From positions 62,001 through 126,000 of the forward strand of contig CAIQVH010000031.1 of NCBI GenBank assembly GCA_903875215.1: a stretch of 64,000 nt of DNA, read 5' to 3'. A program made the translations under genes and the position numbers. A model generated the notes under the pieces. It was not told the DNA's origin and searched no databases. It saw only the letters and a list, made by a program, of their open reading frames with translations. The first letter of the stretch is position 1, and each line of letters begins with the position of its first letter. The DNA comes from an uncultured Anaerolineae bacterium. GTDB taxonomy: Bacteria > Chloroflexota > Anaerolineae > Anaerolineales > Villigracilaceae. Positions 1 to 64,000 of this stretch are shown in pieces.

Positions 1-1215
1 CCCCGGGATCAGGTCTTCTTTTTCATCCGGAATCTGCACCTCGCCACGGTTTTTGTAATTGTCAATGGCTGTGCGCAGGATGTTCTTGGCGATGCTCAGG
101 GCATGATGCTCGTCAAATTCCATATGCAGCGCGCCGGTAATTTTGACTTTGGGGGAGGTGGTGATGATCTTGGTATGGAAGTGACTTGCCAGATCGACCA
201 GGGCTTGCATGATGCACTGTACATCCACCACCATGGCTTCCACAGACCCGGTCATGATTGACAATTCCTGGTGCAGGAAGTTGCCAGCCGCCGGGATGCC
301 CTGACGCATCAGGATTTCATTCGCAGTGCAGCAAATGCCGGAGAGCTGGATGCCTTGCGCGCCTGCAGCCCGGGCGTAGGCAATAATTTCCGGATCTTGC
401 GAGGCCGCTACGATCATCTCGCTCAGAGTCGGCTCATGACCATGCACGACGACATTGACCATGTCTTTTTTCAAGACGCCCAGATTGGCCTGGCCGAGCA
501 CGGGCGCCGGGGTGCCAAAAAGAATGTCCGAGATGTCGGTGGCGATCATCGAGCCTGCCCAGCCATCTGCCATGCCGGTCTTGATGGCGTGCTGGAGGAT
601 GTGGACGTAATCCTGATCGTCGCCGATGTGCGTGCGGTGCAGAGCTTCGACCACTTCACGATCTACGCCGCGCGGTATCACGCCCAACTGGCGCCACTTT
701 TCCTGTCGCTTCTTGGGTGCGCGCCGGGCCGGGATGACCTCGCCGCGCTGCTGCCCAAACTGCGCGATATACAGATCGGCTAGGTCGTTGGCAATTTCCT
801 CGGGGGTGCGTTTCTCGACCGGAATATTGTAATAACCGGCCACCTGGCGCAGCTTGGCCACGTCCTTGATGCGGTAGCCCTCGGTTTTGTTCTCGGCCAC
901 TGCCTTGAGAGTGAAAGCCATGTCACGCCCGTGGTCAGAGTGTGCTGCTGCGCCCGCCGCAATTGCGCGGGTCAAATTACGCGCCTGCACGGTTTCCAGG
1001 GTCGCCCCGCAGATGCCGACGTCGCCGTTCTTGGTCAGCCGGCAGGGCCCCATGCCGCATTGCTTGCAGCACATCCCCGCCGCGCCGATATTGCATGGCA
1101 CCATGTTATCGGCGCGTGAAAAAGCCGTCCCGATACCCAGCTCTTCCGCGCGGATGATCATCTGCTGCGCCGCCGGGTCGATCGTGTATTCCTGGATTTC
1201 TCGTTTTTTCGCCAT
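1..1215 (-). CDS. cooS: Anaerobic Ni-Fe carbon monoxide dehydrogenase catalytic subunit (partial, N-terminal 405 residues)
   Basis: Catalyses reversible oxidation of CO to CO2 in the cytoplasm, feeding electrons to ferredoxin, or acts with acetyl-CoA synthase in the Wood-Ljungdahl pathway. The reading frame is open from the ATG at 1215 to the window edge, giving 405 of the usual ~640 residues. Cys41, 49, 50, 53, 58 and 69 reproduce the spacing of the D- and B-cluster cysteines of CooS. Further in are a VVVHGHEPTLSEMI stretch with the C-cluster histidine and GICCTANEILMRQG with a C-cluster cysteine (about residue 296). A GGAGG ribosome site precedes the start. It lies 44 bases behind the HMA-like gene on the same strand and is divergent from the cooC genes, which would insert its nickel. 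The C-terminus and any following subunits lie outside the window. Confidence 0.95.
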   Translation of the reverse strand, partial: MAKKREIQEYTIDPAAQQMIIRAEELGIGTAFSRADNMVPCNIGAAGMCCKQCGMGPCRLTKNGDVGICGATLETVQARNLTRAIAAGAAAHSDHGRDMAFTLKAVAENKTEGYRIKDVAKLRQVAGYYNIPVEKRTPEEIANDLADLYIAQFGQQRGEVIPARRAPKKRQEKWRQLGVIPRGVDREVVEALHRTHIGDDQDYVHILQHAIKTGMADGWAGSMIATDISDILFGTPAPVLGQANLGVLKKDMVNVVVHGHEPTLSEMIVAASQDPEIIAYARAAGAQGIQLSGICCTANEILMRQGIPAAGNFLHQELSIMTGSVEAMVVDVQCIMQALVDLASHFHTKIITTSPKVKITGALHMEFDEHHALSIAKNILRTAIDNYKNRGEVQIPDEKEDLIPG

Positions 1216-1259
1216 AAGTCCTCCGATACTATGTCAGTGCAGCCACAGGCGCACAGACA

Positions 1260-1637
1260 TTACTCGTCCATATTTTTAATCACGCCCATGCCTGGACAAT
1301 TCCACAGGGGGCGGCCAGAGTACGGTACTTTTTGTTGGAAACTGACCGTCTTCTTCACAGTTTCATAGGTCGCGCTATGCCGGAAGACACTGTCTGCCTC
1401 GGCAGCCACGCTGACCTCGGTCAGCATCGGAATCTCGCCCAGGTAGCCAGCCGCATCCAGTTGCCTGGCGAGCGCCTCGTGGCTGGTTTGAGCCTCGTCG
1501 AACGTGATCTGCACCGCCCGGAACGCCGAGCTGGCATACACATCCTTCACACCCGGGACCTCAAACAAGAGACGCCTGACCTCGGTGACGTGGTGGTCGC
1601 CGAACAGGGCAGGCGTATTGAACGTTGAGGTTTGCAT
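1260..1637 (-). CDS. HMA-fold small protein preceding cooS
   Basis: A 125-residue protein. Residues about 15-70 look like a heavy-metal-associated (ferredoxin-like beta-alpha-beta) domain: EVRRLLFEVPGVKDVYAS, then a VQITFD strand and a helix ending QLDAAGYLGE. The canonical MxCxxC metal loop is absent; the matching place reads ALFGDHH. A conserved-looking C-terminal tail, RPLWNCPGMGVI, carries the only Cys. It is the first gene of the leftward CO dehydrogenase unit. A role in nickel or copper handling for CooS is inferred from position only, because the usual metal cysteines are missing. The start is supported by a purine-rich AGAAGGAGG site just upstream. Confidence 0.75.
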   Translation of the reverse strand: MQTSTFNTPALFGDHHVTEVRRLLFEVPGVKDVYASSAFRAVQITFDEAQTSHEALARQLDAAGYLGEIPMLTEVSVAAEADSVFRHSATYETVKKTVSFQQKVPYSGRPLWNCPGMGVIKNMDE

Positions 1638-1737
1638 GTAAACCTCCTTCTAAGAATGAAATTGACTTAAAACAAAAATTAGGAGATGAGCTCCTCTGCT
1701 GCTCCTCAGCGCTGCAGGAACGCTGTTGCTTCAATTC

Positions 1738-1743
1738 ATTCTA
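1738..1743 (-). promoter_or_regulatory. Possible -10 box of the leftward HMA-like/cooS promoter
   Basis: On the minus strand the hexamer reads TAGAAT, which would place transcription start near 1731. No good -35 hexamer is seen at 17 bases. The dyad centred at 1774.5 would then lie about 43 bases upstream, close to the -41.5 position used by class II CRP/FNR activators, which commonly replace a -35 element. The assignment is tentative. Confidence 0.35.
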
Positions 1744-1766
1744 GCATCTATGCCGGGCTTATTAGT

Positions 1767-1782
1767 TGTGATGAAAGTCACA
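1767..1782. promoter_or_regulatory. CRP-type operator TGTGA-N6-TCACA
   Basis: The bases TGTGA TGAAAG TCACA form a perfect match to the classical CRP-family half-sites with a 6-base spacer. It lies in the only intergenic region between the leftward HMA/cooS pair and the rightward DUF3786/cooC genes. Its centre (1774.5) is about 58 bases upstream of the start expected from the rightward TATAAT and about 43 bases upstream of the one expected leftward, so one site could serve both promoters. CooA sites (TGTCA-N6-CGACA) share this geometry but differ in sequence. The cognate regulator is unknown. Confidence 0.6.
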
Positions 1783-1820
1783 CAAACAATTGACAAATGT
1801 CGCTAATAGCTGGGCGGGTT

Positions 1821-1826
1821 TATAAT
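1821..1826 (+). promoter_or_regulatory. -10 box TATAAT of the rightward DUF3786/cooC promoter
   Basis: A perfect TATAAT hexamer lies 18 bases before the first possible start codon. No -35 hexamer lies at the standard distance. A TTGACA at 1790-1795 is 25 bases away, too far for normal sigma-70 spacing, and is instead half of a degenerate TTGAC-N4-GTCgc FNR-like dyad (1790-1803). Absence of a -35 box fits an activator-dependent promoter. Confidence 0.5.
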
Positions 1827-1859
1827 GGATAAACTCAGCGGAGTGTGAGAGCCAGGACT

Positions 1860-2540
1860 ATGAGCCAGCCTTTACCTTTCTCCATTAAGAAGCCCGACAT
1901 GAACTCCCCTTCTGTGCTTGAGTCCCGCGCCGGGGAGCTGCGTGCCAGCCTGGCGCAATTTTCCGCCGCCGATCTCGCCAGCCGCAGCGGAGTCGCCTTG
2001 GACGGCGCTGAGATTCATCTCCGCTTGCTGGATACTCCTGTTACCGGCACTTTCCCCGGGTTGGAATTCCAACTCTTAACCGGCGAAAAACTTCCCGGTT
2101 TGCAGCAAGCCTTGCTGCTCTATTATCTCTCCACTGCTGATGGAGTGCCGCAGGAAGGTCGTTGGGTTTCCTTTGCTGATTTGCCTGGCGGGCGCATGTA
2201 CAACCTGGCTTTTCAGGGCTACTCAGGCAATGCGGTGCGCGATGTCGTCCGGCAAGACCTCGGTTCATTCAAAACCGCCTGCCTGGCCCTGGGCGGCCAA
2301 CCGCAGGAAGTGGGTTCCGCCTCATTTTATTTTCCTGCCCTGCCACGTGTGCCGCTATTACTGACCTGCTGGCTTGGCGATGATGACTTTCCCACCTCCT
2401 GCCAGGTCCTGTTTGACGCTACCGCCACACACTATCTGCCCATCGACGGCTGCGCCATTCTCGGCAGTTTGCTGACCGCGCGAGTCGTCAAGAAAATCAA
2501 ATCTCTGCCTGCTGAGTCGTCAAAGGATAATCAACCATGA
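1860..2540 (+). CDS. DUF3786 domain protein
   Basis: About 226 residues, matching the DUF3786 family by eye: a WVSFADLPGGRMYNLAF segment and a C-terminal LFDATATHYLPIDGCAILGSLL segment typical of these proteins. Function is not established; members often sit near CO dehydrogenase/acetyl-CoA synthase and corrinoid protein genes. Here it is the first rightward gene of the CODH region, and its stop overlaps the cooC start (ATGA at 2537-2540), so the two are translationally coupled. I prefer the ATG at 1860. A GTG at 1845 would add five residues but leave an even shorter leader after the TATAAT at 1821. No membrane segment or cysteine cluster is visible. Confidence 0.75.
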   Translation: MSQPLPFSIKKPDMNSPSVLESRAGELRASLAQFSAADLASRSGVALDGAEIHLRLLDTPVTGTFPGLEFQLLTGEKLPGLQQALLLYYLSTADGVPQEGRWVSFADLPGGRMYNLAFQGYSGNAVRDVVRQDLGSFKTACLALGGQPQEVGSASFYFPALPRVPLLLTCWLGDDDFPTSCQVLFDATATHYLPIDGCAILGSLLTARVVKKIKSLPAESSKDNQP

Positions 2541-3310
2541 AACTTGCCATTACCGGAAAAGGCGGCGTGGGAAAAACCACTCTGACCGCCCTGATCGCCC
2601 AGGCTTACGCCGACCAGGGCAAACAAGTCCTCGCCGTTGACGCCGACCCCTCGCCCTGTCTGGCTGGCGCGCTTGGCTTTCCCGATGAACTGCGCGCCCA
2701 TCTCGCGCCCATTTCCGAGATGGATGACCTGATCTATGAGCGCACTGGCGCAAAAAAAGGCCAGATAGGCGGTTTTTTCACCATCAACCCGCGTGTCGAT
2801 GACATCCCCGAGCGCTTCAGCGTCATCCATCGCAATGTCCGTTTGCTGGAGATGGGTGCCGTTGAAACAGGCGGCTCGGGCTGTATTTGCCCTGAAGCGG
2901 CCATTCTTAAAACCCTGTTTACGCACCTGATGTTTCGCAAAGATGAAGTCCTGCTGCTGGATATGTATGCCGGGGTCGAGCATCTTGGCCGGGCCACGGT
3001 CGATTTCGTCGATGCCATGCTGATCGTCGTCGAGCCGACGCGCCGCAGCCTTGGCACGGCCGTACAAATTAAAAAGCTTGCCAACGACATCGGCCTGACG
3101 CGTCTATTCCTGGTGGGGAACAAGCTGAGAGATGCTGACGAAGCTGCCTTCCTCCAGGCTGAAACGCCCGGTCTGCCGTTGCTGGGCTTTCTCCCCGCTG
3201 ATTTGAAGGTGCAGGAAGCTGACCGGCTCGGGATTCCCGTTTACGACCATGTTCCTGCGCTGAAGTCTGCTGCGCAAACCATCCTATCTGCCCTGGAGAG
3301 TGCTCAATGA
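2537..3310 (+). CDS. cooC: CooC-type nickel-insertion ATPase (first copy)
   Basis: A MinD/ParA-superfamily ATPase of 257 residues that would deliver Ni to the CO dehydrogenase C-cluster. The deviant Walker A GKGGVGKTT spans residues 7-15 and begins the signature of this SIMIBI class. A CxC pair (Cys116 and Cys118 in GSGCICPE) matches the dimer-interface Ni/Zn site of CooC. LLLDMYAGVEHLGR follows, as in CooC rather than in septum-site MinD. It overlaps the DUF3786 gene upstream and the glycosidase gene downstream (ATGA at 3307-3310). A second, divergent CooC is encoded at 5258-6043. The two may serve different targets, for example CooS and acetyl-CoA synthase, but that is inference. Confidence 0.9.
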   Translation: MKLAITGKGGVGKTTLTALIAQAYADQGKQVLAVDADPSPCLAGALGFPDELRAHLAPISEMDDLIYERTGAKKGQIGGFFTINPRVDDIPERFSVIHRNVRLLEMGAVETGGSGCICPEAAILKTLFTHLMFRKDEVLLLDMYAGVEHLGRATVDFVDAMLIVVEPTRRSLGTAVQIKKLANDIGLTRLFLVGNKLRDADEAAFLQAETPGLPLLGFLPADLKVQEADRLGIPVYDHVPALKSAAQTILSALESAQ

Positions 3311-5238
3311 TATTCATATATTTCCTGTCTGCTGTTGCGTTGCTCGGTCTGCTCGGGTTTCTGACTCTGAAACTGCAACCGCTGTTCAAAACGCGCCAGA
3401 ATTTGTCCCGTCTGGGGCCGGAAGCCCCCGTTTTAACGGAGAATGGGTTCCAGTTCCGGGATTTGAACAAGAACGGGAAGCTGGATGTATACGAGGATGC
3501 CCGCCAGCCTCTCGAGGCGCGCGTCGATGATTTATTATCCCAGATGACGCTTGAAGAAAAGGCCGGGATGATGTTTCATTCCATGATTGGCATGGAACGG
3601 GATGGTTCGTTGACTGAATCTTTCAGCCAGGATGGCGGCCCCACGAAGACCTCCGAGGTGATTGCGGTCAAGTTGATGAACCATTTTAATATTTTGAATG
3701 TTTATGAGCCGCGCGCCCTGGCCGAATGGCATAACCGCCTCCAAAAGCTGGCAGAGCGCACCCGGTTGGGAATACCGGTGACGATTTCCTCTGATCCGCG
3801 CCATGCGTTTTCGAGCAATATGGGCGCGAATTTGCCCGCCGGGCATTTTTCGCAATGGCCAGAACCGACCGGGCTGGCTGCCACCCGTGATGTGGCCCTG
3901 GTGCGGGAATTTGGCGATATTGCCCGGCAGGAATATGTGGCGGCGGGCATCCGTGTGGCTCTGCACCCGATGATGGATCTGGCGACTGAGCCGCGCTGGT
4001 GCCGGGCCAACGGTACGTTTGGCGAAGATGCCGAGTTGGCCTCACAGATGGGCAGTGCGTACATTGGCGGCTTCCAGGGCAGGGTGCTTGGTAAGGAGAG
4101 TGTTGCTTGTATGACCAAGCATTTTCCTGGCGGCGGCCCGCAGATGAATGGAGAGGATGCTCATTTTTCTTACGGCAAGGAACAGGTTTATCCGGGCAAT
4201 AATTTTGATTACCATCTGAAGCCCTTCGAGGCAGCCTTCGCTGCCGGGACTTCGCAAATTATGCCGTATTATGGAATGCCGGTTAAAACCGAATTCGAGG
4301 AAAAAGGTTTTGCCTTCAATAAGGCTGTCATCACTGGTTTGCTACGTGAGAAGTACGGGTTCGATGGAATTGTTTGCACCGACTGGCTGTTGCTGAACGG
4401 TCTTTGGATGTTTGGCAAGGAACTCATCGAGGCCAAGGCCTGGGGCGTGGAGCATCTCTCGCCGATCGAGCGCGCCCAATTGGTGTTGGAGGCCGGTTGT
4501 GACCAGTTCGGCGGTGAATCTTGCCCGGAATTGATCGTGGAACTGGTGCGGAGTGGAAAGATTTCCGAAGAACGCATCAATCAATCGGTGCGCCGGCTGT
4601 TGCGAGAGAAATTCCGCCTGGGGTTGTTCGATCAGCCCTATTTGGATGCCGAAGTCACCGAGAAAACCATCGGGAGGGCTGATTTCAAGGCCAGGGGTGA
4701 ACTGGCGCAGCGCAAGTCGATTGTCCTGCTAAAAAATGGCCAGGAGAAACCAGTGCTGCCGCTCAGTGGAAAACCGAAAATCTATATCGAGAACATCCAT
4801 CCCGAAATAGCAGCCCTGTATGGCGATGTGGTCAGCGACTTGGCTCAGGCAGATTTTGCCATCCTGCGCCTGGCTGCGCCGTACGAGAAGCGCAAGGGTT
4901 TTCTGGACAGTCTGTTCCATGCTGGTGATCTGGATTTCAAAAGCCCGGAGAAGGAACGCCTCCTGGCAATTCTGGATAAAGTGCCGACGGTGGTGGATTT
5001 CTATTTTGAGCGCCCGGCGGTCATCCCGGAAATTAATGCCGGGGCCGTGGCCTTGTTGGGGAATTTTGGCGCGAACGATGCGGCGGTGCTGGATGTGATT
5101 TTTGGGCGCTTTGAACCGAACGGTAAACTGCCCTTCGAAATTCCCTCCTCGCTGGAGGCTGTCCGCAATCAAAAGGAAGATCTACCCTATGATTCTGAAA
5201 ACCCGCTCTATCCCTTCGGGTTTGGGCTGAGCTATTAA
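3307..5238 (+). CDS. Membrane-anchored glycoside hydrolase family 3 protein
   Basis: 643 residues. An N-terminal hydrophobic segment (about 2-21) should anchor it outside the membrane. Next comes a calcium-loop-like DLNKNGKLDVYED (about 52-64), frequent at the start of GH3 beta-glucosidases, then the (beta/alpha)8 domain with KHFPGGG (about 271-277) and the catalytic nucleophile Asp359 in GIVCTDW. The C-terminal alpha/beta sandwich ends with NPLYPFGFGLSY, as in family 3 beta-glucosidases. Substrate (beta-glucoside, xyloside or N-acetylglucosaminide) cannot be told from sequence. Its position is odd: it is inserted between two cooC genes with a 4-base start/stop overlap, so it shares their mRNA although no pathway link is evident. 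Confidence 0.88.
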   Translation: MIFIYFLSAVALLGLLGFLTLKLQPLFKTRQNLSRLGPEAPVLTENGFQFRDLNKNGKLDVYEDARQPLEARVDDLLSQMTLEEKAGMMFHSMIGMERDGSLTESFSQDGGPTKTSEVIAVKLMNHFNILNVYEPRALAEWHNRLQKLAERTRLGIPVTISSDPRHAFSSNMGANLPAGHFSQWPEPTGLAATRDVALVREFGDIARQEYVAAGIRVALHPMMDLATEPRWCRANGTFGEDAELASQMGSAYIGGFQGRVLGKESVACMTKHFPGGGPQMNGEDAHFSYGKEQVYPGNNFDYHLKPFEAAFAAGTSQIMPYYGMPVKTEFEEKGFAFNKAVITGLLREKYGFDGIVCTDWLLLNGLWMFGKELIEAKAWGVEHLSPIERAQLVLEAGCDQFGGESCPELIVELVRSGKISEERINQSVRRLLREKFRLGLFDQPYLDAEVTEKTIGRADFKARGELAQRKSIVLLKNGQEKPVLPLSGKPKIYIENIHPEIAALYGDVVSDLAQADFAILRLAAPYEKRKGFLDSLFHAGDLDFKSPEKERLLAILDKVPTVVDFYFERPAVIPEINAGAVALLGNFGANDAAVLDVIFGRFEPNGKLPFEIPSSLEAVRNQKEDLPYDSENPLYPFGFGLSY

Positions 5239-5257
5239 TGGCAAAGGAAGTGTGACC

Positions 5258-6043
5258 ATGACAACAACCATTGCGCTGGCAGGCAAAGGCGGCGTTGGCA
5301 AGACCACCGTCGCCGGGATGGTAATCAAGTACCTGGCACAGAATCAGCCGGGAAGCATTCTCGCCATCGATGCGGATCCTTCGTCAAACCTGAACATGGT
5401 GCTCGGCCTTGAGCTGGATTGGACAGTAGGGGATATTCGCGAGGATATGCTCCAGCAGGTCAAATCCACACTGGTGGAGGGCGGAGCAGCCATGGGCGGG
5501 CTGCCGGGCGGCGTCTCGAAGAGGGAGTATCTTGAATATCATGTGCGCTCGTCGCTGGCTGAAGGCGCGCGATTCGACCTGATCGCGATGGGGCGCGGCG
5601 AGGGCCAGGGCTGCTACTGCGCTGTCAACCACAACCTGCGCGAGGTGGTGGATGGCATGAGCAAGCACTATGCCTATGTCGTCATCGACAACGAGGCTGG
5701 CATGGAACATCTCAGCCGCCGCACCACGCGCGATGTTCAGCACCTGTTGGTGGTCAGCGACCCAAGTCAGCGCGGACTGGTTGCCGCGCAGCGCATTGCC
5801 GAGATGAGCCGCGAGCTGGACATTCGCATCGAGCATACCTACCTTGTGATTAACCGCGTCAATGGCGAAGTAGCGCCTGAAACCGGGGTGTTTATCGAAA
5901 AACTGGGGCTGCCCCTGCTCGGCTCCATCGCCGCAGATGCGGAACTCTCCAATTTTGATGCGACTGGTAAACCGCTGGTGGATTTACCGGATTCTTCCCC
6001 CGTGTACCAAACCGTTGCCGGTCTGTTGAAGAAAATCCTCTGA
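5258..6043 (+). CDS. cooC: CooC/AcsF-type nickel-insertion ATPase (second copy)
   Basis: 261 residues, same superfamily as the copy at 2537 but clearly divergent. Walker A (GKGGVGKTT) spans residues 9-17, and the metal CxC is Cys119-Tyr-Cys121 in GQGCYCAVNH, followed by VVIDNEAGMEHLSRRT. This arrangement is the one seen in CooC1 and AcsF proteins that mature CO dehydrogenase/acetyl-CoA synthase. ATG at 5258 is chosen because AAAGGAAG lies 7 bases upstream; a GTG at 5252 is possible. It is the last gene of the rightward CODH accessory unit and is followed by a strong terminator. Confidence 0.9.
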   Translation: MTTTIALAGKGGVGKTTVAGMVIKYLAQNQPGSILAIDADPSSNLNMVLGLELDWTVGDIREDMLQQVKSTLVEGGAAMGGLPGGVSKREYLEYHVRSSLAEGARFDLIAMGRGEGQGCYCAVNHNLREVVDGMSKHYAYVVIDNEAGMEHLSRRTTRDVQHLLVVSDPSQRGLVAAQRIAEMSRELDIRIEHTYLVINRVNGEVAPETGVFIEKLGLPLLGSIAADAELSNFDATGKPLVDLPDSSPVYQTVAGLLKKIL

Positions 6044-6063
6044 CCGGCAGCTGTATCCCGCTT

Positions 6064-6099
6064 AAAGAAAAAAGACTCCGCTGCGAGTCTTTTTTCTTT
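6064..6099. terminator. Bidirectional intrinsic terminator
   Basis: A perfect 15-bp inverted repeat (AAAGAAAAAAGACTC at 6064-6078 and its complement at 6085-6099) with a CGCTGC loop. The A and T tracts inside the arms give a U run on either strand. It lies between the convergent cooC and nagA genes and can end both transcripts. Confidence 0.9.
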
Positions 6100-6110
6100 G
6101 CTTTTGGCTG

Positions 6111-7259
6111 TCAGCGCACATAGAGCGTCTCGCCGCCAACCAGGGTGCGGACGAGATGGCCCTGCGGGGTTAACAGCACCAGGTCGGCATCTGCCCCGGG
6201 CTGCAAGACCCCTTTATTTGTCAGATTCAGCAGCCGGGCCGGAGCGCTGGTCAATGCCGGCAAAACTTCCGCCGCGCTCAATCCCAGCCAGCAGATCATA
6301 TTCTGAAGCGCGGCATCGGTCGTCAGAATACTGCCGGCCAGGGTGCCGTCCGGCAGGCGGGCTGAGACATCATCCACTTGGGCGGTGAAGTCGCCGATGG
6401 TGTACTGCCCGGGCGGCATGCCCATGGCCCCCATCGCATCGGTGACGAGGATCAGCCCGTCCTGTCCTTTGGCACGCCAGGCCAGTTTAAGCATGGCAGG
6501 GTGGACGTGAATGCCGTCGGCAATCAGACCAAAGGAGATGTCCGGCGTGGTTAATAGAGCGCCGGGCAGGCCTGGGTCGCGGTGCAGCAGCGCGGGCATG
6601 GCGTTGTAGAGGTGCGTACCGCAGGAAACACCCTGCGTAAAGGCAGTGCGGGTTTGCTCAAAGGTTGCCTGGCTGTGACCGGCGCTAACGATTACATCTT
6701 CCCTGCTCAGCGCGGTGATGACGGCAGCAGCGCCTTCCAGTTCCGGGGCAAGCGTCACCAGCCAGATTCCGTTCTGGCGTGACCAGCCGGTGATTTTTTC
6801 CAGCTCGGGGGTCTGCAAGTGACGGGGATTATGCGCGCCCTTTTTCTGTGGGTTGAGAAACGGCCCTTCGAGATGCAGCCCGAGCGGAGTAGCGCCCTGC
6901 CAGCCGGGCGGAGGACCGTTTCGCAGCACCGTCATGGCGCGCTGGATGGTTTCGAGCGGCGAGGTGATGATCGTCGGAAGGAAGCTGGTGGTGCCGTAAC
7001 GTGGCAGCTGGCGGGCCACTTCCCAGATAGATTCGGGTTGATCGGTGAAGTCGAGGCCGAATCCGCCGTTTAGTTGGATGTCGATCAGGCCGGGGGCAGC
7101 AATCAGCCCGCTGGCGTCGATCACGGTTTCGGCGGGGTTTGTCTCACCGGAAGAGGCTTCCACGCGGGTAATTTTCCCGTTGCTGAGCAGGATGCTCGCG
7201 TCGGGGATGATTCCATCAGGTGTGAGTGCCTGGGCATGAAGCAGGGAGGTTGTGGTCAT
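6111..7259 (-). CDS. nagA: N-acetylglucosamine-6-phosphate deacetylase
   Basis: 382 residues, the normal length. Removes acetate from GlcNAc-6-phosphate in the cytoplasm, giving glucosamine-6-phosphate for amino-sugar use and cell-wall recycling. Amidohydrolase motifs run in order: PGLIDIQLNGG near residue 60, LHLEGPFLNPQKKGAHN, the metal histidines in SAGHSQA and GTHLYNAM, the catalytic Asp in VTDAMGAMG, and the C-terminal GADADLVLL strand. It has no nagB partner in the window. The GH3 enzyme at 3307 could in principle supply GlcNAc, but the two are convergent and separated by a terminator. Confidence 0.95.
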   Translation of the reverse strand: MTTTSLLHAQALTPDGIIPDASILLSNGKITRVEASSGETNPAETVIDASGLIAAPGLIDIQLNGGFGLDFTDQPESIWEVARQLPRYGTTSFLPTIITSPLETIQRAMTVLRNGPPPGWQGATPLGLHLEGPFLNPQKKGAHNPRHLQTPELEKITGWSRQNGIWLVTLAPELEGAAAVITALSREDVIVSAGHSQATFEQTRTAFTQGVSCGTHLYNAMPALLHRDPGLPGALLTTPDISFGLIADGIHVHPAMLKLAWRAKGQDGLILVTDAMGAMGMPPGQYTIGDFTAQVDDVSARLPDGTLAGSILTTDAALQNMICWLGLSAAEVLPALTSAPARLLNLTNKGVLQPGADADLVLLTPQGHLVRTLVGGETLYVR

Positions 7260-7282
7260 GTGAGTATTTTACTCTGGAATAG

Positions 7283-7317
7283 AAAAGAGGCACGCAGGTG
7301 ATCTGCGCGCCTCTTTT
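7283..7317 (-). terminator. Intrinsic terminator after secDF
   Basis: AAAAGAGGCACGCAG (7283-7297) pairs with CTGCGCGCCTCTTTT (7303-7317), with one mismatch and a GTGAT loop. On the minus strand it follows the secF stop by 14 bases and ends in a T run. Confidence 0.85.
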
Positions 7318-7330
7318 GGTGTGGTGACTA

Positions 7331-8287
7331 TTAAGCCACGATTTCGGCTTTGGGTTCGCGTTTGAACCAGGTGCGCCACTCGCGGTTTTCCCAGACGACC
7401 AGGATGGGGGCGGCATTGAAGATGGAGGAATAGGTGCCGCTGAAGATACCCACCAGCAGGATGATCACGAAGTGACGGATGCTGGCTCCGCCGAGCATGG
7501 CCAGGGCGAACAGGGTCAGCATTACTGTCAGCTGGGTGTTGATCGAGCGCTGCAGCGTCTGGACGATGGAATGGTTGACCAGGGTGATGTAGTCGAGACG
7601 GCGGAAGACTGTGGAGTTCTCGCGGACGCGATCGAAAACTACGATGGTGTCGTGGACGGAGAAACCGATGACGGTCAGCAGCGCGGTCAGGAAGAGGGCA
7701 TCCGCTTCCCAGCCAAAGAAATATCCAAACATGGCTTCAACGCCGAGCAGGACGAAAACATCATGCAGCATGGCGATGATGGCGGCGGTGCCGTAGCGGA
7801 AGGCATGCGGAACGCGGCGGAAGGCGAACCAGATGTAGACGAGGATAGCCAGCGCGGCGATGGCGATGGCGAAACCAGCGCTGCGGGTGACTTCGGCGCC
7901 GATGGCTGCGCTGACCGAAGAGAAGTTGAGCACGGTCACGGTCCCGCCGAAGCGGGTTTCCATTTGCGCGACAACTTCGGACTTCTTGATTTCGTCCATG
8001 GTCTTGGAGCGGATCGAGTACGAGTCTTCGCCGAGTGGCTGGACGCCCGGGTTGTTGATGGGCTGTGCGCTGGTGGAAAGATCGTTGTAGAGCGCAGAAA
8101 CTTCTTCTATGGTGGGGCGCGGGCCGGAGAATTGCACTTCGAGCAGGCTTCCGCCGCGGAAGTCAATCCCAAGTGGGAGCGGGCCTTCTCCGGTGCTGGT
8201 CCAGTGCAGGACCATGAAAACGATCCCGGGGATGATAACCAGCAGGGAGATTAGAAAATACAGGTAGCGGTTCTTGATGATATTCAT
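7331..8287 (-). CDS. secF: Protein translocase subunit SecF
   Basis: 318 residues with six expected membrane segments. With SecD it uses the proton-motive force to help proteins leave the SecYEG channel. The first segment (about 8-26) is followed by the periplasmic-side domain with GIDFRGGSLLEVQF, the SecF/SecD family signature. The C-terminal half contains ALLTVIGFSVHDTIVVFDRVREN, the conserved SecF segment that includes the D-x-x-V-V-F-D-R motif. The gene lies 8 bases after secD, in the usual order, and shares its transcript. The C-terminus is short, charged and cytoplasmic. Confidence 0.96.
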   Translation of the reverse strand: MNIIKNRYLYFLISLLVIIPGIVFMVLHWTSTGEGPLPLGIDFRGGSLLEVQFSGPRPTIEEVSALYNDLSTSAQPINNPGVQPLGEDSYSIRSKTMDEIKKSEVVAQMETRFGGTVTVLNFSSVSAAIGAEVTRSAGFAIAIAALAILVYIWFAFRRVPHAFRYGTAAIIAMLHDVFVLLGVEAMFGYFFGWEADALFLTALLTVIGFSVHDTIVVFDRVRENSTVFRRLDYITLVNHSIVQTLQRSINTQLTVMLTLFALAMLGGASIRHFVIILLVGIFSGTYSSIFNAAPILVVWENREWRTWFKREPKAEIVA

Positions 8288-8295
8288 CGCGCCTC

Positions 8296-9666
8296 CTAGA
8301 GACCAAACCAGCGCGGATGGTCGTTGAGTTTGACGTTATCCAGCACCAGGTGCAGGAAGGTGCGGGTTACGGTGATGGCAGTGAACAGGCTGACGAGTAC
8401 GCCCAGGGCGAGAGTCACGGAGAAGCCTTTCACGATACTGGCGCCAAATGTGTTTCCAAATATGAACAGGATGAAACTGGTGATCAGGGTCGAAATGTTC
8501 GAGTCGCGGATGGAGGGCCAGGCGCGTGACCAGCCCAGGTCGATGGCCTGGTGCAGGTTTCGACCGGCTCGCAATTCTTCGCGCAGGCGTTCGAAAATAA
8601 GCACGTTGGCATCCACGGCCATGCCGATGCTAAGGATGAAGCCGGCAATACCAGGCAGGGTCAGCACCACGGGGATGGTTTTGAAGAGCATGAAGCTGAC
8701 GGCGACGTACACCAGCAGGGCTAAATCTGCGACAACGCCGGGCAGACGGTAATATAGCCCCATGAACAGGATGATGATCACCATCCCGACCAGACCGGCA
8801 ATCAGGCTTTTGCGTAGAGAGTCTTCACCCAGCGACGGCCCAACTATGCGGGTTTGAACGATTTTCAGAGGGATGGGGAGGGAACCATAGCGCAGTTGCA
8901 CTGCGAAGGCGTTGGCGGTTTCGGTGGTGAAGCTGCCTGTGATCACGCCTTTGCCTTCGGTGATGGCGCTGTCGATGCGCGGGCTGGAAATCACTTTCTT
9001 ATCCAGGACGATGGTCAGGAATTTGCCGGTATTGGCCGCGGTGTGGGTGGCAAAAATCTTTGTCCCGTCTGTGGTCAGCTCGAAGCTGATCTGGTATCCG
9101 CCCAGCGAGGCCGGCACAACCTGGACTGTTTTCAGATCCTTGCCGGTCATGACGGTATGATAAATGACCGGGGTGGTGCCATCCGCAGCGGGCGTGGGTG
9201 CGGGAGCGGGTTCGTTGGTCGCCGAAAAATCAGTCAGGATGGAATCGCCCACGTTGAGGGCGACTGTCCCCGTATCGACGAATTCGAGCAGGCCGGTTTT
9301 CTGGATGGTGGCCAGCACTTCGTCAGCATTTTTCGCGCCGGGGAATTCACCTACGATGCGGCGGTCGCCGGCGATTTGCAGGCTGGTTTCTGAAACGCCA
9401 AGAGCGTTGGTGCGGTTTTCAAGAATGGTACGGGCAACCTGCAATGATTCGGGATCGACGGTTGCGTCGGCGGGAACATCGGCTTCCATCAATACCTGCA
9501 CGCCGCCGCGCAGGTCCAGACCCAACCTTGCGCTGACATCCTGTTTCAGCAGGGTTGTTTGAGAAAATGGATTGGTAATGTTGATAGTTTGACTGGCATC
9601 AATCCAGATTGCTGCGGCAACAATCAGGAGAATGATGACCAGCCTGGTGGTGAGATTGCGGATCAT
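8296..9666 (-). CDS. secD: Protein translocase subunit SecD
   Basis: 456 residues from the ATG at 9666, chosen because GGAGAGG lies 6 bases upstream; an ATG seven codons earlier has no ribosome site. One N-terminal segment (about 7-24) precedes the extracellular P1 domain, which starts [16 protein letters not shown]. The C-terminal five-helix block carries [21 protein letters not shown], the SecD signature with the proton-relay Asp. A low-complexity [14 protein letters not shown] linker sits in the middle of the periplasmic-side region. It is the first gene of a secDF operon with its own promoter and a hairpin-bearing leader. Confidence 0.96.
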
Positions 9667-9693
9667 GTACGACCTCTCCATGCACAAAAAATA

Positions 9694-9708
9694 CCAGCCA
9701 TTGGCTGG
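9694..9708 (-). promoter_or_regulatory. Hairpin plus U-run in the secD leader (terminator or attenuator)
   Basis: CCAGCC-ATT-GGCTGG, followed on the minus strand by TATTTTTTG, has the form of an intrinsic terminator. It lies downstream of a good promoter (TATAAT at 9731-9726 on the minus strand, with TTTACG 17 bases before it), so it is inside the expected secD leader as well as after the upstream kinase gene. An upstream GGCT could pair with the first AGCC instead. Either simple termination of the upstream operon or attenuation of secDF is possible. Confidence 0.45.
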
Positions 9709-9725
9709 CTCGATTGCAAGCCCCG

Positions 9726-9754
9726 ATTATACCCCTAATAAGGTGAAACGTAAA
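9726..9754 (-). promoter_or_regulatory. secDF promoter
   Basis: On the minus strand a TTTACG hexamer is followed, after exactly 17 bases, by a perfect TATAAT (9731-9726). The start would fall near 9719, giving a leader of about 53 bases before the secD ATG. Confidence 0.55.
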
Positions 9755-9763
9755 AGCTGAATT

Positions 9764-10144
9764 TCACAAACTGGAGGCTGCGTCATACCCCATGGCCTGC
9801 AAAAAATCCACAATCTGCTGTTCAATGGTCTCTATGCTGGCAGAATCGGTAAAAATATACAGGTCGGCGTGTGCGCGGGCGTGCTCCAGGCGGCGGTGTT
9901 GTTCGGCGTAATCGGCTTCAGACCAGTTTAAATTCCGCCGTGCAAGGGTGACCGGGTAGGAAGCGTCGAGAAAAATGAGCACATCCGGGTTGGTGATGCG
10001 CTTCCACATATCCCGAACATAGGAATGTTCCTGGGCGATATGTTTGACCCGGTAGCCGCGTTTTTCCAGCCGGGCTCCAAGCGTGGATTTCCCCGAGGCG
10101 CACGGTCCTACCAGTCCAATCAGGGGCTGTTTATCGGGAGGCAT
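9764..10144 (-). CDS. P-loop kinase-like small protein
   Basis: 126 residues. A Walker A motif GPCASGKST (about residues 13-21) and a dephospho-CoA kinase/adenylate-kinase-like layout (VLIFLDASYPVTLARR, then a basic helix) suggest a nucleoside- or small-molecule kinase, or an ATPase of unknown substrate. It is shorter than typical members of those families. The start overlaps the end of the TrkA-type gene by 14 bases, so the two are cotranscribed. Such a link between a channel-like protein and a P-loop protein has no obvious textbook explanation. Confidence 0.6.
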   Translation of the reverse strand: MPPDKQPLIGLVGPCASGKSTLGARLEKRGYRVKHIAQEHSYVRDMWKRITNPDVLIFLDASYPVTLARRNLNWSEADYAEQHRRLEHARAHADLYIFTDSASIETIEQQIVDFLQAMGYDAASSL

Positions 10145-11162
10145 GCAGCAGGGCGTGTAGTTTTTGCGGCCGTCCCAGTACCGCGATCTGATCGCCGGGA
10201 CTTAAGAGCTGGCTGGCGCTGGGATGGAAATTGGAATGGTGATCGAAGCGAATCAGGATGATGGAAACGCTGTAGTTGTCTTCCACATGCCCGATCGTTT
10301 TTCCTGCCAGGACAGATTTCGCATCGATTGATAGGCGTGCCAGGCTGAGTGCCTCGCCTTCGATGCTGATTGGGTTGGTGAGTTCGGCTCCGGCGGCTGA
10401 AGCGGCAAACACCGGGGCTGCGATTCCGGTGCCGCTCAGGGCGGTGAAACCAAACTGGGTGTGCAAGGCCTCGGCAAATTCCTCGTCGAAAATGCGAATC
10501 ACCACCTGGATATTTTTGTTCAGGCTGCGCGCCTTCAAAGCAATTTTGAGATTTAACGCGTCATCCTGGATGCATAGGATAATTGATTTTGCTTTCCGGA
10601 TATTGGCGCTTTCCAGCACCAGCTCACGGGTGGCATCATCGTGAATGACGGGAATGCCCATCTTTTGGACGGCTCCAGCCATGTCAGCCGTGGATTTCAG
10701 TTCGATCACTGCGACTTCTTCGCCCATGTCGTGCAGTTGGTCGGTCACCCGGTAGCCCAGGTGCCCCAGGCCAACCAGAATGTGATGATTGCTTAATGTA
10801 GAAGCCACTGCCATTTCCCACTCCTTGCTCCGCGAGCGCCGGTTGAATAATAAATAGCCAAAATCGGCCAGCCCTTGCGCCAGTGTCAGCACGCCCATCA
10901 CCGGCATGACGAAGAAAAAGAGCTGCAAGATCGGGTGATTGGGGAATTCGCCGCTGGGCTGCAAAAAAGTCAGCGTCAGCATCAGGTAAAGGGCTTCGAC
11001 GTAGGTCTCGATGGGTTCGTGGTACAGCTGTGCCAGCCTGAAATAAGCCAGGGCGCAGGTAATTATGGCCAGCGAAAAAACCAGCACGGGTTGGCGAAAT
11101 TCCCCCAGCAGCAGGAACGTATCACGCCAGGAAGCTTTCCACGTTTTCAAAAACGTCTTCAT
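10131..11162 (-). CDS. TrkA-domain (RCK) ion-channel-like membrane protein
   Basis: 343 residues. Membrane segments lie at about 27-46 and 80-105 with a re-entrant-like stretch between. A Rossmann TrkA-N domain follows (LVGLGHLGYRVTDQL near residue 130), then a TrkA-C ligand-binding domain (about 260-335, ending SPGDQIAVLGRP). This is the architecture of RCK-gated potassium channels. The loop where the TVGYG selectivity filter belongs instead reads MLTLTFLQPSGEFPNHP, so potassium selectivity is doubtful. The stop overlaps the start codon region of the kinase gene, and its own start overlaps the phosphatase stop (11159-11162). A three-gene unit with a phosphatase and a kinase is seen. Confidence 0.8.
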   Translation of the reverse strand: MKTFLKTWKASWRDTFLLLGEFRQPVLVFSLAIITCALAYFRLAQLYHEPIETYVEALYLMLTLTFLQPSGEFPNHPILQLFFFVMPVMGVLTLAQGLADFGYLLFNRRSRSKEWEMAVASTLSNHHILVGLGHLGYRVTDQLHDMGEEVAVIELKSTADMAGAVQKMGIPVIHDDATRELVLESANIRKAKSIILCIQDDALNLKIALKARSLNKNIQVVIRIFDEEFAEALHTQFGFTALSGTGIAAPVFAASAAGAELTNPISIEGEALSLARLSIDAKSVLAGKTIGHVEDNYSVSIILIRFDHHSNFHPSASQLLSPGDQIAVLGRPQKLHALLHASR

Positions 11163-11866
11163 ACGTTGATAGGCAGTCGCACCGACATCCGCCGCACGTC
11201 GTCGCCTGAGCGCGGCATCACTCGCAGGACCACCACGCTCATATCATCCGCCGGGCGGCCGTCATCCAATTGCAAGGCTTGGGCCAATAGAGCATCTGCA
11301 ATCTCTTGGGGCGTGGGGTTTTCGTCTTCCAGCAATCCCAGCAGAGTCGTGCCCACGTCCATCTGCGCCCCGCGGCGCTTCCCGGCATGGACCAGCCCGT
11401 CTGTGTAGACGACCACCGTCAGTTCGGGCTCCAGTTGGATTTCGGTAATTTTCGGCTTGACATTGCGCGCCACGCCAATGGAAGTGCTCGGCTCATCCAT
11501 GCACTCCACCAGCTCATTCCGTGCCAGATACATGGGCGCCTCGTTATTGCGCGCCAGCACCACTGTTTTTGTCTGCAAATCCACCGAAATGATATTCAAC
11601 GTGCTGGAGACCTTCCCATTCCGTTCGGTGAACAGGTAATCGGAAGCCGCCCGGGCCGCCGCCCCGTCGCGCACTCCTTCGGCCAACAGGCTGATCACTT
11701 TGCGGACCACCATCATCGAGATGGCCTTGGCCCCGCGCCCCGAAGTCTGCCCGTCGGCCAGCACCACCGAGAGCCCGCCGCCGGGTCGTTCTACCACCTC
11801 CAGCGTGTCGCCGCTCTCAGAAACGGCATACTTATTAATCTTCGCAACCGCAATTTGAACATCCAT
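11159..11866 (-). CDS. SpoIIE/PP2C-like serine phosphatase
   Basis: 235 residues, cytoplasmic, one domain. The PPM-type acidic metal motifs are present: VVLADGQTSGRGAKAISMMV near residue 35, VVVYTDGLVHAG near residue 150 and RPADDMSVVVLRV near 205. Small stand-alone enzymes of this type dephosphorylate anti-sigma-factor antagonists or other phosphoproteins. No anti-sigma pair is adjacent. Its stop overlaps the start of the TrkA-type gene by 4 bases, so a signalling role around that membrane protein is a reasonable guess. Confidence 0.82.
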   Translation of the reverse strand: MDVQIAVAKINKYAVSESGDTLEVVERPGGGLSVVLADGQTSGRGAKAISMMVVRKVISLLAEGVRDGAAARAASDYLFTERNGKVSSTLNIISVDLQTKTVVLARNNEAPMYLARNELVECMDEPSTSIGVARNVKPKITEIQLEPELTVVVYTDGLVHAGKRRGAQMDVGTTLLGLLEDENPTPQEIADALLAQALQLDDGRPADDMSVVVLRVMPRSGDDVRRMSVRLPINV

Positions 11867-11894
11867 GAACAGGATTCTACCTTAAAAACCGATA

Positions 11895-12548
11895 CTATTC
11901 AGACTCGCAGACGCAAAATTTCTCTGCGACAACGACCATTGCCACGCTGCGAGGTTGCCTCTCAAGCCGGAGATCCACCCGGAATCCGGCGGCGCGGAAC
12001 CCGGCGCTGATCCGCTCTGAGTAGTCTTCCGTCAAATCCTCGCGCTGCCCGGTAATTCTGAACAACCCATCGGCCAACCGCTCCGGCCAGGTAGTGCCGG
12101 TTGGCCAGGCCATTGGCACCACCACCAGGCGGCCACCCGCTCGCAGCACCCTGCGAATCTCGCCCAGTGTTTTCGCGTCGATAATATATTCAGTCGGAAA
12201 GACCGCCAGTACGCTGTCGAAACTCTCCGCAGCGAAGGGCATAGTCTGGGCTAGGCCGCGTGTGAGCCGGGGCTGGAAACGGTTGCGGGCCAGGTTGCCT
12301 ACTGCCTGCCGAATCATCTGCTGGCTTTCATCCAGGCCCAGAGCCAGGAAGCCCTGCTGGTGGAGTTCCACCTGCAAATGTCCGGGACCAAATCCCAGCT
12401 CTAGAATCCGCCGGCCCAGCAAGTGCGGCACAGCGGCGAGTCCCCAGGCCTGCCAGCGCCCAAGCGAAACAACCGCGGCGACCAGGTCATAGGTCCATGC
12501 GAAGGAGTGATAAAAGTGGAAAAAAACAAAGCGCAGAACGGCGCGCAT
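11895..12548 (-). CDS. SAM-dependent methyltransferase (class I)
   Basis: 217 residues. The SAM-binding glycine motif ILELGFGPGHLQVEL lies near residues 48-62 and is followed by ALGLDESQQM, a SVLAVFPTEYI motif and RRVLRAGGRLVVVP, the standard order of UbiE-like methyltransferases. The N-terminus (FFHFYHSFAWTYDLVAAVVSLG) resembles the cap of such enzymes. The substrate is unknown. It ends 28 bases upstream of the phosphatase start on the same strand, and could be the first gene of that unit. Confidence 0.82.
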   Translation of the reverse strand: MRAVLRFVFFHFYHSFAWTYDLVAAVVSLGRWQAWGLAAVPHLLGRRILELGFGPGHLQVELHQQGFLALGLDESQQMIRQAVGNLARNRFQPRLTRGLAQTMPFAAESFDSVLAVFPTEYIIDAKTLGEIRRVLRAGGRLVVVPMAWPTGTTWPERLADGLFRITGQREDLTEDYSERISAGFRAAGFRVDLRLERQPRSVAMVVVAEKFCVCESE

Positions 12549-12566
12549 CAGGCACCTTCAAAAAAC

Positions 12567-12594
12567 AAAAAGCCTGACGCAGGTCAGGCCTTTG
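12567..12594 (-). terminator. Intrinsic terminator after the YtxH gene
   Basis: GCCTGAC (12572-12578) pairs with GTCAGGC (12583-12589) around a GCAG loop. The arms are extended by A and T tracts, and the minus-strand transcript ends in GCTTTTTG. It lies just after the stop of the YtxH-like gene. Confidence 0.8.
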
Positions 12595-12610
12595 TGTTTT
12601 GGCGGAATAA

Positions 12611-12988
12611 TCAGGCTTGCGCGTCCAGTGGGGCTTCACTTGCCCCTTTTTTGCGGCTGGTCGCTTTTTTGACTGTATCGCGGGTAGTCTCCACCAGTTC
12701 TTTGCCTTTGTCTACAGCTTTCAACGTGATTTCTTCACCTTGAATGCGCGCCTGCTTGAGCAGGGCTTCGGTCTTTTGGCGTGCTTCCAGTGCGGCTTCT
12801 TCTGCACGCTTTAACGCAATCTCGGCTTCTTCGCTGGCTTTGTCTCGCAGTTCAATAGAGCGTTCCTTGATCACGGCGCGGGTTTCCTCACCAGATTGCG
12901 GAGCGAACAATAAAGCCGCCACTGCACCTGTCAGGCCACCGACGATAAAGCCAACCAGGAAGGCACCAAATTCATCACGATCAGACAT
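12611..12988 (-). CDS. YtxH-domain small membrane protein
   Basis: 125 residues: a glycine-rich N-terminal membrane segment (GFIVGGLTGAVAALLFAPQSGEETR, about 12-36), the hallmark of YtxH proteins, followed by a long charged helix rich in Ala, Glu and Lys that should be coiled coil. YtxH proteins are poorly understood and often stress-related in Bacillus. The leader carries a TC/GA dinucleotide run (13002-13014) immediately before the ribosome site, and the site itself is inside the palindrome GGAGTACTCC. The gene pairs with the next small membrane protein gene upstream. Confidence 0.8.
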   Translation of the reverse strand: MSDRDEFGAFLVGFIVGGLTGAVAALLFAPQSGEETRAVIKERSIELRDKASEEAEIALKRAEEAALEARQKTEALLKQARIQGEEITLKAVDKGKELVETTRDTVKKATSRKKGASEAPLDAQA

Positions 12989-13025
12989 GGGAGTACTCCT
13001 TTCTCTCTCTCTCTTAGCGGGTCAG

Positions 13026-13484
13026 TTATTTTTTCTTCAAGCCGGCCATTTCCAGCATGCGCTGGAAACCGGCAAGATAGCTGTTGAGTTTTACCACCGG
13101 CGCGACCAGGTTCTCACTCAAGAATTCACTGGTGCCTCGCAGGGTGGCGATGGTTTCATTGGTGGCATCAAGGATGGGTTTGATCTCATTTTGCAGCAGG
13201 TTGATCAGGCTGGCGATCTGAATTATCAAAACCACCAGTGCCACCCCGATGATGAGTGATTCGAGCGCCAGGAATATGATAAAGATATCGCGGATGTTCT
13301 GGGTCACGCTGGCGTCACGGGTCAGGCCAAAAACGGCCAGCCCGGTCAGTGCCAGGAAAACCAGTACGGCCACAATCAGGGTGAGAGTCAACTGCCGGTT
13401 GCGGCGTTCTGCTTCCCGGTCGACATCCTGTGAGGTCGGCAGGGCAGGTGTGGGTGCGGGAGTCTGAGTTTGTGTCTCTGCCAT
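13026..13484 (-). CDS. Small membrane protein of unknown function
   Basis: 152 residues. A Pro/Thr-rich N-terminus (TQTQTPAPTPALPTS), one membrane segment at about 32-54, a second at about 66-92 and a C-terminal amphipathic helical tail. It resembles the uncharacterised proteins often found next to YtxH genes in Chloroflexota, where DUF948-type coiled-coil membrane proteins occur, but I cannot assign it to a family. It lies 37 bases upstream of the YtxH gene on the same strand, so the pair is probably cotranscribed. Confidence 0.65.
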   Translation of the reverse strand: MAETQTQTPAPTPALPTSQDVDREAERRNRQLTLTLIVAVLVFLALTGLAVFGLTRDASVTQNIRDIFIIFLALESLIIGVALVVLIIQIASLINLLQNEIKPILDATNETIATLRGTSEFLSENLVAPVVKLNSYLAGFQRMLEMAGLKKK

Positions 13485-13601
13485 AAAAATATTATAGCAT
13501 ATTCATGTTCTGCTGTTTTGGGAACCTTCCATTTCATAAATCCACGCCTTTTTCAGTTTCATGAAATTTGATCTTTTTGATCCCTGCTTTTGCCTCACAT
13601 C

Positions 13602-13630
13602 TTGACTTTGCTTTCATTCCCTGATATGAT
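13602..13630 (+). promoter_or_regulatory. Promoter of the TetR/beta-oxidation operon
   Basis: TTGACT (13602-13607), a 17-base spacer and TATGAT (13625-13630) form a near-consensus sigma-70 promoter with a start near 13637. The start falls inside the TetR operator. Confidence 0.8.
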
Positions 13631-13633
13631 TTA

Positions 13634-13653
13634 CCTACCGACCGTTCGGTAGG
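13634..13653. promoter_or_regulatory. TetR-family operator
   Basis: CCTACCGA-CCGT-TCGGTAGG is a perfect 8-bp inverted repeat with a 4-base spacer, and contains the ACCGACCGTTCGGT core common to operators of TetR regulators. It covers the predicted transcription start and runs into the AGGGAG ribosome site of the regulator gene, which predicts tight autorepression of the whole operon. Confidence 0.8.
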
Positions 13654-13661
13654 GAGAAATA

Positions 13662-14234
13662 ATGACACGTGATGATATTCTACAATCAGCTGCGCAGGTT
13701 TTTCGCCAAAAGGGCTATCATGGTGCCTCGATGGCTGATATCGCCGAGGCTGTCAGCTTGCAAAAAGCCAGCCTGTACCACCATTTTTCCAGTAAACAGG
13801 AAATTCTGGTGGAATTGCTGGATACCGCCCTGGCCCTGGTCAGTGGGCGCATGGGGCAGGTAATGGAATTGGAAGCGCCCCCTGACCAAAAACTTCGCCT
13901 GGCCATGCGCGCTTATCTTTCCGCGCTCAATGAGCAGGGTGATCTCGGTTCTGTTCTTTTGCTTGAATACCGTTCTCTCGATGAAACCTTATATATGCGC
14001 CACATCCCAAACCGCGACCGGTTTGAGCAGATGTGGCGCGAGTTGCTCCAGCAGGGTGTGCAGGCGGGCGTATTTCGCTGCGAAAACATCCCCCTGGCCG
14101 TTCGCGGCTTGCTCGGCGCTCTTAACTGGACGATTACATGGTATCACCCTGCCGGTCCCATGGCCGTTGAGCAGGTTTCAGATTATTTGGCTGATTTTTT
14201 TCTCAACGGGATATCAGTTCCCGGTAAATTGTAA
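13662..14234 (+). CDS. TetR-family transcriptional regulator of fatty-acid degradation
   Basis: 190 residues. The N-terminal helix-turn-helix (about 8-52) reads ILQSAAQVFRQKGYHGASMADIAEAV followed by the recognition helix KASLYHHFSSKQEIL, as in TetR/AcrR proteins. The C-terminal ligand domain resembles that of FadR/PfmR-type regulators (TetR_C), which bind acyl-CoA. It is the first gene of an operon of beta-oxidation enzymes, sits directly behind its own operator, and is likely released by acyl-CoA. The start ATG at 13662 has AGGGAG 6 bases upstream. Confidence 0.88.
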   Translation: MTRDDILQSAAQVFRQKGYHGASMADIAEAVSLQKASLYHHFSSKQEILVELLDTALALVSGRMGQVMELEAPPDQKLRLAMRAYLSALNEQGDLGSVLLLEYRSLDETLYMRHIPNRDRFEQMWRELLQQGVQAGVFRCENIPLAVRGLLGALNWTITWYHPAGPMAVEQVSDYLADFFLNGISVPGKL

Positions 14235-14269
14235 TTTGCTTGATCCATTTACCCACCAAAGGAGGCACG

Positions 14270-15349
14270 ATGTACGGTTTTACACCAACAGATGAACAAA
14301 AAATGCTCATCGACACGGTAGTGCGCTACGCCAAAAACGATTTGCGCGCTGCCGGTCACGATGCGGAAGAGGGGAAGGCTCTCCCGCAGAAACTGGTGAG
14401 CAAAGGCTGGGAAGTGGGCGTACTGCAAGCGTCCATTCCCGAGGCCTATGGCGGGTTCGGCGAGCGCAGCGCCGTCACGGGCGTGCTGGCCGCCGAAGAA
14501 CTGGCTTTTGGCGACCTGGCAGGCGCGCTGGCGGTCATGGCACCGTCGCTGTTCGTCACGCCGGTTTTGCTGATGGGCAGCGAGGAGCAAAAGGGGAAGT
14601 GGATTCCGCCCGTTATTGAGGCGGATTGGACACCCTACACTGCCGCGCTGGTCGAAAAATCTTTCGACTTTGACCCGTCCGCCCTGAAAACGACTGCCGT
14701 TAAAGATGGCGATTCCTACATCCTGAGCGGAGCCAAAACCTACGTCCCGTATGCGGATTCGGCCAAAGCGATGGTGGTGTACGCGTCCCTCGACGGGGCG
14801 ACCAAAGCCTTTATCGTGGAAGCAGGCTCCGGGGCAGTTGTCTCCGAGCGGATCAAACTGATGAGCTTGAACGCGCTCCCGCTGTTCGATGTCAAATTCG
14901 ACGGCGTAAAAGTCCCCGAATCCAACCTGCTGGATGGCGATTTTGCGCCCGTGCTGGCCGCGATGCGCGTGACCAATGCCGCGCTGGCAGTCGGTGTGGC
15001 CAAGGCTTCGCTGGAATATGCGCGCGATTATGCCAAGGAACGCGATGTTTTCGGCGTGAAAGTGGCGCAGAAACAGGCGATTGCCTTCATGATGGCCGAA
15101 ATGGCGATGGAAATCGAATCGATGCGCCTGCTGACCTGGGAAGCCGCCTGGAAGCTCGATACCGGCGCGGCAGATGCCGCCACCGAAGCTTACCTGGCCG
15201 CCACCGGCGCCGCCGACATGGTGATGATGGTGACCGACCGGGGTGTGCAAATCCTGGGCGGGCACGGCTACATCCGCGATCACCCGGTGGAGAAGTTTAT
15301 GCGCGAAGGGCGCGGGTTCGCGAGCTTCACGGGATTGGCTATCGTCTGA
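14270..15349 (+). CDS. Acyl-CoA dehydrogenase (first copy)
   Basis: 359 residues, starting at the ATG behind GGAGG (14261-14265). FAD enzyme for the first step of beta-oxidation. The fold is complete: N-terminal helical domain (residues 1-120), middle beta domain, and C-terminal helices with REGRGFASFTGLAIV. QILGGHGYIRDHPVEKFMRE (about 324-343) is the family signature but carries H where many members have G/N-Y. The middle domain lacks the usual MTEPxAGSD motif, reading ALVEKSFDFDPSALKT instead, so it may be a partner or divergent member rather than the catalytic enzyme. It precedes a second acyl-CoA dehydrogenase gene, 69 bases downstream. Confidence 0.85.
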   Translation: MYGFTPTDEQKMLIDTVVRYAKNDLRAAGHDAEEGKALPQKLVSKGWEVGVLQASIPEAYGGFGERSAVTGVLAAEELAFGDLAGALAVMAPSLFVTPVLLMGSEEQKGKWIPPVIEADWTPYTAALVEKSFDFDPSALKTTAVKDGDSYILSGAKTYVPYADSAKAMVVYASLDGATKAFIVEAGSGAVVSERIKLMSLNALPLFDVKFDGVKVPESNLLDGDFAPVLAAMRVTNAALAVGVAKASLEYARDYAKERDVFGVKVAQKQAIAFMMAEMAMEIESMRLLTWEAAWKLDTGAADAATEAYLAATGAADMVMMVTDRGVQILGGHGYIRDHPVEKFMREGRGFASFTGLAIV

Positions 15350-15354
15350 TTTTC

Positions 15355-15389
15355 TTTCATCTTTCTTCTTTTCTGAAGGAAAGATGAAA
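15355..15389. repeat. Reiterated-motif inverted repeat at the acyl-CoA dehydrogenase junction
   Basis: TTTCATCTTTC (15355-15365) and GAAAGATGAAA (15379-15389) form a perfect 11-bp inverted repeat. The right side continues with near-copies (GAAAGACGAAAGAAGG) to 15402. There is no U run. It has the same makeup as the repeats at 16735, 19193/19691, 21329 and 40776: a short purine word repeated and inverted. Confidence 0.7.
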
Positions 15390-15418
15390 GACGAAAGAAG
15401 GTTGAAGGAGACTTGAAA

Positions 15419-16720
15419 ATGACCATCGAATTTGAAACCCCCAAACCAGTTGAAAATGCCCGGTATTTGCTGCAAACCGTGGCGGATAATATGATGCGTC
15501 CCGTCTCACGCGAGATGGATGAGAACGAACACGAAATTCCGTACAGCTACGTCGAGTTTATGCACACGGCCATGAAGGCCATGGGCGGCTCGGCGGGATC
15601 GCTGGCTCCGGCGGAAGAGAAGCCCTCACCCCCTGCCCCATCTCCCACTGGGAGAGGGGATGGGGGTGAGGGGAAGCCCAAACGGCCATCCGTGGCGTAC
15701 CAGGTGCTCGCCAACCAGCTTGAGATGCTTTCGTGGGGCGATGTGGGCATGTACCTGATCACCCCCGGCGGCGGATTGGGCGCGGCGGCGGTGCAGGCGG
15801 CTGGCAATGCCGAGCAGCGCGAGAAGTTTTTATCCCGCTTTAACGGTGAAAAACCGACCTTTGCGGCGATGTGCATGACCGAAGCCGGCGCTGGCTCGGA
15901 TACGTCTGCCATTCGCACCCGCGCCGTGCTGGATGAAGCCACCCGCGAGTGGGTCATCACCGGCGAGAAGATTTTCGTCACCGCTGGCGATAAATCCTTC
16001 AACGATCATCCCGAATTTGGCAAAGGCTTCATCGTGGTGTGGGCCTCCATCGATCCAACGGCTGGTCGCTCGGGGATGCGCTCGTTCGTTGTCGAAGCCG
16101 GAACTCCCGGCGTGAAGGTGACCAAGCTCGAGCATAAGATGGGCATCCGCGTCAGCGATACTGCTTCGATCACACTGGATGCGGTGCGCGTGCCGTTCGA
16201 GAACATCCTCGGCAGCCCGACCGTTGAAAAATCAACCACTGGATTCAAGGGTGCGATGGCGACTTTCGATGCGACCCGCCCGCTGGTGGCGGCGACCGGT
16301 ATCGGCGTGGCGCGCGCGGCTTTTGAAGAAGTCAAAAAGATGCTGGCCGAACAGGGCGTGGAAATCCGCTATGGACTGCCGCGCCAGAAGCTCTCGTCCA
16401 TCGAGCGCGATGTGATTGACATGGAAATCATGCTCAAAAGCGCCTGGCTGCTGGTCTTGAAAGCGGTCTGGATGGCGGATAACAAACAGCCGAATGCGCT
16501 CGAGTCGTCGATGAGCAAAGTCAAATCTGGCGACATTGTCACCAAAATCACGCAGAAAGCGGTCGAAATCATGGGGCCGCTCGGCTACAGCCGCGAATAC
16601 CTGCTCGAAAAGTGGTTCCGCGATGCCAAAATCACCGACATCTACGAAGGCACCGGGCAAATCAACCGGCTGGTGGTGGCGCGGCAGGTTTTGGGCTACT
16701 CGGGTTCGGAATTGCGCTAA
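15419..16720 (+). CDS. fadE: Acyl-CoA dehydrogenase (second copy, with in-frame repeat)
   Basis: 433 residues. The canonical flavin/substrate motif MTEAGAGSDTSAIRT (about 157-171) and the C-terminal DIYEGTGQINRLVVARQVLG signature mark a full acyl-CoA dehydrogenase. GAAGGAG lies 8 bases before the ATG at 15419. A Pro/Gly-rich loop (residues about 69-85) is encoded entirely by the palindromic GC-rich element at 15623-15673, flanked by sequence that otherwise reads as one short linker (EEK ... KPKRPSV). It is probably a tolerated insertion at the protein surface. With the first dehydrogenase, fadN-like and thiolase genes it makes a complete beta-oxidation set. Confidence 0.92.
   Translation: MTIEFETPKPVENARYLLQTVADNMMRPVSREMDENEHEIPYSYVEFMHTAMKAMGGSAGSLAPAEEKPSPPAPSPTGRGDGGEGKPKRPSVAYQVLANQLEMLSWGDVGMYLITPGGGLGAAAVQAAGNAEQREKFLSRFNGEKPTFAAMCMTEAGAGSDTSAIRTRAVLDEATREWVITGEKIFVTAGDKSFNDHPEFGKGFIVVWASIDPTAGRSGMRSFVVEAGTPGVKVTKLEHKMGIRVSDTASITLDAVRVPFENILGSPTVEKSTTGFKGAMATFDATRPLVAATGIGVARAAFEEVKKMLAEQGVEIRYGLPRQKLSSIERDVIDMEIMLKSAWLLVLKAVWMADNKQPNALESSMSKVKSGDIVTKITQKAVEIMGPLGYSREYLLEKWFRDAKITDIYEGTGQINRLVVARQVLGYSGSELR
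15623..15673. repeat. GC-rich palindromic element inside the acyl-CoA dehydrogenase gene
   Basis: The left arm CCCTCACCCCC...TCTCCCA and right arm TGGGAGAGGGGATGGGGGTGA are near-perfect complements over about 24 bases. This sequence type (CCCTCACCCC ... CTCTCCC ... GGGAGAGGGG ... GGGGTGAGGG) is a well-known dispersed intergenic palindrome in several bacterial phyla. Here its length of 51 bases keeps the reading frame. Confidence 0.8.
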
Positions 16721-16734
16721 AGTTATTCGGTTAC

Positions 16735-16771
16735 CCGGTTATCCCGTTGTTCAGTTGAACGGGATAACCGG
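16735..16771. repeat. Inverted repeat between fadE and fadN-like genes
   Basis: CCGGTTATCCCGTT (16735-16748) and AACGGGATAACCGG (16758-16771) form a perfect 14-bp stem with a 9-base loop. Reiterated words (GGAAAACTGGAAAACAGTG) follow up to the next ribosome site. No T tract follows, so it is more likely a repeat element or an mRNA-stabilising stem than a terminator. Confidence 0.75.
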
Positions 16772-16801
16772 AAAACTGGAAAACAGTGAAACGGAGAAAC
16801 C

Positions 16802-19186
16802 ATGAAATACAAAATCCACAACGCAGTCGTCATCGGTTCTGGCGTGATGGGCGCGGCGATTGCGGCGCACCTGGCCAACGCTGGCGTGCCGGTGACGCTG
16901 CTCGATATTGTGCCAAAAGGCGCGAGCGAAGATAAAGCCGCCCGCAACAAAATCGTCAACAACGGGCTGGATGCGGCCAAAAAGTCGCGCCCGGCGTCGT
17001 TTTTCTCGTCGGATCAGCACTCGCTGGTCAAGACAGGCAATCTCGAAGATGATTTCGAAGCCGCCATCAGCAAGGCGGATTGGATCATCGAAGTTATCAT
17101 CGAGAATCTCAAAATCAAGCAAAACCTGGTTGAGCGCATCGACAAAGTCCGCAAGCCGGGCAGCATCGTCTCGTCGAACACATCCGGGATTCCGCTCAAA
17201 GACATCGCCGAAGGGCGCAGCGACGATTTCAAGCAGCATTTCCTCGGGACGCACTTTTTCAACCCGCCGCGTTACCTGAAACTGCTCGAAATCATCCCCA
17301 CCGCTGATACGCTGCCCGCTGTCACCGAGTTCATCAGCCATTTTGGCGAATACCGGCTCGGCAAGGGCATCGTGCTGTGCAAAGATACGCCCAATTTCAT
17401 CGGCAACCGCCTGGCCTTTGGCACCGGCGCGTTTGCCATGGATTTCATCATCGAGAACAGCTACACCGTCGATGAAGTTGACGCGCTGATGGGCCCGCTG
17501 GCTGGCCGCCCCCGCACCGCCATGTTCCGCCTGATCGACCTGGTGGGCGTGGATGTCTGGGAGCACGTCGGCAAGAACCTGGCCCCGCTGATCCCGTATG
17601 ACACGCTCGGGCAGAAATACCTGGCCGCCGAAAAGCCCAACACGCTCATCCACACCCTGGTCGAGCGCGGCTGGCTGGGCAATAAGGCCAAAGTCGGGTT
17701 TTACAAGGAAGTGCGCGGCGCGGATGGAAAGAAGGAATTCTGGTCGCTGAATTTGTCCACACTGGAACATGAAGCCCCCACCAAGCCGAGATTTGATTCC
17801 GTCAAAGCGGCGAAGGATGTCGAGGGGCTGGGTGACCGTCTAAAAGTATTTCTCAAGGCGGATGATAAAGGCGCGAAGCTGGTGCGTGCTCTCACACTCC
17901 AGGCTTTCCAGTACGCTGCCAGTATCGTCCCCGAAGTGGCGGATACTGCCAAACCGCTGGATGACGCCATGCGCTGGGGCTTCGGCCACGAGGCGGGCTA
18001 CTTCGAGATGTGGGACATGCTCGGCGTCCGCGAAACGGTCGAACAGATGAAAGCCGAAGGGTACACTCCGGCCCAATGGGTGGAAGACATGCTCCAGGGC
18101 GGATGCGAATCCTTCTACCAATATAGCGGCGACCAAAAAACAGGCGTGTACGATGTCGCGAAACGGGCTTATGTCCCCTTCGCCAGTACATCCAGCCTGG
18201 TAATGCTCAAAAAGCAGACGGTGGTCACCCAAAACACGGGCGCGACGCTCTACGATATCGGCGATGGCGTCGGCTGCGTGGAATTCCACACCAAGATGAA
18301 CGCGCTCGACGATGACATTTTCGAGATTGTCAACGAAGCCCTGAACCGCGCCGAAACTGATTTCGACGGGCTGGTGATTGGCTCGGAGGCTGACAATTTC
18401 AGCGCGGGCGCAAACCTGTTCATGGTGGTGGTCGCGGCGCAGCAGCAGATGTGGGAGACGCTCGATGGGGCGATCCGCAAGCTGCAAAACCTGAACATGC
18501 GCATGCGCTACTCGCCGAAACCGGTGGTGGTGGCTCCGGCTGGCCTGGCGCTGGGCGGCGGCTGTGAAGTGACCATGCACGCCTCGCGCGTGGTGGCAGC
18601 TGGCGAGCTGTACATCGGCCTGGTGGAGATGGGCGCTGGCGTCATCCCAGCGGGCGGCGGCACAAAGGAAATCATGCGCCGCATCATGAACCCGCCGATG
18701 AAAACCGAATACGGCGAGATTTTCCCGTATTTGCAGCGCGCCTTTATCCAGATTGGGCAGGCGAAGGTGGCGACGAGCGCCGAAGAAGCGCGCCAGATGG
18801 GCATCCTTGGCCCGGCGGACCGCGTGGTGATGCACCGCGAGCATGTGCTGACCGAAGCCAAGAAGGAAGTGCTGCACATGGTCAACACGGGCTACGCCCC
18901 GCCCGCGCCGGAGAAGATTTACGCGCCCGGCCGCGATATGCTCGGCGCAGTGGAAGTCGGCGCGTTCATGTTCAAGGCGGGCGGGTATATCAGCGAGTAT
19001 GATAACCACATCGCCAACAAGCTGGCCAATGTGCTGGCCGGCGGCGCACTGTCGAAACCGGCCTGGGTGAGCGAGCAGTATATTCTCGACCTGGAGCGCG
19101 AGGCGTTCTTGAGCCTGTGCGGTGAAGAAAAGACCCAGGCGAGGATGTGGAGCCTGCTCCAGACCGGGAAACCGTTGAGGAACTAA
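16802..19186 (+). CDS. fadN: Bifunctional 3-hydroxyacyl-CoA dehydrogenase/enoyl-CoA hydratase
   Basis: 794 residues. Domain order is dehydrogenase first, hydratase last, as in Bacillus FadN and opposite to E. coli FadB. The NAD-binding motif VIGSGVMGAAIAAHL lies at about 10-24, then SNTSGIPL and the FNPPRYLKLLEIIP catalytic region with the second dehydrogenase half to about 420. The hydratase domain starts near 480 with NFSAGANL (about 537-544) and GLALGGGCEVTMHASR (oxyanion hole). It catalyses steps two and three of beta-oxidation. In Bacillus the homologues form fadN-fadA-fadE; the same three functions sit here under TetR control. ATG at 16802 follows ACGGAG. Confidence 0.93.
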   Translation: MKYKIHNAVVIGSGVMGAAIAAHLANAGVPVTLLDIVPKGASEDKAARNKIVNNGLDAAKKSRPASFFSSDQHSLVKTGNLEDDFEAAISKADWIIEVIIENLKIKQNLVERIDKVRKPGSIVSSNTSGIPLKDIAEGRSDDFKQHFLGTHFFNPPRYLKLLEIIPTADTLPAVTEFISHFGEYRLGKGIVLCKDTPNFIGNRLAFGTGAFAMDFIIENSYTVDEVDALMGPLAGRPRTAMFRLIDLVGVDVWEHVGKNLAPLIPYDTLGQKYLAAEKPNTLIHTLVERGWLGNKAKVGFYKEVRGADGKKEFWSLNLSTLEHEAPTKPRFDSVKAAKDVEGLGDRLKVFLKADDKGAKLVRALTLQAFQYAASIVPEVADTAKPLDDAMRWGFGHEAGYFEMWDMLGVRETVEQMKAEGYTPAQWVEDMLQGGCESFYQYSGDQKTGVYDVAKRAYVPFASTSSLVMLKKQTVVTQNTGATLYDIGDGVGCVEFHTKMNALDDDIFEIVNEALNRAETDFDGLVIGSEADNFSAGANLFMVVVAAQQQMWETLDGAIRKLQNLNMRMRYSPKPVVVAPAGLALGGGCEVTMHASRVVAAGELYIGLVEMGAGVIPAGGGTKEIMRRIMNPPMKTEYGEIFPYLQRAFIQIGQAKVATSAEEARQMGILGPADRVVMHREHVLTEAKKEVLHMVNTGYAPPAPEKIYAPGRDMLGAVEVGAFMFKAGGYISEYDNHIANKLANVLAGGALSKPAWVSEQYILDLEREAFLSLCGEEKTQARMWSLLQTGKPLRN

Positions 19187-19192
19187 TTTTCT

Positions 19193-19230
19193 GGACACGG
19201 AACACACGGAAAACGCGGAGGAACACGGAG
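19193..19230 (+). repeat. Left inverted repeat of the GxxExxY cassette
   Basis: A 38-base stretch made of four copies of a word like GGA(A)ACACGGA. It aligns with the reverse complement of 19691-19727 at about 32 of 37 positions. The left end is 7 bases after the fadN-like stop. Confidence 0.85.
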
Positions 19231-19235
19231 TTTTT

Positions 19236-19682
19236 ATGGAAAAACCGGGCTATGGCTTTCGGCAAGCAAGACCGAAGTTTGAAGGCAAGCACGCTGATTT
19301 GAGCGAAAAGATTATCAACGTGTTTTTCAAAGTACACTATGAGCTCGGTTATGGATTTAACGAAAAAGTGTACCAGAAGGCTTTTGGCATCGCTTTGCGT
19401 GAAGAAGGTTTCAAGGTTGAAGAGCAGAAAGCCATCCAGGTATATTTCCATGGACAGGTCGTTGGCGAATACACCGCAGATATGGTCATCAATGATTTAA
19501 TCATCCTTGAATTGAAAGCGGCATCCCAAATCATTGGTGAGCACGAGGCTCAGTTGCTCAATTACCTGAAAGCCACTCAAATCGAAGTGGGTTACGTGAT
19601 CAACTTCGGCGTTTCGCCCAAGTTCAAACGTGTGGTTTATGACAATGACCGCAAAGGCTCGCTGAAATGGGTCCAAAAATAA
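19236..19682 (+). CDS. GxxExxY-family protein inside an inverted-repeat cassette
   Basis: 148 residues. The family name motif is read as GYGFNEKVYQKA (about 45-56), followed by ALREEGFKVEEQ, VVGEYTADMVINDLIILELKAASQI and a C-terminal LLNYLKATQIEVGYVINFG. The D...ELKA pattern recalls PD-(D/E)xK nucleases, and the family (PF13366-like) is of unknown function. It interrupts a metabolic operon with which it has no plausible link, and is framed by two oppositely oriented 37-38-base repeats. The start ATG lies 5 bases after the left repeat (ATGGAAAAACC), with an internal ACGGAG as ribosome site. It looks like a small mobile or selfish cassette. Confidence 0.88.
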   Translation: MEKPGYGFRQARPKFEGKHADLSEKIINVFFKVHYELGYGFNEKVYQKAFGIALREEGFKVEEQKAIQVYFHGQVVGEYTADMVINDLIILELKAASQIIGEHEAQLLNYLKATQIEVGYVINFGVSPKFKRVVYDNDRKGSLKWVQK

Positions 19683-19690
19683 ATGCTTTT

Positions 19691-19727
19691 TCCGTGTTAC
19701 TCCGTGTAATCCGTGTTTTCCGTGTCC
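19691..19727 (-). repeat. Right inverted repeat of the GxxExxY cassette
   Basis: TCCGTGTTACTCCGTGTAAT and following bases are four copies of CCGTGT-type words, the inverted counterpart of 19193-19230. The next gene begins 22 bases later with its own GAAGGAGAC ribosome site. Confidence 0.85.
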
Positions 19728-19749
19728 TGTTTTTGAAGGAGACTGACTT

Positions 19750-20937
19750 ATGAACAAAAGAGATGCTGTTATCGTTGCAGCGGCGCGGACGCCGGTGGGG
19801 AAGGCCAAGAAAGGCTCTCTCGCTACCGTCCGGCCGGATGATTTGATGGCGCTGGTCATCCAGGAATTGCTCAAGCGCGCGCCGGGGCTGAACCCCGCCG
19901 AAATTGACGATGTGGTCATCGGCTGCGCCTTCCCCGAAGGCGAGCAGGGCCTGAACATGGCGCGCATGATCGCCCTGCGGGCCGGGCTGCCGATCGAAGT
20001 GCCGGGCGAAACCATCAACCGATACTGCTCATCGGGTGTGCAGAGCATTGCGCATGCGGCCTACGCCATCAAAGCGGGCGACATCGACGTGGCCATCGCC
20101 GGCGGCACAGAATCGATGTCGATGGTGCCGATGATGGGCTACAAATTCTCGCCCAATCCGCATTTTGCCCAGGATTTGCCGCACTACTACACCAACATGG
20201 GCCTGACCGCTGAAAATGTGGCCGAACGCTACGGAATCAGCCGCGCTGAGATGGATGCTTTTGCCCTGCGCTCGAACCTGCTGGCCGCCAAAGCGGTGGA
20301 ATCCGGCCTGTTCGACCCGGAGCTGGTTCCCGTTGACGTGGAAGTGACTGAATTGGATGCGGATGAAAAGCCCGTGACGAAAAAATTCACCCTGAAACGG
20401 GATGAAGGCCCTCGCGGCGACTCCACGCTGGAAGGGCTGACCAAGCTGAAACCGGCTTTCAAAGAAGGCGGCACCATCACCGCTGGCAATTCCTCCCAGA
20501 TGTCGGATGGCGCGGCGGGCGTGATTGTCATGTCGGCAGAAAAAGCTGAGAAGCTGGGATTGAAGCCCCTCGCCCGGTTTGTCTCCTTCGCCGTGGGCGG
20601 CGTCGAACCCGATTACATGGGCATCGGCCCGGTGGTTGCCATCCCCAAGGCGCTGGAAAAGGCCGGACTCAAGCTCGAAGACATCGACCTGTTCGAGTTG
20701 AACGAAGCCTTCGCGGCCCAGGGATTGGCCGTGGTCAAAACGCTCGGCATCGACCCGGAGAAAGTCAACGTCAACGGCGGCGCGATGGCGCTCGGGCATC
20801 CGCTCGGCTGCACCGGCTCCAAGCTGACCACCCAACTCATCTATGAAATGGCGCGGCGCAAATCCAAGTATGGCATGGTCACCATGTGCATCGGCGGCGG
20901 CATGGGCGCGGCGGCTATTTTTGAAAATCTACAATAA
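19750..20937 (+). CDS. fadA: Acetyl-CoA C-acyltransferase (thiolase)
   Basis: 395 residues, the normal thiolase length. Cleaves 3-ketoacyl-CoA in the last step of beta-oxidation. The acyl-accepting Cys93 lies in [14 protein letters not shown]. The C-terminal catalytic His is in [17 protein letters not shown], and the second Cys in [17 protein letters not shown]. It acts with the fadN-like product as the beta subunit of a trifunctional complex. GAAGGAGAC lies upstream of the ATG, just beyond the GxxExxY cassette, so expression must read through that insert or start anew. Confidence 0.95.
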
Positions 20938-20944
20938 TATATTG

Positions 20945-20971
20945 TAGGGGCGACCCATTGGGTCGCCCCTA
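20945..20971. repeat. Dispersed GGGGCGACCC hairpin repeat
   Basis: TAGGGGCGACCC (20945-20956) and GGGTCGCCCCTA (20960-20971) form a perfect 12-bp stem with an ATT loop. This (TAGGGGCGACCC...GGTCGCCCCTA) palindrome is a common intergenic repeat in many unrelated bacterial genomes. No U run follows, so readthrough into the SCP2 gene is expected. Confidence 0.8.
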
Positions 20972-20993
20972 CCCAAACAAAAAGGAGAATCGT

Positions 20994-21323
20994 ATGCCCT
21001 TAACAATTGCAGATCTGATGACCAAAATGCCCGGCGCGTTCGTCCCAGAAAAAGCGGCGGGGCTGGATGTCACCCTCCAGTTCAAATTCAGCGGCGCGGA
21101 ACCCGGCGAATGGTACGCATCCATCAAAGACGGCAAAGTCGATGTCCAGAAGGGTGTCCATCCTGCTCCCAAGATGACGTTGATGGCCGATTCGGAAGAC
21201 TACATCAACCTGTTCACCGGCAAACTCGACCCGATGCAGGCTTTCATGGCGGGCAAACTCAAACTGACCGGCGACCTGAACCTGGCGATGAAAATGACGC
21301 AGTTTTTCAAAATGCGGGCCTAG
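20994..21323 (+). CDS. SCP2 sterol-transfer-domain protein
   Basis: 109 residues, a single SCP2 (sterol carrier protein 2) domain, which in bacteria binds fatty-acyl-CoA or similar lipids. VTLQFKFSGAEPGEWYASIKDGKVDV, ADSEDYINLFTGKLDPMQAFMAGKLKLTGDLNLAM and a C-terminal FFKMRA match the family along its whole length. AAAGGAG lies 7 bases before the ATG at 20994. As the last gene of the operon it probably presents acyl-CoA substrates to the beta-oxidation enzymes. Confidence 0.9.
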   Translation: MPLTIADLMTKMPGAFVPEKAAGLDVTLQFKFSGAEPGEWYASIKDGKVDVQKGVHPAPKMTLMADSEDYINLFTGKLDPMQAFMAGKLKLTGDLNLAMKMTQFFKMRA

Positions 21324-21328
21324 CGTCG

Positions 21329-21409
21329 GTCGAAGGTCAAACGTCATAGGTCAAAAAAGACGCCGTTCTGTTGGGATCGGCGTCTTTTACTTTTGACTTT
21401 CGACGGGCT
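21329..21409. repeat. GTCGAAGGTCAAA-type repeat around the operon terminator
   Basis: A left flank of reiterated words (GGTCGAAGGTCAAACGTCAT) and a right flank (ACTTTTGACTTTCGACGGG) are inverted relatives and bracket the terminator hairpin. The same words recur at 40776-40830. Confidence 0.65.
21355..21388. terminator. Bidirectional terminator between SCP2 and SPFH genes
   Basis: AAAAGACGCCG (21355-21365) pairs with CGGCGTCTTTT (21378-21388) around a 12-base loop. A and T tracts on both arms allow it to work in both directions between convergent genes. Confidence 0.85.
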
Positions 21410-21410
21410 T

Positions 21411-22475
21411 TTAGCTTTTCAAGAAATCTTCCAACGAGCCCTTGCTGATGCGATAAGCGTTGCCGAGTTTCTTGGCTTTCAGGTCGCCGGCCTGGATGGC
21501 GGCGATAACGTCTTCTTCAGAAACCCGCAGTACAGCCGCCGCTTCGGAAGGAGTCATCACTTCGGGCATGCCGCCATTCGCAGCGCCACCCGCGGCGGGA
21601 GCCTGTTGTTGCTGTTGCTGGGGCTGCTGCATCCCGCCCTGGAGCGCCTGGCCCATCAGGTTGCCGATGCCCATCCCGGCGCCGATGCCGGCTGTCAGGC
21701 CAGCGCCGCCGCTCTGGTTGTTGGCCGCGTCGCGCATCGCATCGGCGGCTTGCAGCTGGGTGTAAACGTTCATATCAAGCATGCCCATATCGCGCAGTTC
21801 CTGGGCCGATTTTTCGGACGGTTTCAGGTTGCCGATATAGAAAGTCTTCAGCGTCAGGCCGAGCGCGGCGAAATCATCCTGCGCCTTGGCGCGAACGCCC
21901 GCGCCGAGTTCTTCGGTCAGGCCGATTAGTTCGAGCACGCTTTTCTTCGCGCCTGTCTCGCCGAGCAAATCCTGGAACTTGGAGAGCAGCATGGTGCGCA
22001 TGCGTTCTTCGATTTCCGAGGTGCGGAAAATGGCCTGTTTGCCGACAATGTTCGTGACAAAGAGTTGCGGGTCGCTGACCTGGAAGGAATACGTTCCAAA
22101 GCCTTGCAGCAGCGCTACGCCCAAACCAACGCCCGGGTTGCGGACGATGATCGGCTGCGGGGTGCCCCATTTTTTGTTGGCAAACTCTTTCAGCGAGACG
22201 AAGTACACTTCCGCGGGGAAGGGCGTGCGGTCGTTAAAGGCTTTCCCGATGAAATCGATCAGCTTGGGGACGTTGTAGGTCGTCAGCGTGTGCATGCCGG
22301 GGCCGAAGGTATCCAAGGCCTGGCCGTTGCGGAAAAACACCGCTGATTGTCCGTCGCGGACGATCAACTGGGAACCGATGCGATAATCACCGATGCTCGA
22401 ATCGTCCGGGAAACGATGGACGATTTCATCCACCATTTCATTGCGGTACTCAATGACATCAAAAATCCGCGCCAT
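21411..22475 (-). CDS. SPFH (band-7-like) protein with C-terminal excisionase-type helix-turn-helix
   Basis: 354 residues from the ATG at 22475, which has AAGGAGAG upstream. The N-terminal two-thirds match the YdjI/virion-core-like SPFH family (LIVRDGQSAVFFRNGQALDTFGPGMHTL, then GFGTYSFQVSDPQLFVTNIVG). A Gly/Gln-rich linker with a seven-Gln run near residue 285 follows. The last 50 residues (about 305-354: MTPSEAAAVLRVSEEDVIAAI ... AYRISKGSLEDFL) are a MerR/excisionase-like HTH_17. Homologues with a zinc ribbon at the C-terminus act in membrane stress; a DNA-binding-type domain in that place is unusual. No membrane anchor is visible, so it may be peripheral. Confidence 0.85.
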   Translation of the reverse strand: MARIFDVIEYRNEMVDEIVHRFPDDSSIGDYRIGSQLIVRDGQSAVFFRNGQALDTFGPGMHTLTTYNVPKLIDFIGKAFNDRTPFPAEVYFVSLKEFANKKWGTPQPIIVRNPGVGLGVALLQGFGTYSFQVSDPQLFVTNIVGKQAIFRTSEIEERMRTMLLSKFQDLLGETGAKKSVLELIGLTEELGAGVRAKAQDDFAALGLTLKTFYIGNLKPSEKSAQELRDMGMLDMNVYTQLQAADAMRDAANNQSGGAGLTAGIGAGMGIGNLMGQALQGGMQQPQQQQQQAPAAGGAANGGMPEVMTPSEAAAVLRVSEEDVIAAIQAGDLKAKKLGNAYRISKGSLEDFLKS

Positions 22476-22512
22476 AATTCTCTCCTTTGGGGTTTGATCT
22501 GTCAACAGGCTT

Positions 22513-22541
22513 ATTGTAGCTGATGAAATTGCCAATTTCAA
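22513..22541 (-). promoter_or_regulatory. Promoter of the SPFH-HTH gene
   Basis: Minus-strand TTGAAA (22541-22536), 17 bases, then TACAAT (22518-22513). The start would lie near 22506, giving a leader of about 30 bases. Confidence 0.65.
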
Positions 22542-22618
22542 GATGTTTCCTGGGGGATATACGTCACCCCTTTAGAAAAGTTGCGTGCCAGGCTGCCGAC
22601 TTCGCACCGGAACTCCGC

Positions 22619-23416
22619 TTATTTTTCGGTCATCGGCTTTCCATTGCTGCCATGTTTGAGCATGAGTAGCTCGGCCAGGATGCTGACGGCGATTTCTTCC
22701 GGGGTTTCGGCATTTAACTCCAGCCCCATGGGTGAGTGGATGCGGGCAATTTCTGCCTCGCTGAGCCCCTTTTCTTTCAACCCGGAGACGGTGGTGGCCC
22801 AGCGCCGCCGGGAGCCGATCACGCCGATGTAACCGGCTTTGCTCTGCAGCAAGGCCGGCAGCCCAAGCACGTCAACGCTGGAGCCGCGCGTCGTCAGGAT
22901 CAGGGAGGTTTGACGGTTGAGTGGCAGCAGCCCGGGCAGGTTTTCCATTGGCACCGGGTAGAATTCATCGGCGTCGGGGTTTGTCTCGGGGGTGCAGAAT
23001 TCGGTCCGGTCATCCGAAATCGCGACGGCGTATCCCAGCCATTTGGCCAGGTGGGCCACGGCCTGGCCGACGTGTCCGCCGCCGATGATGACGATTTTTT
23101 CTTTTGGCAGAATCGGTTCCACGAAGACCTCCACCTGGCCGCCGCAGACGCCGGGATCGCCGCGGGCCGGGTCGGTCATGGAATAGTGTAATTTGGTTGG
23201 TTTGCCTGTGCTCATTGCGATCCAGGCTTCGTCGAGGACGCGATGCTCCAATTCTCCGCCGCCGATGGTGCCGACGAAATGCCCGTCCTCGTAGACCAAC
23301 ATTTTGGAGCCGGTGTGCCGGGGAGTGGAGCCATGCGCCTCTGTGATGGTGCACAGGGCGACGCTTTCGCCACGGGCCTGGGCTTCGGTGATGAGTAGAT
23401 AGAAATTTACATTCAT
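22619..23416 (-). CDS. xdhC: XdhC/CoxI-family molybdenum-cofactor accessory protein
   Basis: 265 residues. XdhC proteins bind molybdenum cofactor and help sulfurate and insert it into xanthine dehydrogenase-type enzymes. The N-terminal XdhC domain reads ITEAHGSTPRHTGSKMLVYEDG and GTIGGGELEHRVLDEA (about 27-70). A Rossmann domain follows with VIIGGGHVGQAVAHLAKWLG (about 117-136), then GVIGSRRRW. The substrate enzyme is presumably the XdhD-like protein encoded at 24927-27959 on the same strand, two genes away. The start lies 15 bases after the pyrophosphatase stop, so those two are cotranscribed. Confidence 0.9.
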   Translation of the reverse strand: MNVNFYLLITEAQARGESVALCTITEAHGSTPRHTGSKMLVYEDGHFVGTIGGGELEHRVLDEAWIAMSTGKPTKLHYSMTDPARGDPGVCGGQVEVFVEPILPKEKIVIIGGGHVGQAVAHLAKWLGYAVAISDDRTEFCTPETNPDADEFYPVPMENLPGLLPLNRQTSLILTTRGSSVDVLGLPALLQSKAGYIGVIGSRRRWATTVSGLKEKGLSEAEIARIHSPMGLELNAETPEEIAVSILAELLMLKHGSNGKPMTEK

Positions 23417-23431
23417 TGCATGCCTGCTTCC

Positions 23432-24775
23432 TTATTTTTCGAGCAGGCCGAGCACGGCCGGCAGGAGTTGTTTTTTGCGCGAGACGACCCCGTTGGCCTG
23501 GCGGGTTCCATCTGCCAGGGGTGGGAAGGGCAGTTCATCAAGGATTTGCAGCGGGTTGGAGATTAGCAGGCGGCTGGTGCCGCGAACCACGTCGGTGATG
23601 AGCAACATGGTGAAGTCAAAGGCTTTGCTTTCACGCAACCCGTCGAGGGCTTCACGCAGCATGGGGATATGTTCGCCGATGGTCAGGATGTCGGTTACCT
23701 CTACCTGGGCGACGGCGAAGCGGTAGCCGCCCGATTCGTAGGTTTTCATGTCAGTGCTGACGATTTCCTTCGGGTCGCGGGTGGAGAGGCCGGCGCCGGC
23801 GGAGAGCAGGGCTTTGCCGAAGCTTTCGATCGTCTCGCCTTTGAGCGGTGATTTAAGGGTGAAGGCCCAGCGGGCCAAGCGGTCGGCGGCTTGATGATCC
23901 CGTTCGGTGGTGGTGGGCGAGGTCAGGATCAAGGTGTCGGCCAGCAGCCCGCCGAGCATCATGCCGGCCAGGGCGGGGGGCGCATACAGCCCGGCTTCGG
24001 CGATTTTTTCGGAGACGAGCGTCGAGGTGGAGCCAACCACGTCCACTGAGAAGCGGATGGGTGTGTGCGTGGAAGGGTTGCCCAGGCGGTGGTGGTCGAG
24101 GATTTCGATCAATTCCGCTTCTTCCAGCGCGCCAATCGACTGGCGCGGTTCGTTGTGGTCAACCAGCACCATCTTCAGGCGCGGCGGGTTCAGGGCATCC
24201 TTTTGGTGACAAATACCGATATATTGACCATGCTCGTCGATGACGAAAAATTCGTTGTATTGGTCTCGCAGGATGCGGTTGATTGCATCGCGGATGAAGG
24301 CCGAAGCCTGGAACTTGGGAACCCCGGTGTCGGCCATTTCGCCGCAGGGCATGTTGAGCAATTCTGAGATTTGCATTTCACTGCGCGGGTTGGGCCCGAC
24401 CAGCTTGGCCAGAAAATCGAACAGGCTCAGCCCATTGATCAGCCCATAGGGTTTGCCGTCTTCGGTGACGACCGGTGCCAGGCCGTCGGCGCGTGACGCA
24501 ATCGTCCAGGCTTCGCGCAACGGTCGATCGGGGGTGACGGTGTTGATGCGGCGCAGCACAGATTCAAAGCGCGGCGAGGCGTCTGTCATCAGAAGCGGGC
24601 CTTCCAGTTCCAGGCGTTTAAGCAGCCAGGTGGTTTGCGGGTTGAAGGCTCCGGCGCGGGCTGCGATGGCATCCACGTGGTCGCGTTCGCGCAGACACCA
24701 GGCGTAGCCCATGGCGGCGGCGATTGAATCGGTATCGGGGTTGACGTGTCCGGTGACGTAAATACGATCGGCCAT
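23432..24775 (-). CDS. Family II (DHH) pyrophosphatase with CBS domains
   Basis: 447 residues from the ATG at 24775 (GGAG 9 bases upstream). Hydrolyses pyrophosphate with Mn or Co. TGHVNPDTDSIAAAMGYAW (about 8-26), VDHNEPRQS and LDHHRLGNP give the family II metal ligands. Between the first and second of these, two CBS domains (about 65-180) are inserted, as in nucleotide-regulated CBS pyrophosphatases of anaerobes. The C-terminal DHHA2 domain contains the substrate-binding ISNP and SRKKQLLP. It lies directly upstream of xdhC. A metabolic link to purine oxidation is possible but not shown. Confidence 0.9.
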   Translation of the reverse strand: MADRIYVTGHVNPDTDSIAAAMGYAWCLRERDHVDAIAARAGAFNPQTTWLLKRLELEGPLLMTDASPRFESVLRRINTVTPDRPLREAWTIASRADGLAPVVTEDGKPYGLINGLSLFDFLAKLVGPNPRSEMQISELLNMPCGEMADTGVPKFQASAFIRDAINRILRDQYNEFFVIDEHGQYIGICHQKDALNPPRLKMVLVDHNEPRQSIGALEEAELIEILDHHRLGNPSTHTPIRFSVDVVGSTSTLVSEKIAEAGLYAPPALAGMMLGGLLADTLILTSPTTTERDHQAADRLARWAFTLKSPLKGETIESFGKALLSAGAGLSTRDPKEIVSTDMKTYESGGYRFAVAQVEVTDILTIGEHIPMLREALDGLRESKAFDFTMLLITDVVRGTSRLLISNPLQILDELPFPPLADGTRQANGVVSRKKQLLPAVLGLLEK

Positions 24776-24888
24776 AGAAGCGTACTCCATGTGAAAATCC
24801 CGGTTTTGGGCGGGATGAAATAGGATCGGACGACACGAGAATGGCTGTCCAATCTGACTTTTATTTTACCCGTTTCCGGGTGCTTTTC

Positions 24889-24921
24889 AAAAAGCCCCGG
24901 CGAGGTTTGCCGGGGCTTTTT
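24889..24921 (-). terminator. Intrinsic terminator after the XdhD-like gene
   Basis: AAAAAGCCCCGGC (24889-24901) and GCCGGGGCTTTTT (24909-24921) form a 13-bp perfect stem with a 7-base loop. It lies 5 bases after the stop on the minus strand. Confidence 0.9.
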
Positions 24922-24926
24922 CCTGT

Positions 24927-27900
24927 TTACTGGTTCGGCTGGGACATTTTCCCGGCCTGGAGCGCCTGCCAGATGCGTTCTGGTGTGACCGGGTTGATAT
25001 CCACATTTACGCCGATGGCGTCCAGCACGGCATTCCCGACTGCTGGAGCGACTCCATCCATGGGGATTTCGGCGACGGCCTTGACGCCGAAGGGGTGACT
25101 CGGTTCGAAGGTTTCGACGAAAATCACTTCCAGCTCGGGCATTTCATCGGCCTGGTAAATGTGATAGTCGCGGAAGTCGCGTTCGCGGGCCTGGCCCTTG
25201 TCGTCATAAAGCATTTCTTCGCAGACGGCGTAGCCAAGCGCCTGGGTCATGCCGCCTTCGATCTGGCCGGAGGCGGTGGCCGGGTTGACGATGATGCCGG
25301 AATCGACGGCCATAACCAGTTTATCCACTCTGACCGCGCCGGTGGCGGTGTCGACGGTTACTTCGGCGAATTGGGCGGCGAAGGGCGGCGGGGAGGAGGG
25401 GGAGACGTAGCTGGCAACGCCCATGATCTGTTCCTGTTTTTGACGATGCAGGCTGTCGAGGGCGATTTCGCTGAAGGGTACAGAACGGCCATCCGGGGCG
25501 TGGGCGTGCCTGTCGGCCAGGCGCAGGGCGGTGGTGTCGGCCAGGCCGAGCATCAGCGCGGCGCGTTGTTTGATTTTTTCGGCGACGATTTCGGCGGCCC
25601 GCACGACGGCGGCCCCGGAGATGTAGGTCGTGGAAGAGGCGTAGGCGCCCACGTCGAAGGGGGTGAAGTCGGTGTCGGATGAGTAGGCGATCATGTCATC
25701 CACGGGCACGCCGAGCACTTCGGCGGCCATTTGCGCCAGGACGGTGTCGGAGCCGGTGCCGAGGTCGGTGGCGCCCATTAACAGGTTGAAGGAGCCATCG
25801 TCGTTCATTTTGATTGAGGCGCCGCCCATATCCAGGTAGGGGATGGCGGTGCCTTGCATGACGAGGGCGACGCCGATGCCTTTTCGTTTCGTGGTATCAG
25901 GGTTTCCAGGGTCAGGTGTCAGGTTTTTCCCTGGCACTTGATACTTGATACCTGCCAGGTTTTTGTGCCAAGCCTCATTCCCAAACTTTTTATCCCAATC
26001 GATGGCGGCTTTGCCTTGCGCCACGCACTGTTCCAGCCCAACGGTGTGGATGATTTCGGGGCGGGGTTCGCGGCCTTCGTTCCAGGCGGTGCTGAAGGGG
26101 TGGTATTCGCCGGGGCGGATGCTGTTCTTTAAGCGGAATTCAATCGGGTCGAGATGCAGCGCGCGGGCAATTTTCTCTAAATGACGGTCGAGCGGCCAGT
26201 AGCCTTGCGGCACGCCGTAGCCGCGGTATGCGCCGGCAGGGGGAGTGTTGGTGTAAACCACGTCGGCGTAGAAGCGGATGTTGGGCGATTTGCGGTATTC
26301 GCCGTCGCCGACGTAGAGCGCCATGCTTTTGTGGCCAGTGTTGCCGGTCACCGTCAGGGCGTGGCAGCCGTAGGCGCCGGTGTCGCTCAGGGCGATCATT
26401 TCGTTGGCGGTGATGGTCCCATCGAGTTTGACGCCGGTTTTCATACGCACGCGCATGGGGTGGCGCGAGCGGGCGGCGATGAATTCTTCTTCGCGGGTGT
26501 ATTCATAGATGACCGGGCGCCGGGTGGCGATGGTCAGATGTGCGGCGACATCTTCCATCAGTACTTCCTGCTTGCCCCCAAACCCGCCCCCGATGCGCGG
26601 TTTGATGACGCGAATCCGTTTGACGGGCAGCCCCAACACTGGGGCCATCATGCGCCGGACGTGGAAGGGTACCTGGGTGCTGGTGCGAATCACCAGCCGG
26701 TCATCTTCGTCCCAGTAGGTGACGACGACGTGCGGCTCGATGTGGGCCTGCTGCACCTTGGGGACGATGTACTCGGCTTCGAAGATCTGATCGGCTTCGG
26801 AAAAGCCTTTTTCTACATTGCCAATATCAATGCGGATTTCGGCCGCCAGGTTTTTAGCAGGATGCGACCCGGCAAAATTGACATATTCCGGCTCGTCGTG
26901 CAGGATGGTGGGATTGTCCAGCGCTTCACGCATATCCAGGATGGCGGGCAGGATTTCATATTCGACTTCGATCAGGCTGAGAGCTTTTTCTGCAATTTCG
27001 GCGGTTTCTGCAGCGACAAAGGCCACCCGGTCTCCGACGAAGCGCACCTTGCGATCGAGCGAGAAGGTATCCAGCGGGCCGGGGATTGGGTCGCTTTGCC
27101 CGGCAGTGGAGTAAACGACCCGTGGCACATCCTGCCAAGTCAGTACGGCCGCCACGCCGGGGAGTTCGCGCGCCCTGGAAGCGTCAATGCTCTTGATCAT
27201 AGCGTGGGCGTGCGGTGAGCGCAGGACTTTGGCATGCAGCAGGGCGCGGGGCTCGATGTCGGCGGCGAAGGCGGGTTTGCCCTGTACCAGTTTGATCGCA
27301 TCCAGCTTTTTTTCCGGTTTGCCCACGGTTTTGTAGGGTTTGGTTTCGGGGACGAGCACTATTTTGGGAATGACGCGGGTTGCGGTATTTGACAAGCCGC
27401 TAGACGGGAATTGGGAATCGACGGGCGGGATGATAGGGTTGCCGAATAACGCTTCCCGAGTTTCCAATCCGGTTTCCCCCCGCAGCACAGCGGCGGCCTG
27501 TAAAACGGCCTGCACTGGTTTGACATAGCCGGTGCAGCGGCACAAGACCCCCGCCAGCGCCTCGCGGACATCGGCTTCGCTCGGGTTGGGATTTTGATCG
27601 AGCAATGCCTTGGCGGCCAAAATCTGTGCCGGGGTACAGTAGCCGCACTGGATGGCGCCGTTCTCTACGAAGGCCTGTTGCAGCGGGTGTAGACCGTCCG
27701 TTTTTCGCCAGCCCTGATCGGGGTGTTCGCCCAGCGCTTCCAGCGTGGCGATCTGGTGTCCCTCGGCCTGGGCGGCCAGCAGCAGCCCGGCGTTGACTGG
27801 TTTCCCGTCAAATATGATGGTGTCGGAGCCGGAAAGGCCCTGCTCATCACCAAATTTGACCGAGTGAAAACCCAACCCGCGCAAAGCCGCCAGCAGGGAT

Positions 27901-27959
27901 GTCGAGGCATCAGCCTCGAGAAGATAAGGAGAGCCATTAATGGTTAGTGTAAGGTTCAT
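24927..27959 (-). CDS. XdhD-like molybdenum hydroxylase (2Fe-2S domain fused to molybdopterin domains)
   Basis: 1010 residues. The N-terminus (1-155) is a xanthine-oxidase-type [2Fe-2S] region: the second cluster keeps C105-x2-C108 and C140-x-C142 (GAIQCGYCTPAQI, GVLCRCTGY). The first, plant-ferredoxin-like cluster has lost its four cysteines (FGDEQGLSGSDTIIFDGKPVNAG, where the norm is C-x4-C-x2-C). The molybdopterin domains (about 225-1000) are intact, with GGGFGGKQE, GAYRGYGVPQGY and QIEGGMTQALGYAV. E. coli XdhD and selenium-dependent xanthine dehydrogenases show the same first-cluster loss. Purine or hypoxanthine-like substrates are likely. Residues about 667-695 are a repeat-derived insertion. 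The start overlaps the upstream gene's stop (ATGA), and a separate FAD subunit gene lies at 36913. Confidence 0.92.
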   Translation of the reverse strand: MNLTLTINGSPYLLEADASTSLLAALRGLGFHSVKFGDEQGLSGSDTIIFDGKPVNAGLLLAAQAEGHQIATLEALGEHPDQGWRKTDGLHPLQQAFVENGAIQCGYCTPAQILAAKALLDQNPNPSEADVREALAGVLCRCTGYVKPVQAVLQAAAVLRGETGLETREALFGNPIIPPVDSQFPSSGLSNTATRVIPKIVLVPETKPYKTVGKPEKKLDAIKLVQGKPAFAADIEPRALLHAKVLRSPHAHAMIKSIDASRARELPGVAAVLTWQDVPRVVYSTAGQSDPIPGPLDTFSLDRKVRFVGDRVAFVAAETAEIAEKALSLIEVEYEILPAILDMREALDNPTILHDEPEYVNFAGSHPAKNLAAEIRIDIGNVEKGFSEADQIFEAEYIVPKVQQAHIEPHVVVTYWDEDDRLVIRTSTQVPFHVRRMMAPVLGLPVKRIRVIKPRIGGGFGGKQEVLMEDVAAHLTIATRRPVIYEYTREEEFIAARSRHPMRVRMKTGVKLDGTITANEMIALSDTGAYGCHALTVTGNTGHKSMALYVGDGEYRKSPNIRFYADVVYTNTPPAGAYRGYGVPQGYWPLDRHLEKIARALHLDPIEFRLKNSIRPGEYHPFSTAWNEGREPRPEIIHTVGLEQCVAQGKAAIDWDKKFGNEAWHKNLAGIKYQVPGKNLTPDPGNPDTTKRKGIGVALVMQGTAIPYLDMGGASIKMNDDGSFNLLMGATDLGTGSDTVLAQMAAEVLGVPVDDMIAYSSDTDFTPFDVGAYASSTTYISGAAVVRAAEIVAEKIKQRAALMLGLADTTALRLADRHAHAPDGRSVPFSEIALDSLHRQKQEQIMGVASYVSPSSPPPFAAQFAEVTVDTATGAVRVDKLVMAVDSGIIVNPATASGQIEGGMTQALGYAVCEEMLYDDKGQARERDFRDYHIYQADEMPELEVIFVETFEPSHPFGVKAVAEIPMDGVAPAVGNAVLDAIGVNVDINPVTPERIWQALQAGKMSQPNQ
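25891..25966. repeat. Reiterated-word repeat inside the XdhD-like coding sequence
   Basis: On the minus strand the coding sequence contains CCTGGCA...TGCCAGG (7-bp inverted) around two copies of TATCAAG, followed by CACCTGACACCTGACCCTGG. The protein segment (IKYQVPGKNLTPDPGNPDTTKRK) has no counterpart in E. coli XdhD as I recall it, which runs straight through this loop. Confidence 0.6.
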
Positions 27960-29620
27960 TTTGACCTACCGTTTCGTTGATATAAAAAGGATAGGAGTGA
28001 GGTCAGGCCCGTCAGGAGTAGTCCAACGGCTGCCATGATCAACAATTGCAAAATAGAGAGGAAAGCCAGGAAGGTGCTGGCCATTTCGGGCAATGTCCAG
28101 GTGACGATTGCGCCATTCCAGGCAAACCCCCATAGAGCGGGAAGCGCAACGATCAACAGCGCAATACCGGTGAAGGCCAGGTGCGTGTGCGTGGCCTGGA
28201 GCGGCGGGAGCGTTGCCAGCCGCAATGCGGTGAACAGCACCAGCCAGGCGATGATCAAGGCCAGTGCAGTATCCAGCGCGGCGGTGTTGATGATGTCTCC
28301 AGAACTCAGCACCGAGCTGAGCGAATAGGTGCGGCCTTGCAGGAGACCGTAGATCAGGTGGAAAACGGCCAGGTAAATTGCTGTGGAGGCCAGCATCCAC
28401 CCCAGGGTCTGACCATGGTTTTTGAACAGGAAGAAGCCCAGGGCGAGCACAATCATCCCGGCCAGGATCAGGCGCGGGATCCGCTCGCTGTTCAGGCGTC
28501 CGGTTTTGATGTTCTCCATTGCAGATTGGTAAATGGTCACGGGAAAATGATCCGGGCTGGACTGGATTTCGACCGGTTCGACGTTCATGGCGCGGGAATA
28601 GGCTTCGTACAAGGTTTTTTGCTGCAAAATCGAGGCCTGGGTCAGGGTTAAAAGCTGTGTCTCCGACAAATTCAGCATCCCGCTCAGGGCGTGACCCTGT
28701 GAAACGGCAGGGAGATTCGCGCCCAGCAGTGTTGTGATGGTTGGCGCGACGTCGGTCTGGTCAATATCCCCATACGCGCCGGGTCTGACTGCGGCGCCGG
28801 CCATGACAAAGGGTTCAACCAGAACGATTGCATCCTGCCCGCCATGTCCGCCGGCGTCAATTTGACCGTGATCCGAGACAATCATGATCGTATCCTGGCT
28901 CAGGTCCAGCGCAGCCAGCACCTGCGCAATCAGCGCGTCGGCGCGGGTGGCGGCCTCATTCCAGCGCGGATCGCGGGGGCCGCCTTCGTGATGCCCGGCC
29001 CAATCCACCTGGTTGATGTGCAGCAGCACAAATGCATACTCGCCAGATTGGATGAATTTCACCGCTTCGGCAGCGCTGAGCGCATCATTTTCTATGGTCT
29101 CGCTTTCGACGATGAAACTGGCGTCCAGCGCGGCGGCAGGAATGACCTCGGTAAAATAATGCGTACCGGCATAGGCATTTTTCATCCCGGTGGCGTGCAC
29201 AGCAGAAAAAACATTATCCTGTGTCCACGTCCAGGCCGATTCTCCCTCCGCCGGGTTCATTGCCGGGCCGTCTGAAAGTTCCTGCCAGCCGCCCGTCAGC
29301 AGTGTCGTCCAGCCCTGAAAGGAATAAGATGGCGTTCGGGAATGAACCGTCGCCGAAGCGCCTGCGGCCCGCAGCTGGTTCAAAGTGGGCATCAAGGCAG
29401 CATTCGCAGCCGTGTCCACACGCAGCGCATCCACCAGAATCATCACCACCCGCCTCGAAACCGGTTCTCCAAGCGGCCGGCCCGCCGCAACCGGCGAGCT
29501 GGACAATGGAGAGCGATAGGCATATAAAGAATCCATCAAGCCGGTCGCCCAGAAATAAGACATCCCGGCCACAGCCAGCAAGCTCACAATTCCAAGGAGC
29601 ACCCAACGATATTTTTTCAT
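27956..29620 (-). CDS. Membrane alkaline-phosphatase-superfamily (phosphodiesterase/phosphoethanolamine-transferase-like) protein
   Basis: 554 residues. A signal-anchor segment (about 6-28) leads into an extracytoplasmic alkaline-phosphatase-like domain: VVMILVDALRVDT (about 58-70, metal ligand Asp), SFQGWTTLLTGG with the nucleophile Thr, IMIVSDHGQIDAGGHGG with Asp-His-His ligands, and DVAPTITTLLGANLP. About five membrane helices follow (350-550). This layout matches eukaryotic GPI ethanolamine-phosphate transferases and related bacterial proteins, so a role in transferring or hydrolysing phosphoryl groups of lipids or glycans is likely. Its stop overlaps the XdhD-like start, which is probably coincidental operon packing. 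Confidence 0.85.
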   Translation of the reverse strand: MKKYRWVLLGIVSLLAVAGMSYFWATGLMDSLYAYRSPLSSSPVAAGRPLGEPVSRRVVMILVDALRVDTAANAALMPTLNQLRAAGASATVHSRTPSYSFQGWTTLLTGGWQELSDGPAMNPAEGESAWTWTQDNVFSAVHATGMKNAYAGTHYFTEVIPAAALDASFIVESETIENDALSAAEAVKFIQSGEYAFVLLHINQVDWAGHHEGGPRDPRWNEAATRADALIAQVLAALDLSQDTIMIVSDHGQIDAGGHGGQDAIVLVEPFVMAGAAVRPGAYGDIDQTDVAPTITTLLGANLPAVSQGHALSGMLNLSETQLLTLTQASILQQKTLYEAYSRAMNVEPVEIQSSPDHFPVTIYQSAMENIKTGRLNSERIPRLILAGMIVLALGFFLFKNHGQTLGWMLASTAIYLAVFHLIYGLLQGRTYSLSSVLSSGDIINTAALDTALALIIAWLVLFTALRLATLPPLQATHTHLAFTGIALLIVALPALWGFAWNGAIVTWTLPEMASTFLAFLSILQLLIMAAVGLLLTGLTSLLSFLYQRNGRSK

Positions 29621-29669
29621 GCGTTGCCTTTGTGAATTTTTTGCGCCAAACCTTGCGGCGTCAACCCCT

Positions 29670-29698
29670 ATTCTACTCTGAATTTGTCAGACAAACTA
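29670..29698 (-). promoter_or_regulatory. Possible promoter with TTTGTC-A-GACAAA dyad
   Basis: A minus-strand TAGAAT (29675-29670) has TAGTTT 17 bases upstream. A 13-base dyad (29683-29695) lies in the spacer, as an operator would. This is weak evidence without a known cognate regulator. Confidence 0.35.
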
Positions 29699-29704
29699 AT
29701 GGGA

Positions 29705-30787
29705 TTATTCCGGGAGCGAAGGTTTCTGACGCAAAGCATCCCGCAGCGTATCGATGGATATTTTCTGATTATTTTGAAGAAAAAGCCACATCTCCCAGCC
29801 GTTCACCGGCATGCCGTTAAAAAGACTTTTCGCCACACTGTGAATCGATCCCGTTATCCCGCCGCTGCAAATCTGACCGTTTGCCAGGATCGTCGCAGTT
29901 ACCGATTCATCCTTCGCCAGCCAGAGGATTTCCCCAGGCTGAAGCAGCCCGGCTTCGAGCAGCGCCCCGAAAGGAATGCGCGCTTCGCGACGTTTATCGG
30001 GCCACAGCACAGATGTTGTCGGGGCAGGCTCCACCGCGGCCAGGCGGCGCGCCGCGATATCGAGATAATCCGCATTTTGCTCAATCCCAATCCAGCGCCG
30101 CCCCAGTTTTTTTGCCACCGCCCCGGTTGTGCCGCTCCCAAAAAACGGATCGAGAACCACATCCCCCGGGTTTGAACTGGCCAGAATGACGCGATAGAGC
30201 AGCGCCTCCGGTTTTTGGGTTGAATGGGCCTTGGCGCCCTCCGATTTCAGGCGTTCTTTGCCGGTTGCCAGCGGCAGGCGCCAATCGGCGCGCATTTGCA
30301 GATCATCATTGAGCGCTTTCATGGCCTGATGATTAAAAGTATAGTGTTTCCCCTTCACCTTTTGGGCCCAGATCAGGATTTCGTGGGAATTGGTGAAGCG
30401 CACGCCGCGAAAATTCGGCATCGGGTTCTCCTTTTCCCAGACGACTGAATTAAGCACCCAGAAATCCAGATCCTGCAACAACCTCCCGACGCGGAAAATG
30501 TTGTGATACGACCCGATCACCCACAGTGTCCCGGTCTCTTTCAGTACCCGGCGGCAGGCAAACAGCCAGCTGCGGGTGAAGTCATCGTACTCCTCAAAAC
30601 TGGCAAACTTGTCCCAGGGGTCATCAACAGCGTCAACCTTCGTCTGATTGGGCCGGTATAGCTCATTTTTTAATTGCAGGTTGTAGGGCGGGTCTGCAAA
30701 TACGAGGTCGACCGAGTTCTCAGGCAGGGTGGCGAGAACTTCGATGCAGTTGCCAGGCAGCAGGGTATCGAGCGGAAGGTCAGGCAT
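29705..30787 (-). CDS. CcrM-type N6-adenine DNA methyltransferase
   Basis: 360 residues. Beta-class order: catalytic D32-P-P-Y35 near the N-terminus, and the SAM motif DPFFGSGTTGAVA (about 213-225) at the far end of the catalytic domain. WVIGSYHNIFRVG, NPMPNFRGVRFTNSHEILIWA and HSTQKPEALLYRVIL match CcrM/HinfI methyltransferases closely. The C-terminal ~100 residues (from about 262: REARIPFGALLEAGLLQPGEIL) are the RAMA domain found in CcrM, and NGWEMWLF ends it. Members methylate GANTC. No restriction gene is nearby, so it is an orphan enzyme that may have a regulatory role. It lies 32 bases after the M16 peptidase gene. Confidence 0.9.
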   Translation of the reverse strand: MPDLPLDTLLPGNCIEVLATLPENSVDLVFADPPYNLQLKNELYRPNQTKVDAVDDPWDKFASFEEYDDFTRSWLFACRRVLKETGTLWVIGSYHNIFRVGRLLQDLDFWVLNSVVWEKENPMPNFRGVRFTNSHEILIWAQKVKGKHYTFNHQAMKALNDDLQMRADWRLPLATGKERLKSEGAKAHSTQKPEALLYRVILASSNPGDVVLDPFFGSGTTGAVAKKLGRRWIGIEQNADYLDIAARRLAAVEPAPTTSVLWPDKRREARIPFGALLEAGLLQPGEILWLAKDESVTATILANGQICSGGITGSIHSVAKSLFNGMPVNGWEMWLFLQNNQKISIDTLRDALRQKPSLPE

Positions 30788-30819
30788 GGGTATTGGAAGG
30801 ACTGATTAAAAGGCCTCCG

Positions 30820-33735
30820 TTACATCACCTTTCTGACTTCCAGCAGCCCGGCCCGTTCTTTGTTGGCTTTTTCGATGGCATCTGCCGAGCCAAGGACCAC
30901 CACCTCGCCGGATGCGTTCAGCCGTTCCAGAACGCGGGCGAACTCTTTGAAGTCTTGAACCGATGTCCCGAGCACCTCATCGCGGATTTGCTGTCGCTTT
31001 TCGTCGGTGGTATTCGTTAGGTGACGCACCATGCTTGTCCAGCCTTTGGCGTCGGGAAGCAAATAGGCGTCCAGGTCGCCGATGGTGCCGAGGATGGACT
31101 TGGTCAGTTCAGAGTCGCTCAAGTCGAGGTCGCGCAGGAACTTGACGGTGTTGTCGTAATTTTCCAGCGTGGGCAGGATGTTCGGGTCGCGGTAGCTCAA
31201 AAAGGTGTAGGTTCCCGAGGTCGAATCGAAGCTGCTGAAGCCGCCATATGCTCCGCCCTGTACGCGAACTTTTTCCCACAGCCAGGTGGTGCCGAGATAA
31301 TTGTTGATGACGTTTAGCGAGCCATCTGGTTCGTAGCCCAACGCGTAGAGGTTTGCGCCCTTCCCAACATAGTTGACCTGGGCGGGGATGGTCAGGCCTT
31401 CGTTGGGCCGGGCAGTGGATTGCATGTTGAACACCGTTTTGCGGCGCGTGTTGTGCGGGGCGGAGGTTGGCTCTGCGGCGGGCAGGGCCGCGAGAAAGGT
31501 GGTAAGTTGCGGCTGGAAAATGGCCCAGGCAGCCGGGTCGAGCGTCACGTTGATGATCAGACCGTTGCGGTTGATCAGCAGCCGGCGCACCGTCTCCAGG
31601 TTTTCCAGCACGGAAGGCCAATCGGTCTCGATCTGTTCGGCCAGCCGCCGGACAAAGAAGAGATTTTCCAGGCCGTCAATCTGCTCGGCGGCCCAGTCGG
31701 CTTCGTTAAAGCGCGCCCGCAGACGGCTGTTAACTACGCGGTGCCCGCCAGGGATCAGCCCGGCTTCGCTGCGCGCCTTGTCCTCGAGCACAATTTGTTT
31801 GAAGCGCTCGCGATTGTCGAGCCGGGCGGTTAACAGGACATCTTGAAGGATGGCAAGCAGTTCGCCTGCCTGACCGGTGACGGCCTTGCTGCGCAGGAAA
31901 AAGTACAGCGCCGAGTCGGTTGTCTCGCGGATGGTGGAGGTCAACACCGAGGAGTGGATGCCGCCGGTGCTTTTTCCGATGCGCTGCGTCAGTGTGACGA
32001 AATCCTGCGAGGTGGTACCCATTTGCAGCAGGGCCCGGCCAAACAGCCCGATGTAGGGCAGGAGATCGGCCGGCAGGCTGTGCAGGTCAAATCCCAGGTC
32101 TAGGTAGACGATGTTATTGGTCACCAGCGGGTGGTACAGGCAGGTCGCGCCGTGCATTTTGACGAATTCAAGCGGGATGGTGCGCGCTTTGGGGTCAATG
32201 TCGGCCAGTGTCAGGGTAGGGATGCTGGCGAGTGCTGCGGGGTTGTCGGGGGTATCCTGGTGATGTTTCAGGTCGGCGGCTGCCCGGGCCAGGGCCTGAA
32301 TATCTGCGGGAGTCATGACAGTGCGGGCCGAGTCTAATTGGGCGCGTTCGGCGGCTTCGCGGCGCTGGCCTTCTTCCGGGTCGGGAATCAGGTGCACGGT
32401 GACGCGGTGGGGATTCTCAAGCAAATGCTCCTGAATCAGTTTTTCGAAAAATCCGGCAGGCCGGGCTTTGATGGTTTGCAGCGGGCTTTCAAAAGCCAGC
32501 GCGGCAAATGGATCGCCATCATGCAGCCAGGATCCGAGCGCACCCAGCATCAGCGCCAGTCCGCGCGGGAAGCGCCCGGTGTTTTGTTCGCGCAGGTGAA
32601 ATTCGATGGTGTTGAGCGAGGCGGCGATGGTTTCCGGGTCGAGGCCGTTTTTCAACAGCCCGGCCAATGTCTCGTCAATTAATTTCTCCACCTCGGCCAG
32701 GTTTTCTTGCAGCACTCCTTTCATCCCGGCCTGAAAGAACCCCTGCCGCAGGCCATCCTGGTAGCCGCCAAGGATATCTTCCCCCAGGCCGCTATCCAAC
32801 AGGGCCTTTTTTAGCGGCGAAGCCGGGGTGGCGAGCAGGATGTGAGAAAGGATTGAAAGCGCCAGCGTGGTTTCGACATCGGTGCTTTCGGGCATCAGCC
32901 AGTTGATTGTCAGATACGACCGGGCATCGGGCGTTTCGCCGGAATCGTAAACATGCACCTCCCGGCGAGGCTGACCCCAGCGCGGCTGGAGCGGAATCTC
33001 GGACTGGATATTTTTCCGGTCGAATGCGCTCAACCATTCGTCGAGCAGGCGCAGACGCTCTGCTTCCGGGTCATCCCCGTAAAAATAAATGTAACTATTC
33101 GAGGGGTGGTAATACGTCTCGTGGAATTGCTTGAACTCGGCGTATGTCAACGCCGGGATGATAGCGGGATCGCCGCCGGAGTTCAGGCGGTAGGGTGTAT
33201 CGGGGTAAAGCGCCTGCTGCGAAACTTCTTCCAGCAGGTCATCGGGCGAGGAGAGCGCACCTTTCATCTCGTTGAAGACCACTCCCTTGTAGGTCAGCGG
33301 CGCTTCGGGCGATTCCATCTCGTAATGCCAGCCTTCCTGCATCAGTGTGCGCTCAGGAATCAGCGGGTAAAAAACTGCATCCAGGTAGACATCTACCAGG
33401 TTGTAGAAATCCTTCAAATTGGTGCTGGCGACCGGGTAGGTGGTTTTATCCGGGTAGGTCATGGCGTTCAAAAAGGTGTTCAGCGAGCTTTTGGAAAGTT
33501 CGATGAACGGCTCTTTGACCGGGTATTTGCGCGAACCGCACAGCACCGAATGTTCCATGATGTGGGCAATGCCATTGGAAGTCTGCGGAGGTGTGCGAAA
33601 GGTGATGCCGAAGGCCTTGTTTTCGTCGCTGTTATTCACGGATAAAAAGCGCGCGCCGGTTTGGTCATGGGTGAACAGCCTGACGATAGAATTTATTTCG
33701 GGGATGGTGCGTTCTTGTAAGAGAGTGAAGGACAT
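30820..33735 (-). CDS. M16C-type zinc metallopeptidase (presequence-protease-like)
   Basis: About 971 residues, starting at the ATG at 33735 (GGAG 7 bases upstream; an earlier GTG adds 12 residues). The inverted zinc motif H-x-x-E-H is read in GIAHIMEHSVLCGS (about residues 56-69), with the distal Glu in the GVVFNEMKGALSSPDD block. The four-domain layout and length fit PreP/M16C, which degrades peptides up to about 70 residues inside a closed chamber. No signal peptide is seen, so it should act in the cytoplasm on peptides. The upstream side carries a palindrome that overlaps its promoter. Confidence 0.9.
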   Translation of the reverse strand: MSFTLLQERTIPEINSIVRLFTHDQTGARFLSVNNSDENKAFGITFRTPPQTSNGIAHIMEHSVLCGSRKYPVKEPFIELSKSSLNTFLNAMTYPDKTTYPVASTNLKDFYNLVDVYLDAVFYPLIPERTLMQEGWHYEMESPEAPLTYKGVVFNEMKGALSSPDDLLEEVSQQALYPDTPYRLNSGGDPAIIPALTYAEFKQFHETYYHPSNSYIYFYGDDPEAERLRLLDEWLSAFDRKNIQSEIPLQPRWGQPRREVHVYDSGETPDARSYLTINWLMPESTDVETTLALSILSHILLATPASPLKKALLDSGLGEDILGGYQDGLRQGFFQAGMKGVLQENLAEVEKLIDETLAGLLKNGLDPETIAASLNTIEFHLREQNTGRFPRGLALMLGALGSWLHDGDPFAALAFESPLQTIKARPAGFFEKLIQEHLLENPHRVTVHLIPDPEEGQRREAAERAQLDSARTVMTPADIQALARAAADLKHHQDTPDNPAALASIPTLTLADIDPKARTIPLEFVKMHGATCLYHPLVTNNIVYLDLGFDLHSLPADLLPYIGLFGRALLQMGTTSQDFVTLTQRIGKSTGGIHSSVLTSTIRETTDSALYFFLRSKAVTGQAGELLAILQDVLLTARLDNRERFKQIVLEDKARSEAGLIPGGHRVVNSRLRARFNEADWAAEQIDGLENLFFVRRLAEQIETDWPSVLENLETVRRLLINRNGLIINVTLDPAAWAIFQPQLTTFLAALPAAEPTSAPHNTRRKTVFNMQSTARPNEGLTIPAQVNYVGKGANLYALGYEPDGSLNVINNYLGTTWLWEKVRVQGGAYGGFSSFDSTSGTYTFLSYRDPNILPTLENYDNTVKFLRDLDLSDSELTKSILGTIGDLDAYLLPDAKGWTSMVRHLTNTTDEKRQQIRDEVLGTSVQDFKEFARVLERLNASGEVVVLGSADAIEKANKERAGLLEVRKVM

Positions 33736-33788
33736 GGACGGGCTCCGAGAATCAGTTTTGGGGTAGACCACACCTGGTCGCAGGCAGG

Positions 33789-33813
33789 AATTGTACCGAA
33801 GTATAGTACAATT
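33789..33813. promoter_or_regulatory. AATTGTAC-N9-GTACAATT dyad in a divergent promoter region
   Basis: A perfect 8-bp inverted repeat with a 9-base spacer lies between the divergent M16C and glycosyltransferase genes. A minus-strand promoter, TTGATT (33829-33824) with TATACT (33805-33800) 18 bases on, has its -10 box inside the dyad, so a dimeric repressor could shut it. TATAGT at 33802-33807 could be the rightward -10. Confidence 0.5.
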
Positions 33814-33819
33814 TTCGCC

Positions 33820-35289
33820 ATGAAATCAAGAAAAATGCTCTTCCTGGCTGGCTGCGTTGTTTTTGGCCTGCTTCCATTGTTTCTTAATGCATATCGTTAC
33901 GATCTTCCCGTGGGTTATGCGGGCATGTTCGCCAGCTTTGGCGAACAACTGGCGGCAGAAAATTTCCGCCTGCCGCTGGAAGCCCTGGGGGGCGTTCCGT
34001 ACGTATATCCGCCGCTGGGTTTTTACCTGCATGCCGCCTTTTTCAAGCTTGGAATTTCCACCTGGTTCTACATGCGCTGGGTGGTGCCCTTTTTCAGCGT
34101 AGCCGCCCTGGTTGTTTTTGCACTCGTCTATGAGCGTCTTTTCCAGTCAAAAGTTTGGGCGGCGCTGGCAGCGGTGTTGCTCGCAGCAGCGCCATACCTG
34201 GTGGAGAGCAATGCCTGGGCTGCGGGAACTGTGCGCGGGCTGGCATTTCTCACCTTTTCCCTGGCTTTTTTCATCGTTCTGAAACTAGAAACCACGTCGA
34301 ATTGGATGTGGGCGGCGCTGGCGGGCTTTTTAAGCGGCCTGACCATTTTAAGCCACCTGGGCTATGCTTTTTTTCTCAGCCTGTGGATGGGCATCTGGTT
34401 CCTGTTTCATCTCAAACTCTGGAAGCAAGCCCTGGTCGTTGGCCTGGTGGCCTTGGCGACGGTTGCTCCGTGGCTGGGAGTGGTGCTGGCGCGCTACCCT
34501 GCCAGCATATTTTTGAACGCCATGCAAGCCCACGGCACGACGAGTATTGTCACCGCAGTGCAAGACCCATCCCAATTTGCGGGGCTGGTTTTTTTGGGGC
34601 TGAGTAAATTATTCGAAATTCCGCTGCTTGGGTGGCTGTCCCTGTTTGGCGCCGGGGTTCAGTTGGCGCGCAGGCGCTATGAAGTTCCCGTCATGCTGGC
34701 CATCACCCTGCTATTTAGCCTGGAAAGTCGCCGGTTTGTGATCGTTTTGGGAATTTTTCTGACGATTGGCTTGTTTCAGGCGGTTACAGCTGCCCTGGCG
34801 CAGAAGAAAATCCTGTTCGCTGTGGGAATAACTCTTTCCATCCTGATCATTCTGGTCATCTACGTCGCCGAGCTTGAGCGTGTGGTGATGATGAAGCCAT
34901 CGTTGACCCGCAACCTGATTGCCGCCGGGGAGTTTTTACGAGACAACTCAGACCCATCCGCTGAGTATGTCATGGTGGCAGATTACGGCGAAACGGAATG
35001 GTTCCCCTTCCTTTCTCAGCGGGTTCCAGCCTTTGCGCACTGGGCCAGGGAATGGCAGGGTGATTTGGAAGGCCAGGGTATGTTGTCGTGGGATGCCAAC
35101 GTCTGCGCGGCACTCGCTGATCTTGATTGTTTGGATCAGGTTATTCTGCGCTCGAAAACCGATCCGGATTATCTGGTGGTGATGAAAACTGAGTATCGGG
35201 AGCTTGTCGAGGTAATATCAGTTTCCCCAGAATGGCGGCGGGTGTACAACAATCCTGAATTCCAGGTTTACAAAAGCCGGAAGCGTTAG
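33820..35289 (+). CDS. Polytopic membrane glycosyltransferase-like protein
   Basis: 489 residues with about ten membrane helices, the first at residues 6-22. Layout and the acidic first loop (YDLPVGYAGMFASFGEQLAAEN, PPLGFYLHAAFFKLG) resemble GT-C-fold PMT/ArnT-like lipid-dependent transferases, but the GT39 double-acidic pair is not certain. A soluble C-terminal domain (about 365-489) faces outside. It could add sugars from a polyprenyl carrier to lipids or proteins, or belong to a family of undefined function. It converges with the next membrane transferase gene, leaving only 5 bases between stops. Confidence 0.6.
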   Translation: MKSRKMLFLAGCVVFGLLPLFLNAYRYDLPVGYAGMFASFGEQLAAENFRLPLEALGGVPYVYPPLGFYLHAAFFKLGISTWFYMRWVVPFFSVAALVVFALVYERLFQSKVWAALAAVLLAAAPYLVESNAWAAGTVRGLAFLTFSLAFFIVLKLETTSNWMWAALAGFLSGLTILSHLGYAFFLSLWMGIWFLFHLKLWKQALVVGLVALATVAPWLGVVLARYPASIFLNAMQAHGTTSIVTAVQDPSQFAGLVFLGLSKLFEIPLLGWLSLFGAGVQLARRRYEVPVMLAITLLFSLESRRFVIVLGIFLTIGLFQAVTAALAQKKILFAVGITLSILIILVIYVAELERVVMMKPSLTRNLIAAGEFLRDNSDPSAEYVMVADYGETEWFPFLSQRVPAFAHWAREWQGDLEGQGMLSWDANVCAALADLDCLDQVILRSKTDPDYLVVMKTEYRELVEVISVSPEWRRVYNNPEFQVYKSRKR

Positions 35290-35294
35290 GCGCG

Positions 35295-36962
35295 TTATTT
35301 TTCAGGGCGGAGATAAAACCATTTGGCCCGAATCACGCCCCACGAGTTGGGGATGGTTTTTGCTCCCACGGAGGCCAGGTACTCTGGAAGGTTGGATCCG
35401 TTGCCGGGCCAGACCACCACATCCCAGTCTATTTGATCGATGGTTGGGATCGGGTAGGGGGTATTGAGCCGGGTATCATAAGCAAAATCGTAAAGCGCAT
35501 ATTGATTGGGGCACAAACCTGCCAGCTCCTGGTCGAAAGCGCGGATCCAGTTGTTGGCCATCAGCAGGCCGGCGCATTTAAGCGGCGTACCCCAGGCATA
35601 GACAAAAGACAGGCTTTTTTCATCCACATTACGCTGCTTTGCCAGGATGGTGATGACCTGCGAACGGGCGAGGGCGGCTTCCTGTTCCTCGTGGTTGTGT
35701 TTGCGTTGGGTCACCATTTCCTGCCCCATGAATACCAGGGTGCTGATCAGTAATCCGGTGTAGAGCAGGCGTTTGGGCCAGCGCAGCCGCCACCCGGCTT
35801 GTTCTGTTAACTGGATGGCGAGAAAAAGCAAAATGGGGAGCAGTGCTGCCAGTGATAGCACGTAGCGCAGGCGGTAGAACATCTTGCTCAGGATCACGAT
35901 CAGCAGGAGCATTTGCACGATCAGCCCGGTCAGCAGGGCTGTGTTTGGGGTGGAAAGCGGGCGCTGGTTTTTGGTTGCCACCCACAGTGCTCCGGCCATG
36001 AGCAACAGGCTGAGAGCCAGGGCTGTCATCAGGAGAGGAGCGTATTGTGCCCAAAAGGCCAGGCTGCGCGGAAGCAGGTCTAGGCTGTAGATCCCGGGTT
36101 CGCCGGCACCATAAAGCCCCTGGTGGTCCACCAGTCGTTTAATCCAGGCAATGAAGTTGGGCAGGGCTTTGTAGGCTGGCAGGAGCAACAGCAGGATTCC
36201 CAATATCCCAGCGAATGAGAAAATCAGGCTGTCCTGGGTGGCCAGGCGTGGGGATTTGCTTGAGCACAGGCGCAGCATGAAGACGGTGAAAGCGCCTCCG
36301 GCCAGCCAGGCCAGCAGGTAAAGCTGGGTCATGCTCAGTGCTCCGGCAGTGAATCCGAGCAGGAACAGTTTTTTGGGCTGGATGGGCTGTTGGGCTTCGT
36401 GAACCAACCAGAGCAGCCAGAGGGTGCCAAAAATGAAATTGAAGGAGTTGTGCGACCAGTAAGTCAGCGAGCTGAAACCCTGCGGGTGGATGCCGAAGAA
36501 CATCAGGCTGAGCGCAGCGCCAGCCAGGATCTGGTCCTCTTTGAGGGTGGCTGTGACGGTGCGGAAAAACCAAAAAACTGTCAGCAAATTCATGGCCAAT
36601 AAAACGAGATTCGCCATGACAAAAAAGGTTTCCGGTTCGGCGATGTAATACGAGATTAATCTCTCCGGGCTGCCAAAGAGTGGATAGGTCAACCCGAGCA
36701 GGAGGGAGCCGAGCAGGCTGACGGGTGTTCCGGGGTGGTCTACATACAGGTAGGGCTTGCCGGCGAAAAGGGCGAGTGAATCGAGAAAGTATTGGGCAGC
36801 CGGGTCGGCGGTGAACCAAAAGGCGGGGTTAAAAAACCAAAAGCCCCAGAAACTTAACAGGGGCAGGGCGGGCAGGATGGCCCAGCGATTGGATTTAATC
36901 CAGATATTGAGATCAGCCGGGAAGATTTTCAAGGCAGCGGCTGGCCAGGGTGGCGGCGACAT
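35295..36962 (-). CDS. Polytopic membrane glycosyltransferase-like protein
   Basis: About 555 residues with about eleven membrane helices. The first helix (RWAILPALPLLSFWGFWFF) is followed by a loop with DPAAQYFLDSLALFAGKPYLYVDHPGTP, the acidic-loop style of GT-C (PMT_2, GT39/GT83) transferases that use polyprenyl-phosphate sugars. The start is uncertain. The open frame extends to 37181, but the part before about 36962 is antisense-like coding of the FAD subunit gene in another frame. An ATG at 36962 or a TTG at 36932 is possible, both inside the end of that gene, which implies coupling to it. Confidence 0.65.
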   Translation of the reverse strand: MSPPPWPAAALKIFPADLNIWIKSNRWAILPALPLLSFWGFWFFNPAFWFTADPAAQYFLDSLALFAGKPYLYVDHPGTPVSLLGSLLLGLTYPLFGSPERLISYYIAEPETFFVMANLVLLAMNLLTVFWFFRTVTATLKEDQILAGAALSLMFFGIHPQGFSSLTYWSHNSFNFIFGTLWLLWLVHEAQQPIQPKKLFLLGFTAGALSMTQLYLLAWLAGGAFTVFMLRLCSSKSPRLATQDSLIFSFAGILGILLLLLPAYKALPNFIAWIKRLVDHQGLYGAGEPGIYSLDLLPRSLAFWAQYAPLLMTALALSLLLMAGALWVATKNQRPLSTPNTALLTGLIVQMLLLIVILSKMFYRLRYVLSLAALLPILLFLAIQLTEQAGWRLRWPKRLLYTGLLISTLVFMGQEMVTQRKHNHEEQEAALARSQVITILAKQRNVDEKSLSFVYAWGTPLKCAGLLMANNWIRAFDQELAGLCPNQYALYDFAYDTRLNTPYPIPTIDQIDWDVVVWPGNGSNLPEYLASVGAKTIPNSWGVIRAKWFYLRPEK

Positions 36963-37662
36963 CCATGCGGTAGGCTGCGGAGGCCCATTCGTCGTTGGCT
37001 TCGTGGAAGGCGTTGCGGGCAGCGGCTGCAACGCCACCAGGCTCGGTGCCGTCCATGGCGAGCAAGGGGGTGGTGCCGGTGCCGCCGAGCGCCAGACGGG
37101 TGCGGCCGCTGTTCCATTGGGCCAGGGCGGCGCAGACGATTGGCAGGTCGGCGGGAGTGCGGGCGACCTGTTCGTAAGCAAATTTGACCTGTAACGGCAG
37201 GCTGATCAGCGTAATCAGGCCGTGCGGACGCAGGGCCAGGTATTCGCCCAGGCCGAGGTTGCTGGCGGTTTCGCCATTTTCGAGGGTCAGTTTTGCGTCA
37301 AGGGCGAGCAGGGCGGTGAGGAAGGGGGAGCGGCCGTCGCGTCCGACGATGGTTCCGGCGACGGTGGCGCTGTTGCGGATGTTCAGGCTGGCTTCCTGCC
37401 GGATGGCCTGTTGCAGGGCTGACGGGATGTCGGGGCAGGTGCGCAGTTGTTCCAGCGTGACGGTGGCTCCAATTTCAAGGAGGCTGTTTCGTGTCTGGAT
37501 TTTTCCCAGTCCTAGCGCTTGCAGGTCGACGACGGAAAAATCCCGGTTTTTGAAGGCCGGGGTGTTGATCAGGGTACCTCCGCCAAGGGCCAGAGTATCG
37601 GGTCTGGTCAGTAGCGCCAGGGCTTCGGGAAGGGTGGTGGGACGATGGTAAGTGGTGATCAT
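36913..37662 (-). CDS. FAD-binding subunit of a xanthine dehydrogenase-type molybdenum hydroxylase
   Basis: 249 residues from the ATG at 37662 (GGAG 6 bases before it). The CoxM/XdhB FAD-PCMH fold reads YHRPTTLPEALALLTRPDTLALGGGTLINTP near residues 4-36, then the second FAD loop LNIRNSATVAGTIVGRDGRSPF (about 93-114). It takes electrons from the iron-sulfur subunit and passes them to NAD or another acceptor. It lacks a C-terminal CO_deh_flav_C region of full length, so it is slightly short. The likely partner is the XdhD-like protein at 24927, which has no FAD domain, though the two genes are 9 kb apart. Confidence 0.88.
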   Translation of the reverse strand: MITTYHRPTTLPEALALLTRPDTLALGGGTLINTPAFKNRDFSVVDLQALGLGKIQTRNSLLEIGATVTLEQLRTCPDIPSALQQAIRQEASLNIRNSATVAGTIVGRDGRSPFLTALLALDAKLTLENGETASNLGLGEYLALRPHGLITLISLPLQVKFAYEQVARTPADLPIVCAALAQWNSGRTRLALGGTGTTPLLAMDGTEPGGVAAAARNAFHEANDEWASAAYRMDVAATLASRCLENLPG

Positions 37663-37700
37663 GGTTTGCTCCATGGGATACGTGGTTTTTGATTTTACTG

Positions 37701-37729
37701 ATTATAACGGCGGAATGGGGAGTTGATAA
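37701..37729 (-). promoter_or_regulatory. Promoter of the FAD subunit gene
   Basis: Minus-strand TTATCA (37729-37724), 17 bases, TATAAT (37706-37701). The start near 37694 gives a leader of about 30 bases. Confidence 0.65.
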
Positions 37730-37749
37730 AGAATTGGACAGGATTTTGC

Positions 37750-37755
37750 TATAAT
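37750..37755 (+). promoter_or_regulatory. -10 box of the pgm promoter
   Basis: A perfect TATAAT lies 30 bases before the pgm ATG. No convincing -35 lies at 17 bases; TTGATA at 37723 is 21 bases away. Confidence 0.45.
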
Positions 37756-37785
37756 CACCCAATCTATTTTATTGTCGGAGGCCAT

Positions 37786-39429
37786 ATGACTCATCCACTG
37801 GCTGGATTGCCCGCGCCGGGAGAGATTTTGTGCAACGTCCCCAGGCTGGTTTCTGCATATTATACGTCCTTGCCCGATCCGGAGAATCCGGCCCAGCAGG
37901 TGGCTTTTGGCACTTCGGGGCATCGCGGAACTTCTCTGGCTGCTGGTTTTACTGAGACGCACATCCTGGCGGTCTGCCAGGCGCTGGTGGAGTTTCGACA
38001 GCAGCAGGGCATCACCGGGCCGATGTTCATTGGCAAGGATACCCATGCGCTGTCGGAACCGGCGGAGGCGACTGCTATTGAGGTGTTTGCGGCGTACGGG
38101 CTGGATATTCGGATTGCGACGGGATATACGCCCACCCCGGTGATTTCGCATGCCATTTTGAGTTATAACCGCGGCCGGTCAATCGGGCTGGCGGATGGAG
38201 TGGTCATCACTCCTTCGCATAACCCACCAGAAGATGGCGGCTTTAAATATAATCCACCGAATGGCGGCCCGGCTGGACCTGAAATAACCGGTGTGATCCA
38301 GGCGCGCGCGAATGAGATCGTGCGCACAGGGTTGAAGGAAGTTCGGCGGATTCCACTGCGCAAGGCCTTGGCGTTGGAAACGACCCGGCAGTATGATTTC
38401 CGCCTGCCTTATGTGCGTGACCTGAAAAACGTGTTGGCGTTGGAGACGGTGGCGCAGTCGGGTATTCGGCTGGGAGTAGACCCGTTGGGCGGGGCGGCAG
38501 TGGAATATTGGGATCTGATTGCCGAAATGTATGGATTAAATCTGACGGTGGTCAACCGCGTGGTTGACCCGGCTTTTTCGTTTATGAGCGTCGATCATGA
38601 CGGCAAAATTCGTATGGATTGTTCTTCGCCGTTTGCGATGGCCGGGTTGATCCGCTTGAAGGATAATTTTGAGATTGCGTTTGCCAATGACCCGGATGTG
38701 GATCGGCATGGAATTGTGACGCCTTCTGTGGGGCTGATGAATCCGAATCATTATCTTTCGGTGGCGATCTGGTATTTGTTCCAGAATCGCCCCGGCTGGG
38801 GGACCGATGCCCGGGTGGGGAAAACGCTCGTATCCAGCTCAATGATTGATCGGGTGGCGCAGGCCCTCGGGCGGGGGCTGGCCGAAGTGCCGGTTGGTTT
38901 TAAATGGTTTGTGGAAGGCTTGCAGGATGGATCTTTTGGGTTTGGCGGCGAGGAAAGTGCCGGGGCGTCTTTTCTGCGCCGTGATGGCACCGCCTGGACG
39001 ACCGATAAGGATGGGATTATTCTCGGCTTGCTGGCGGCGGAAATCACTGCGCAGACCGGGCGCGACCCAGGCTTGCATTATCAGGAACTGACTCGCCGTT
39101 TTGGTTCGCCGGTGTACAAGCGTATTGACGCGCGCGCCAATTCTGCCCAGAAAAATGTGTTGAAAAATCTTGCCCCCGAAGCCGTGCAGGCTGACAGCCT
39201 GGCGGGTGACCCAATTACCGCCCGCCTGACGCGCGCTCCTGGCAACCAGGCAGCCATCGGCGGTCTGAAGGTCACCACGCAGAACGGCTGGTTTGCGGCG
39301 CGGCCTTCTGGCACCGAAGAGATTTACAAAATTTACGCCGAAAGTTTTGTGAGTGAGGCCCACCTGAATCAGTTGATTACCGAGGCGCAGGAGATTGTCG
39401 GGGCGGCCTTTACAGCCGCCGGCGCCTGA
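37786..39429 (+). CDS. pgm: Phosphoglucomutase (alpha-D-glucose 1,6-bisphosphate-dependent)
   Basis: 547 residues from the ATG at 37786, which has GGAGG 7 bases upstream. Interconverts glucose-1-phosphate and glucose-6-phosphate, linking glycolysis with glycogen and cell-envelope sugar synthesis. The catalytic serine lies in [21 protein letters not shown] (about 142-162), magnesium ligands in [14 protein letters not shown], and the sugar-binding EESAGASF motif follows FKWFVEGL. The phosphate-binding loop [17 protein letters not shown] closes the protein. This is the 547-residue bacterial Pgm form rather than a phosphomannomutase. Confidence 0.95.
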
Positions 39430-39437
39430 GGCATTGT

Positions 39438-39935
39438 TCAATCGGGATAGACTTTCCAACCGATTTCTTCCAGGTTGGCATTGTTGAACGTCTCATCCGG
39501 AATATTGACGAGCAAGGTATTGGCCTCGGCCAGCAATTCACCGTTGGCGACATCATAAATCCCGGCCCAGCCTTCGGCGGTGCGCGCCTTGGACTTCCCT
39601 GCCCGCCCGACGATGCGCAGAGGTTTTCCGGTGGGCACGTTTTTCCGGTATTTCACTTCCAGTTTGGCGGTGAACATAAAGCGCGGGCTGTCTGCCGGGC
39701 CCATGTGCGCGCGGCCGCTGATCTCATCCAGGATGGTGGCGACAATTCCGCCATGCAGTACGCCCGGGTAGCCCTGAAAATGCTCCGGTGCGGTGTAGGT
39801 GGTCTCGATCACGCCGGGTTCGCGGGTGTAGATGCGCAATTTCAGCCCGACCGGATTTTCCAATCCGCAGATGAAGCACATTTTCGAGTTGGGTTGCAAA
39901 TCCCCGCTGGGAGCTTGCGAAAAATTGTCAGTCAT
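39438..39935 (-). CDS. PaaI-like hotdog-fold thioesterase
   Basis: 165 residues. The 4HBT/PaaI hotdog core runs from about residue 50: HFQGYPGVLHGGIVATILDEISGRA carries the HGG turn and the catalytic Asp/Glu helix, and KLEVKYRKNVPTGKPLRIVGRAG is the beta-sheet signature. An N-terminal CFICGLENPVGL (about 20-31), with two Cys, is typical of one subfamily. The substrate is probably an aromatic or fatty acyl-CoA. It converges with pgm, 8 bases apart. Confidence 0.88.
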   Translation of the reverse strand: MTDNFSQAPSGDLQPNSKMCFICGLENPVGLKLRIYTREPGVIETTYTAPEHFQGYPGVLHGGIVATILDEISGRAHMGPADSPRFMFTAKLEVKYRKNVPTGKPLRIVGRAGKSKARTAEGWAGIYDVANGELLAEANTLLVNIPDETFNNANLEEIGWKVYPD

Positions 39936-40011
39936 GTGCTGGGTGCCTTTCGCGTGAAAACAAAGTGGAATGGTTTCTGATTATATCCAATCGCCGGATG
40001 GAATTGGAGAC

Positions 40012-40051
40012 AAAAAAGCGGAACCTCCCAGCCAGGGGGTTCCGCTTTTTT
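40012..40051 (-). terminator. Terminator of the oxidase-like cluster
   Basis: AAAAAAGCGGAACC (40012-40025) pairs with GGTTCCGCTTTTTT (40038-40051), a 14-bp perfect stem with A/T tracts on both sides. It lies just downstream of the last gene (40065) of the minus-strand cluster. Confidence 0.9.
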
Positions 40052-40064
40052 ACCGGGAACTGGC

Positions 40065-40760
40065 CTATTTTTTCGGGCTCAGGCTGGCTTGCGCTGCCGG
40101 GAATTTGTCCACGGCTGAAGCAGCCAGCGCCAACAACCCGCCAATGATGAGCAGAAGCCCCAGCGGCACCAGCGAACGATCAAACGCGTCAGCCCAGTTG
40201 ATGCCGAGCGCCCAGGTATGTGACGGCCCGGCCAGCGACGGAATGGCCAGACAAATGCTGCCAAAGACAATCGCGGCTGCGCCGCCTGCCGTCCTGGCGC
40301 TGGTTTTTCCCTGCGTAAAATCGACGCCTGACCAGATGCCGGGGATGCGGAAGATCAGAAAAACGATCAAGGTGACGACGGCGGTGTAGGTGACCATGTC
40401 GACCGGCATGGAGGCGCCGCGCAGGGCGCGCGAGACGAAAATGTGAATCACACCGACGACCACTCCGGCCACCAGCGAGATGAGCGTGTCGCGGTAGGAA
40501 GTGGGCGCGGCCTTGATTAACAGGATAACGGCGCGGATCATCAGCACGCCGATGGCGATGGTGACGAGCATGAAAATGGTGTACAGCCAGCCCCAGCCGA
40601 GCAGCTTGGCCATCGATTCAGATTCGGCGGCGTATTTTTCGGTGAACAGGGCCGCGCAGACGGTGCCGATTCCGCCCATCAAGGTGAAGGCGGCGGTGAG
40701 CGACATCAGGACGATGCCGGTGACGCGTAGAAATTTGGCAAAACCACTGTTGTGTTGCAT
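40065..40760 (-). CDS. Membrane protein of unknown function (last gene of the oxidase-like cluster)
   Basis: 231 residues with about six membrane segments (roughly 12-35, 55-80, 92-108, 120-138, 160-180, 195-215). No cofactor motif (CxxC, HxH or conserved His pairs) is seen. I cannot place it in a family. Its position suggests an assembly or subunit role for the heme protein encoded at 43324, but this is inference from a five-gene run on one strand with gaps of 1, 62, 23 and 73 bases. Confidence 0.6.
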   Translation of the reverse strand: MQHNSGFAKFLRVTGIVLMSLTAAFTLMGGIGTVCAALFTEKYAAESESMAKLLGWGWLYTIFMLVTIAIGVLMIRAVILLIKAAPTSYRDTLISLVAGVVVGVIHIFVSRALRGASMPVDMVTYTAVVTLIVFLIFRIPGIWSGVDFTQGKTSARTAGGAAAIVFGSICLAIPSLAGPSHTWALGINWADAFDRSLVPLGLLLIIGGLLALAASAVDKFPAAQASLSPKK

Positions 40761-40775
40761 GTTTTCCTCCGAAAG

Positions 40776-40820
40776 AAAGTCGAAGGTCGAATATCAAACG
40801 TCACTTCGACCTTCGACTTT
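40776..40820. repeat. GTCGAAGGTC inverted repeat between two cluster genes
   Basis: AAAGTCGAAGGTCGA (40776-40790) and TCGACCTTCGACTTT (40806-40820) form a perfect 15-bp inverted repeat with a 15-base loop, followed by further TTTTGAC words to 40830. The words match those at 21329-21409. Confidence 0.8.
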
Positions 40821-40833
40821 TGACTTTTGACAG

Positions 40834-41463
40834 TTATGCGAGCGCGAAACCCGCCACAAAGGCCATGGTCATGAGCAGCAGCAGGGCGGGCAGGATGCGG
40901 AAAATGGTTTCTCTGGGCAAAATCGGTTTCCCGGCTTTCAGGAAGGAGAGCAGCAGACCGCCCAGGCCGATCAGCGCGCCGCCCAGGCCGACCAGCGCAA
41001 AGCCGGGACGGGTGACACCCTGCGCGGCCAGGATGGTCGGGAGCAGGAAAATTGTCAGCCCGGCGATGCCGTGGACGGAGGCCAGAACAATCGTCGGGAC
41101 TTTTCCCGGCAGTTGCATCCGGGACTCCCTCTGCATCGGGAAGGAACGAGTCAGCAGGATGGCGAGGAAGCCCAAAGTGGCAAATCCCAGCGCCAGGCTG
41201 CGCCACGCTTCCAGATGTTCCCAGACCAGCCCCAGGGCGAGCGAAAGCGGGATAATGGTCGAGATGATGACCACGATCGGGCTGTCGAGCGCTTCAAAGC
41301 CCAGGATGATCATCAAGAGTCCGGCTACCAGCAGCACGCCAAAGGCGATGGTGTAGGCGGTGATCGGGACGGTTCCCAGCCCGTCGATGCCGACGGCAAC
41401 CTGCCAGGCGGCTAAAAGCCCGGTGGCGAGCAGCAGGATTCGGTCGAGATGAGACATTTTCAT
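40834..41463 (-). CDS. Membrane protein of unknown function
   Basis: 209 residues, about six membrane segments covering most of the length. One tidy charged loop (LTRSFPMQRESRMQLPGKVPT, about residues 105-125) separates two three-helix halves, each Gly/Leu-rich. No heme- or copper-ligand pattern stands out apart from single His residues. It lies between heme O synthase and the last gene of the cluster and probably belongs to the same mRNA. The start is an ATG with ATGAAAATG in front; ribosome site weak. Confidence 0.6.
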   Translation of the reverse strand: MKMSHLDRILLLATGLLAAWQVAVGIDGLGTVPITAYTIAFGVLLVAGLLMIILGFEALDSPIVVIISTIIPLSLALGLVWEHLEAWRSLALGFATLGFLAILLTRSFPMQRESRMQLPGKVPTIVLASVHGIAGLTIFLLPTILAAQGVTRPGFALVGLGGALIGLGGLLLSFLKAGKPILPRETIFRILPALLLLMTMAFVAGFALA

Positions 41464-41486
41464 GTTCTATCGTTCATCGTCGATGG

Positions 41487-42356
41487 CTAAATCGACAGCA
41501 GAATCATCGAAATCAGCATATACAGCGAGGCATACTTGAACAGGCTGAAGTTAATCCGTTCCGAAGGGCGAAAAACGGTTGCGAAGGAGAGCAACAGCAA
41601 CCCGCTGGAGAGCACCACCATCAGGCGCAGGATGCCTGCCTGGACGCCGATCATCACGCCTGCCGTGCCGATGCTGGCGGCGGCGATGATCGATGAGAGC
41701 GCTATCACGGCGCGGGTGGCTTCCAGACCGTAGGTGGAGGGGAAGGTCGGGATGCCCGCCGCCTGGTAGTCGTCGAAAAACTTGATGCTGAAGGTCAGTG
41801 TGTGGGTGGGAATCCAGAATAGCACCGCGGCAGCCAGCAGCAGCCCGATCAGCTCGATTTGCCCGACCGCCAGCACGCGCCCGGCCAGAATCGGCATGGC
41901 GCCCGAAATGCCGCCCCACAAAATGCCCCAGCAGGTGCGACGCTTCAGCCACATGCTGTAAACGACCACATCGAAGAACAGCCCGGCGAAAACCACCAGT
42001 CCGTATAATGGATTGATGGCCAGCGCCCAGCCCACGCCCAACAACGACATGATCAGCCCCAGCCGCAGCGTTTCTTGTGGGCTGACGGCGCCCGAGGACG
42101 TGGGGCGCTTCTGGGTGCGGCGCATTTTTGAGTCGATGTCGCGATCCCACCACATATTCAAAACGGTCGATCCGCTGATCGACAGGAACAGGCTGCCAGC
42201 CATCGCCAACATCACCAGCAGGTGCGGCGTGGAGTGGGCGCTCATGTACCCGGCAATGCCAGTCGAAAGCAGCAACCCGGTCTGCGTGGCTTTGATCAGC
42301 GGCGAGTACAACTTGATTGTTGATTTCAGATTTTGGATTTTGGATTGGGCAACCAT
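41487..42356 (-). CDS. ctaB: Heme O synthase (protoheme IX farnesyltransferase)
   Basis: 289 residues with about eight membrane helices. UbiA-superfamily enzyme that adds a farnesyl chain to heme b. NMWWDRDIDSKMRRTQKRP (about 67-85) is the N-terminal magnesium-binding motif of CtaB/CyoE. The second, DDYQAAGIPTFP-type, motif occurs as FFDDYQAAGIP. The first ~15 residues (VAQSKIQNLKSTIKL) are encoded by a reiterated AATCCAAAATCC-type sequence, so the conserved protein may begin further in. Its place between a heme-copper-like oxidase gene and accessory genes suggests heme O is made for that protein. Confidence 0.92.
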   Translation of the reverse strand: MVAQSKIQNLKSTIKLYSPLIKATQTGLLLSTGIAGYMSAHSTPHLLVMLAMAGSLFLSISGSTVLNMWWDRDIDSKMRRTQKRPTSSGAVSPQETLRLGLIMSLLGVGWALAINPLYGLVVFAGLFFDVVVYSMWLKRRTCWGILWGGISGAMPILAGRVLAVGQIELIGLLLAAAVLFWIPTHTLTFSIKFFDDYQAAGIPTFPSTYGLEATRAVIALSSIIAAASIGTAGVMIGVQAGILRLMVVLSSGLLLLSFATVFRPSERINFSLFKYASLYMLISMILLSI

Positions 42357-42418
42357 GCGCTACTCCTGCAGATTTGGCGATTGGGGATAATCGTAAATCG
42401 TCAATCTCAAATCGTCAA

Positions 42419-43324
42419 TCACCTGGCGCACCGAAACCCCACGCCCGGGCTGAAATAGGTCGGTGTGGCGTTGTTGCGCACCCAGGCGCGCAAATCCATG
42501 TCATACGTATCCTTCGAGCCGCCGCGCAGGAAGCGATAGTGCATCCCTGCATACACGTTGCCCGTCCACTGCCAGACGTTTCCGGCCATATCGTACAGGC
42601 CGTAAGGGCTGGCGTTGCTGAGCGTGACATAATGCCCGTAGGTTTGGCCGTTGAAGAACCCGACCGGCGAAGTCCGCGAGCCAAAACTGGACATATCCTC
42701 AAACGGGTCGCGGCTGGAATAGAAATTGGCCACATTCAGCGGAATTTCCTCGCCCCACGGAAAGGCCCTGCCATCCGTGCCGCGCGCCGCTTTTTCCCAC
42801 TCCAGCTCGGTTGGCAGGCGTCCGCCCTGGGCCAGGCAATAAGCCCGCGCCCCAAACCAGGTGACGTTGGTCATTGGGTGATTTTCGTAACCGGGCTTTG
42901 GAGCAAACACAGAACCGTCAAAGCTGAAGCGCGAGGCCGGGTCTTCGAGCGGGATCAAAATCCAGTCACCGGCTTCGATTTTTTCTTCATGTTTGACAGC
43001 GCGGAACTCGTCACCGGGATAAAAGCCGACGATGGCCTTTTTCCCGTTAAATTCGCCGCTTTTGACTCCACCCGAAGCCAGCGATTCCGTCAAAAAAGCG
43101 GTGTACTGGCTGACAGTGACATCCGTCACCATCATCTCGTAGTCGTAGTCAATCGTGGCTGGTTCAGCTTCCTGCCCGGAAAGGAATGCTCCCGCCGGGA
43201 TTTTGGCCCAGGCTGACGGGTCGATGCCGGTTTCGAAGGCCGGAATCGGAGCGTTTAGGTCAACAGTGGCGCACCCGGCCAGTAAAACGGTCAGCAGGAT
43301 GACGGGTAGGATGAGCTTTTTCAT
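42419..43324 (-). CDS. SUMF1/FGE-fold lipoprotein
   Basis: 301 residues. A lipoprotein signal, LLTVLLAGC (Cys18), puts it on the outside of the membrane. The remainder is a formylglycine-generating-enzyme (C-type-lectin-like) fold: WAKIPAGAFLSGQE, VTWFGARAYCLAQGGRLPTELEWEKAARG and the closing FLRGGS ... RAWVRNNATPTYFSPGVGFRCAR. The cysteine pair of active FGE, normally in the segment after RGGS, is absent, so it is probably a non-catalytic binding module. The start codon overlaps the oxidase-like gene's stop (TAATG), so it is translationally coupled to it. Confidence 0.85.
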   Translation of the reverse strand: MKKLILPVILLTVLLAGCATVDLNAPIPAFETGIDPSAWAKIPAGAFLSGQEAEPATIDYDYEMMVTDVTVSQYTAFLTESLASGGVKSGEFNGKKAIVGFYPGDEFRAVKHEEKIEAGDWILIPLEDPASRFSFDGSVFAPKPGYENHPMTNVTWFGARAYCLAQGGRLPTELEWEKAARGTDGRAFPWGEEIPLNVANFYSSRDPFEDMSSFGSRTSPVGFFNGQTYGHYVTLSNASPYGLYDMAGNVWQWTGNVYAGMHYRFLRGGSKDTYDMDLRAWVRNNATPTYFSPGVGFRCAR

Positions 43325-44793
43325 TACTTCACCTCCTGCGAGAGTTCGTGGTCAACTTCTTCCACCCAGCGTCCTTTATTCCTGAACAAATCGAGCAAAC
43401 GCCAGATCAGGGTAACGGCCAGGAGCACCAGCAAAAGCCCCAGCCCGAGATCCATCAACAGCATGACGGTGTTGACCAGCGGCTGTTGCGCGGCTTCGCT
43501 GACGGAGAGCCGCTTCATCTCGAAGATGGTCACCGAGGCGAAGGCGATGTCGGACAAGATGATGATGCTCCAGCCGTATAATTTGCGGATTTTGCCCTTC
43601 AGCCCGATCATGTCGCCGTAGTAGAGCAGGATGATGGTGGCGACGATGGCCGAAAGCACATGCCAGTGACCGGTCAGTTCAATGCGCTCCTCGCGGGCGG
43701 GCCAGACGCGGAAGATTTCGTCCAGTTTGACGGCCATAAAGATGCCGATGCCGCTGGTGGTGAAGTTCATGAAGAGCATTTGCCAGGTCGGGCCGAAACG
43801 CAGCGGGTCGTCGGTCAGGGCGGCCAGTTTTTGGAGGATGTTCGGTTTTTTGAACTGCGCCGTGCCCTGCCGGATGAGTTTGTCCCAGCTCCAGATCAGC
43901 AGCAGCAAGGCGGCCAGCATGGAAGGCGTCGCGCCGACGTAGATCACCATGTGCGCAATCGGCTCCAGCGGCGTGACCACGCCCCAGACGCCCAGGCTGA
44001 GCACGATGGCGCCCAAAATCATCAGCGGCATGGCAATTTTGTGCATGATGCCTTTGAAATCGAGCCAGCGGCCGATGATGAGCGTGATCATGATGCAGAT
44101 CAGGGCCAGCATGATATGCAGGTGGCCGATGACGGCGAATTCCATCAACGATTTTTCGGGCAGGCGGATGATGTTTTCGGCCAGGAAGGTCTGGAACCCG
44201 TTGCCAAAGTACGAGCCGGGCACCGCGCCGAAGAGCACCGAGAGCAGCGTGGCCAGGGCGGTGGTGAAAAAGGCGGCGCGCTCCATGTCAAAGCCCTTGA
44301 TCGAGGCGTATTCGCGGTTGGGCTGGGAATATTCCTTGTTCCAGGGCCACAGGGCAATGGTCAGCAGGGTGCCCGCGAAGAAAATCAGGCTCAGGCCGGT
44401 GATGTACAGTCCGTGCAGGGCCCAGTTGTGCCCCCAATAGGCGAAGCCCATGCCGAAAATCATGGTCAGGATGTAGCCGACCGTGATCAGCACGCGCACG
44501 GCGCTGACGTAGAAGGGCTTCATCCGCACCAGGCTGGTGATCATGTAGGTTTCAATGGCCACCACGCCCATGGCGATGGAGTGATACAGGATGATGATGC
44601 GCCCTTCGCGCTCGGCCTGAACGATTTGCATGCCCAGGTTCTTGATGACCCAGTCGCGCACGCCAAACTCGGCCATCGGGCCGGAGAGCATGCCGAACAG
44701 GGCGGTTTCCAGCCCAATCATGGTGATGGCGACCAAAATCAGGCCTTTGGTGGTTTTGAACAGGTAGTTGAAGCGGGTTTGAAGAAAGTGCAT
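43324..44793 (-). CDS. Heme-copper-oxidase-superfamily membrane protein with altered copper site
   Basis: 489 residues from the ATG at 44793 (AAGGAG 5 bases before it), twelve predicted helices. Helix II has H71 in ILYHSIAMG (low-spin heme ligand) and helix X has H376 and H378 in GHWHVLSAIVA, matching the HFHYVLS block of oxidase subunit I. Helix VI keeps GHLH (H224, H226). In helix VII, where oxidases have V-W-G-H-H, the sequence is V-W-G-V-V (269-273), so two of three CuB ligands seem lost; His281 lies nearby. Oxygen reduction is therefore doubtful. It could be a heme-based electron-transfer or NO/quinol protein. It is first in a cluster with heme O synthase and is preceded by an FNR-type box. 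Confidence 0.75.
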   Translation of the reverse strand: MHFLQTRFNYLFKTTKGLILVAITMIGLETALFGMLSGPMAEFGVRDWVIKNLGMQIVQAEREGRIIILYHSIAMGVVAIETYMITSLVRMKPFYVSAVRVLITVGYILTMIFGMGFAYWGHNWALHGLYITGLSLIFFAGTLLTIALWPWNKEYSQPNREYASIKGFDMERAAFFTTALATLLSVLFGAVPGSYFGNGFQTFLAENIIRLPEKSLMEFAVIGHLHIMLALICIMITLIIGRWLDFKGIMHKIAMPLMILGAIVLSLGVWGVVTPLEPIAHMVIYVGATPSMLAALLLLIWSWDKLIRQGTAQFKKPNILQKLAALTDDPLRFGPTWQMLFMNFTTSGIGIFMAVKLDEIFRVWPAREERIELTGHWHVLSAIVATIILLYYGDMIGLKGKIRKLYGWSIIILSDIAFASVTIFEMKRLSVSEAAQQPLVNTVMLLMDLGLGLLLVLLAVTLIWRLLDLFRNKGRWVEEVDHELSQEVK

Positions 44794-44846
44794 GGGGGCT
44801 CCTTTGCTGCCAGGGACGGAGAAATGCCGGACAGTTCTGTTTGTAT

Positions 44847-44852
44847 AAAATA
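44847..44852 (-). promoter_or_regulatory. Possible -10 of the oxidase-like cluster promoter
   Basis: A minus-strand TATTTT (44852-44847) would place the start near 44840, exactly 41.5 bases from the centre of the TTGAC-N4-GTCAA box. An overlapping TATACA (44847-44842) gives 46.5. The first choice fits class II FNR activation. Confidence 0.4.
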
Positions 44853-44874
44853 TCACAAGTAAATCAGGCAGTCA

Positions 44875-44888
44875 TTGACTTTTGTCAA
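44875..44888. promoter_or_regulatory. FNR/DNR-type operator TTGAC-N4-GTCAA
   Basis: The bases TTGAC TTTT GTCAA form a perfect dyad of the FNR-superfamily type (FNR: TTGAT-N4-ATCAA; DNR/NNR variants use GTCAA halves). It lies between the regulator gene at 44947 and the oxidase-like cluster. Confidence 0.75.
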
Positions 44889-44890
44889 AT

Positions 44891-44926
44891 CAAAGCGCCT
44901 TCCCTGCGAAAAGGAAAGGCGCTTTG
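44891..44926 (-). terminator. Hairpin after the FNR-family regulator gene
   Basis: CAAAGCGCCTT (44891-44901) pairs with AAGGCGCTTTG (44916-44926), 11 bp, 14-base loop. The U tract after it is poor (GATTTGAC), so termination may be partial. It directly abuts the FNR box. Confidence 0.6.
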
Positions 44927-44946
44927 AAACACTGAAAGCTCCGTTC

Positions 44947-45648
44947 TTACGGTTTCAGCGCGGGAGCATCCACCTGGGCCAGCTGGGCCAGTTCATCGGG
45001 TTGGATAATCAGGATTTGGGTCCGGCTGCACTCGATCAGCCCCTGTGCCTTGAAGGTATTCAGAGAGCGGCTGATGGCTTCCGGCACGCTGGCAATGCGG
45101 CTGGACATTTCGTTAATCGAATGTTCGCGGCGGTTGATGGCTTGTTTGCCGTGCGCGCTCAACTCCAGCAGCAGTTTGGCCGCCCGCGACAGGACGGAGC
45201 GGAAGGAGAGATCTTCGTATTGTTCGATCATTTGGCGGTTGCGTTTGGCCAGCACGCGCAGCAGTCCCAGCCCGACTTGCGGGTAGTGTGTCAGGAGCGC
45301 TTGAAATGCGTCGGTTTTGATCTGCCAGAGATGCGAATCCTGCACTGCAACCGCGCTGACCGGGTTGGGGCCGCCATCCAGCACAGCCACTTCGTTGAAC
45401 ATGATGACCGGGTTGATGATGGCCAGGATGTTGACCTGACCCTGAGGCCCGGTTTTGGTCAGGTGGATCTGTCCACGCATCAGCACAAACATCCCGGCAC
45501 AGGGTTCGCCTTCCGCGAAGATGGTTTGTTCCGGTCGGAAATGGCGAACCTGTCCCGAGCTGACAATTGCCAGCAGGTCCTGGGGAGCCAGGTGCTGAAA
45601 ATGCTTGACTTTGTGGAGACTTTCAATGAGTTGCTGGGTTTCGCTCAT
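44947..45648 (-). CDS. Crp/Fnr-family transcriptional regulator
   Basis: 233 residues: N-terminal cyclic-nucleotide-like beta-barrel (about 15-120), long dimer helix (125-160) and winged helix-turn-helix (170-225). The recognition helix reads VPEAISRSLNTFK with Glu190, Ser193 and Arg194 in the E-x-x-S-R pattern FNR uses to read TTGAT/TTGAC, not the R-E pattern of CRP. There are no N-terminal cysteines for a 4Fe-4S cluster, so it is not an oxygen-sensing FNR; it is closer in layout to DNR-like proteins, which sense NO through heme. The matching dyad next door is 59 bases past its stop. Confidence 0.88.
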   Translation of the reverse strand: MSETQQLIESLHKVKHFQHLAPQDLLAIVSSGQVRHFRPEQTIFAEGEPCAGMFVLMRGQIHLTKTGPQGQVNILAIINPVIMFNEVAVLDGGPNPVSAVAVQDSHLWQIKTDAFQALLTHYPQVGLGLLRVLAKRNRQMIEQYEDLSFRSVLSRAAKLLLELSAHGKQAINRREHSINEMSSRIASVPEAISRSLNTFKAQGLIECSRTQILIIQPDELAQLAQVDAPALKP

Positions 45649-46969
45649 GGGGAGATGCTGTCAGCTTCATCAGCCAGTCAGAAAAACCGATGGCCGCCAG
45701 GCTGATGACAAAGGGCAGCACCGGAACAAGATAACGTAGTTGGGCATTGAAGGCCATGTAGGCCATCGTTACCGCCATGATGCCTGTCCAGAGCGGCCAG
45801 GAGCGCTTTCCGGTCAGCCATGCGCCACGCAGGGCGGCGAAGAATAGGATGGCCTGTTCGACCATCAGCAGGTAAGTCGGGATTGTTGGCTGGTTGCCGT
45901 AGGCTTGATCCACGCCCCAGTTGAACCAGAGCGGGAAAAAGCGATACAAAGAGAGAGCCAGATAACGGGCCGGGTAGGCGCGGATGATTTTGAGAGCATC
46001 TGCTTGAAAAGCGGAGTTCATCTCAACTTCGGTGGTGGATTTTCCCAATTCCGGATGTTGGGCGAGGAAAGTTTTCATCATGCCCAGGGCTTCATCGGCA
46101 CCCACAATGTGCAGAAAATGGTTTTCGCCAAGTATGTAATTATGGCGGTAAAGGACGTAGCCGGTCAGGGTTGTGCCGAGTATGGGGCTATGGAAGGTCT
46201 TCAGGTTGCGGATGATCCAGGGGAGCTGGGTGGCAATTACCAGGCCGAGGAGGGTCAGTGCCGGCAGGAGGTATTTCAGGAATTTGGTCAGACGTGTGTG
46301 CGCCTGAAGCGTCCCTTCTGCCAGCAGACCGAGAAAAAGCACCGGGGCGAGGATCAGCAGGGCTGACCGGGATTGGATCGCCAGCCCAAGAAAAAGACCG
46401 GAACCGATCCACCCGGCCCAGCGCTGCGAGGTCTGGGCACGGAGAAAGCACACCAGCGCCAGCGCGAGCAGTGCCGCTCCGACCAGGTCACCGGAAATTT
46501 GGGGGATCAGCTTGAGCGCGGGCAGGTAGGTAGCCCACAGGCCGGCTGCCAGGAGTGCAGTGCGGTTGCCGGCCAGCTGGCGCGTCAGGGTGTAGACGGC
46601 AGCCATCAGCGTGAGATTGGCAAGTATTTCTCCGAAACAGGCGGCCAGCAAGGATTGGTGAGTCAGCAGTGCGATGGCACCAAAGAATAAGACTGGTACT
46701 GGTTCCATGGAGGCGGTTGGTTGGTCGCCGGGGCCGCAAAAGGGAAAGTAGGCGGTGCAGATGGCGTAGCCGCGGCCGTTGATCAGATTGAGTGTCAGCG
46801 GCCACCAGCGATACGATTGGCCGATCTGGAATTCCCCATTGGACAGGAGCGGTGGATAGATGATGAGGACGAGCAGGTTGAGCACCAGGGCCAATAGGAA
46901 GAGGCATGTCAGAACCTGCCGCGGCTGAGTATCTACCATTTGAAGCAAGGTGTTTTTAATTTTATCCAC
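45623..46969 (-). CDS. PMT_2-type membrane glycosyltransferase-like protein
   Basis: 448 residues, about ten membrane helices. The first extracytoplasmic loop (YPPLLSNGEFQIGQSYRWWPLTLNLINGRGYAICTAYFPFCGPGD) and VYTLTRQLAGNRTALLAAGLWATYLPALKLIPQISGDLVG resemble GT39/GT83 polyprenyl-phosphate-sugar transferases. The acceptor is unknown. The end overlaps the regulator's start by 26 bases, and it begins 7 bases after trmFO, so trmFO, this gene and the FNR-family regulator are likely one transcript. It is one of three such proteins encoded in the window. Confidence 0.72.
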   Translation of the reverse strand: MDKIKNTLLQMVDTQPRQVLTCLFLLALVLNLLVLIIYPPLLSNGEFQIGQSYRWWPLTLNLINGRGYAICTAYFPFCGPGDQPTASMEPVPVLFFGAIALLTHQSLLAACFGEILANLTLMAAVYTLTRQLAGNRTALLAAGLWATYLPALKLIPQISGDLVGAALLALALVCFLRAQTSQRWAGWIGSGLFLGLAIQSRSALLILAPVLFLGLLAEGTLQAHTRLTKFLKYLLPALTLLGLVIATQLPWIIRNLKTFHSPILGTTLTGYVLYRHNYILGENHFLHIVGADEALGMMKTFLAQHPELGKSTTEVEMNSAFQADALKIIRAYPARYLALSLYRFFPLWFNWGVDQAYGNQPTIPTYLLMVEQAILFFAALRGAWLTGKRSWPLWTGIMAVTMAYMAFNAQLRYLVPVLPFVISLAAIGFSDWLMKLTASPHERNPATH

Positions 46970-46976
46970 GGCGCTG

Positions 46977-48347
46977 TTATATTTCCCCCGGAATGGTTTG
47001 CAAAAACATCTTCATGGCCTGACTGGCTTTTTCGGCGTGGGCGGCGGCGCGCTCACGTTTGCCGCGCGGGCTGCTTTCGAGGGGCGGCAGGAGGCCGAAA
47101 TTGGCTTTCATGGGCTGAAAGTCTTTCAGATTGGCGTGGGTGATGTACCAGCACAACGCGCCAAGCATGGTTTGGCGGGGCAGTTCGAGCAGAGGTTGGC
47201 TTTGCAGGTAGCGGGAGGCGTTTCGGCCGGCAAGCAGGCCGGTGGCGATGTTGCCGAGGTAACCTTCCACGCCGGTGATCTGGCCGGCAAAGAACAGGTC
47301 GGGCCGGGTATTGCTTTGCAGGCTGGGATGCAGCAGGCGAGGCGAGGCGATGAAGGTGTTGCGGTGCATCTGTCCGTAACGTAAAAATTCTGCATTCTGC
47401 AGGCCGGGGATCATGCGCAGGACACGCCGTTGTTCAGGAAAGGTCAGGTTGGTTTGAAAGCCAACCATGTTATAGAGATTCCCGGCCAGGTTATCCTGGC
47501 GGAGCTGGACAACTGCGTAGGGTGGACGCGGAACGCGCGGGTCGGCCAGGCCGACGGGGCGCATTGGCCCGTAGGCGAGGGCTTTGTCTCCGCGCCGGGC
47601 AATGATTTCGACCGGTAGACAGCCTTCAAAGTAGGTTTCTGCCCCGGCGCGGACGCCGCTTTCGAGGGGGAGTTCAAACTCCTTAAGCGGGATGCGTTCG
47701 GCGGTGCGCAGGGCTTCCACGAAGGCCAGATAATCGGCCCGGGCGTGGAAGGGGCAGTTGATGTAGTCGCCTTCGTCAGGTTCGCTTTCGCTCCAGCGTG
47801 AGCCGCGGTAGGCGATGGAAAAATCGATAGAGCTGGCTTCGATGATTGGGGCGATGGCGTCAAAAAAATATAGCTGAGCTTCGCCGCTAAAACGGGCGAT
47901 GTCCTGGGATAGACGCGTCGAGGTGAGCGGGCCGGATGCGATGATGGTGGGCGTCTGGGGGATGGCTGGCATTTCCTGGCGGATGATTTCGATGTTGGGA
48001 TGGGCTGCCAGGCGACGGGTTACTTCTGCAGCGAAGCGCTGGCGGTCAACGGCCAGCGCAGTCCCGGCGGGAAGGGCGGTGGCTTCGGCGATTTCGAGCA
48101 GGAGTGACCTGAGGCTGCGCAGTTCCCCTTTAAGGACGCCGGAGGCGCGGTCTGGCAAGTTGGATCCGAGCGAGTTGGAGCAGACCAGTTCGGCCAGGTC
48201 GGCGCTGATGTGGGCGCCGGTTGGTAGATTGGGGCGCATTTCGTACAGGCGCACGCGCAGACCGCGCTCAGCGGCCTGCCAGGCGGCTTCGGATCCGGCC
48301 AGCCCGCCGCCTATGATGGTGAGTTCCTGTGGCTTGATTTGGGTCAT
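46977..48347 (-). CDS. trmFO: Folate-dependent tRNA (uracil-54-C5)-methyltransferase TrmFO
   Basis: 456 residues. Makes ribothymidine at position 54 of tRNA using methylenetetrahydrofolate and FADH2. The FAD-binding motif [20 protein letters not shown] begins at about residue 10, with LYEMRP at the end of the second strand, then [12 protein letters not shown], with conserved cysteine C56 region, [20 protein letters not shown] (second conserved Cys) and [27 protein letters not shown]. Length and motif order are those of TrmFO and not of GidA/MnmG. The upstream region has only a purine-rich (AAAAAGAAAAAGAAA) ribosome site. Confidence 0.95.
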
Positions 48348-48415
48348 TTTTCTTTTTCTTTTTCCTGATGATTATTTTACCATCTGAAAAGTAGTCTTAA
48401 ATTGCGCGTAATATG

Positions 48416-48421
48416 TATAAT
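48416..48421 (+). promoter_or_regulatory. -10 box immediately before the histidine kinase start
   Basis: A TATAAT ends 7 bases before the ATG at 48428, so transcription would start on or next to the start codon, giving a leaderless mRNA. A -35 is not clear. Confidence 0.4.
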
Positions 48422-48427
48422 CAAGGT

Positions 48428-49603
48428 ATGCCCAAGAATTCACAGGTTTTGCGTTTGAAGGAAGCCAGCCAGTTGACCGGCGCCCTCTGGGCGGCCTATG
48501 TGTATCGGGAAAATGAATCCTGGCAGGCGGGGGATTTCTATCACCTGGCCAAACCCGAACTGGCAGATTTGCTGCGCCTGTTGAACGACCCGCGCTCGGC
48601 GCCCTGGTTTGGCAAAGTACTGGTAGGCGGGCGTGTGCGCATGCATCCGTTGACTGGAGTGGAGAAATTGCCCGGGGCACGGGTGTATGGATTCCCAGCC
48701 GGGGTGATGACACTTGTTGTGGCGGGTGTGCCCGCGGAGTTGAGCGCACGTGATCAGCGCCTGTGGCGGCTGGCCACGTTGGTCGATCCCCCTCCCGTGC
48801 CTTCGCCGGGCGAGGTGGGATTGCTTCAACAAACCGTGATGGAATTACAACAAACTCAGCAGGAATTGCAGGCGCGCATCAGCGCCCAGCGCGAGGCCGA
48901 GGCGCGCCTGATTCAAGCTGCCAAGCTGGCGGCGGTCGGCGAGATGGCCGCTGGAGTGGCGCACGAGTTGAATAACCCTCTCACATCGGTGGTCGGATTT
49001 ACTGAATTGGCGCTGGAAGAATTGCCGCATGATTCACCCGTGCGGGCCGATCTCGATTTGGTGCTCAAGGAAGCTCGTCGTGCGCGCAGCGTGGTACGCC
49101 GCCTGCTCGATTTTGCCCGCCAGGGTGAGACCAACCGCGTCAAAGCAGATCTTAATGAAATTGTCGAAGATGTTCTCCTGTTGACCAGACACCTGATGAC
49201 CACCAACCATGTCCAGATGACCATCCGGCTCGGCGATAATCTGCCCTGGGTTTTGGTGGATCGCAACCAGATTAAACAGGTGGTCATTAACCTGATCAAT
49301 AACGCGCTGTATGCCATGCCGGAAGGGGGCAGGCTGGAGGTGGAAACCTCCACTGCCATGCGCTACAACCGTTCGTGGGTAACGCTTTCTGTGCGCGATG
49401 AGGGCGTTGGAATTGCCCCGGAGCACCTTCAGCGCATTTTTGAGCCTTTCTTTACCACGCGCGGCGACCGCGGCGGCACAGGGTTGGGCCTTTCTGTGAC
49501 TTATGGAATTGTCACAGACCATGGCGGTATGATCGAAGTTGAGAGTCAGGTCACCATGGGTTCTGCTTTCACCGTCTGGCTGCCTCTGGAGGATGTGTCG
49601 TGA
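48428..49603 (+). CDS. Cytoplasmic sensor histidine kinase
   Basis: 391 residues. An unassigned N-terminal region (1-125) is followed by a coiled coil (130-165), the H-box with His179 in AAGVAHELNNPLTSVVGF and the ATPase domain (about 275-390) with NLINNALYAMPEGG, VRDEGVGIAPEHL and GTGLGLSVTYGIV. No membrane helix is seen, so it senses an internal cue. A start 15 bases earlier is possible, but the TATAAT overlaps it. It forms an operon with the hybrid protein that follows (GTG overlapping its stop) and with the response regulator beyond. Confidence 0.9.
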   Translation: MPKNSQVLRLKEASQLTGALWAAYVYRENESWQAGDFYHLAKPELADLLRLLNDPRSAPWFGKVLVGGRVRMHPLTGVEKLPGARVYGFPAGVMTLVVAGVPAELSARDQRLWRLATLVDPPPVPSPGEVGLLQQTVMELQQTQQELQARISAQREAEARLIQAAKLAAVGEMAAGVAHELNNPLTSVVGFTELALEELPHDSPVRADLDLVLKEARRARSVVRRLLDFARQGETNRVKADLNEIVEDVLLLTRHLMTTNHVQMTIRLGDNLPWVLVDRNQIKQVVINLINNALYAMPEGGRLEVETSTAMRYNRSWVTLSVRDEGVGIAPEHLQRIFEPFFTTRGDRGGTGLGLSVTYGIVTDHGGMIEVESQVTMGSAFTVWLPLEDVS

Positions 49604-51171
49604 CATCTTCGCGTTTGCTGGTGATTGATGACGAGCCCGGTATTACCTTACTGTGCGACCGCCTGTTGAGCAGGGCAGGCTTTACCGTCATCACAGAGAC
49701 CGATCCGGCGGCAGCTTTGGAACTGATTAAAAAGGATCGCTTCGATCTGCTGTTGGTCGATATCCGCATGCCTGAGATCAGCGGGTTTGACGTTATCCAA
49801 AAAGCCCGGGAGATGCAAGGAGAAATCGCCATCCTGGCGATGACCGGCTTTGGCACAGTGGAAACCGCCATCCAGGCCCTGCGGCGCGGAGTGGACGGGC
49901 TGATCCTGAAGCCGTTTGAAAAAGCCGAGCTGATTCAGGCGGTTGAACAGGCGCTGAGTGACAGCCAGCAAAAACAGGATGCTGCGCGTGTCCAGGCATT
50001 ACGCCCGTTGTTTAGCGTTACCGAAACATTGCTCTCAGAAACACGCCCCGACTTTTTGCTCGAATTAATCCTGGAAGTAATTTCGGGTCAGCTACGTTGT
50101 TCCAACGTGGGTTTTTACCAGGTGATTCAAAAAGAGAATATGCTGTCTCTCCTGGCCGGGCGAGGCAAATTACTGACAGATGGGCCGGTCAGCGAAGCGG
50201 GCAACTCGGTGGCGCGGGCGGCTGCGACAGAAGCGCCAGTGTGGGGCGGGATGAACGATGCACGCCTGAAGCGTGATCTGTACCAGTTGGAATTGAGCAG
50301 CCTGATGTGCGTTCCATCCGTGCTGGTAACGACCTCTTCGGTCTTGTATGTGGCCCGCAATTCAGGGGAGCCTGTTTTCCGCGAAGCCGACCTCGAAATG
50401 TTCCTGATTTTGGCGCGACAGGCGACAATCGCCATGGAAAACGCCCGGCTGTATGAAGAACTACGCGCTTACGTGCGCCGCGTGGAAGAATCACAACAGG
50501 CTCTGGTGCAGGCTGAAAAACTGGCTGCGGCAGGCCGCCTGACCGCCTCCATTGCGCATGAGATCAATAACCCGCTCCAGTCTATGCAAAATTGTTTTCA
50601 CCTGGCAACCCGCGACGATATCCCCGCCGAAATGCGTCAGAACTACCTGAATATGACCCGCCAGGAGCTGGAGCGTCTGACGACCACCGTGCAGCGCATG
50701 CTCGATTTTTATCGCCCGAGCGCCGAGTTTAAAGCGGTGCAAGTGCTGGATTTGCTTGAGCATGTTCTCAACCTGCTTGGGCAGCAGCTGCGGGAGCGCA
50801 ACATCCGTGTCACCACGGCCTGGCCAGCCCACCTGGCCAGTATCCGTGCCATCAGTAACCAGATCGAGCAGGTTTTCATCAACCTGGTGTTAAATGCCTT
50901 TGACGCCATGCCCCAGGGCGGTGAATTGTGGATCAGTATCACCCAGAAGCGTAAAATGATTGAGATTACCTTCCAGGATACCGGGCCGGGTGTTCAGCCG
51001 GAGATCCAGGCGAATATCTTTGAGCCATTTATCAGCTCCAAGCAGAACGGAACCGGGCTGGGCCTCTCGGTCAGCTACGATATTGTCACAGCTCACGGCG
51101 GGAAGCTGGATTTGCTAACCGACCACCAGCCGGGGGCATGTTTCAGAGTGTTGTTGCCTATCAACCAATAA
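49600..51171 (+). CDS. Hybrid protein: receiver-GAF-histidine kinase
   Basis: 523 residues. The receiver domain (1-120) has the phospho-acceptor Asp54 in LLVDIRMP and the Asp pair in VIDDEPG, plus Thr/Lys in AMTGFG and LKPFEK. A GAF-like domain follows (about 145-300), then the H-box with His320 in TASIAHEINNPLQSM and an ATPase domain to the end (NLVLNAFDAMPQGG, GTGLGLSVSYDIV). The receiver could be phosphorylated by the kinase encoded just upstream, while its own kinase acts on the following regulator, making a relay. The GTG start overlaps the upstream stop and has GGAGG before it. Confidence 0.9.
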   Translation: MTSSRLLVIDDEPGITLLCDRLLSRAGFTVITETDPAAALELIKKDRFDLLLVDIRMPEISGFDVIQKAREMQGEIAILAMTGFGTVETAIQALRRGVDGLILKPFEKAELIQAVEQALSDSQQKQDAARVQALRPLFSVTETLLSETRPDFLLELILEVISGQLRCSNVGFYQVIQKENMLSLLAGRGKLLTDGPVSEAGNSVARAAATEAPVWGGMNDARLKRDLYQLELSSLMCVPSVLVTTSSVLYVARNSGEPVFREADLEMFLILARQATIAMENARLYEELRAYVRRVEESQQALVQAEKLAAAGRLTASIAHEINNPLQSMQNCFHLATRDDIPAEMRQNYLNMTRQELERLTTTVQRMLDFYRPSAEFKAVQVLDLLEHVLNLLGQQLRERNIRVTTAWPAHLASIRAISNQIEQVFINLVLNAFDAMPQGGELWISITQKRKMIEITFQDTGPGVQPEIQANIFEPFISSKQNGTGLGLSVSYDIVTAHGGKLDLLTDHQPGACFRVLLPINQ

Positions 51172-51184
51172 AGGATTCTTTGCC

Positions 51185-51904
51185 ATGAAAAACAATCTCC
51201 TCATAGTGGATGATGAACCCATTGCGCGCCAGTCTCTGAGCGATATACTGCGGCTGGAGGGATATCTCGTCACGGCGGTGGCGAATGGCGAACAGGCGAT
51301 TGAGCAGGTGCGCAATTACTCGGTGGATTTGATTGTGCTGGATTTGAAAATGCCCGGAATGAACGGGCTGGATGTGGTTCAGGTTGTCAACCAGATTTCC
51401 CCGGATACAGAGATCATCTTGTTGACGGCGTATGGGTCGATGGAATCGGCGGTGGAGGCGTTGCGACAGCGCGTCCATGATTATTTGTTAAAACCAGCCT
51501 CGCCCGGCCAGATTCTGGAAAGTGTACGGCGTGGATTGGAGCGGCGTGAGGCGCGGTTAAAGCAAAAGGAAAAACAGGATGCGGACGTGCCCGTCTTTTT
51601 GACCTCGGATGGTACTGAGGTGGATTTGATGCGGCGGATTGTCCAGCGGAACGGGCAAAGTGAGTCGCTGACCCCGGCTGAGGGCCAGCTCTTGAAGGTA
51701 TTTCTGGAAAACCCTGGTCGGGTATATTCTCACCGCGAGTTGGTCTTGTTGGTGCAGGGCTATGATGTTTCACAGCGCGAGGCGCAGGAAATCCTGCGAC
51801 CATTGGTGAGCCGGTTGCGCAACAAGCTGGATTCTTTCCCGACTTTATTGGAGCGGATTGTGAGTGTGCGTGGGACGGGTTATATCTTCGAGTCGGAGGC
51901 TTAA
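51185..51904 (+). CDS. Response regulator with winged-helix output
   Basis: 239 residues. Receiver (1-120): Asp9/10 pair, phospho-acceptor Asp53 in IVLDLKMPGMNG, Thr in LLTAYGS, Lys in LLKPASP. The C-terminal domain (about 145-239) is an OmpR/PhoB-type winged helix: LTPAEGQLLKVFLENPGRVYSHRELVLL, VSRLRNKLDS and VRGTGYIF. It is the natural output of the preceding two kinases, 13 bases downstream of them. The stop overlaps the end of the convergent EamA gene by 4 bases. Confidence 0.92.
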   Translation: MKNNLLIVDDEPIARQSLSDILRLEGYLVTAVANGEQAIEQVRNYSVDLIVLDLKMPGMNGLDVVQVVNQISPDTEIILLTAYGSMESAVEALRQRVHDYLLKPASPGQILESVRRGLERREARLKQKEKQDADVPVFLTSDGTEVDLMRRIVQRNGQSESLTPAEGQLLKVFLENPGRVYSHRELVLLVQGYDVSQREAQEILRPLVSRLRNKLDSFPTLLERIVSVRGTGYIFESEA

Positions 51905-52848
51905 TCTTGCAGGCTCCAGGGTTGCACTTCGGGTGGGTGCAGCCAGGAGAGCCAGCCGCCTTTTGGATGTCTTTTGACGGGGCCATGTTTTTCGAGGGCG
52001 GCCAGGATCAGGCTGATGCCAAGGATTCCGGCGCCCAATAATTGCAGGGGGCCAAGACTCTCTTCAAGCAGGAAACGGCTGAGCAGGAGGGTGATGAATA
52101 ATTCGCTGAGTCCGAGCAGGGCGGCTTGCAGGCCGCCGATGTGTTTTATTCCGAGAAACAGCATCAGGCGTGAGATGAACGTGACCAGGGTCAGCAGAAT
52201 GACCGGCAGCCAGGTGGCGCCTGGGGCCGGGGGCGTCCGGTCAAAGATGAAGTAGAAGGGCACGGTCACCAGGCTCATGGCAAGCAGGGTGTAGAGTGTC
52301 ACGGTCGGGGCTGGGATTTCGTACAAGACGCGCTGGTTGATGGGGATGTGTAAGGCGTATAAGATGGCGGCCCCGAGCATCATCAACACGGCTGGGAGTG
52401 GTGCGCTGGCGCCGTCGGCGCGGGTGAGCAGGAAAACGGCGGCGGCGGCAATACCGACCCGCAGCAGGGTCAGGCGCGAGATGGCCTGCCGGTCGAGCAG
52501 GGAAAATACGGCCACGAAGAGCGGATAGAGTGAGTAGAGCAGTTGTCCCAGGCTGGCGGGGAGTGAGCCAAGCGCCTGGTAGTAGAGCAATGATCCGAGG
52601 CCGTTGATGGCGCCGGCCAACAGGCAGCCGAGCAGGCCGGCGGGGAAGATGTAGAGGTGCTGGGGTTTGAAGGCGATCAGGTAGAGAAATACCAACAGCG
52701 CGGCCAGGCCGGTGCGTGTGGCAACGACTGCGAGCGGGGAGAATCCACCCAGAATGGCCCAGCGTCCGAAGACCGGGGCCATTCCCAGGAGGATGGCTGA
52801 AGACAGGGCGGCGAGAACTCCGGTGCGCTGTCGTGGGTTGGGAGGCAT
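51901..52848 (-). CDS. EamA (DMT-family) transporter
   Basis: 315 residues, ten predicted helices in two EamA repeats (about 12-140 and 155-290), the layout of RhtA-like exporters of threonine and homoserine and of other metabolite carriers. Substrate motifs are not diagnostic. It is the last gene of the minus-strand unit that contains the threonine-synthase-like/receiver fusion, 46 bases after it (AAAGG ribosome site 6 bases before the ATG), so export of an amino acid made by that enzyme is a reasonable hypothesis. It overlaps the response regulator gene tail to tail. Confidence 0.85.
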   Translation of the reverse strand: MPPNPRQRTGVLAALSSAILLGMAPVFGRWAILGGFSPLAVVATRTGLAALLVFLYLIAFKPQHLYIFPAGLLGCLLAGAINGLGSLLYYQALGSLPASLGQLLYSLYPLFVAVFSLLDRQAISRLTLLRVGIAAAAVFLLTRADGASAPLPAVLMMLGAAILYALHIPINQRVLYEIPAPTVTLYTLLAMSLVTVPFYFIFDRTPPAPGATWLPVILLTLVTFISRLMLFLGIKHIGGLQAALLGLSELFITLLLSRFLLEESLGPLQLLGAGILGISLILAALEKHGPVKRHPKGGWLSWLHPPEVQPWSLQD

Positions 52849-52894
52849 GGCATGCCTTTCTGGGCGTGGCTTGTGCTCGGTGCAGGGGCTGGCG

Positions 52895-54580
52895 TCAGCG
52901 CAGCAGGGCGCGGACTTCCGCCAGAAATTCTTCGCTCATAAAATCGCCTTTTTGCAGCAGGGCCTGGATCTGGCCTTGCAGGCGGCTTTTTTCTTCGAGG
53001 GTGAGTTCTTTGGCGGTGGAGACGATGACGGGGATGTCGGCGGTGGAGGGGTTGGATTTGAGGGCTTCTAGGACGGTGAATCCGTCCATTTCGGGCATCA
53101 TCAGGTCGAGGATGAGCAGGTCGGGGTGTTCGCGGTTGACCAGTTCCAGCCCGGCTCGCCCGGTGCCGGCTTCGTAGATGGTGAAATCCCCTTGCGATTG
53201 CAGGATGCGGCGCACGAGGCGGCGTGCGTCGGGGGTGTCGTCGATGATGGCGATGCGCGGGAAGCGGTCGGGGGCCACGCGGTTGAGGGCGGCCAGCAGG
53301 CCTTCCTGTTCGGTGGCGCTGTGCGGGTTGGCGGGTTGGGTTTGGGGTAGTTCTACGTCGCGGGTCCAGCCGCTGCCGAGGATGAGTGGTTCGGCTGGCA
53401 GGGTGTGCCCGGTGCAGTTGATGACGATCAGGTCGGAGGGTTTGAGGCTGCCGGCGCGGAGCAATTTAATCAGCCCGGCAAAAGCCGCTGCGGCGGCTGG
53501 TTCCGCTGAAATTCCCTCCATCTTGGCGAGCAGGTGCATGGCGCGATAGGCTTCTTCGTCGGTGACGCTTTCAAACTGGCCGCCGTGTTGTTTCATTTCC
53601 TGGCGCAACAGGCCGTAGGAGCGCCCGGGGGTGCCGGTGGCGAGGGTTTCGATATGGGTTTGGGGGTTGGTGACGGGGATGGCTTCGGCCAGGTTGTTTT
53701 GCCAGGCGTGTACCATGGGGGCGCAGCCGGCGGCCTGGATGGCGATCATCCCAGGCTGTTGGTTGGTGAAGCCCATGGCTTGCATTTCGTGAAAGCCTTT
53801 GCCCACCCCCACGGGGCCGAGGCCGCCGCTGACGGCCTGGATGTACCAATCGGGGGTGCGCCAGCGCGGCTGGCCGGGCTGGTGGCCGGGCGGCGGGCCG
53901 AGATGCTCGGTGAGCTGTTCGGCGATTTCGAAGGCGATGGTTTTCATACCTTCCACCGAGGTGATGGTGCGCGTGCCCATATCGTGGTACAGGCCGCGTT
54001 TTTGGGCAAATTCTGCTGCGATTTGCTTGACCTGGTCGTACGAGCCGGTCACTTTGACGACCTGGCTGCCGTACAGGGCGATTTCGCGCATTTTGACTTC
54101 GGGGACGAGGCTGGTGACGAAAGCCCAGAGTTTGATCCCGGCCCGGGCGGCGTAGGCTGAATAGGAGATGGCGACGTTGCCGGTGGAGGCGGCGACGAGT
54201 TCGGTGATGCCGGCTTCTTTGAGCGCGGCGATGGTCAGGGCGGCCTGGCGGTCTTTGAAGGAGGCGGTTGGCCCCTGGCGTTCGTCTTTGATGTATAGAT
54301 TGGGGCAGCCGAGCATTTGCCCGAGGTTGGCGGCACGGATCAGGGGCGTGCCGCCTTCGCCCAGGTATAGGTCGGGGTTGGGTTGGCGAATCGGGAGGAC
54401 TTCGCGATAGCGCCACAGGTCAAATTTGCGGGCTGGCAGGGCGGCTTCGAGCTGGCGGGCGGCTGAGGGGTAATCGTAAACAGCCTGACGCCACTGGCTT
54501 TTGCAGTTCGGGCAGTGGATGGTCAGCGGGTTGTAAGGTTCGGTCTGGCCGCAATCCAGGCATTGAATGGCGAAGGACAT
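52895..54580 (-). CDS. thrC: Threonine-synthase-like PLP enzyme fused to a response-regulator receiver domain
   Basis: 561 residues from the ATG at 54580 (GGAG 6 bases upstream; an upstream extension is antisense to a kinase end). Residues 7-26 are a zinc-ribbon-like C-x2-C-x12-C-x2-C. The PLP domain follows with Lys109 in GPTASFKDRQA, STGNVAISYSAYAARAG and SGGLGPVGVG. Together these match the threonine synthase family, which converts phosphohomoserine to threonine; a paralogue with another substrate is possible. From about 442 to the end is a receiver domain with Asp447/448, phospho-acceptor Asp492, Ser/Thr521-522 and Lys544, all intact. Fusion of this enzyme to a receiver is unusual. A histidine kinase gene lies 28 bases upstream. 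Confidence 0.9.
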   Translation of the reverse strand: MSFAIQCLDCGQTEPYNPLTIHCPNCKSQWRQAVYDYPSAARQLEAALPARKFDLWRYREVLPIRQPNPDLYLGEGGTPLIRAANLGQMLGCPNLYIKDERQGPTASFKDRQAALTIAALKEAGITELVAASTGNVAISYSAYAARAGIKLWAFVTSLVPEVKMREIALYGSQVVKVTGSYDQVKQIAAEFAQKRGLYHDMGTRTITSVEGMKTIAFEIAEQLTEHLGPPPGHQPGQPRWRTPDWYIQAVSGGLGPVGVGKGFHEMQAMGFTNQQPGMIAIQAAGCAPMVHAWQNNLAEAIPVTNPQTHIETLATGTPGRSYGLLRQEMKQHGGQFESVTDEEAYRAMHLLAKMEGISAEPAAAAAFAGLIKLLRAGSLKPSDLIVINCTGHTLPAEPLILGSGWTRDVELPQTQPANPHSATEQEGLLAALNRVAPDRFPRIAIIDDTPDARRLVRRILQSQGDFTIYEAGTGRAGLELVNREHPDLLILDLMMPEMDGFTVLEALKSNPSTADIPVIVSTAKELTLEEKSRLQGQIQALLQKGDFMSEEFLAEVRALLR

Positions 54581-54608
54581 TCCAGGCTCCGGTTTCTTTG
54601 GGTGAGCG

Positions 54609-57314
54609 TTATGGGGTGTTTTTCGCACCGTCGGCGGGCTGGGGGTGGAAAAGCGGCAGGGTGAAGAAAAAGGTGCTGCCTTTGCCAGGTTGACTGTGGA
54701 CGCCAATTTGACCGCCCTGCATCTCGACCAGCCGTTTGCAGATGGAAAGCCCCAGGCCAGTGCCATCGGTTTTACGCGTTGGAGATGAATCAACCTGCGA
54801 GAAGGCCTGGAAAAGTTTTTTCTGGTCGGAGGGGGAGATGCCTGGCCCGGTATCGTGGACGCTGATCAGTGCCTCGGCTGCGCCGCTGACTGGATTGGTC
54901 TGCAGCCTGGCGCTGACGGTGATGGCGCCGCTTTCGGTGAACTTGGCAGCATTCGAGAGCAGGTTGAGCATTACCTGGCGGAAGCGGAGTGGGTCAGCAA
55001 GCACGGTTGCCAGGTCGGGGTCCATTTTTTGCAGGATCTGGATGGGCTTGTCTTTGACCAGCCCCGCCGAAGTGGTGATGACGTGGTTAATTGCCTCGGT
55101 CAGGTTCAGCTCCTCGGGGGCCAGCTCCATTTTTCCTGCATCAATCTTGGATAGGTCGAGGATATTGTTAATCAGCCCGAGCAGGTGGTGTCCGGAGTTG
55201 TAGATGGCCAGCAGGTCTTGCTGTTGCTCTGTGGTGATTGGGCCATCGATGCCTTTCAAGATGACGCGCGAGAAGCCGATGATCGAATTTAACGGGGTGC
55301 GCAGTTCGTGGGACATGTTCGCCAGGAACTGGGTTTTGAGGGTGTCGATCTCGCGCATTTCATCAACGGCCATTTGGGCCAGGGCATAGGAGCGGGCGTT
55401 GTCAATGGCGATTGAAATCTGATCGGCGAGCGTTTCGAGTACGGCGATTTCCTCCGGGTGGAATGTGTCGGTTTTTTCTGAATGAATATCCAACGCACCA
55501 ATGATGCGCGATCCGATTTTGAGCGGGATACCTGCCTCAGAGCGGGTTTCAGGCAAAAGCGGGTTGCGTTGGAAGAGCGGGTCAACCGCCGCATCGTTGA
55601 TGATGATGGTTGTGCCGCTGGCGGTGGCGGTTCCCATGGCCGTGCTTGAGCCGACCGCCACCGAAAACAGGTTCTGTTTCAAACTATGGCCGCCAGGGCC
55701 TGTACCGGCGCGCAGTACAGCGTTGAGGCTATTTTCATCCACAGTGTACAGGCCGACATGCAGATAACCGAAGCGGGATCGGATCAGGTCTACGGCGCGG
55801 TTGAAGAGCGGTTCCAGTTCCAGCGTGGAGGTGATCAGGCGGCTGACTTCCGTCGCTGTAGCCAGATATTCATTTTGCCGGCGCAGACGCTCATTCAGCC
55901 CGGCCAGCTCGGCGGCGCGTTTTTGGGTTTCTTCAAGCAGCCGGGTGCGTTCCACTGCCAACCCAAGCTGGGCGATCAACGTTTCTGCCAGGCGCAGTTC
56001 GTCAGCGCTTAATTGGCGGCCGGGTTGCAGGAGGTACAGGCTCACCAGCCCGCCGACTTTTTCCTGCAGGATCAGTGGCAGGAAGGTTATCGCCTGAATT
56101 TTCCGGCCTGGAAGCAGGTGCCGCTCCAGATCCTGGTTTTTTTGCCGGGGAAGATCGGGGATACTGAGTGGGGCGCGCGTTTCGTAGACTTTACGGACGA
56201 TGGCATCTTCCGTGGATATCAGCAGTTCGGGCGGGCGGCGGGTTTCCTTCTCGCTGGCCAAAGACTGCGCCGAAACCAGCAGACCGAGATCCGGCTGTTC
56301 GATGGCAATCCGCACATCAGCCAGGTTGAGCACCGTGGTAATTTGATGGGTGAATTGCTGAAAGGTGGTCTGCAGGTCAGTGGTGGCCGCAGCCTGCGTG
56401 ACGAAGTTATTGATAACGCTCATTTCCTGGGCGGTTTTCTGGATTTCCTGCACCAGGATGGCATTTTTCATAGCTGACGCAATCTGCGCAGCCAGGGTGG
56501 TCATGACGGAGGTCGATTCTTCGCCGAATGCGTCCTGCCGTTCGGAATGTAGAGTCAACACGCCGAGGAGTTGTTCCCCCACTGCAATCGGGATTGCCAT
56601 TTCGGATTGCAGATTCGGCAGGCTGGGGTCGGGCTGCCAGTCGGGCTGCGTCTGCACCGCCTGGAGGCTGACAGCCTGCCGGGTGCGCGCCGCCCGTGCC
56701 AGGCAGGAATTTTGCGCTTTGAAGTCCAGATCCCGCGGGCCGTGGGCGCCGGGTAGATGTTCCATCTCGTTGGCCCAACTGCAGGCTTTCAATTTCAGCT
56801 GGCGCCCATCTGCGCTCAGGGTGTGGATGTGCACATGGTACAGGTTGAATCGCTGGCGGGTCAGGTTGACGGCGGTTTCCAGCAGGGGTTGAAGCTCCAA
56901 AATGGTGGAAATGCGCGAGGCAATCTCAGCCACGGCGGCCATCTGGTTGGCCAATTTTTGGGTGGTTTGAAATAAATGGGCATTTTGCAGGGCCAGCCCC
57001 AGCTGGTCTGCGACCTGGCGGGCGAGAGTTTGCTCCTCGGCCTGCCATTGATGCCCGAAGCTGGATTCCAGCTGGAGGAGTGTCTGGTTGCCGGGGGCCT
57101 GGATCGGGATTGCGAGCCTGGCGCGCAGCCCGGATTCCAACTGGAAAGGCTGTTCAAGGACGGGTTCGGGGCGGCTTTTCAGACCCGTATCGGCTGATTT
57201 TCTGGGAGTGGTCTTCAGTTGGGAGGTTGCAGGGCGCAGGTCTTCGCGCTCGGTTTGCGGGAGGCCGGTAAATAATTTATCAAGGCGATTGCGTATCTTT
57301 TTGTTGCTGGACAT
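54609..57314 (-). CDS. GAF-array histidine kinase
   Basis: 901 residues, cytoplasmic, no membrane helix. Starts with a partial GAF-like region (about 50-115), then three GAF domains (roughly 135-300, 305-475, 495-650) separated by short helices. Next are the H-box with His669 in FLANMSHELRTPLNSIIGF, a dimerisation helix, and an ATPase domain with NLLSNAAKFTES, VHDTGPGIS and GTGLGLSICKRL. Many internal signals could be integrated. It has no receiver of its own; the nearest one is fused to the threonine-synthase-like enzyme directly downstream. Its start overlaps the end of the ParA gene by 35 bases. Confidence 0.9.
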   Translation of the reverse strand: MSSNKKIRNRLDKLFTGLPQTEREDLRPATSQLKTTPRKSADTGLKSRPEPVLEQPFQLESGLRARLAIPIQAPGNQTLLQLESSFGHQWQAEEQTLARQVADQLGLALQNAHLFQTTQKLANQMAAVAEIASRISTILELQPLLETAVNLTRQRFNLYHVHIHTLSADGRQLKLKACSWANEMEHLPGAHGPRDLDFKAQNSCLARAARTRQAVSLQAVQTQPDWQPDPSLPNLQSEMAIPIAVGEQLLGVLTLHSERQDAFGEESTSVMTTLAAQIASAMKNAILVQEIQKTAQEMSVINNFVTQAAATTDLQTTFQQFTHQITTVLNLADVRIAIEQPDLGLLVSAQSLASEKETRRPPELLISTEDAIVRKVYETRAPLSIPDLPRQKNQDLERHLLPGRKIQAITFLPLILQEKVGGLVSLYLLQPGRQLSADELRLAETLIAQLGLAVERTRLLEETQKRAAELAGLNERLRRQNEYLATATEVSRLITSTLELEPLFNRAVDLIRSRFGYLHVGLYTVDENSLNAVLRAGTGPGGHSLKQNLFSVAVGSSTAMGTATASGTTIIINDAAVDPLFQRNPLLPETRSEAGIPLKIGSRIIGALDIHSEKTDTFHPEEIAVLETLADQISIAIDNARSYALAQMAVDEMREIDTLKTQFLANMSHELRTPLNSIIGFSRVILKGIDGPITTEQQQDLLAIYNSGHHLLGLINNILDLSKIDAGKMELAPEELNLTEAINHVITTSAGLVKDKPIQILQKMDPDLATVLADPLRFRQVMLNLLSNAAKFTESGAITVSARLQTNPVSGAAEALISVHDTGPGISPSDQKKLFQAFSQVDSSPTRKTDGTGLGLSICKRLVEMQGGQIGVHSQPGKGSTFFFTLPLFHPQPADGAKNTP

Positions 57315-58068
57315 AATCGATCAGCTCCTGGGCCAGAACCTGATACTGATAAGAGCCCCGGCTGTTGGGGCGGTACTGGTTGATGGGAATACCAATAATC
57401 GGGCTTTCGCGCAGACGGGTGTCCACTTCGATCACGGTGGAGAAGAGGCCGTTTCCAAATGTTTGGGTTAACTGCTCGCGGATCACTTTATGGGTGCGGT
57501 TGCGCTGGTCGAGCAGGGTGATCAGAATGCGGTAAGCGAGGCGTGGGTTGGTGTCGCGCCGGATGCGGCGGATCAGGGTCATCATGTCGCGCAAGGCATA
57601 AGCGGAGAAATATTCCGCCTGGGTTGGAATGACCAGTAATGCGGCAGCCGTCAGGGCGTTGAAGGTGATGGCGCCCATCGAAGGTGGGCAATCCAACAGG
57701 ACAAAGTCGTAGGGTAGGGTATCAAGCTGCAGGGCGTTCAGCAGGGTATAGGCGTAATGGTTGCGCACCGGCAGCTTTTGTTCGGCATCCAGCAGGGTCG
57801 GGCTGGATGGGACAATATCCATGCTGGGAGTGCTGGTTTTTTGAATGGCTTCCAGCAGTTGCGCGCCGTTCAGCAGAACATGACTGCCGTTTTTATCGGC
57901 TTTTCCGGGCTCGAGGCCGTTTGCCAGGGTCAGGTTACCCTGGGGGTCCAGGTCCAGAAGCAGGACTTTTTTGCCCATTTCGGCCAGGGACGCGCCAAGC
58001 GAGAAGGTCGTGGTGGTTTTTGCCACGCCTCCTTTTTCGTTGGAAATTGCGATGACATAAGCGGTCAT
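57280..58068 (-). CDS. ParA/MinD-family ATPase
   Basis: 262 residues from the ATG at 58068 (AGAGG 5 bases before). The Walker A variant SNEKGGVAKTTTTFSLG (about 9-25) is of the ParA type, with the signature Lys. LLLDLDPQGNLTLANGL and VLLDCPPSMGAITFNALTAA are Walker A' and B, and TQAEYFSAYALRDMM matches plasmid and chromosome ParA. No parB gene or centromere-like repeat is near, so an orphan ParA is more likely, perhaps positioning the sensor proteins of this operon as ParC/PpfA position chemoreceptor clusters. It lies 7 bases after a GAF sensor gene and overlaps the kinase gene. Confidence 0.88.
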   Translation of the reverse strand: MTAYVIAISNEKGGVAKTTTTFSLGASLAEMGKKVLLLDLDPQGNLTLANGLEPGKADKNGSHVLLNGAQLLEAIQKTSTPSMDIVPSSPTLLDAEQKLPVRNHYAYTLLNALQLDTLPYDFVLLDCPPSMGAITFNALTAAALLVIPTQAEYFSAYALRDMMTLIRRIRRDTNPRLAYRILITLLDQRNRTHKVIREQLTQTFGNGLFSTVIEVDTRLRESPIIGIPINQYRPNSRGSYQYQVLAQELIDYVQQQKDTQSP

Positions 58069-58075
58069 AAGTCCT

Positions 58076-60997
58076 CTACTCTTGATCTTTGCCTGGAGTG
58101 GTGTTGGATGGAATAATGCTGGCATCCTTGAGATTGAGCGCCTGTTTTAATTCAGTAAGCGCGATTTGGATCATCTCTTCCGGGTTGTTTGTGCTTCGAA
58201 TCTTCGAGGTGATCTCGGAGACTTTGCGTTCACGTTCGGCGCGTTCGGCGGTTTGCTCAAAGAGCAGCGCGTTTTCGGCAGAAATGGCGGCGCGTTCTGC
58301 AATGGCCTGTGCCAGGCTGATTTCGGCCTCGTCCCACACTCTGCCGCTTTGCTGGCGCAGGCTGAGCACACCCAGAGTCTGTCCATGGATTTTAACCGGA
58401 ATGACCAGCGAAGTCGACTCATTGCCGTCGGTTTTTAGGATTGTGTGACCGGTTTGCAGGGCCTCATCATGCTCAGGCAGAGATACGGGCTGCAGCAGCG
58501 GCTCTGTTCCAGTGGAAGTTGAGCGGAACCCGGAGATGTGCCGACTTTCGGTGGCGTTTTGCCATTGTGTGCCGAGATATCGCCGGTAGAGTGATTCGAC
58601 TTCGGCCAGTGATTTGCGTGTTTCTTCAAACAGGCGGGAGTTTTCAATGGCGATTGAAACCTGGTTGGCCAGAGTGGAAAGCGCCTGGATATCTTCCTGT
58701 GAAAAGGCATTTTCTTCGGTACTCTGCACATCCAGCACGCCGATGAGCGTGTTGCGAACCCTGAGCGGCAGCGCCATTTCCGAATGGGTATCGGGCAGGT
58801 CGGGGTTGTTGAAGAAGACTTCGTCCCGTTCTGTGGCAAGCGCGATGCGCGCTTCCCCCGTCTCGCTCACAAACCCGACGATGCCGGTTTTGCCGACCTC
58901 CAGGCGGTGCCCGCGGGCCAGCATGCGCTCGCCGCCGGCGCTGTTGGCGGCTTTTAGTACGGCAAAGCGCTGGCTGGAATCCAGCAGGAATATGCCGACA
59001 TGGTAGAACCCGAATTGCTTGCTGATCAGGCGGGTGATATGTGGCAGCAATTCCTCGGGGTCTTGCAGGGCGGCAACCTTGTTGGCAATTTCGGCAATGG
59101 CCTGGGCCTGGGCGGCCCGGCGCTCCAGGCGGCGATAGGCGCTTTCCAGATCCTGCGAGCGTAGTTCCAGTTCGAGGGTTTGCTGTGCCATTTGCTCGGA
59201 ACGGGATTCAAGCTCAAAGGTGCGTTCTGCTACCCGCTCTTCGAGGATTTGCAGGTTGTTCTGTAATTGCCCGGTCATGGAATTGAAGGATCCAGCCAGT
59301 TCGCCGATTTCATCTGGAGTGTCGATGACTGCCCGCGCTGCGAGATTCCCGTCCTGGACGGAGCGGGCTGCGCCGGTCAGTTGGATGACTGGAGCGGTCA
59401 GCACCTGCGCGACGAGGAAGGCGGCGACGACGCTCAGGCTGGCCATCAGGAGCGAGAGCTGCAGCGTCTGGCGGGTTTGCTGGGTAACCGGTTGTTGAAT
59501 GGTGCTGGTGGATTGTTGTGCAATGATAATCCACGGAGCGTTGACCAATCTGACGGCAAAGCTGGTGGCAGATTGCCCATTTTCAGCAGCCGCCTCAAGG
59601 TTGAAGCTAGCTGTGTTTCCAGGCAGAAGCCCGGTCAACAGGCGGGCGATTTCGGGCTGTGGGTGGCTGGTAGGGTCGATTTCGTTGGCGGGCAGGTATC
59701 CGGCTGCGGTCAGCTGGCTGGTTTCAGGCGCGCTGAGAGCTTTGTAGCTGGTAAAAAGATATTCGGGGTGGGTGGTGTGTGCCAGCCTGAGCAGGGATTC
59801 CTGGTCGAGCAGGACGAGATACAGGGCATCCGGGTCGCCTTTGGTGGGGTTGGCCTGGTTGACCAGGCTTTGTAAAATCTCACCGTGAAAGCTGGCGCGC
59901 AAGACGCCGGCAATTTCACCACGCGGGTGGCGGATTGGGGCGCTGAAAGTGAGTTCCGGGCCGCTTTGCCCTTCAGGAAAGTGAAGCTGGGAAATGCGGG
60001 GCTGCCCACTGGCAAATACGGCTTGAAAATCGGGCAGGTCGGGGGCTTGATTTCCGACTTGCTTATAGTCCGTGTCCAGTACGATACGGCCGTTTGGGTC
60101 GAGGATGCTGATGGATTTGAGTGTGCCGGGGCGGCTTTGGGCCAGTTCTTGCAGGCTTTGTCGGGCATTTTGTGCCAGGACTGGGTCGGTGGTTGCATCG
60201 AGGTAGAGGATGTAATCACGGTTTTGGGCGGCTACCTGCAGGACGTCCAACTGGGTGGCGGTGAAGGCGTCGAGGGAAAGCTGTGCCTGCTGGGCGGCTT
60301 TTTGCAGATCGGTGGTCGTATATTGTTCGATGGTTTGGGCGGCGCGGATAGTATTGGCGCTGCCCACGATGGTGAGAGGAATGAGGGTGACGCCCAGAAA
60401 GCTGAGCAGCAGTTTGGTGCGGAGTGGCAGGCTGGAAAAACGACCTGCCAGGAAGAGTATGCCGGCCAGACTGAATAGCGCTGTCAGGGCCAGGCTGGTG
60501 ATGACGAAGGCGGGTTTGAGTTCTTCGGGTGCCGGGTGGCTGGTTTCGATCAGGATGCGGAGGAATTGCAGGATGGTGACGAGGCCTAGTGCCCAGTCGG
60601 TTGTGCGGGCTGGCAGAGCGCTGAGTGCCAGCCCGGCCATCAATATAAGCTGGATGAAGGTAAACAGGATCGAGCGCAGGATGGGGGCCGGGGTGGCGGT
60701 GGCGATGAATAACGAGGTGAGGGTGACGACCAGGAGATAGAGCCAGGTGCCGTGGTAGGGTTTATCAGCCTGGTAGAGTAGAATGGCTGCCGCCGAGGTT
60801 AGAAAATAAAGGATGAGCCCGTAATTGTTGGGATCGAGCGGGGTATTGTTTACGCGGGCGATGGCGGTGGAAAGGGAGAACATGACCGCATAGATCACCA
60901 GGTAGGTCAGGAGCATGCGCAGCCCGTCCCGTTTGTGGCGCTCGTAGTGGGCATCCCTGGGAGAGTTCAGGCCGAGGAAATCGGATGGGAATTTCAT
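58076..60997 (-). CDS. Membrane sensor: 7TM-like N-terminus, Cache, HAMP and two GAF domains
   Basis: 973 residues. Six to seven hydrophobic segments (about 28-225) precede an extracytoplasmic double-Cache-like domain (230-525; DYILYLDATTDPVLAQNARQSLQELAQ, SISILDPNGRIVLDTD). A last membrane segment (535-558), HAMP (560-612), coiled coil with a repeated LELRSQ pattern, and GAF domains at about 660-810 and 830-930 follow. There is no kinase, methyl-accepting or other output domain, so it must signal to a partner. The final segment repeats the start of another GAF-like helix. Its stop precedes the ParA start by 7 bases, and its start overlaps the preceding gene. Confidence 0.85.
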   Translation of the reverse strand: MKFPSDFLGLNSPRDAHYERHKRDGLRMLLTYLVIYAVMFSLSTAIARVNNTPLDPNNYGLILYFLTSAAAILLYQADKPYHGTWLYLLVVTLTSLFIATATPAPILRSILFTFIQLILMAGLALSALPARTTDWALGLVTILQFLRILIETSHPAPEELKPAFVITSLALTALFSLAGILFLAGRFSSLPLRTKLLLSFLGVTLIPLTIVGSANTIRAAQTIEQYTTTDLQKAAQQAQLSLDAFTATQLDVLQVAAQNRDYILYLDATTDPVLAQNARQSLQELAQSRPGTLKSISILDPNGRIVLDTDYKQVGNQAPDLPDFQAVFASGQPRISQLHFPEGQSGPELTFSAPIRHPRGEIAGVLRASFHGEILQSLVNQANPTKGDPDALYLVLLDQESLLRLAHTTHPEYLFTSYKALSAPETSQLTAAGYLPANEIDPTSHPQPEIARLLTGLLPGNTASFNLEAAAENGQSATSFAVRLVNAPWIIIAQQSTSTIQQPVTQQTRQTLQLSLLMASLSVVAAFLVAQVLTAPVIQLTGAARSVQDGNLAARAVIDTPDEIGELAGSFNSMTGQLQNNLQILEERVAERTFELESRSEQMAQQTLELELRSQDLESAYRRLERRAAQAQAIAEIANKVAALQDPEELLPHITRLISKQFGFYHVGIFLLDSSQRFAVLKAANSAGGERMLARGHRLEVGKTGIVGFVSETGEARIALATERDEVFFNNPDLPDTHSEMALPLRVRNTLIGVLDVQSTEENAFSQEDIQALSTLANQVSIAIENSRLFEETRKSLAEVESLYRRYLGTQWQNATESRHISGFRSTSTGTEPLLQPVSLPEHDEALQTGHTILKTDGNESTSLVIPVKIHGQTLGVLSLRQQSGRVWDEAEISLAQAIAERAAISAENALLFEQTAERAERERKVSEITSKIRSTNNPEEMIQIALTELKQALNLKDASIIPSNTTPGKDQE

Positions 60998-63009
60998 GCC
61001 TTGCCCCCTGGTGGGCGTTGCGAGCGGCGGGCAGGCGGGGCGGGGGGCGCTGGCTGCGTTTCGCCTGGCGGGCTGGTTTTGTTCTGGAATTGCATGAGCA
61101 CCTCCGCGCCTGGAATGGCGCGTGCCAGTTCTGCGACCGTGATTTCCAGAACGTTGCGCAGGTTGATGGATGCGCCAATCTTGGTGGTAATTTCGCCGAT
61201 GATTTTTTCTTGCATGGCGTGGCTGCGGGTTTCTTCAAACAGGCGGGCGTTTTCGGCAGAGATGGCAATGCGGTCGGCGACTGCCTGGATGAGGCTGATT
61301 TCGTCGTTTTTCCACAGGGTTTTGCCGGGGGAGGTGAGTTTTAGGACGCCGATCATTTCGTCGCGCAGGGTGATGGGCAGGCACAGAAAGGCATTTTCGC
61401 CGGTTTCAAATTCCAGTGTGCCCGAAGCTGCCACCCGTTGCAGGATGCCCCGGTCTGTGCCGGGACTGTGGGTGACGCCTCCGCGCAGTGAATATTTGAA
61501 TTCGGGATGGGTTCCAAGGTTTTCGGTTGCTTCTTTGCGACCCAGGAGCAGAGTTACGCCTGAGCCGGGCAGGAGGTGTCCCAGTTCTGTGACAGCGGTC
61601 TGGAGCAGTGTCTCGGTTGTGACAGAGTTGCTGATGTGAGACGTCATTTCGCCGAGGGTGCGCTCGCGGGCGGCCTGGGTTTGCGAAGTTTCAAGCAGGC
61701 GGGCATTTTCCATGGCGAGGGCTACGCGTTCTGCGGCGGCAATACAGATGTCCAGTTCATCCTGTTCCCAGGGATTCTTGCCGTCGGCCTGGATATTCAA
61801 GGTGCCGATGACCTGTCCGTGCAGGCGGATCGGGATGGCTAGTTGGGCGCGGCCGTCTCTTTCGAAGGTCTGCAGCTGGCCGGTGGAGATGGCGGTTTCG
61901 ATTTCGGGAGATTGGACCGGCGCTTTGAGCGGTCCAACCCCGGCACGGGAGGCGCGGTATCCCAGGCGGCGTTCTTCGCGAACGAGAATGCGCCAGGCCT
62001 GGCGGATGTATTGTTTGTTGATTTCACTGGCCTGGGCTGTGGCCCGGCTGGCTTCCAAGCTTTGTTGGATGTTTTGAATGGCAGCCCCCAACTGGTCGGC
62101 GAGAATGAAAAGGAGTTCGAGATCTTCTTCGTCAAAGGCGCCGGGCTGTAGGCTGTGAATGTCCAAAACCCCGAAAGGTTCTGTGGCAGACAGGAGCGGC
62201 AGGCTTATTTGTGAACGGCTTGATGCGAATTCGGGCTGTTCCAGGTCTCCGGGGTCAGTGGGTGCTTCGAGCGTGATACGCGGCTGCCGGGTGAGAGCGG
62301 CAATGCTGACGTTGCCGGTGGCCTGCTCGAGCGGGAGATTGAATCCCTGCCCGACCAGGCGTTGACCTTCAGGGCTGCTGCTGGCAGTCAGGATGGCGTG
62401 TTGATGGGATTCATCCAGCAGAAAGAGGCCGACATGGTGGGAATCAAACGCCTGGCTGATGATAGTGACCATGTCGGAGAGCACTGCTTCCATGTCTGGC
62501 GCGGTTGAAGTGGCGCGCGCGGCGCGAGCGACGGCGCTCATTTGTTTTTTTCGTCGTTCCAGTTTATGGGTCAAAAAGTCGATTTCGGCGTCGCGCTGCT
62601 GCAAGACATCTTGCTGCCTGGCGGAGCGGGCTTCCTGAGTTTGCAGTTGCTCTGCAATTACGGCGGACATCTGGTTCAGGCTGGCGGCCAGCAGGGAGAA
62701 GTCGGCTGGGGCGGTGGGTGTTTCCACGCGTGCCGCAAGGTCGCCGGTGGCGAGACGTTGCATGGTGCTGGTGATCTGACTCAGGGACCTGGAAAGGCGT
62801 CTCCCGAGCAGCCAGCCAGCCAGGGCCGGGAGCAGGAGCAGAGCAGCGCTCAACGCCAGGATCAGGCCGGGTTGTAAATCGGCGCGGGTGGGTGGGCGCA
62901 GAATCAGAGTCAGGCTGCCGGCCAGCAGGGCGAGGAGAATAAAGGCAGCGATCAGCCAACCCGACAGGCCGGGGCCGGTTCTGCGGCTGGATGAGGTTTC
63001 TGGGCTCAT
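60994..63009 (-). CDS. Membrane sensor with HAMP and GAF domains
   Basis: 671 residues. Two membrane helices close together (about 17-38 and 47-68) with almost no external loop, HAMP (70-122), coiled coil (125-160), then three GAF-type domains (about 165-320, 330-440, 455-620) and a Pro-rich basic tail (PAPPAPPARRSQRPPGGKA). No catalytic output is present. The GAF segments resemble those of the two neighbouring sensors, for example DSHHVGLFLLDESH and SQISLPLLSATEPFGVLDIHS. Start and stop both overlap neighbouring genes by 4 bases (ATGA), so translation is coupled along the operon. Confidence 0.85.
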   Translation of the reverse strand: MSPETSSSRRTGPGLSGWLIAAFILLALLAGSLTLILRPPTRADLQPGLILALSAALLLLPALAGWLLGRRLSRSLSQITSTMQRLATGDLAARVETPTAPADFSLLAASLNQMSAVIAEQLQTQEARSARQQDVLQQRDAEIDFLTHKLERRKKQMSAVARAARATSTAPDMEAVLSDMVTIISQAFDSHHVGLFLLDESHQHAILTASSSPEGQRLVGQGFNLPLEQATGNVSIAALTRQPRITLEAPTDPGDLEQPEFASSRSQISLPLLSATEPFGVLDIHSLQPGAFDEEDLELLFILADQLGAAIQNIQQSLEASRATAQASEINKQYIRQAWRILVREERRLGYRASRAGVGPLKAPVQSPEIETAISTGQLQTFERDGRAQLAIPIRLHGQVIGTLNIQADGKNPWEQDELDICIAAAERVALAMENARLLETSQTQAARERTLGEMTSHISNSVTTETLLQTAVTELGHLLPGSGVTLLLGRKEATENLGTHPEFKYSLRGGVTHSPGTDRGILQRVAASGTLEFETGENAFLCLPITLRDEMIGVLKLTSPGKTLWKNDEISLIQAVADRIAISAENARLFEETRSHAMQEKIIGEITTKIGASINLRNVLEITVAELARAIPGAEVLMQFQNKTSPPGETQPAPPAPPARRSQRPPGGKA

Positions 63010-64000
63010 TCTTCTGTCTCCTCCAGTTGGATGACCACATCCGCGCCAGCCAGGACCTGGCCAAGTTCCTGAACGGTGGTTTTCAGGATGGTTTCCATGT
63101 CTGTGCTTGCGCTGATACGGGTGGTCATTTCGCTGATGGTGCGTTCCTTGGTGGCCCGTCGCTGGCTGGTTGCGATCAGGCGCGCATTTTCCAGGGCCAG
63201 ACCGATGCGTTCGGAGATGGCGCGTATCAGGTTGATTTCATCGGTTTTCCAGTCACGCGTGCGCGCGATAGATTGGATGCGGATTGCGCCCACAATCTGC
63301 TGCCCGATTTTGATTGGCACGGTCAGGATTGGGCTGGCGTTGATACTACGGTTGCCCTCTTTTTGGATGATTTCACCCGTACTGAGCGCCTCATCGATTT
63401 CGAGGGATTGGAGCGGTGTGCTGAGCACTTTCCCGCCCAGTGGAGAATGCAGATACCCGGCACTGGGCTGGCGCCGCGCGACGGCGGCCCATTCCTGGCG
63501 CAGGTAGGATTGCACCACCGCCTGCGATTCGTTCAGCGCAGTTTGTGTCCGGCGGAAGAGCAGGGCGTTTTCAATTGCAATGGCGATCTGGTCAGCCAGG
63601 ATGGAAAGCGAGCTGATGTCGGCTTCCGTAAAGGCTCCTTTTTGCTCGCTTTGCAGATCGAGTACGCCAATTGTCAGGCCGTGGACAATGAGTGGCAAAG
63701 CCAGCTCTGAGTGGGTGGATGGCAGGCTGGGGTTGTTGAAAAAAACGACATCATCGCCTACATCCAGGGCCAGGCGCGGCCGGGCGGTCAGCGCGCAGAA
63801 TCCCACAATGCTGCTGGCTCCCAACGGCAGTGCGTGCCCGCGCGCCAGCATTTTCTGGCCGCCGGGGCTGTTGGAAGCCTGTAAAATGGCTGTCCGCCGG
63901 CCTTCATCCAGCAGGAAAATCCCGATGTGATAATAGCCAAACTGGTTGCTGACCACGTCGGCAATCAGGGGCAGAAGTTTGTCTATGTTTTGCTCGCGAG
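63006..64000 (-). CDS. GAF-domain sensor protein (partial, cut by the right edge)
   Basis: The frame is open from the window edge. The visible ~330 codons begin REQNIDKLLPLIADVVSNQFGYYHIGIFLLD, the start of a GAF domain already in progress, so the true start lies beyond 64000 and the GTG at 63956 is not the start. A first GAF (to about 63480) contains SSIVGFCALTARPRLAL and NPSLPSTHSELALPL. A second follows, with TVPIKIGQQIVGAIRIQS. Many Chloroflexota sensors share these segments. It ends with the ATGA overlap into the next gene and likely begins or continues the same long operon. Confidence 0.85.
   Translation of the reverse strand, partial: REQNIDKLLPLIADVVSNQFGYYHIGIFLLDEGRRTAILQASNSPGGQKMLARGHALPLGASSIVGFCALTARPRLALDVGDDVVFFNNPSLPSTHSELALPLIVHGLTIGVLDLQSEQKGAFTEADISSLSILADQIAIAIENALLFRRTQTALNESQAVVQSYLRQEWAAVARRQPSAGYLHSPLGGKVLSTPLQSLEIDEALSTGEIIQKEGNRSINASPILTVPIKIGQQIVGAIRIQSIARTRDWKTDEINLIRAISERIGLALENARLIATSQRRATKERTISEMTTRISASTDMETILKTTVQELGQVLAGADVVIQLEETEE

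Follow-up and report, generated by a model that had tools for sequence, protein, structure and literature searches.

A PLP enzyme fused to a receiver domain and linked to a histidine kinase gene in Anaerolineae

The fusion gene and its surroundings

The stretch of DNA analysed here (the window; 64,000 nucleotides from an uncultured Anaerolineae bacterium) carries on its minus strand a run of genes in the order Cache-HAMP-GAF sensor, ParA-like ATPase, histidine kinase, fusion gene and EamA-family transporter, neighbouring genes overlapping or being separated by no more than 50 nt (Table 1). An earlier note on this DNA had described the fusion gene, at 52895-54580, as a single uninterrupted frame that joins a threonine-synthase-like PLP enzyme to a complete response-regulator receiver domain. 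These coordinates are right, and the strand, which had been left unstated, is the minus strand: 561 codons and a stop are read from 54580 down to 52895, with no break at 53240-53290, where a frameshift had been considered. The domain composition was likewise borne out, as Pfam recognises both PALP and Response_reg, each so far above its cut-off that a chance match is excluded, and the residues of the phospho-site are kept. The residue numbers given for K109 (in the motif SFKDR), D447/D448, D492, T522 and K544 are correct as well. No third Pfam family was found in the fused protein at E<=0.001. Upstream of the enzyme domain lie two CxxC pairs, on the strength of which the four-cysteine N terminus is a putative zinc ribbon.

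The kinase of the window carries an H-box pattern at residue 669 and is devoid of a receiver domain. In this it differs from the kinases of two congeners, which both end in two C-terminal receivers (L009, 727-1488; L010, 727-1482), and the 28 nt between kinase and fusion leave no place for such domains. Since the window kinase is without the C-terminal receivers of its congeners, the fused receiver is the sole receiver found by Pfam among the co-directional window genes (51901-60997), which encode one kinase.

Table 1. Features of the fusion gene and its co-directional neighbours, in window coordinates
Feature	Position	Strand	Remark
PALP-receiver fusion gene, 561 aa	52895..54580	minus	single frame, ATG start, stop at 52895-52897
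Four-cysteine zinc-ribbon-like N-terminal element, C7/C10/C23/C26	54503..54562	minus	all four in 82/82 fused proteins
PLP fold-type-II enzyme domain, PF00291, residues 73-391	53408..54364	minus	Pfam E 2.9e-68
Lys109 in SFKDR, predicted PLP Schiff-base lysine	54254..54256	minus	82/82
Linker, residues 397-440	53261..53392	minus	0/44 columns invariant
Receiver domain PF00072, residues 443-544, fold reaching C terminus	52949..53254	minus	Pfam E 3.5e-19
Acidic pair D447/D448	53237..53242	minus	447 = D (50) / E (32); 448 = D in 82/82
D492, predicted phospho-acceptor	53105..53107	minus	82/82
T522	53015..53017	minus	T in 58/82, S in 24/82
K544	52949..52951	minus	82/82
GAF x3 - HisKA - HATPase_c histidine kinase	54609..57314	minus	28 nt upstream of fusion; Pfam
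ParA-like ATPase	57280..58125	minus	35 nt overlap with kinase start; Pfam
Cache-HAMP-GAF sensor	58076..60997	minus	no kinase domain in Pfam; similar genes upstream in many loci
EamA-family (drug/metabolite) transporter	51901..52848	minus	46 nt downstream of fusion; Pfam

Distribution, conservation and origin of the fusion

Genome samples that each included the genome of the window were searched with the whole 561-aa protein. Matches were obtained in 156 of 301 genomes of the order (E<=1e-70), in 122 of 346 genomes of the class (E<=1e-75) and in 37 of 350 genomes of the phylum, the window's included (E<=1e-75). The matches of the phylum sample from outside the class belong to two families, f92 with six genomes and f81 with one, and the fusion is thus found in Anaerolineae and in some other Chloroflexota. 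In the full list for the phylum, all 48 matches are free of internal stops and reach at least query residue 554, and they disposed of the possibilities, raised in the earlier note, of a sequencing frameshift or of homologues that are always split. With the same frame present in 37 of the 350 genomes across the phylum and continuous in 48 of 48 matches, the joining of two genes by an error of sequencing or assembly is vanishingly improbable, and we found no point in its favour.

A second search, at E<=1e-40, covered 16 genomes of the order in which the match had been weak or lacking. Divergent fused copies of 49-50% identity turned up in four of them. A fifth, G241, has a single 669-aa frame spanning both parts, and in three more, G130, G144 and G267, the pieces lie on two contigs or begin at a contig end; seven genomes contain unfused paralogues alone (31-35%), and G008 gave no match at this threshold. 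Among the class-sample matches listed, one copy (in G544) has two internal stops. At another locus (L133 1495-3072, in G017), residues 1-231 of the PLP enzyme continue in frame into an EamA transporter, a join that is due either to an internal operon deletion or to misassembly.

Conservation was assessed on an alignment of 82 fused proteins, made up of the window, 21 loci and 60 regions. The 21 loci were taken from 80, the other 59 of which align with the receiver alone, beginning at about residue 393; the 60 regions were hand-picked from the order, class and phylum matches listed so as to span families and copy types, and some of the loci represent the same genome via two collections, two PALP rows being identical. 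We divided the 81 relatives by hand, based on tree and context, into groups A (36 loci), B (11), C (10) and D (24), of which D is not a clade. The residues C7, C10, C23, C26, K109, D448, D492 and K544 are invariant in all 82 proteins. Overall, the PALP domain has 65 invariant columns of 396 and the receiver 8 of 121, three of which are D448, D492 and K544; none of the 44 linker columns is invariant. The acidic pair, phospho-acceptor aspartate, threonine or serine and lysine that characterise response regulators are thus present in every fused protein, and the PF00291 domain in the same polypeptide always carries the predicted catalytic lysine. Mean receiver identity to the window is 69% in group A and 39-50% in groups B-D, with the phospho-site retained throughout. 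Receiver dN/dS was computable for six of 12 pairs, giving values of 0.007, 0.027, 0.031, 0.044, 0.075 and 0.274 that are rough since dS is high (0.6-2.0) in these pairs; the remaining six were saturated at synonymous sites.

The closest homologues found outside Chloroflexota come from the cyanobacterial phylum of an Oscillatoria locus, where four of 386 genomes encode a protein whose enzyme domain shares 47-50% identity with the fused one; a smaller sample of the same phylum yielded the same four genomes (4/146). Three of these proteins are unfused; in the fourth, L199, the contig runs out shortly after the enzyme domain. In the contig-end frame of L199 (1-2487, minus strand), a long N-terminal stretch that by eye resembles the cellulase of the sibling L198 precedes the PLP enzyme, and in L198 the cellulase, an MFS transporter and the enzyme are separate genes. 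No kinases or regulators like those of the window were found among the open frames of at least 90 aa in the four cyanobacterial regions (8-19 kb), and no kinase among ten neighbours of these relatives scanned with Pfam. No hint at a substrate came from the genes beside these relatives (MFS, GH5 cellulase, Mg-chelatase-like, GH3, radical SAM). Elsewhere, six of nine genomes from other phyla have matches, all unfused (30-36%), and a plasmid search returned one match, also unfused (31%); the samples of the phyla of a Planctomycetaceae locus and of an Acidobacteria locus gave none (0/149 genomes each), which shows little as they contain no positive control.

A quick tree built from 107 PALP rows sets all 82 fused proteins on one side of a single branch (support 59), and together with the four cyanobacterial proteins they form a clade with a support of 100. 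A tree of the receivers (104 of 226 domains, 121 columns, many forks unresolved) unites the fused receivers of groups A-D in one clade (support 94), which takes in the second receivers found on group C proteins and stands apart from kinase-tail and stand-alone receivers. The simplest history suggested by these trees would be a single fusion with later duplication of the receiver, although the key branch is weakly supported. The occurrence of unfused relatives (47-50%) in the four cyanobacterial genomes likewise indicates that the receiver was probably added once.

Relation to threonine synthase

The fused protein shares with threonine synthases of the ThrC type (TIGR00260; 1uim, 2zsj, 2d1f, 6cgq) the PLP fold type II and the SFKDR lysine motif, and its best matches among solved structures are threonine synthases (2zsj, 3.6e-43; 1uim, 5.3e-43). 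This favours the view, taken up from the earlier note, that the cell's threonine synthase itself is under two-component control. The genome of the window, however, encodes a separate thrC at locus L004 (TIGR00260, 307 bits; cut-off 167.1) that is directly followed by thrB (257.2 bits; cut-off 168.25), and the fused protein, 36% identical to this thrC, stays below the curated cut-off of TIGR00260 with 153.1 bits. Its best curated match is PRK08197, where it again remains under the cut-off (254.7 against 303), and its score for cysteate synthase (TIGR03844) is far from that family's threshold (119.6 against 324.9). In addition to the missed cut-offs, altered conserved sites and a changed glycine loop, the extra cysteine motif and the receiver set it apart from ThrC. 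None of eight window genes scanned with Pfam belongs to the threonine pathway.

To compare the sites in detail, the 82 fused proteins and the four cyanobacterial rows were aligned to the L004 thrC. As in the Thermus enzyme, the residues of thrC in GNT, NPxRxEG and GNAGN presumably bind the substrate and the cofactor phosphate. All 86 rows differ from thrC at these sites: GNT has V, A or K in place of its T, NPxRxEG has A, S, G, C, T, N or P in place of its R, and SGGxGPxG stands where thrC has the GNAGN loop. An R or K occurs one column past the position of the thrC arginine in 32 of the 86 rows, so that a basic residue may fill the role of this arginine in part of the family; in the window this residue is a V, and the point speaks for threonine synthesis in those other members only. 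The column in question, that of window residue 209, holds mostly I or V in the remainder, and R/K versus I/V at this position could mark two substrate classes within the family. Among the paralogues, the PRK08197-like ones keep the thrC arginine and lack the threonine, and another group is without either.

The wider occurrence of thrC bears on the same question. A match to the thrC of the window's genome (E<=1e-70) is present in 32 of 50 genomes with a fusion, 28 of these matches showing at least 56% identity and four 45-48%, which argues against the fused enzyme being the threonine synthase of these cells. In the other 18 of the 50, no such match was found at this threshold, and this leaves room for a threonine role there. 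Taken together, the separate thrC-thrB pair, the missed curated cut-offs and the replaced thrC sites led us to reject a housekeeping thrC identity for the window's genome. The naming of the protein as a threonine synthase is therefore not supported, and control of the cell's threonine synthase by a two-component system appears very improbable. As judged from its sequence, the fused enzyme is related to threonine synthase and is probably not one itself, and similarity alone should not earn members of this family that name.

PALP enzymes of the PRK08197 type, annotated as 'threonine synthase', and of the cysteate synthase type (TIGR03844) are matched from residues 3-5 on, from which it follows that the cysteine N terminus is common to these types. 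The PRK08197-like paralogues in our tree, which was built without cysteate synthase, have no receiver and form a separate clade. Six loci (L155, L157, L159, L160, L161 and L168) also have a gene for an unfused PLP enzyme close to the fusion (577 bits to PRK08197 in L155), and these neighbourhoods thus contain two different PLP enzymes each.

Gene linkage and possible control of the enzyme

A histidine kinase gene lies directly upstream of the fusion and on the same strand in 65 of the 81 relatives (A 33, B 9, C 5, D 18) as well as in the window, so that the adjoining kinase described in the earlier note holds as a matter of gene linkage. The gap between kinase and fusion has a median of 17 nt, measured by first start codon. 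Two further loci have a kinase within three genes upstream, and in the remaining 14 of the 81 none was found within this distance; L058 is the only one of these 14 whose upstream sequence is as short as about 2 kb, and L136 and L137, which are close relatives, are kinase-less in an unrelated neighbourhood. The H-box pattern was detected in 65 of the 66 adjacent kinases, the window's included (the exception, L052, is a fragment of 453 aa bordering a contig end), and a rough N/G-box pattern in 51 of the 66. An EamA gene is located within three genes downstream in 49 of the 81 loci, all of them in group A (34/36) or group D (15/24), with none within this distance in groups B and C (0/21). In group A, 23 of 36 loci have ParA no more than three genes upstream, against 1/24, 1/11 and 0/10 in groups D, B and C, respectively; in many loci, the ParA-like gene and the start of the kinase gene share about 32-35 nt.

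We consider it reasonably likely that the fused protein is a receiver-gated PLP enzyme, in which phosphorylation of D492 by the kinase would alter the activity of the PLP domain on a substrate that is probably other than O-phosphohomoserine, with export or relief of the product in groups A and D. The two proteins encoded upstream, the Cache/GAF sensor and the GAF histidine kinase, would perceive an input, and kinase signalling would lead to phosphorylation of D492 in the fused receiver. The phosphorylated receiver would then change the activity of the tethered PLP domain, an effect whose existence and direction are both presumed here. The PLP domain, in turn, would carry out a beta- or gamma-elimination or replacement on a small amino acid, probably not O-phosphohomoserine, and in groups A and D the product would probably be passed out of the cell, or relieved, via the adjoining EamA transporter. 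This proposal builds on what is seen directly, namely a conserved fusion in which catalytic and phospho-acceptor residues are intact and which is linked to kinase and transporter genes; an intact receiver with a sensor kinase as its usual neighbour suggests that an outside signal switches enzyme chemistry directly. The 14 loci without a nearby kinase, the kinases lacking a recognisable N/G box and the absence of the transporter beside groups B and C count against it.

Attachment to a metabolic or signalling enzyme is not without precedent. While the earlier note was correct that, as a rule, receivers drive other outputs, those attached to metabolic enzymes already constitute a recognised class of response regulators (PMC5847659). 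The archaeal examples described there (KaiC-like NTPase, BcsA-like glycosyltransferase, thioredoxin reductase and pyruvate phosphate dikinase) are mostly of narrow range, and for bacteria 'multiple instances' are cited from two further references (PMC5847659). No PLP enzyme is among the examples named there (PMC5847659), an earlier bacterial PLP case being possible. The fusion resembles this class in having a receiver tethered to an enzyme; unlike the narrow-range archaeal cases it is spread over many families of a single class and is also present in two other families of the phylum. In a review on the allostery of PLP enzymes, the words 'receiver' and 'response regulator' are absent (PMC9081730). 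The open-licence literature, searched by title and start of abstract, yielded no description of a PALP-receiver fusion, which is not the same as absence from print.

A parallel among PLP enzymes raises the possibility that the receiver serves as a structural or oligomerisation module and is not phosphorylated. In the 'winged' AAT-fold decarboxylases, an N-terminal domain derived from a receiver is thought to have opened new quaternary structures, and, like the fusion, these ornithine/lysine/arginine decarboxylases combine a receiver-derived domain on an amino-acid PLP enzyme with a transporter acquired in tandem (PMC8503589). They belong to another PLP fold with the receiver at the N terminus (PMC8503589), whereas the fused protein consists of a PALP domain and a C-terminal receiver, with the phospho-acceptor kept and a kinase gene linked. 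The retention of the phospho-acceptor set in all 82 proteins while other receiver positions diverge, together with the kinase gene adjoining most relatives, makes a purely structural role unlikely.

A different objection to a receiver-gated enzyme arises from the other receivers in these neighbourhoods. As many as 46 of the 66 adjacent kinases have one or more C-terminal receivers of their own, which could be the true acceptor, and a direct line from kinase to enzyme therefore needs qualifying. In 33 of 36 group A loci the gene just upstream contains two receivers, forming the kinase tail except in L041, where they are a separate gene. A single-receiver gene is next downstream of the fusion in 11/11 loci of group B and 8/10 of group C, and group C proteins bear two fused receivers in nine of ten cases (four checked with Pfam). 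With extra receivers in so many relatives, the fused receiver may compete with others or follow them. The fused protein might then chiefly be a sink or relay branch of a multi-receiver phosphate network, with the PLP part as a ligand sensor. The invariance of the PLP lysine and of 65/396 PALP columns leads us to expect a working catalyst instead, and the extra kinase receivers are missing in the window, so we regard a predominant sink or relay function as rather unlikely.

Should the receiver-gated enzyme be correct, a PLP enzyme of amino acid chemistry would be set directly by sensor-kinase phosphorylation in a large, mostly uncultured bacterial group, where gene expression or allosteric metabolites would otherwise be expected to exert such control. 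The family would also offer a test case for the takeover of an enzyme by a receiver, with the doubled-receiver variants and the unfused relatives as natural controls. More speculatively, and with a fairly low chance of being true, the fused protein could be a dedicated enzyme, switched post-translationally by sensor and kinase, that makes an amino-acid-like signal. Leaving through the EamA transporter, this signal would provide Anaerolineae with a fast chemical output that needs no transcription and may affect cells nearby.

Further variation was noted around the fusion. The doubled receivers belong to a branch (L162-L169 and L182) with tandem receivers on the PLP enzyme, in most of which a stand-alone receiver gene adjoins; within it, L169 has about 1000 extra N-terminal residues before the PLP domain, with no Pfam match. 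The gene next downstream in group D is a kinase gene in 18 of 24 loci and contains a receiver by profile in 17 of 24, two that were checked with Pfam being receiver-HisKA-HATPase proteins; in L172 the next downstream gene encodes a PAS-GAF-STAS protein. In the window, an opposite two-component set on the plus strand (48413-51904), composed of a histidine kinase, a receiver-GAF-kinase hybrid and an OmpR-type regulator, faces the transporter, and the regulator and the hybrid recur at the same place in many group A relatives.
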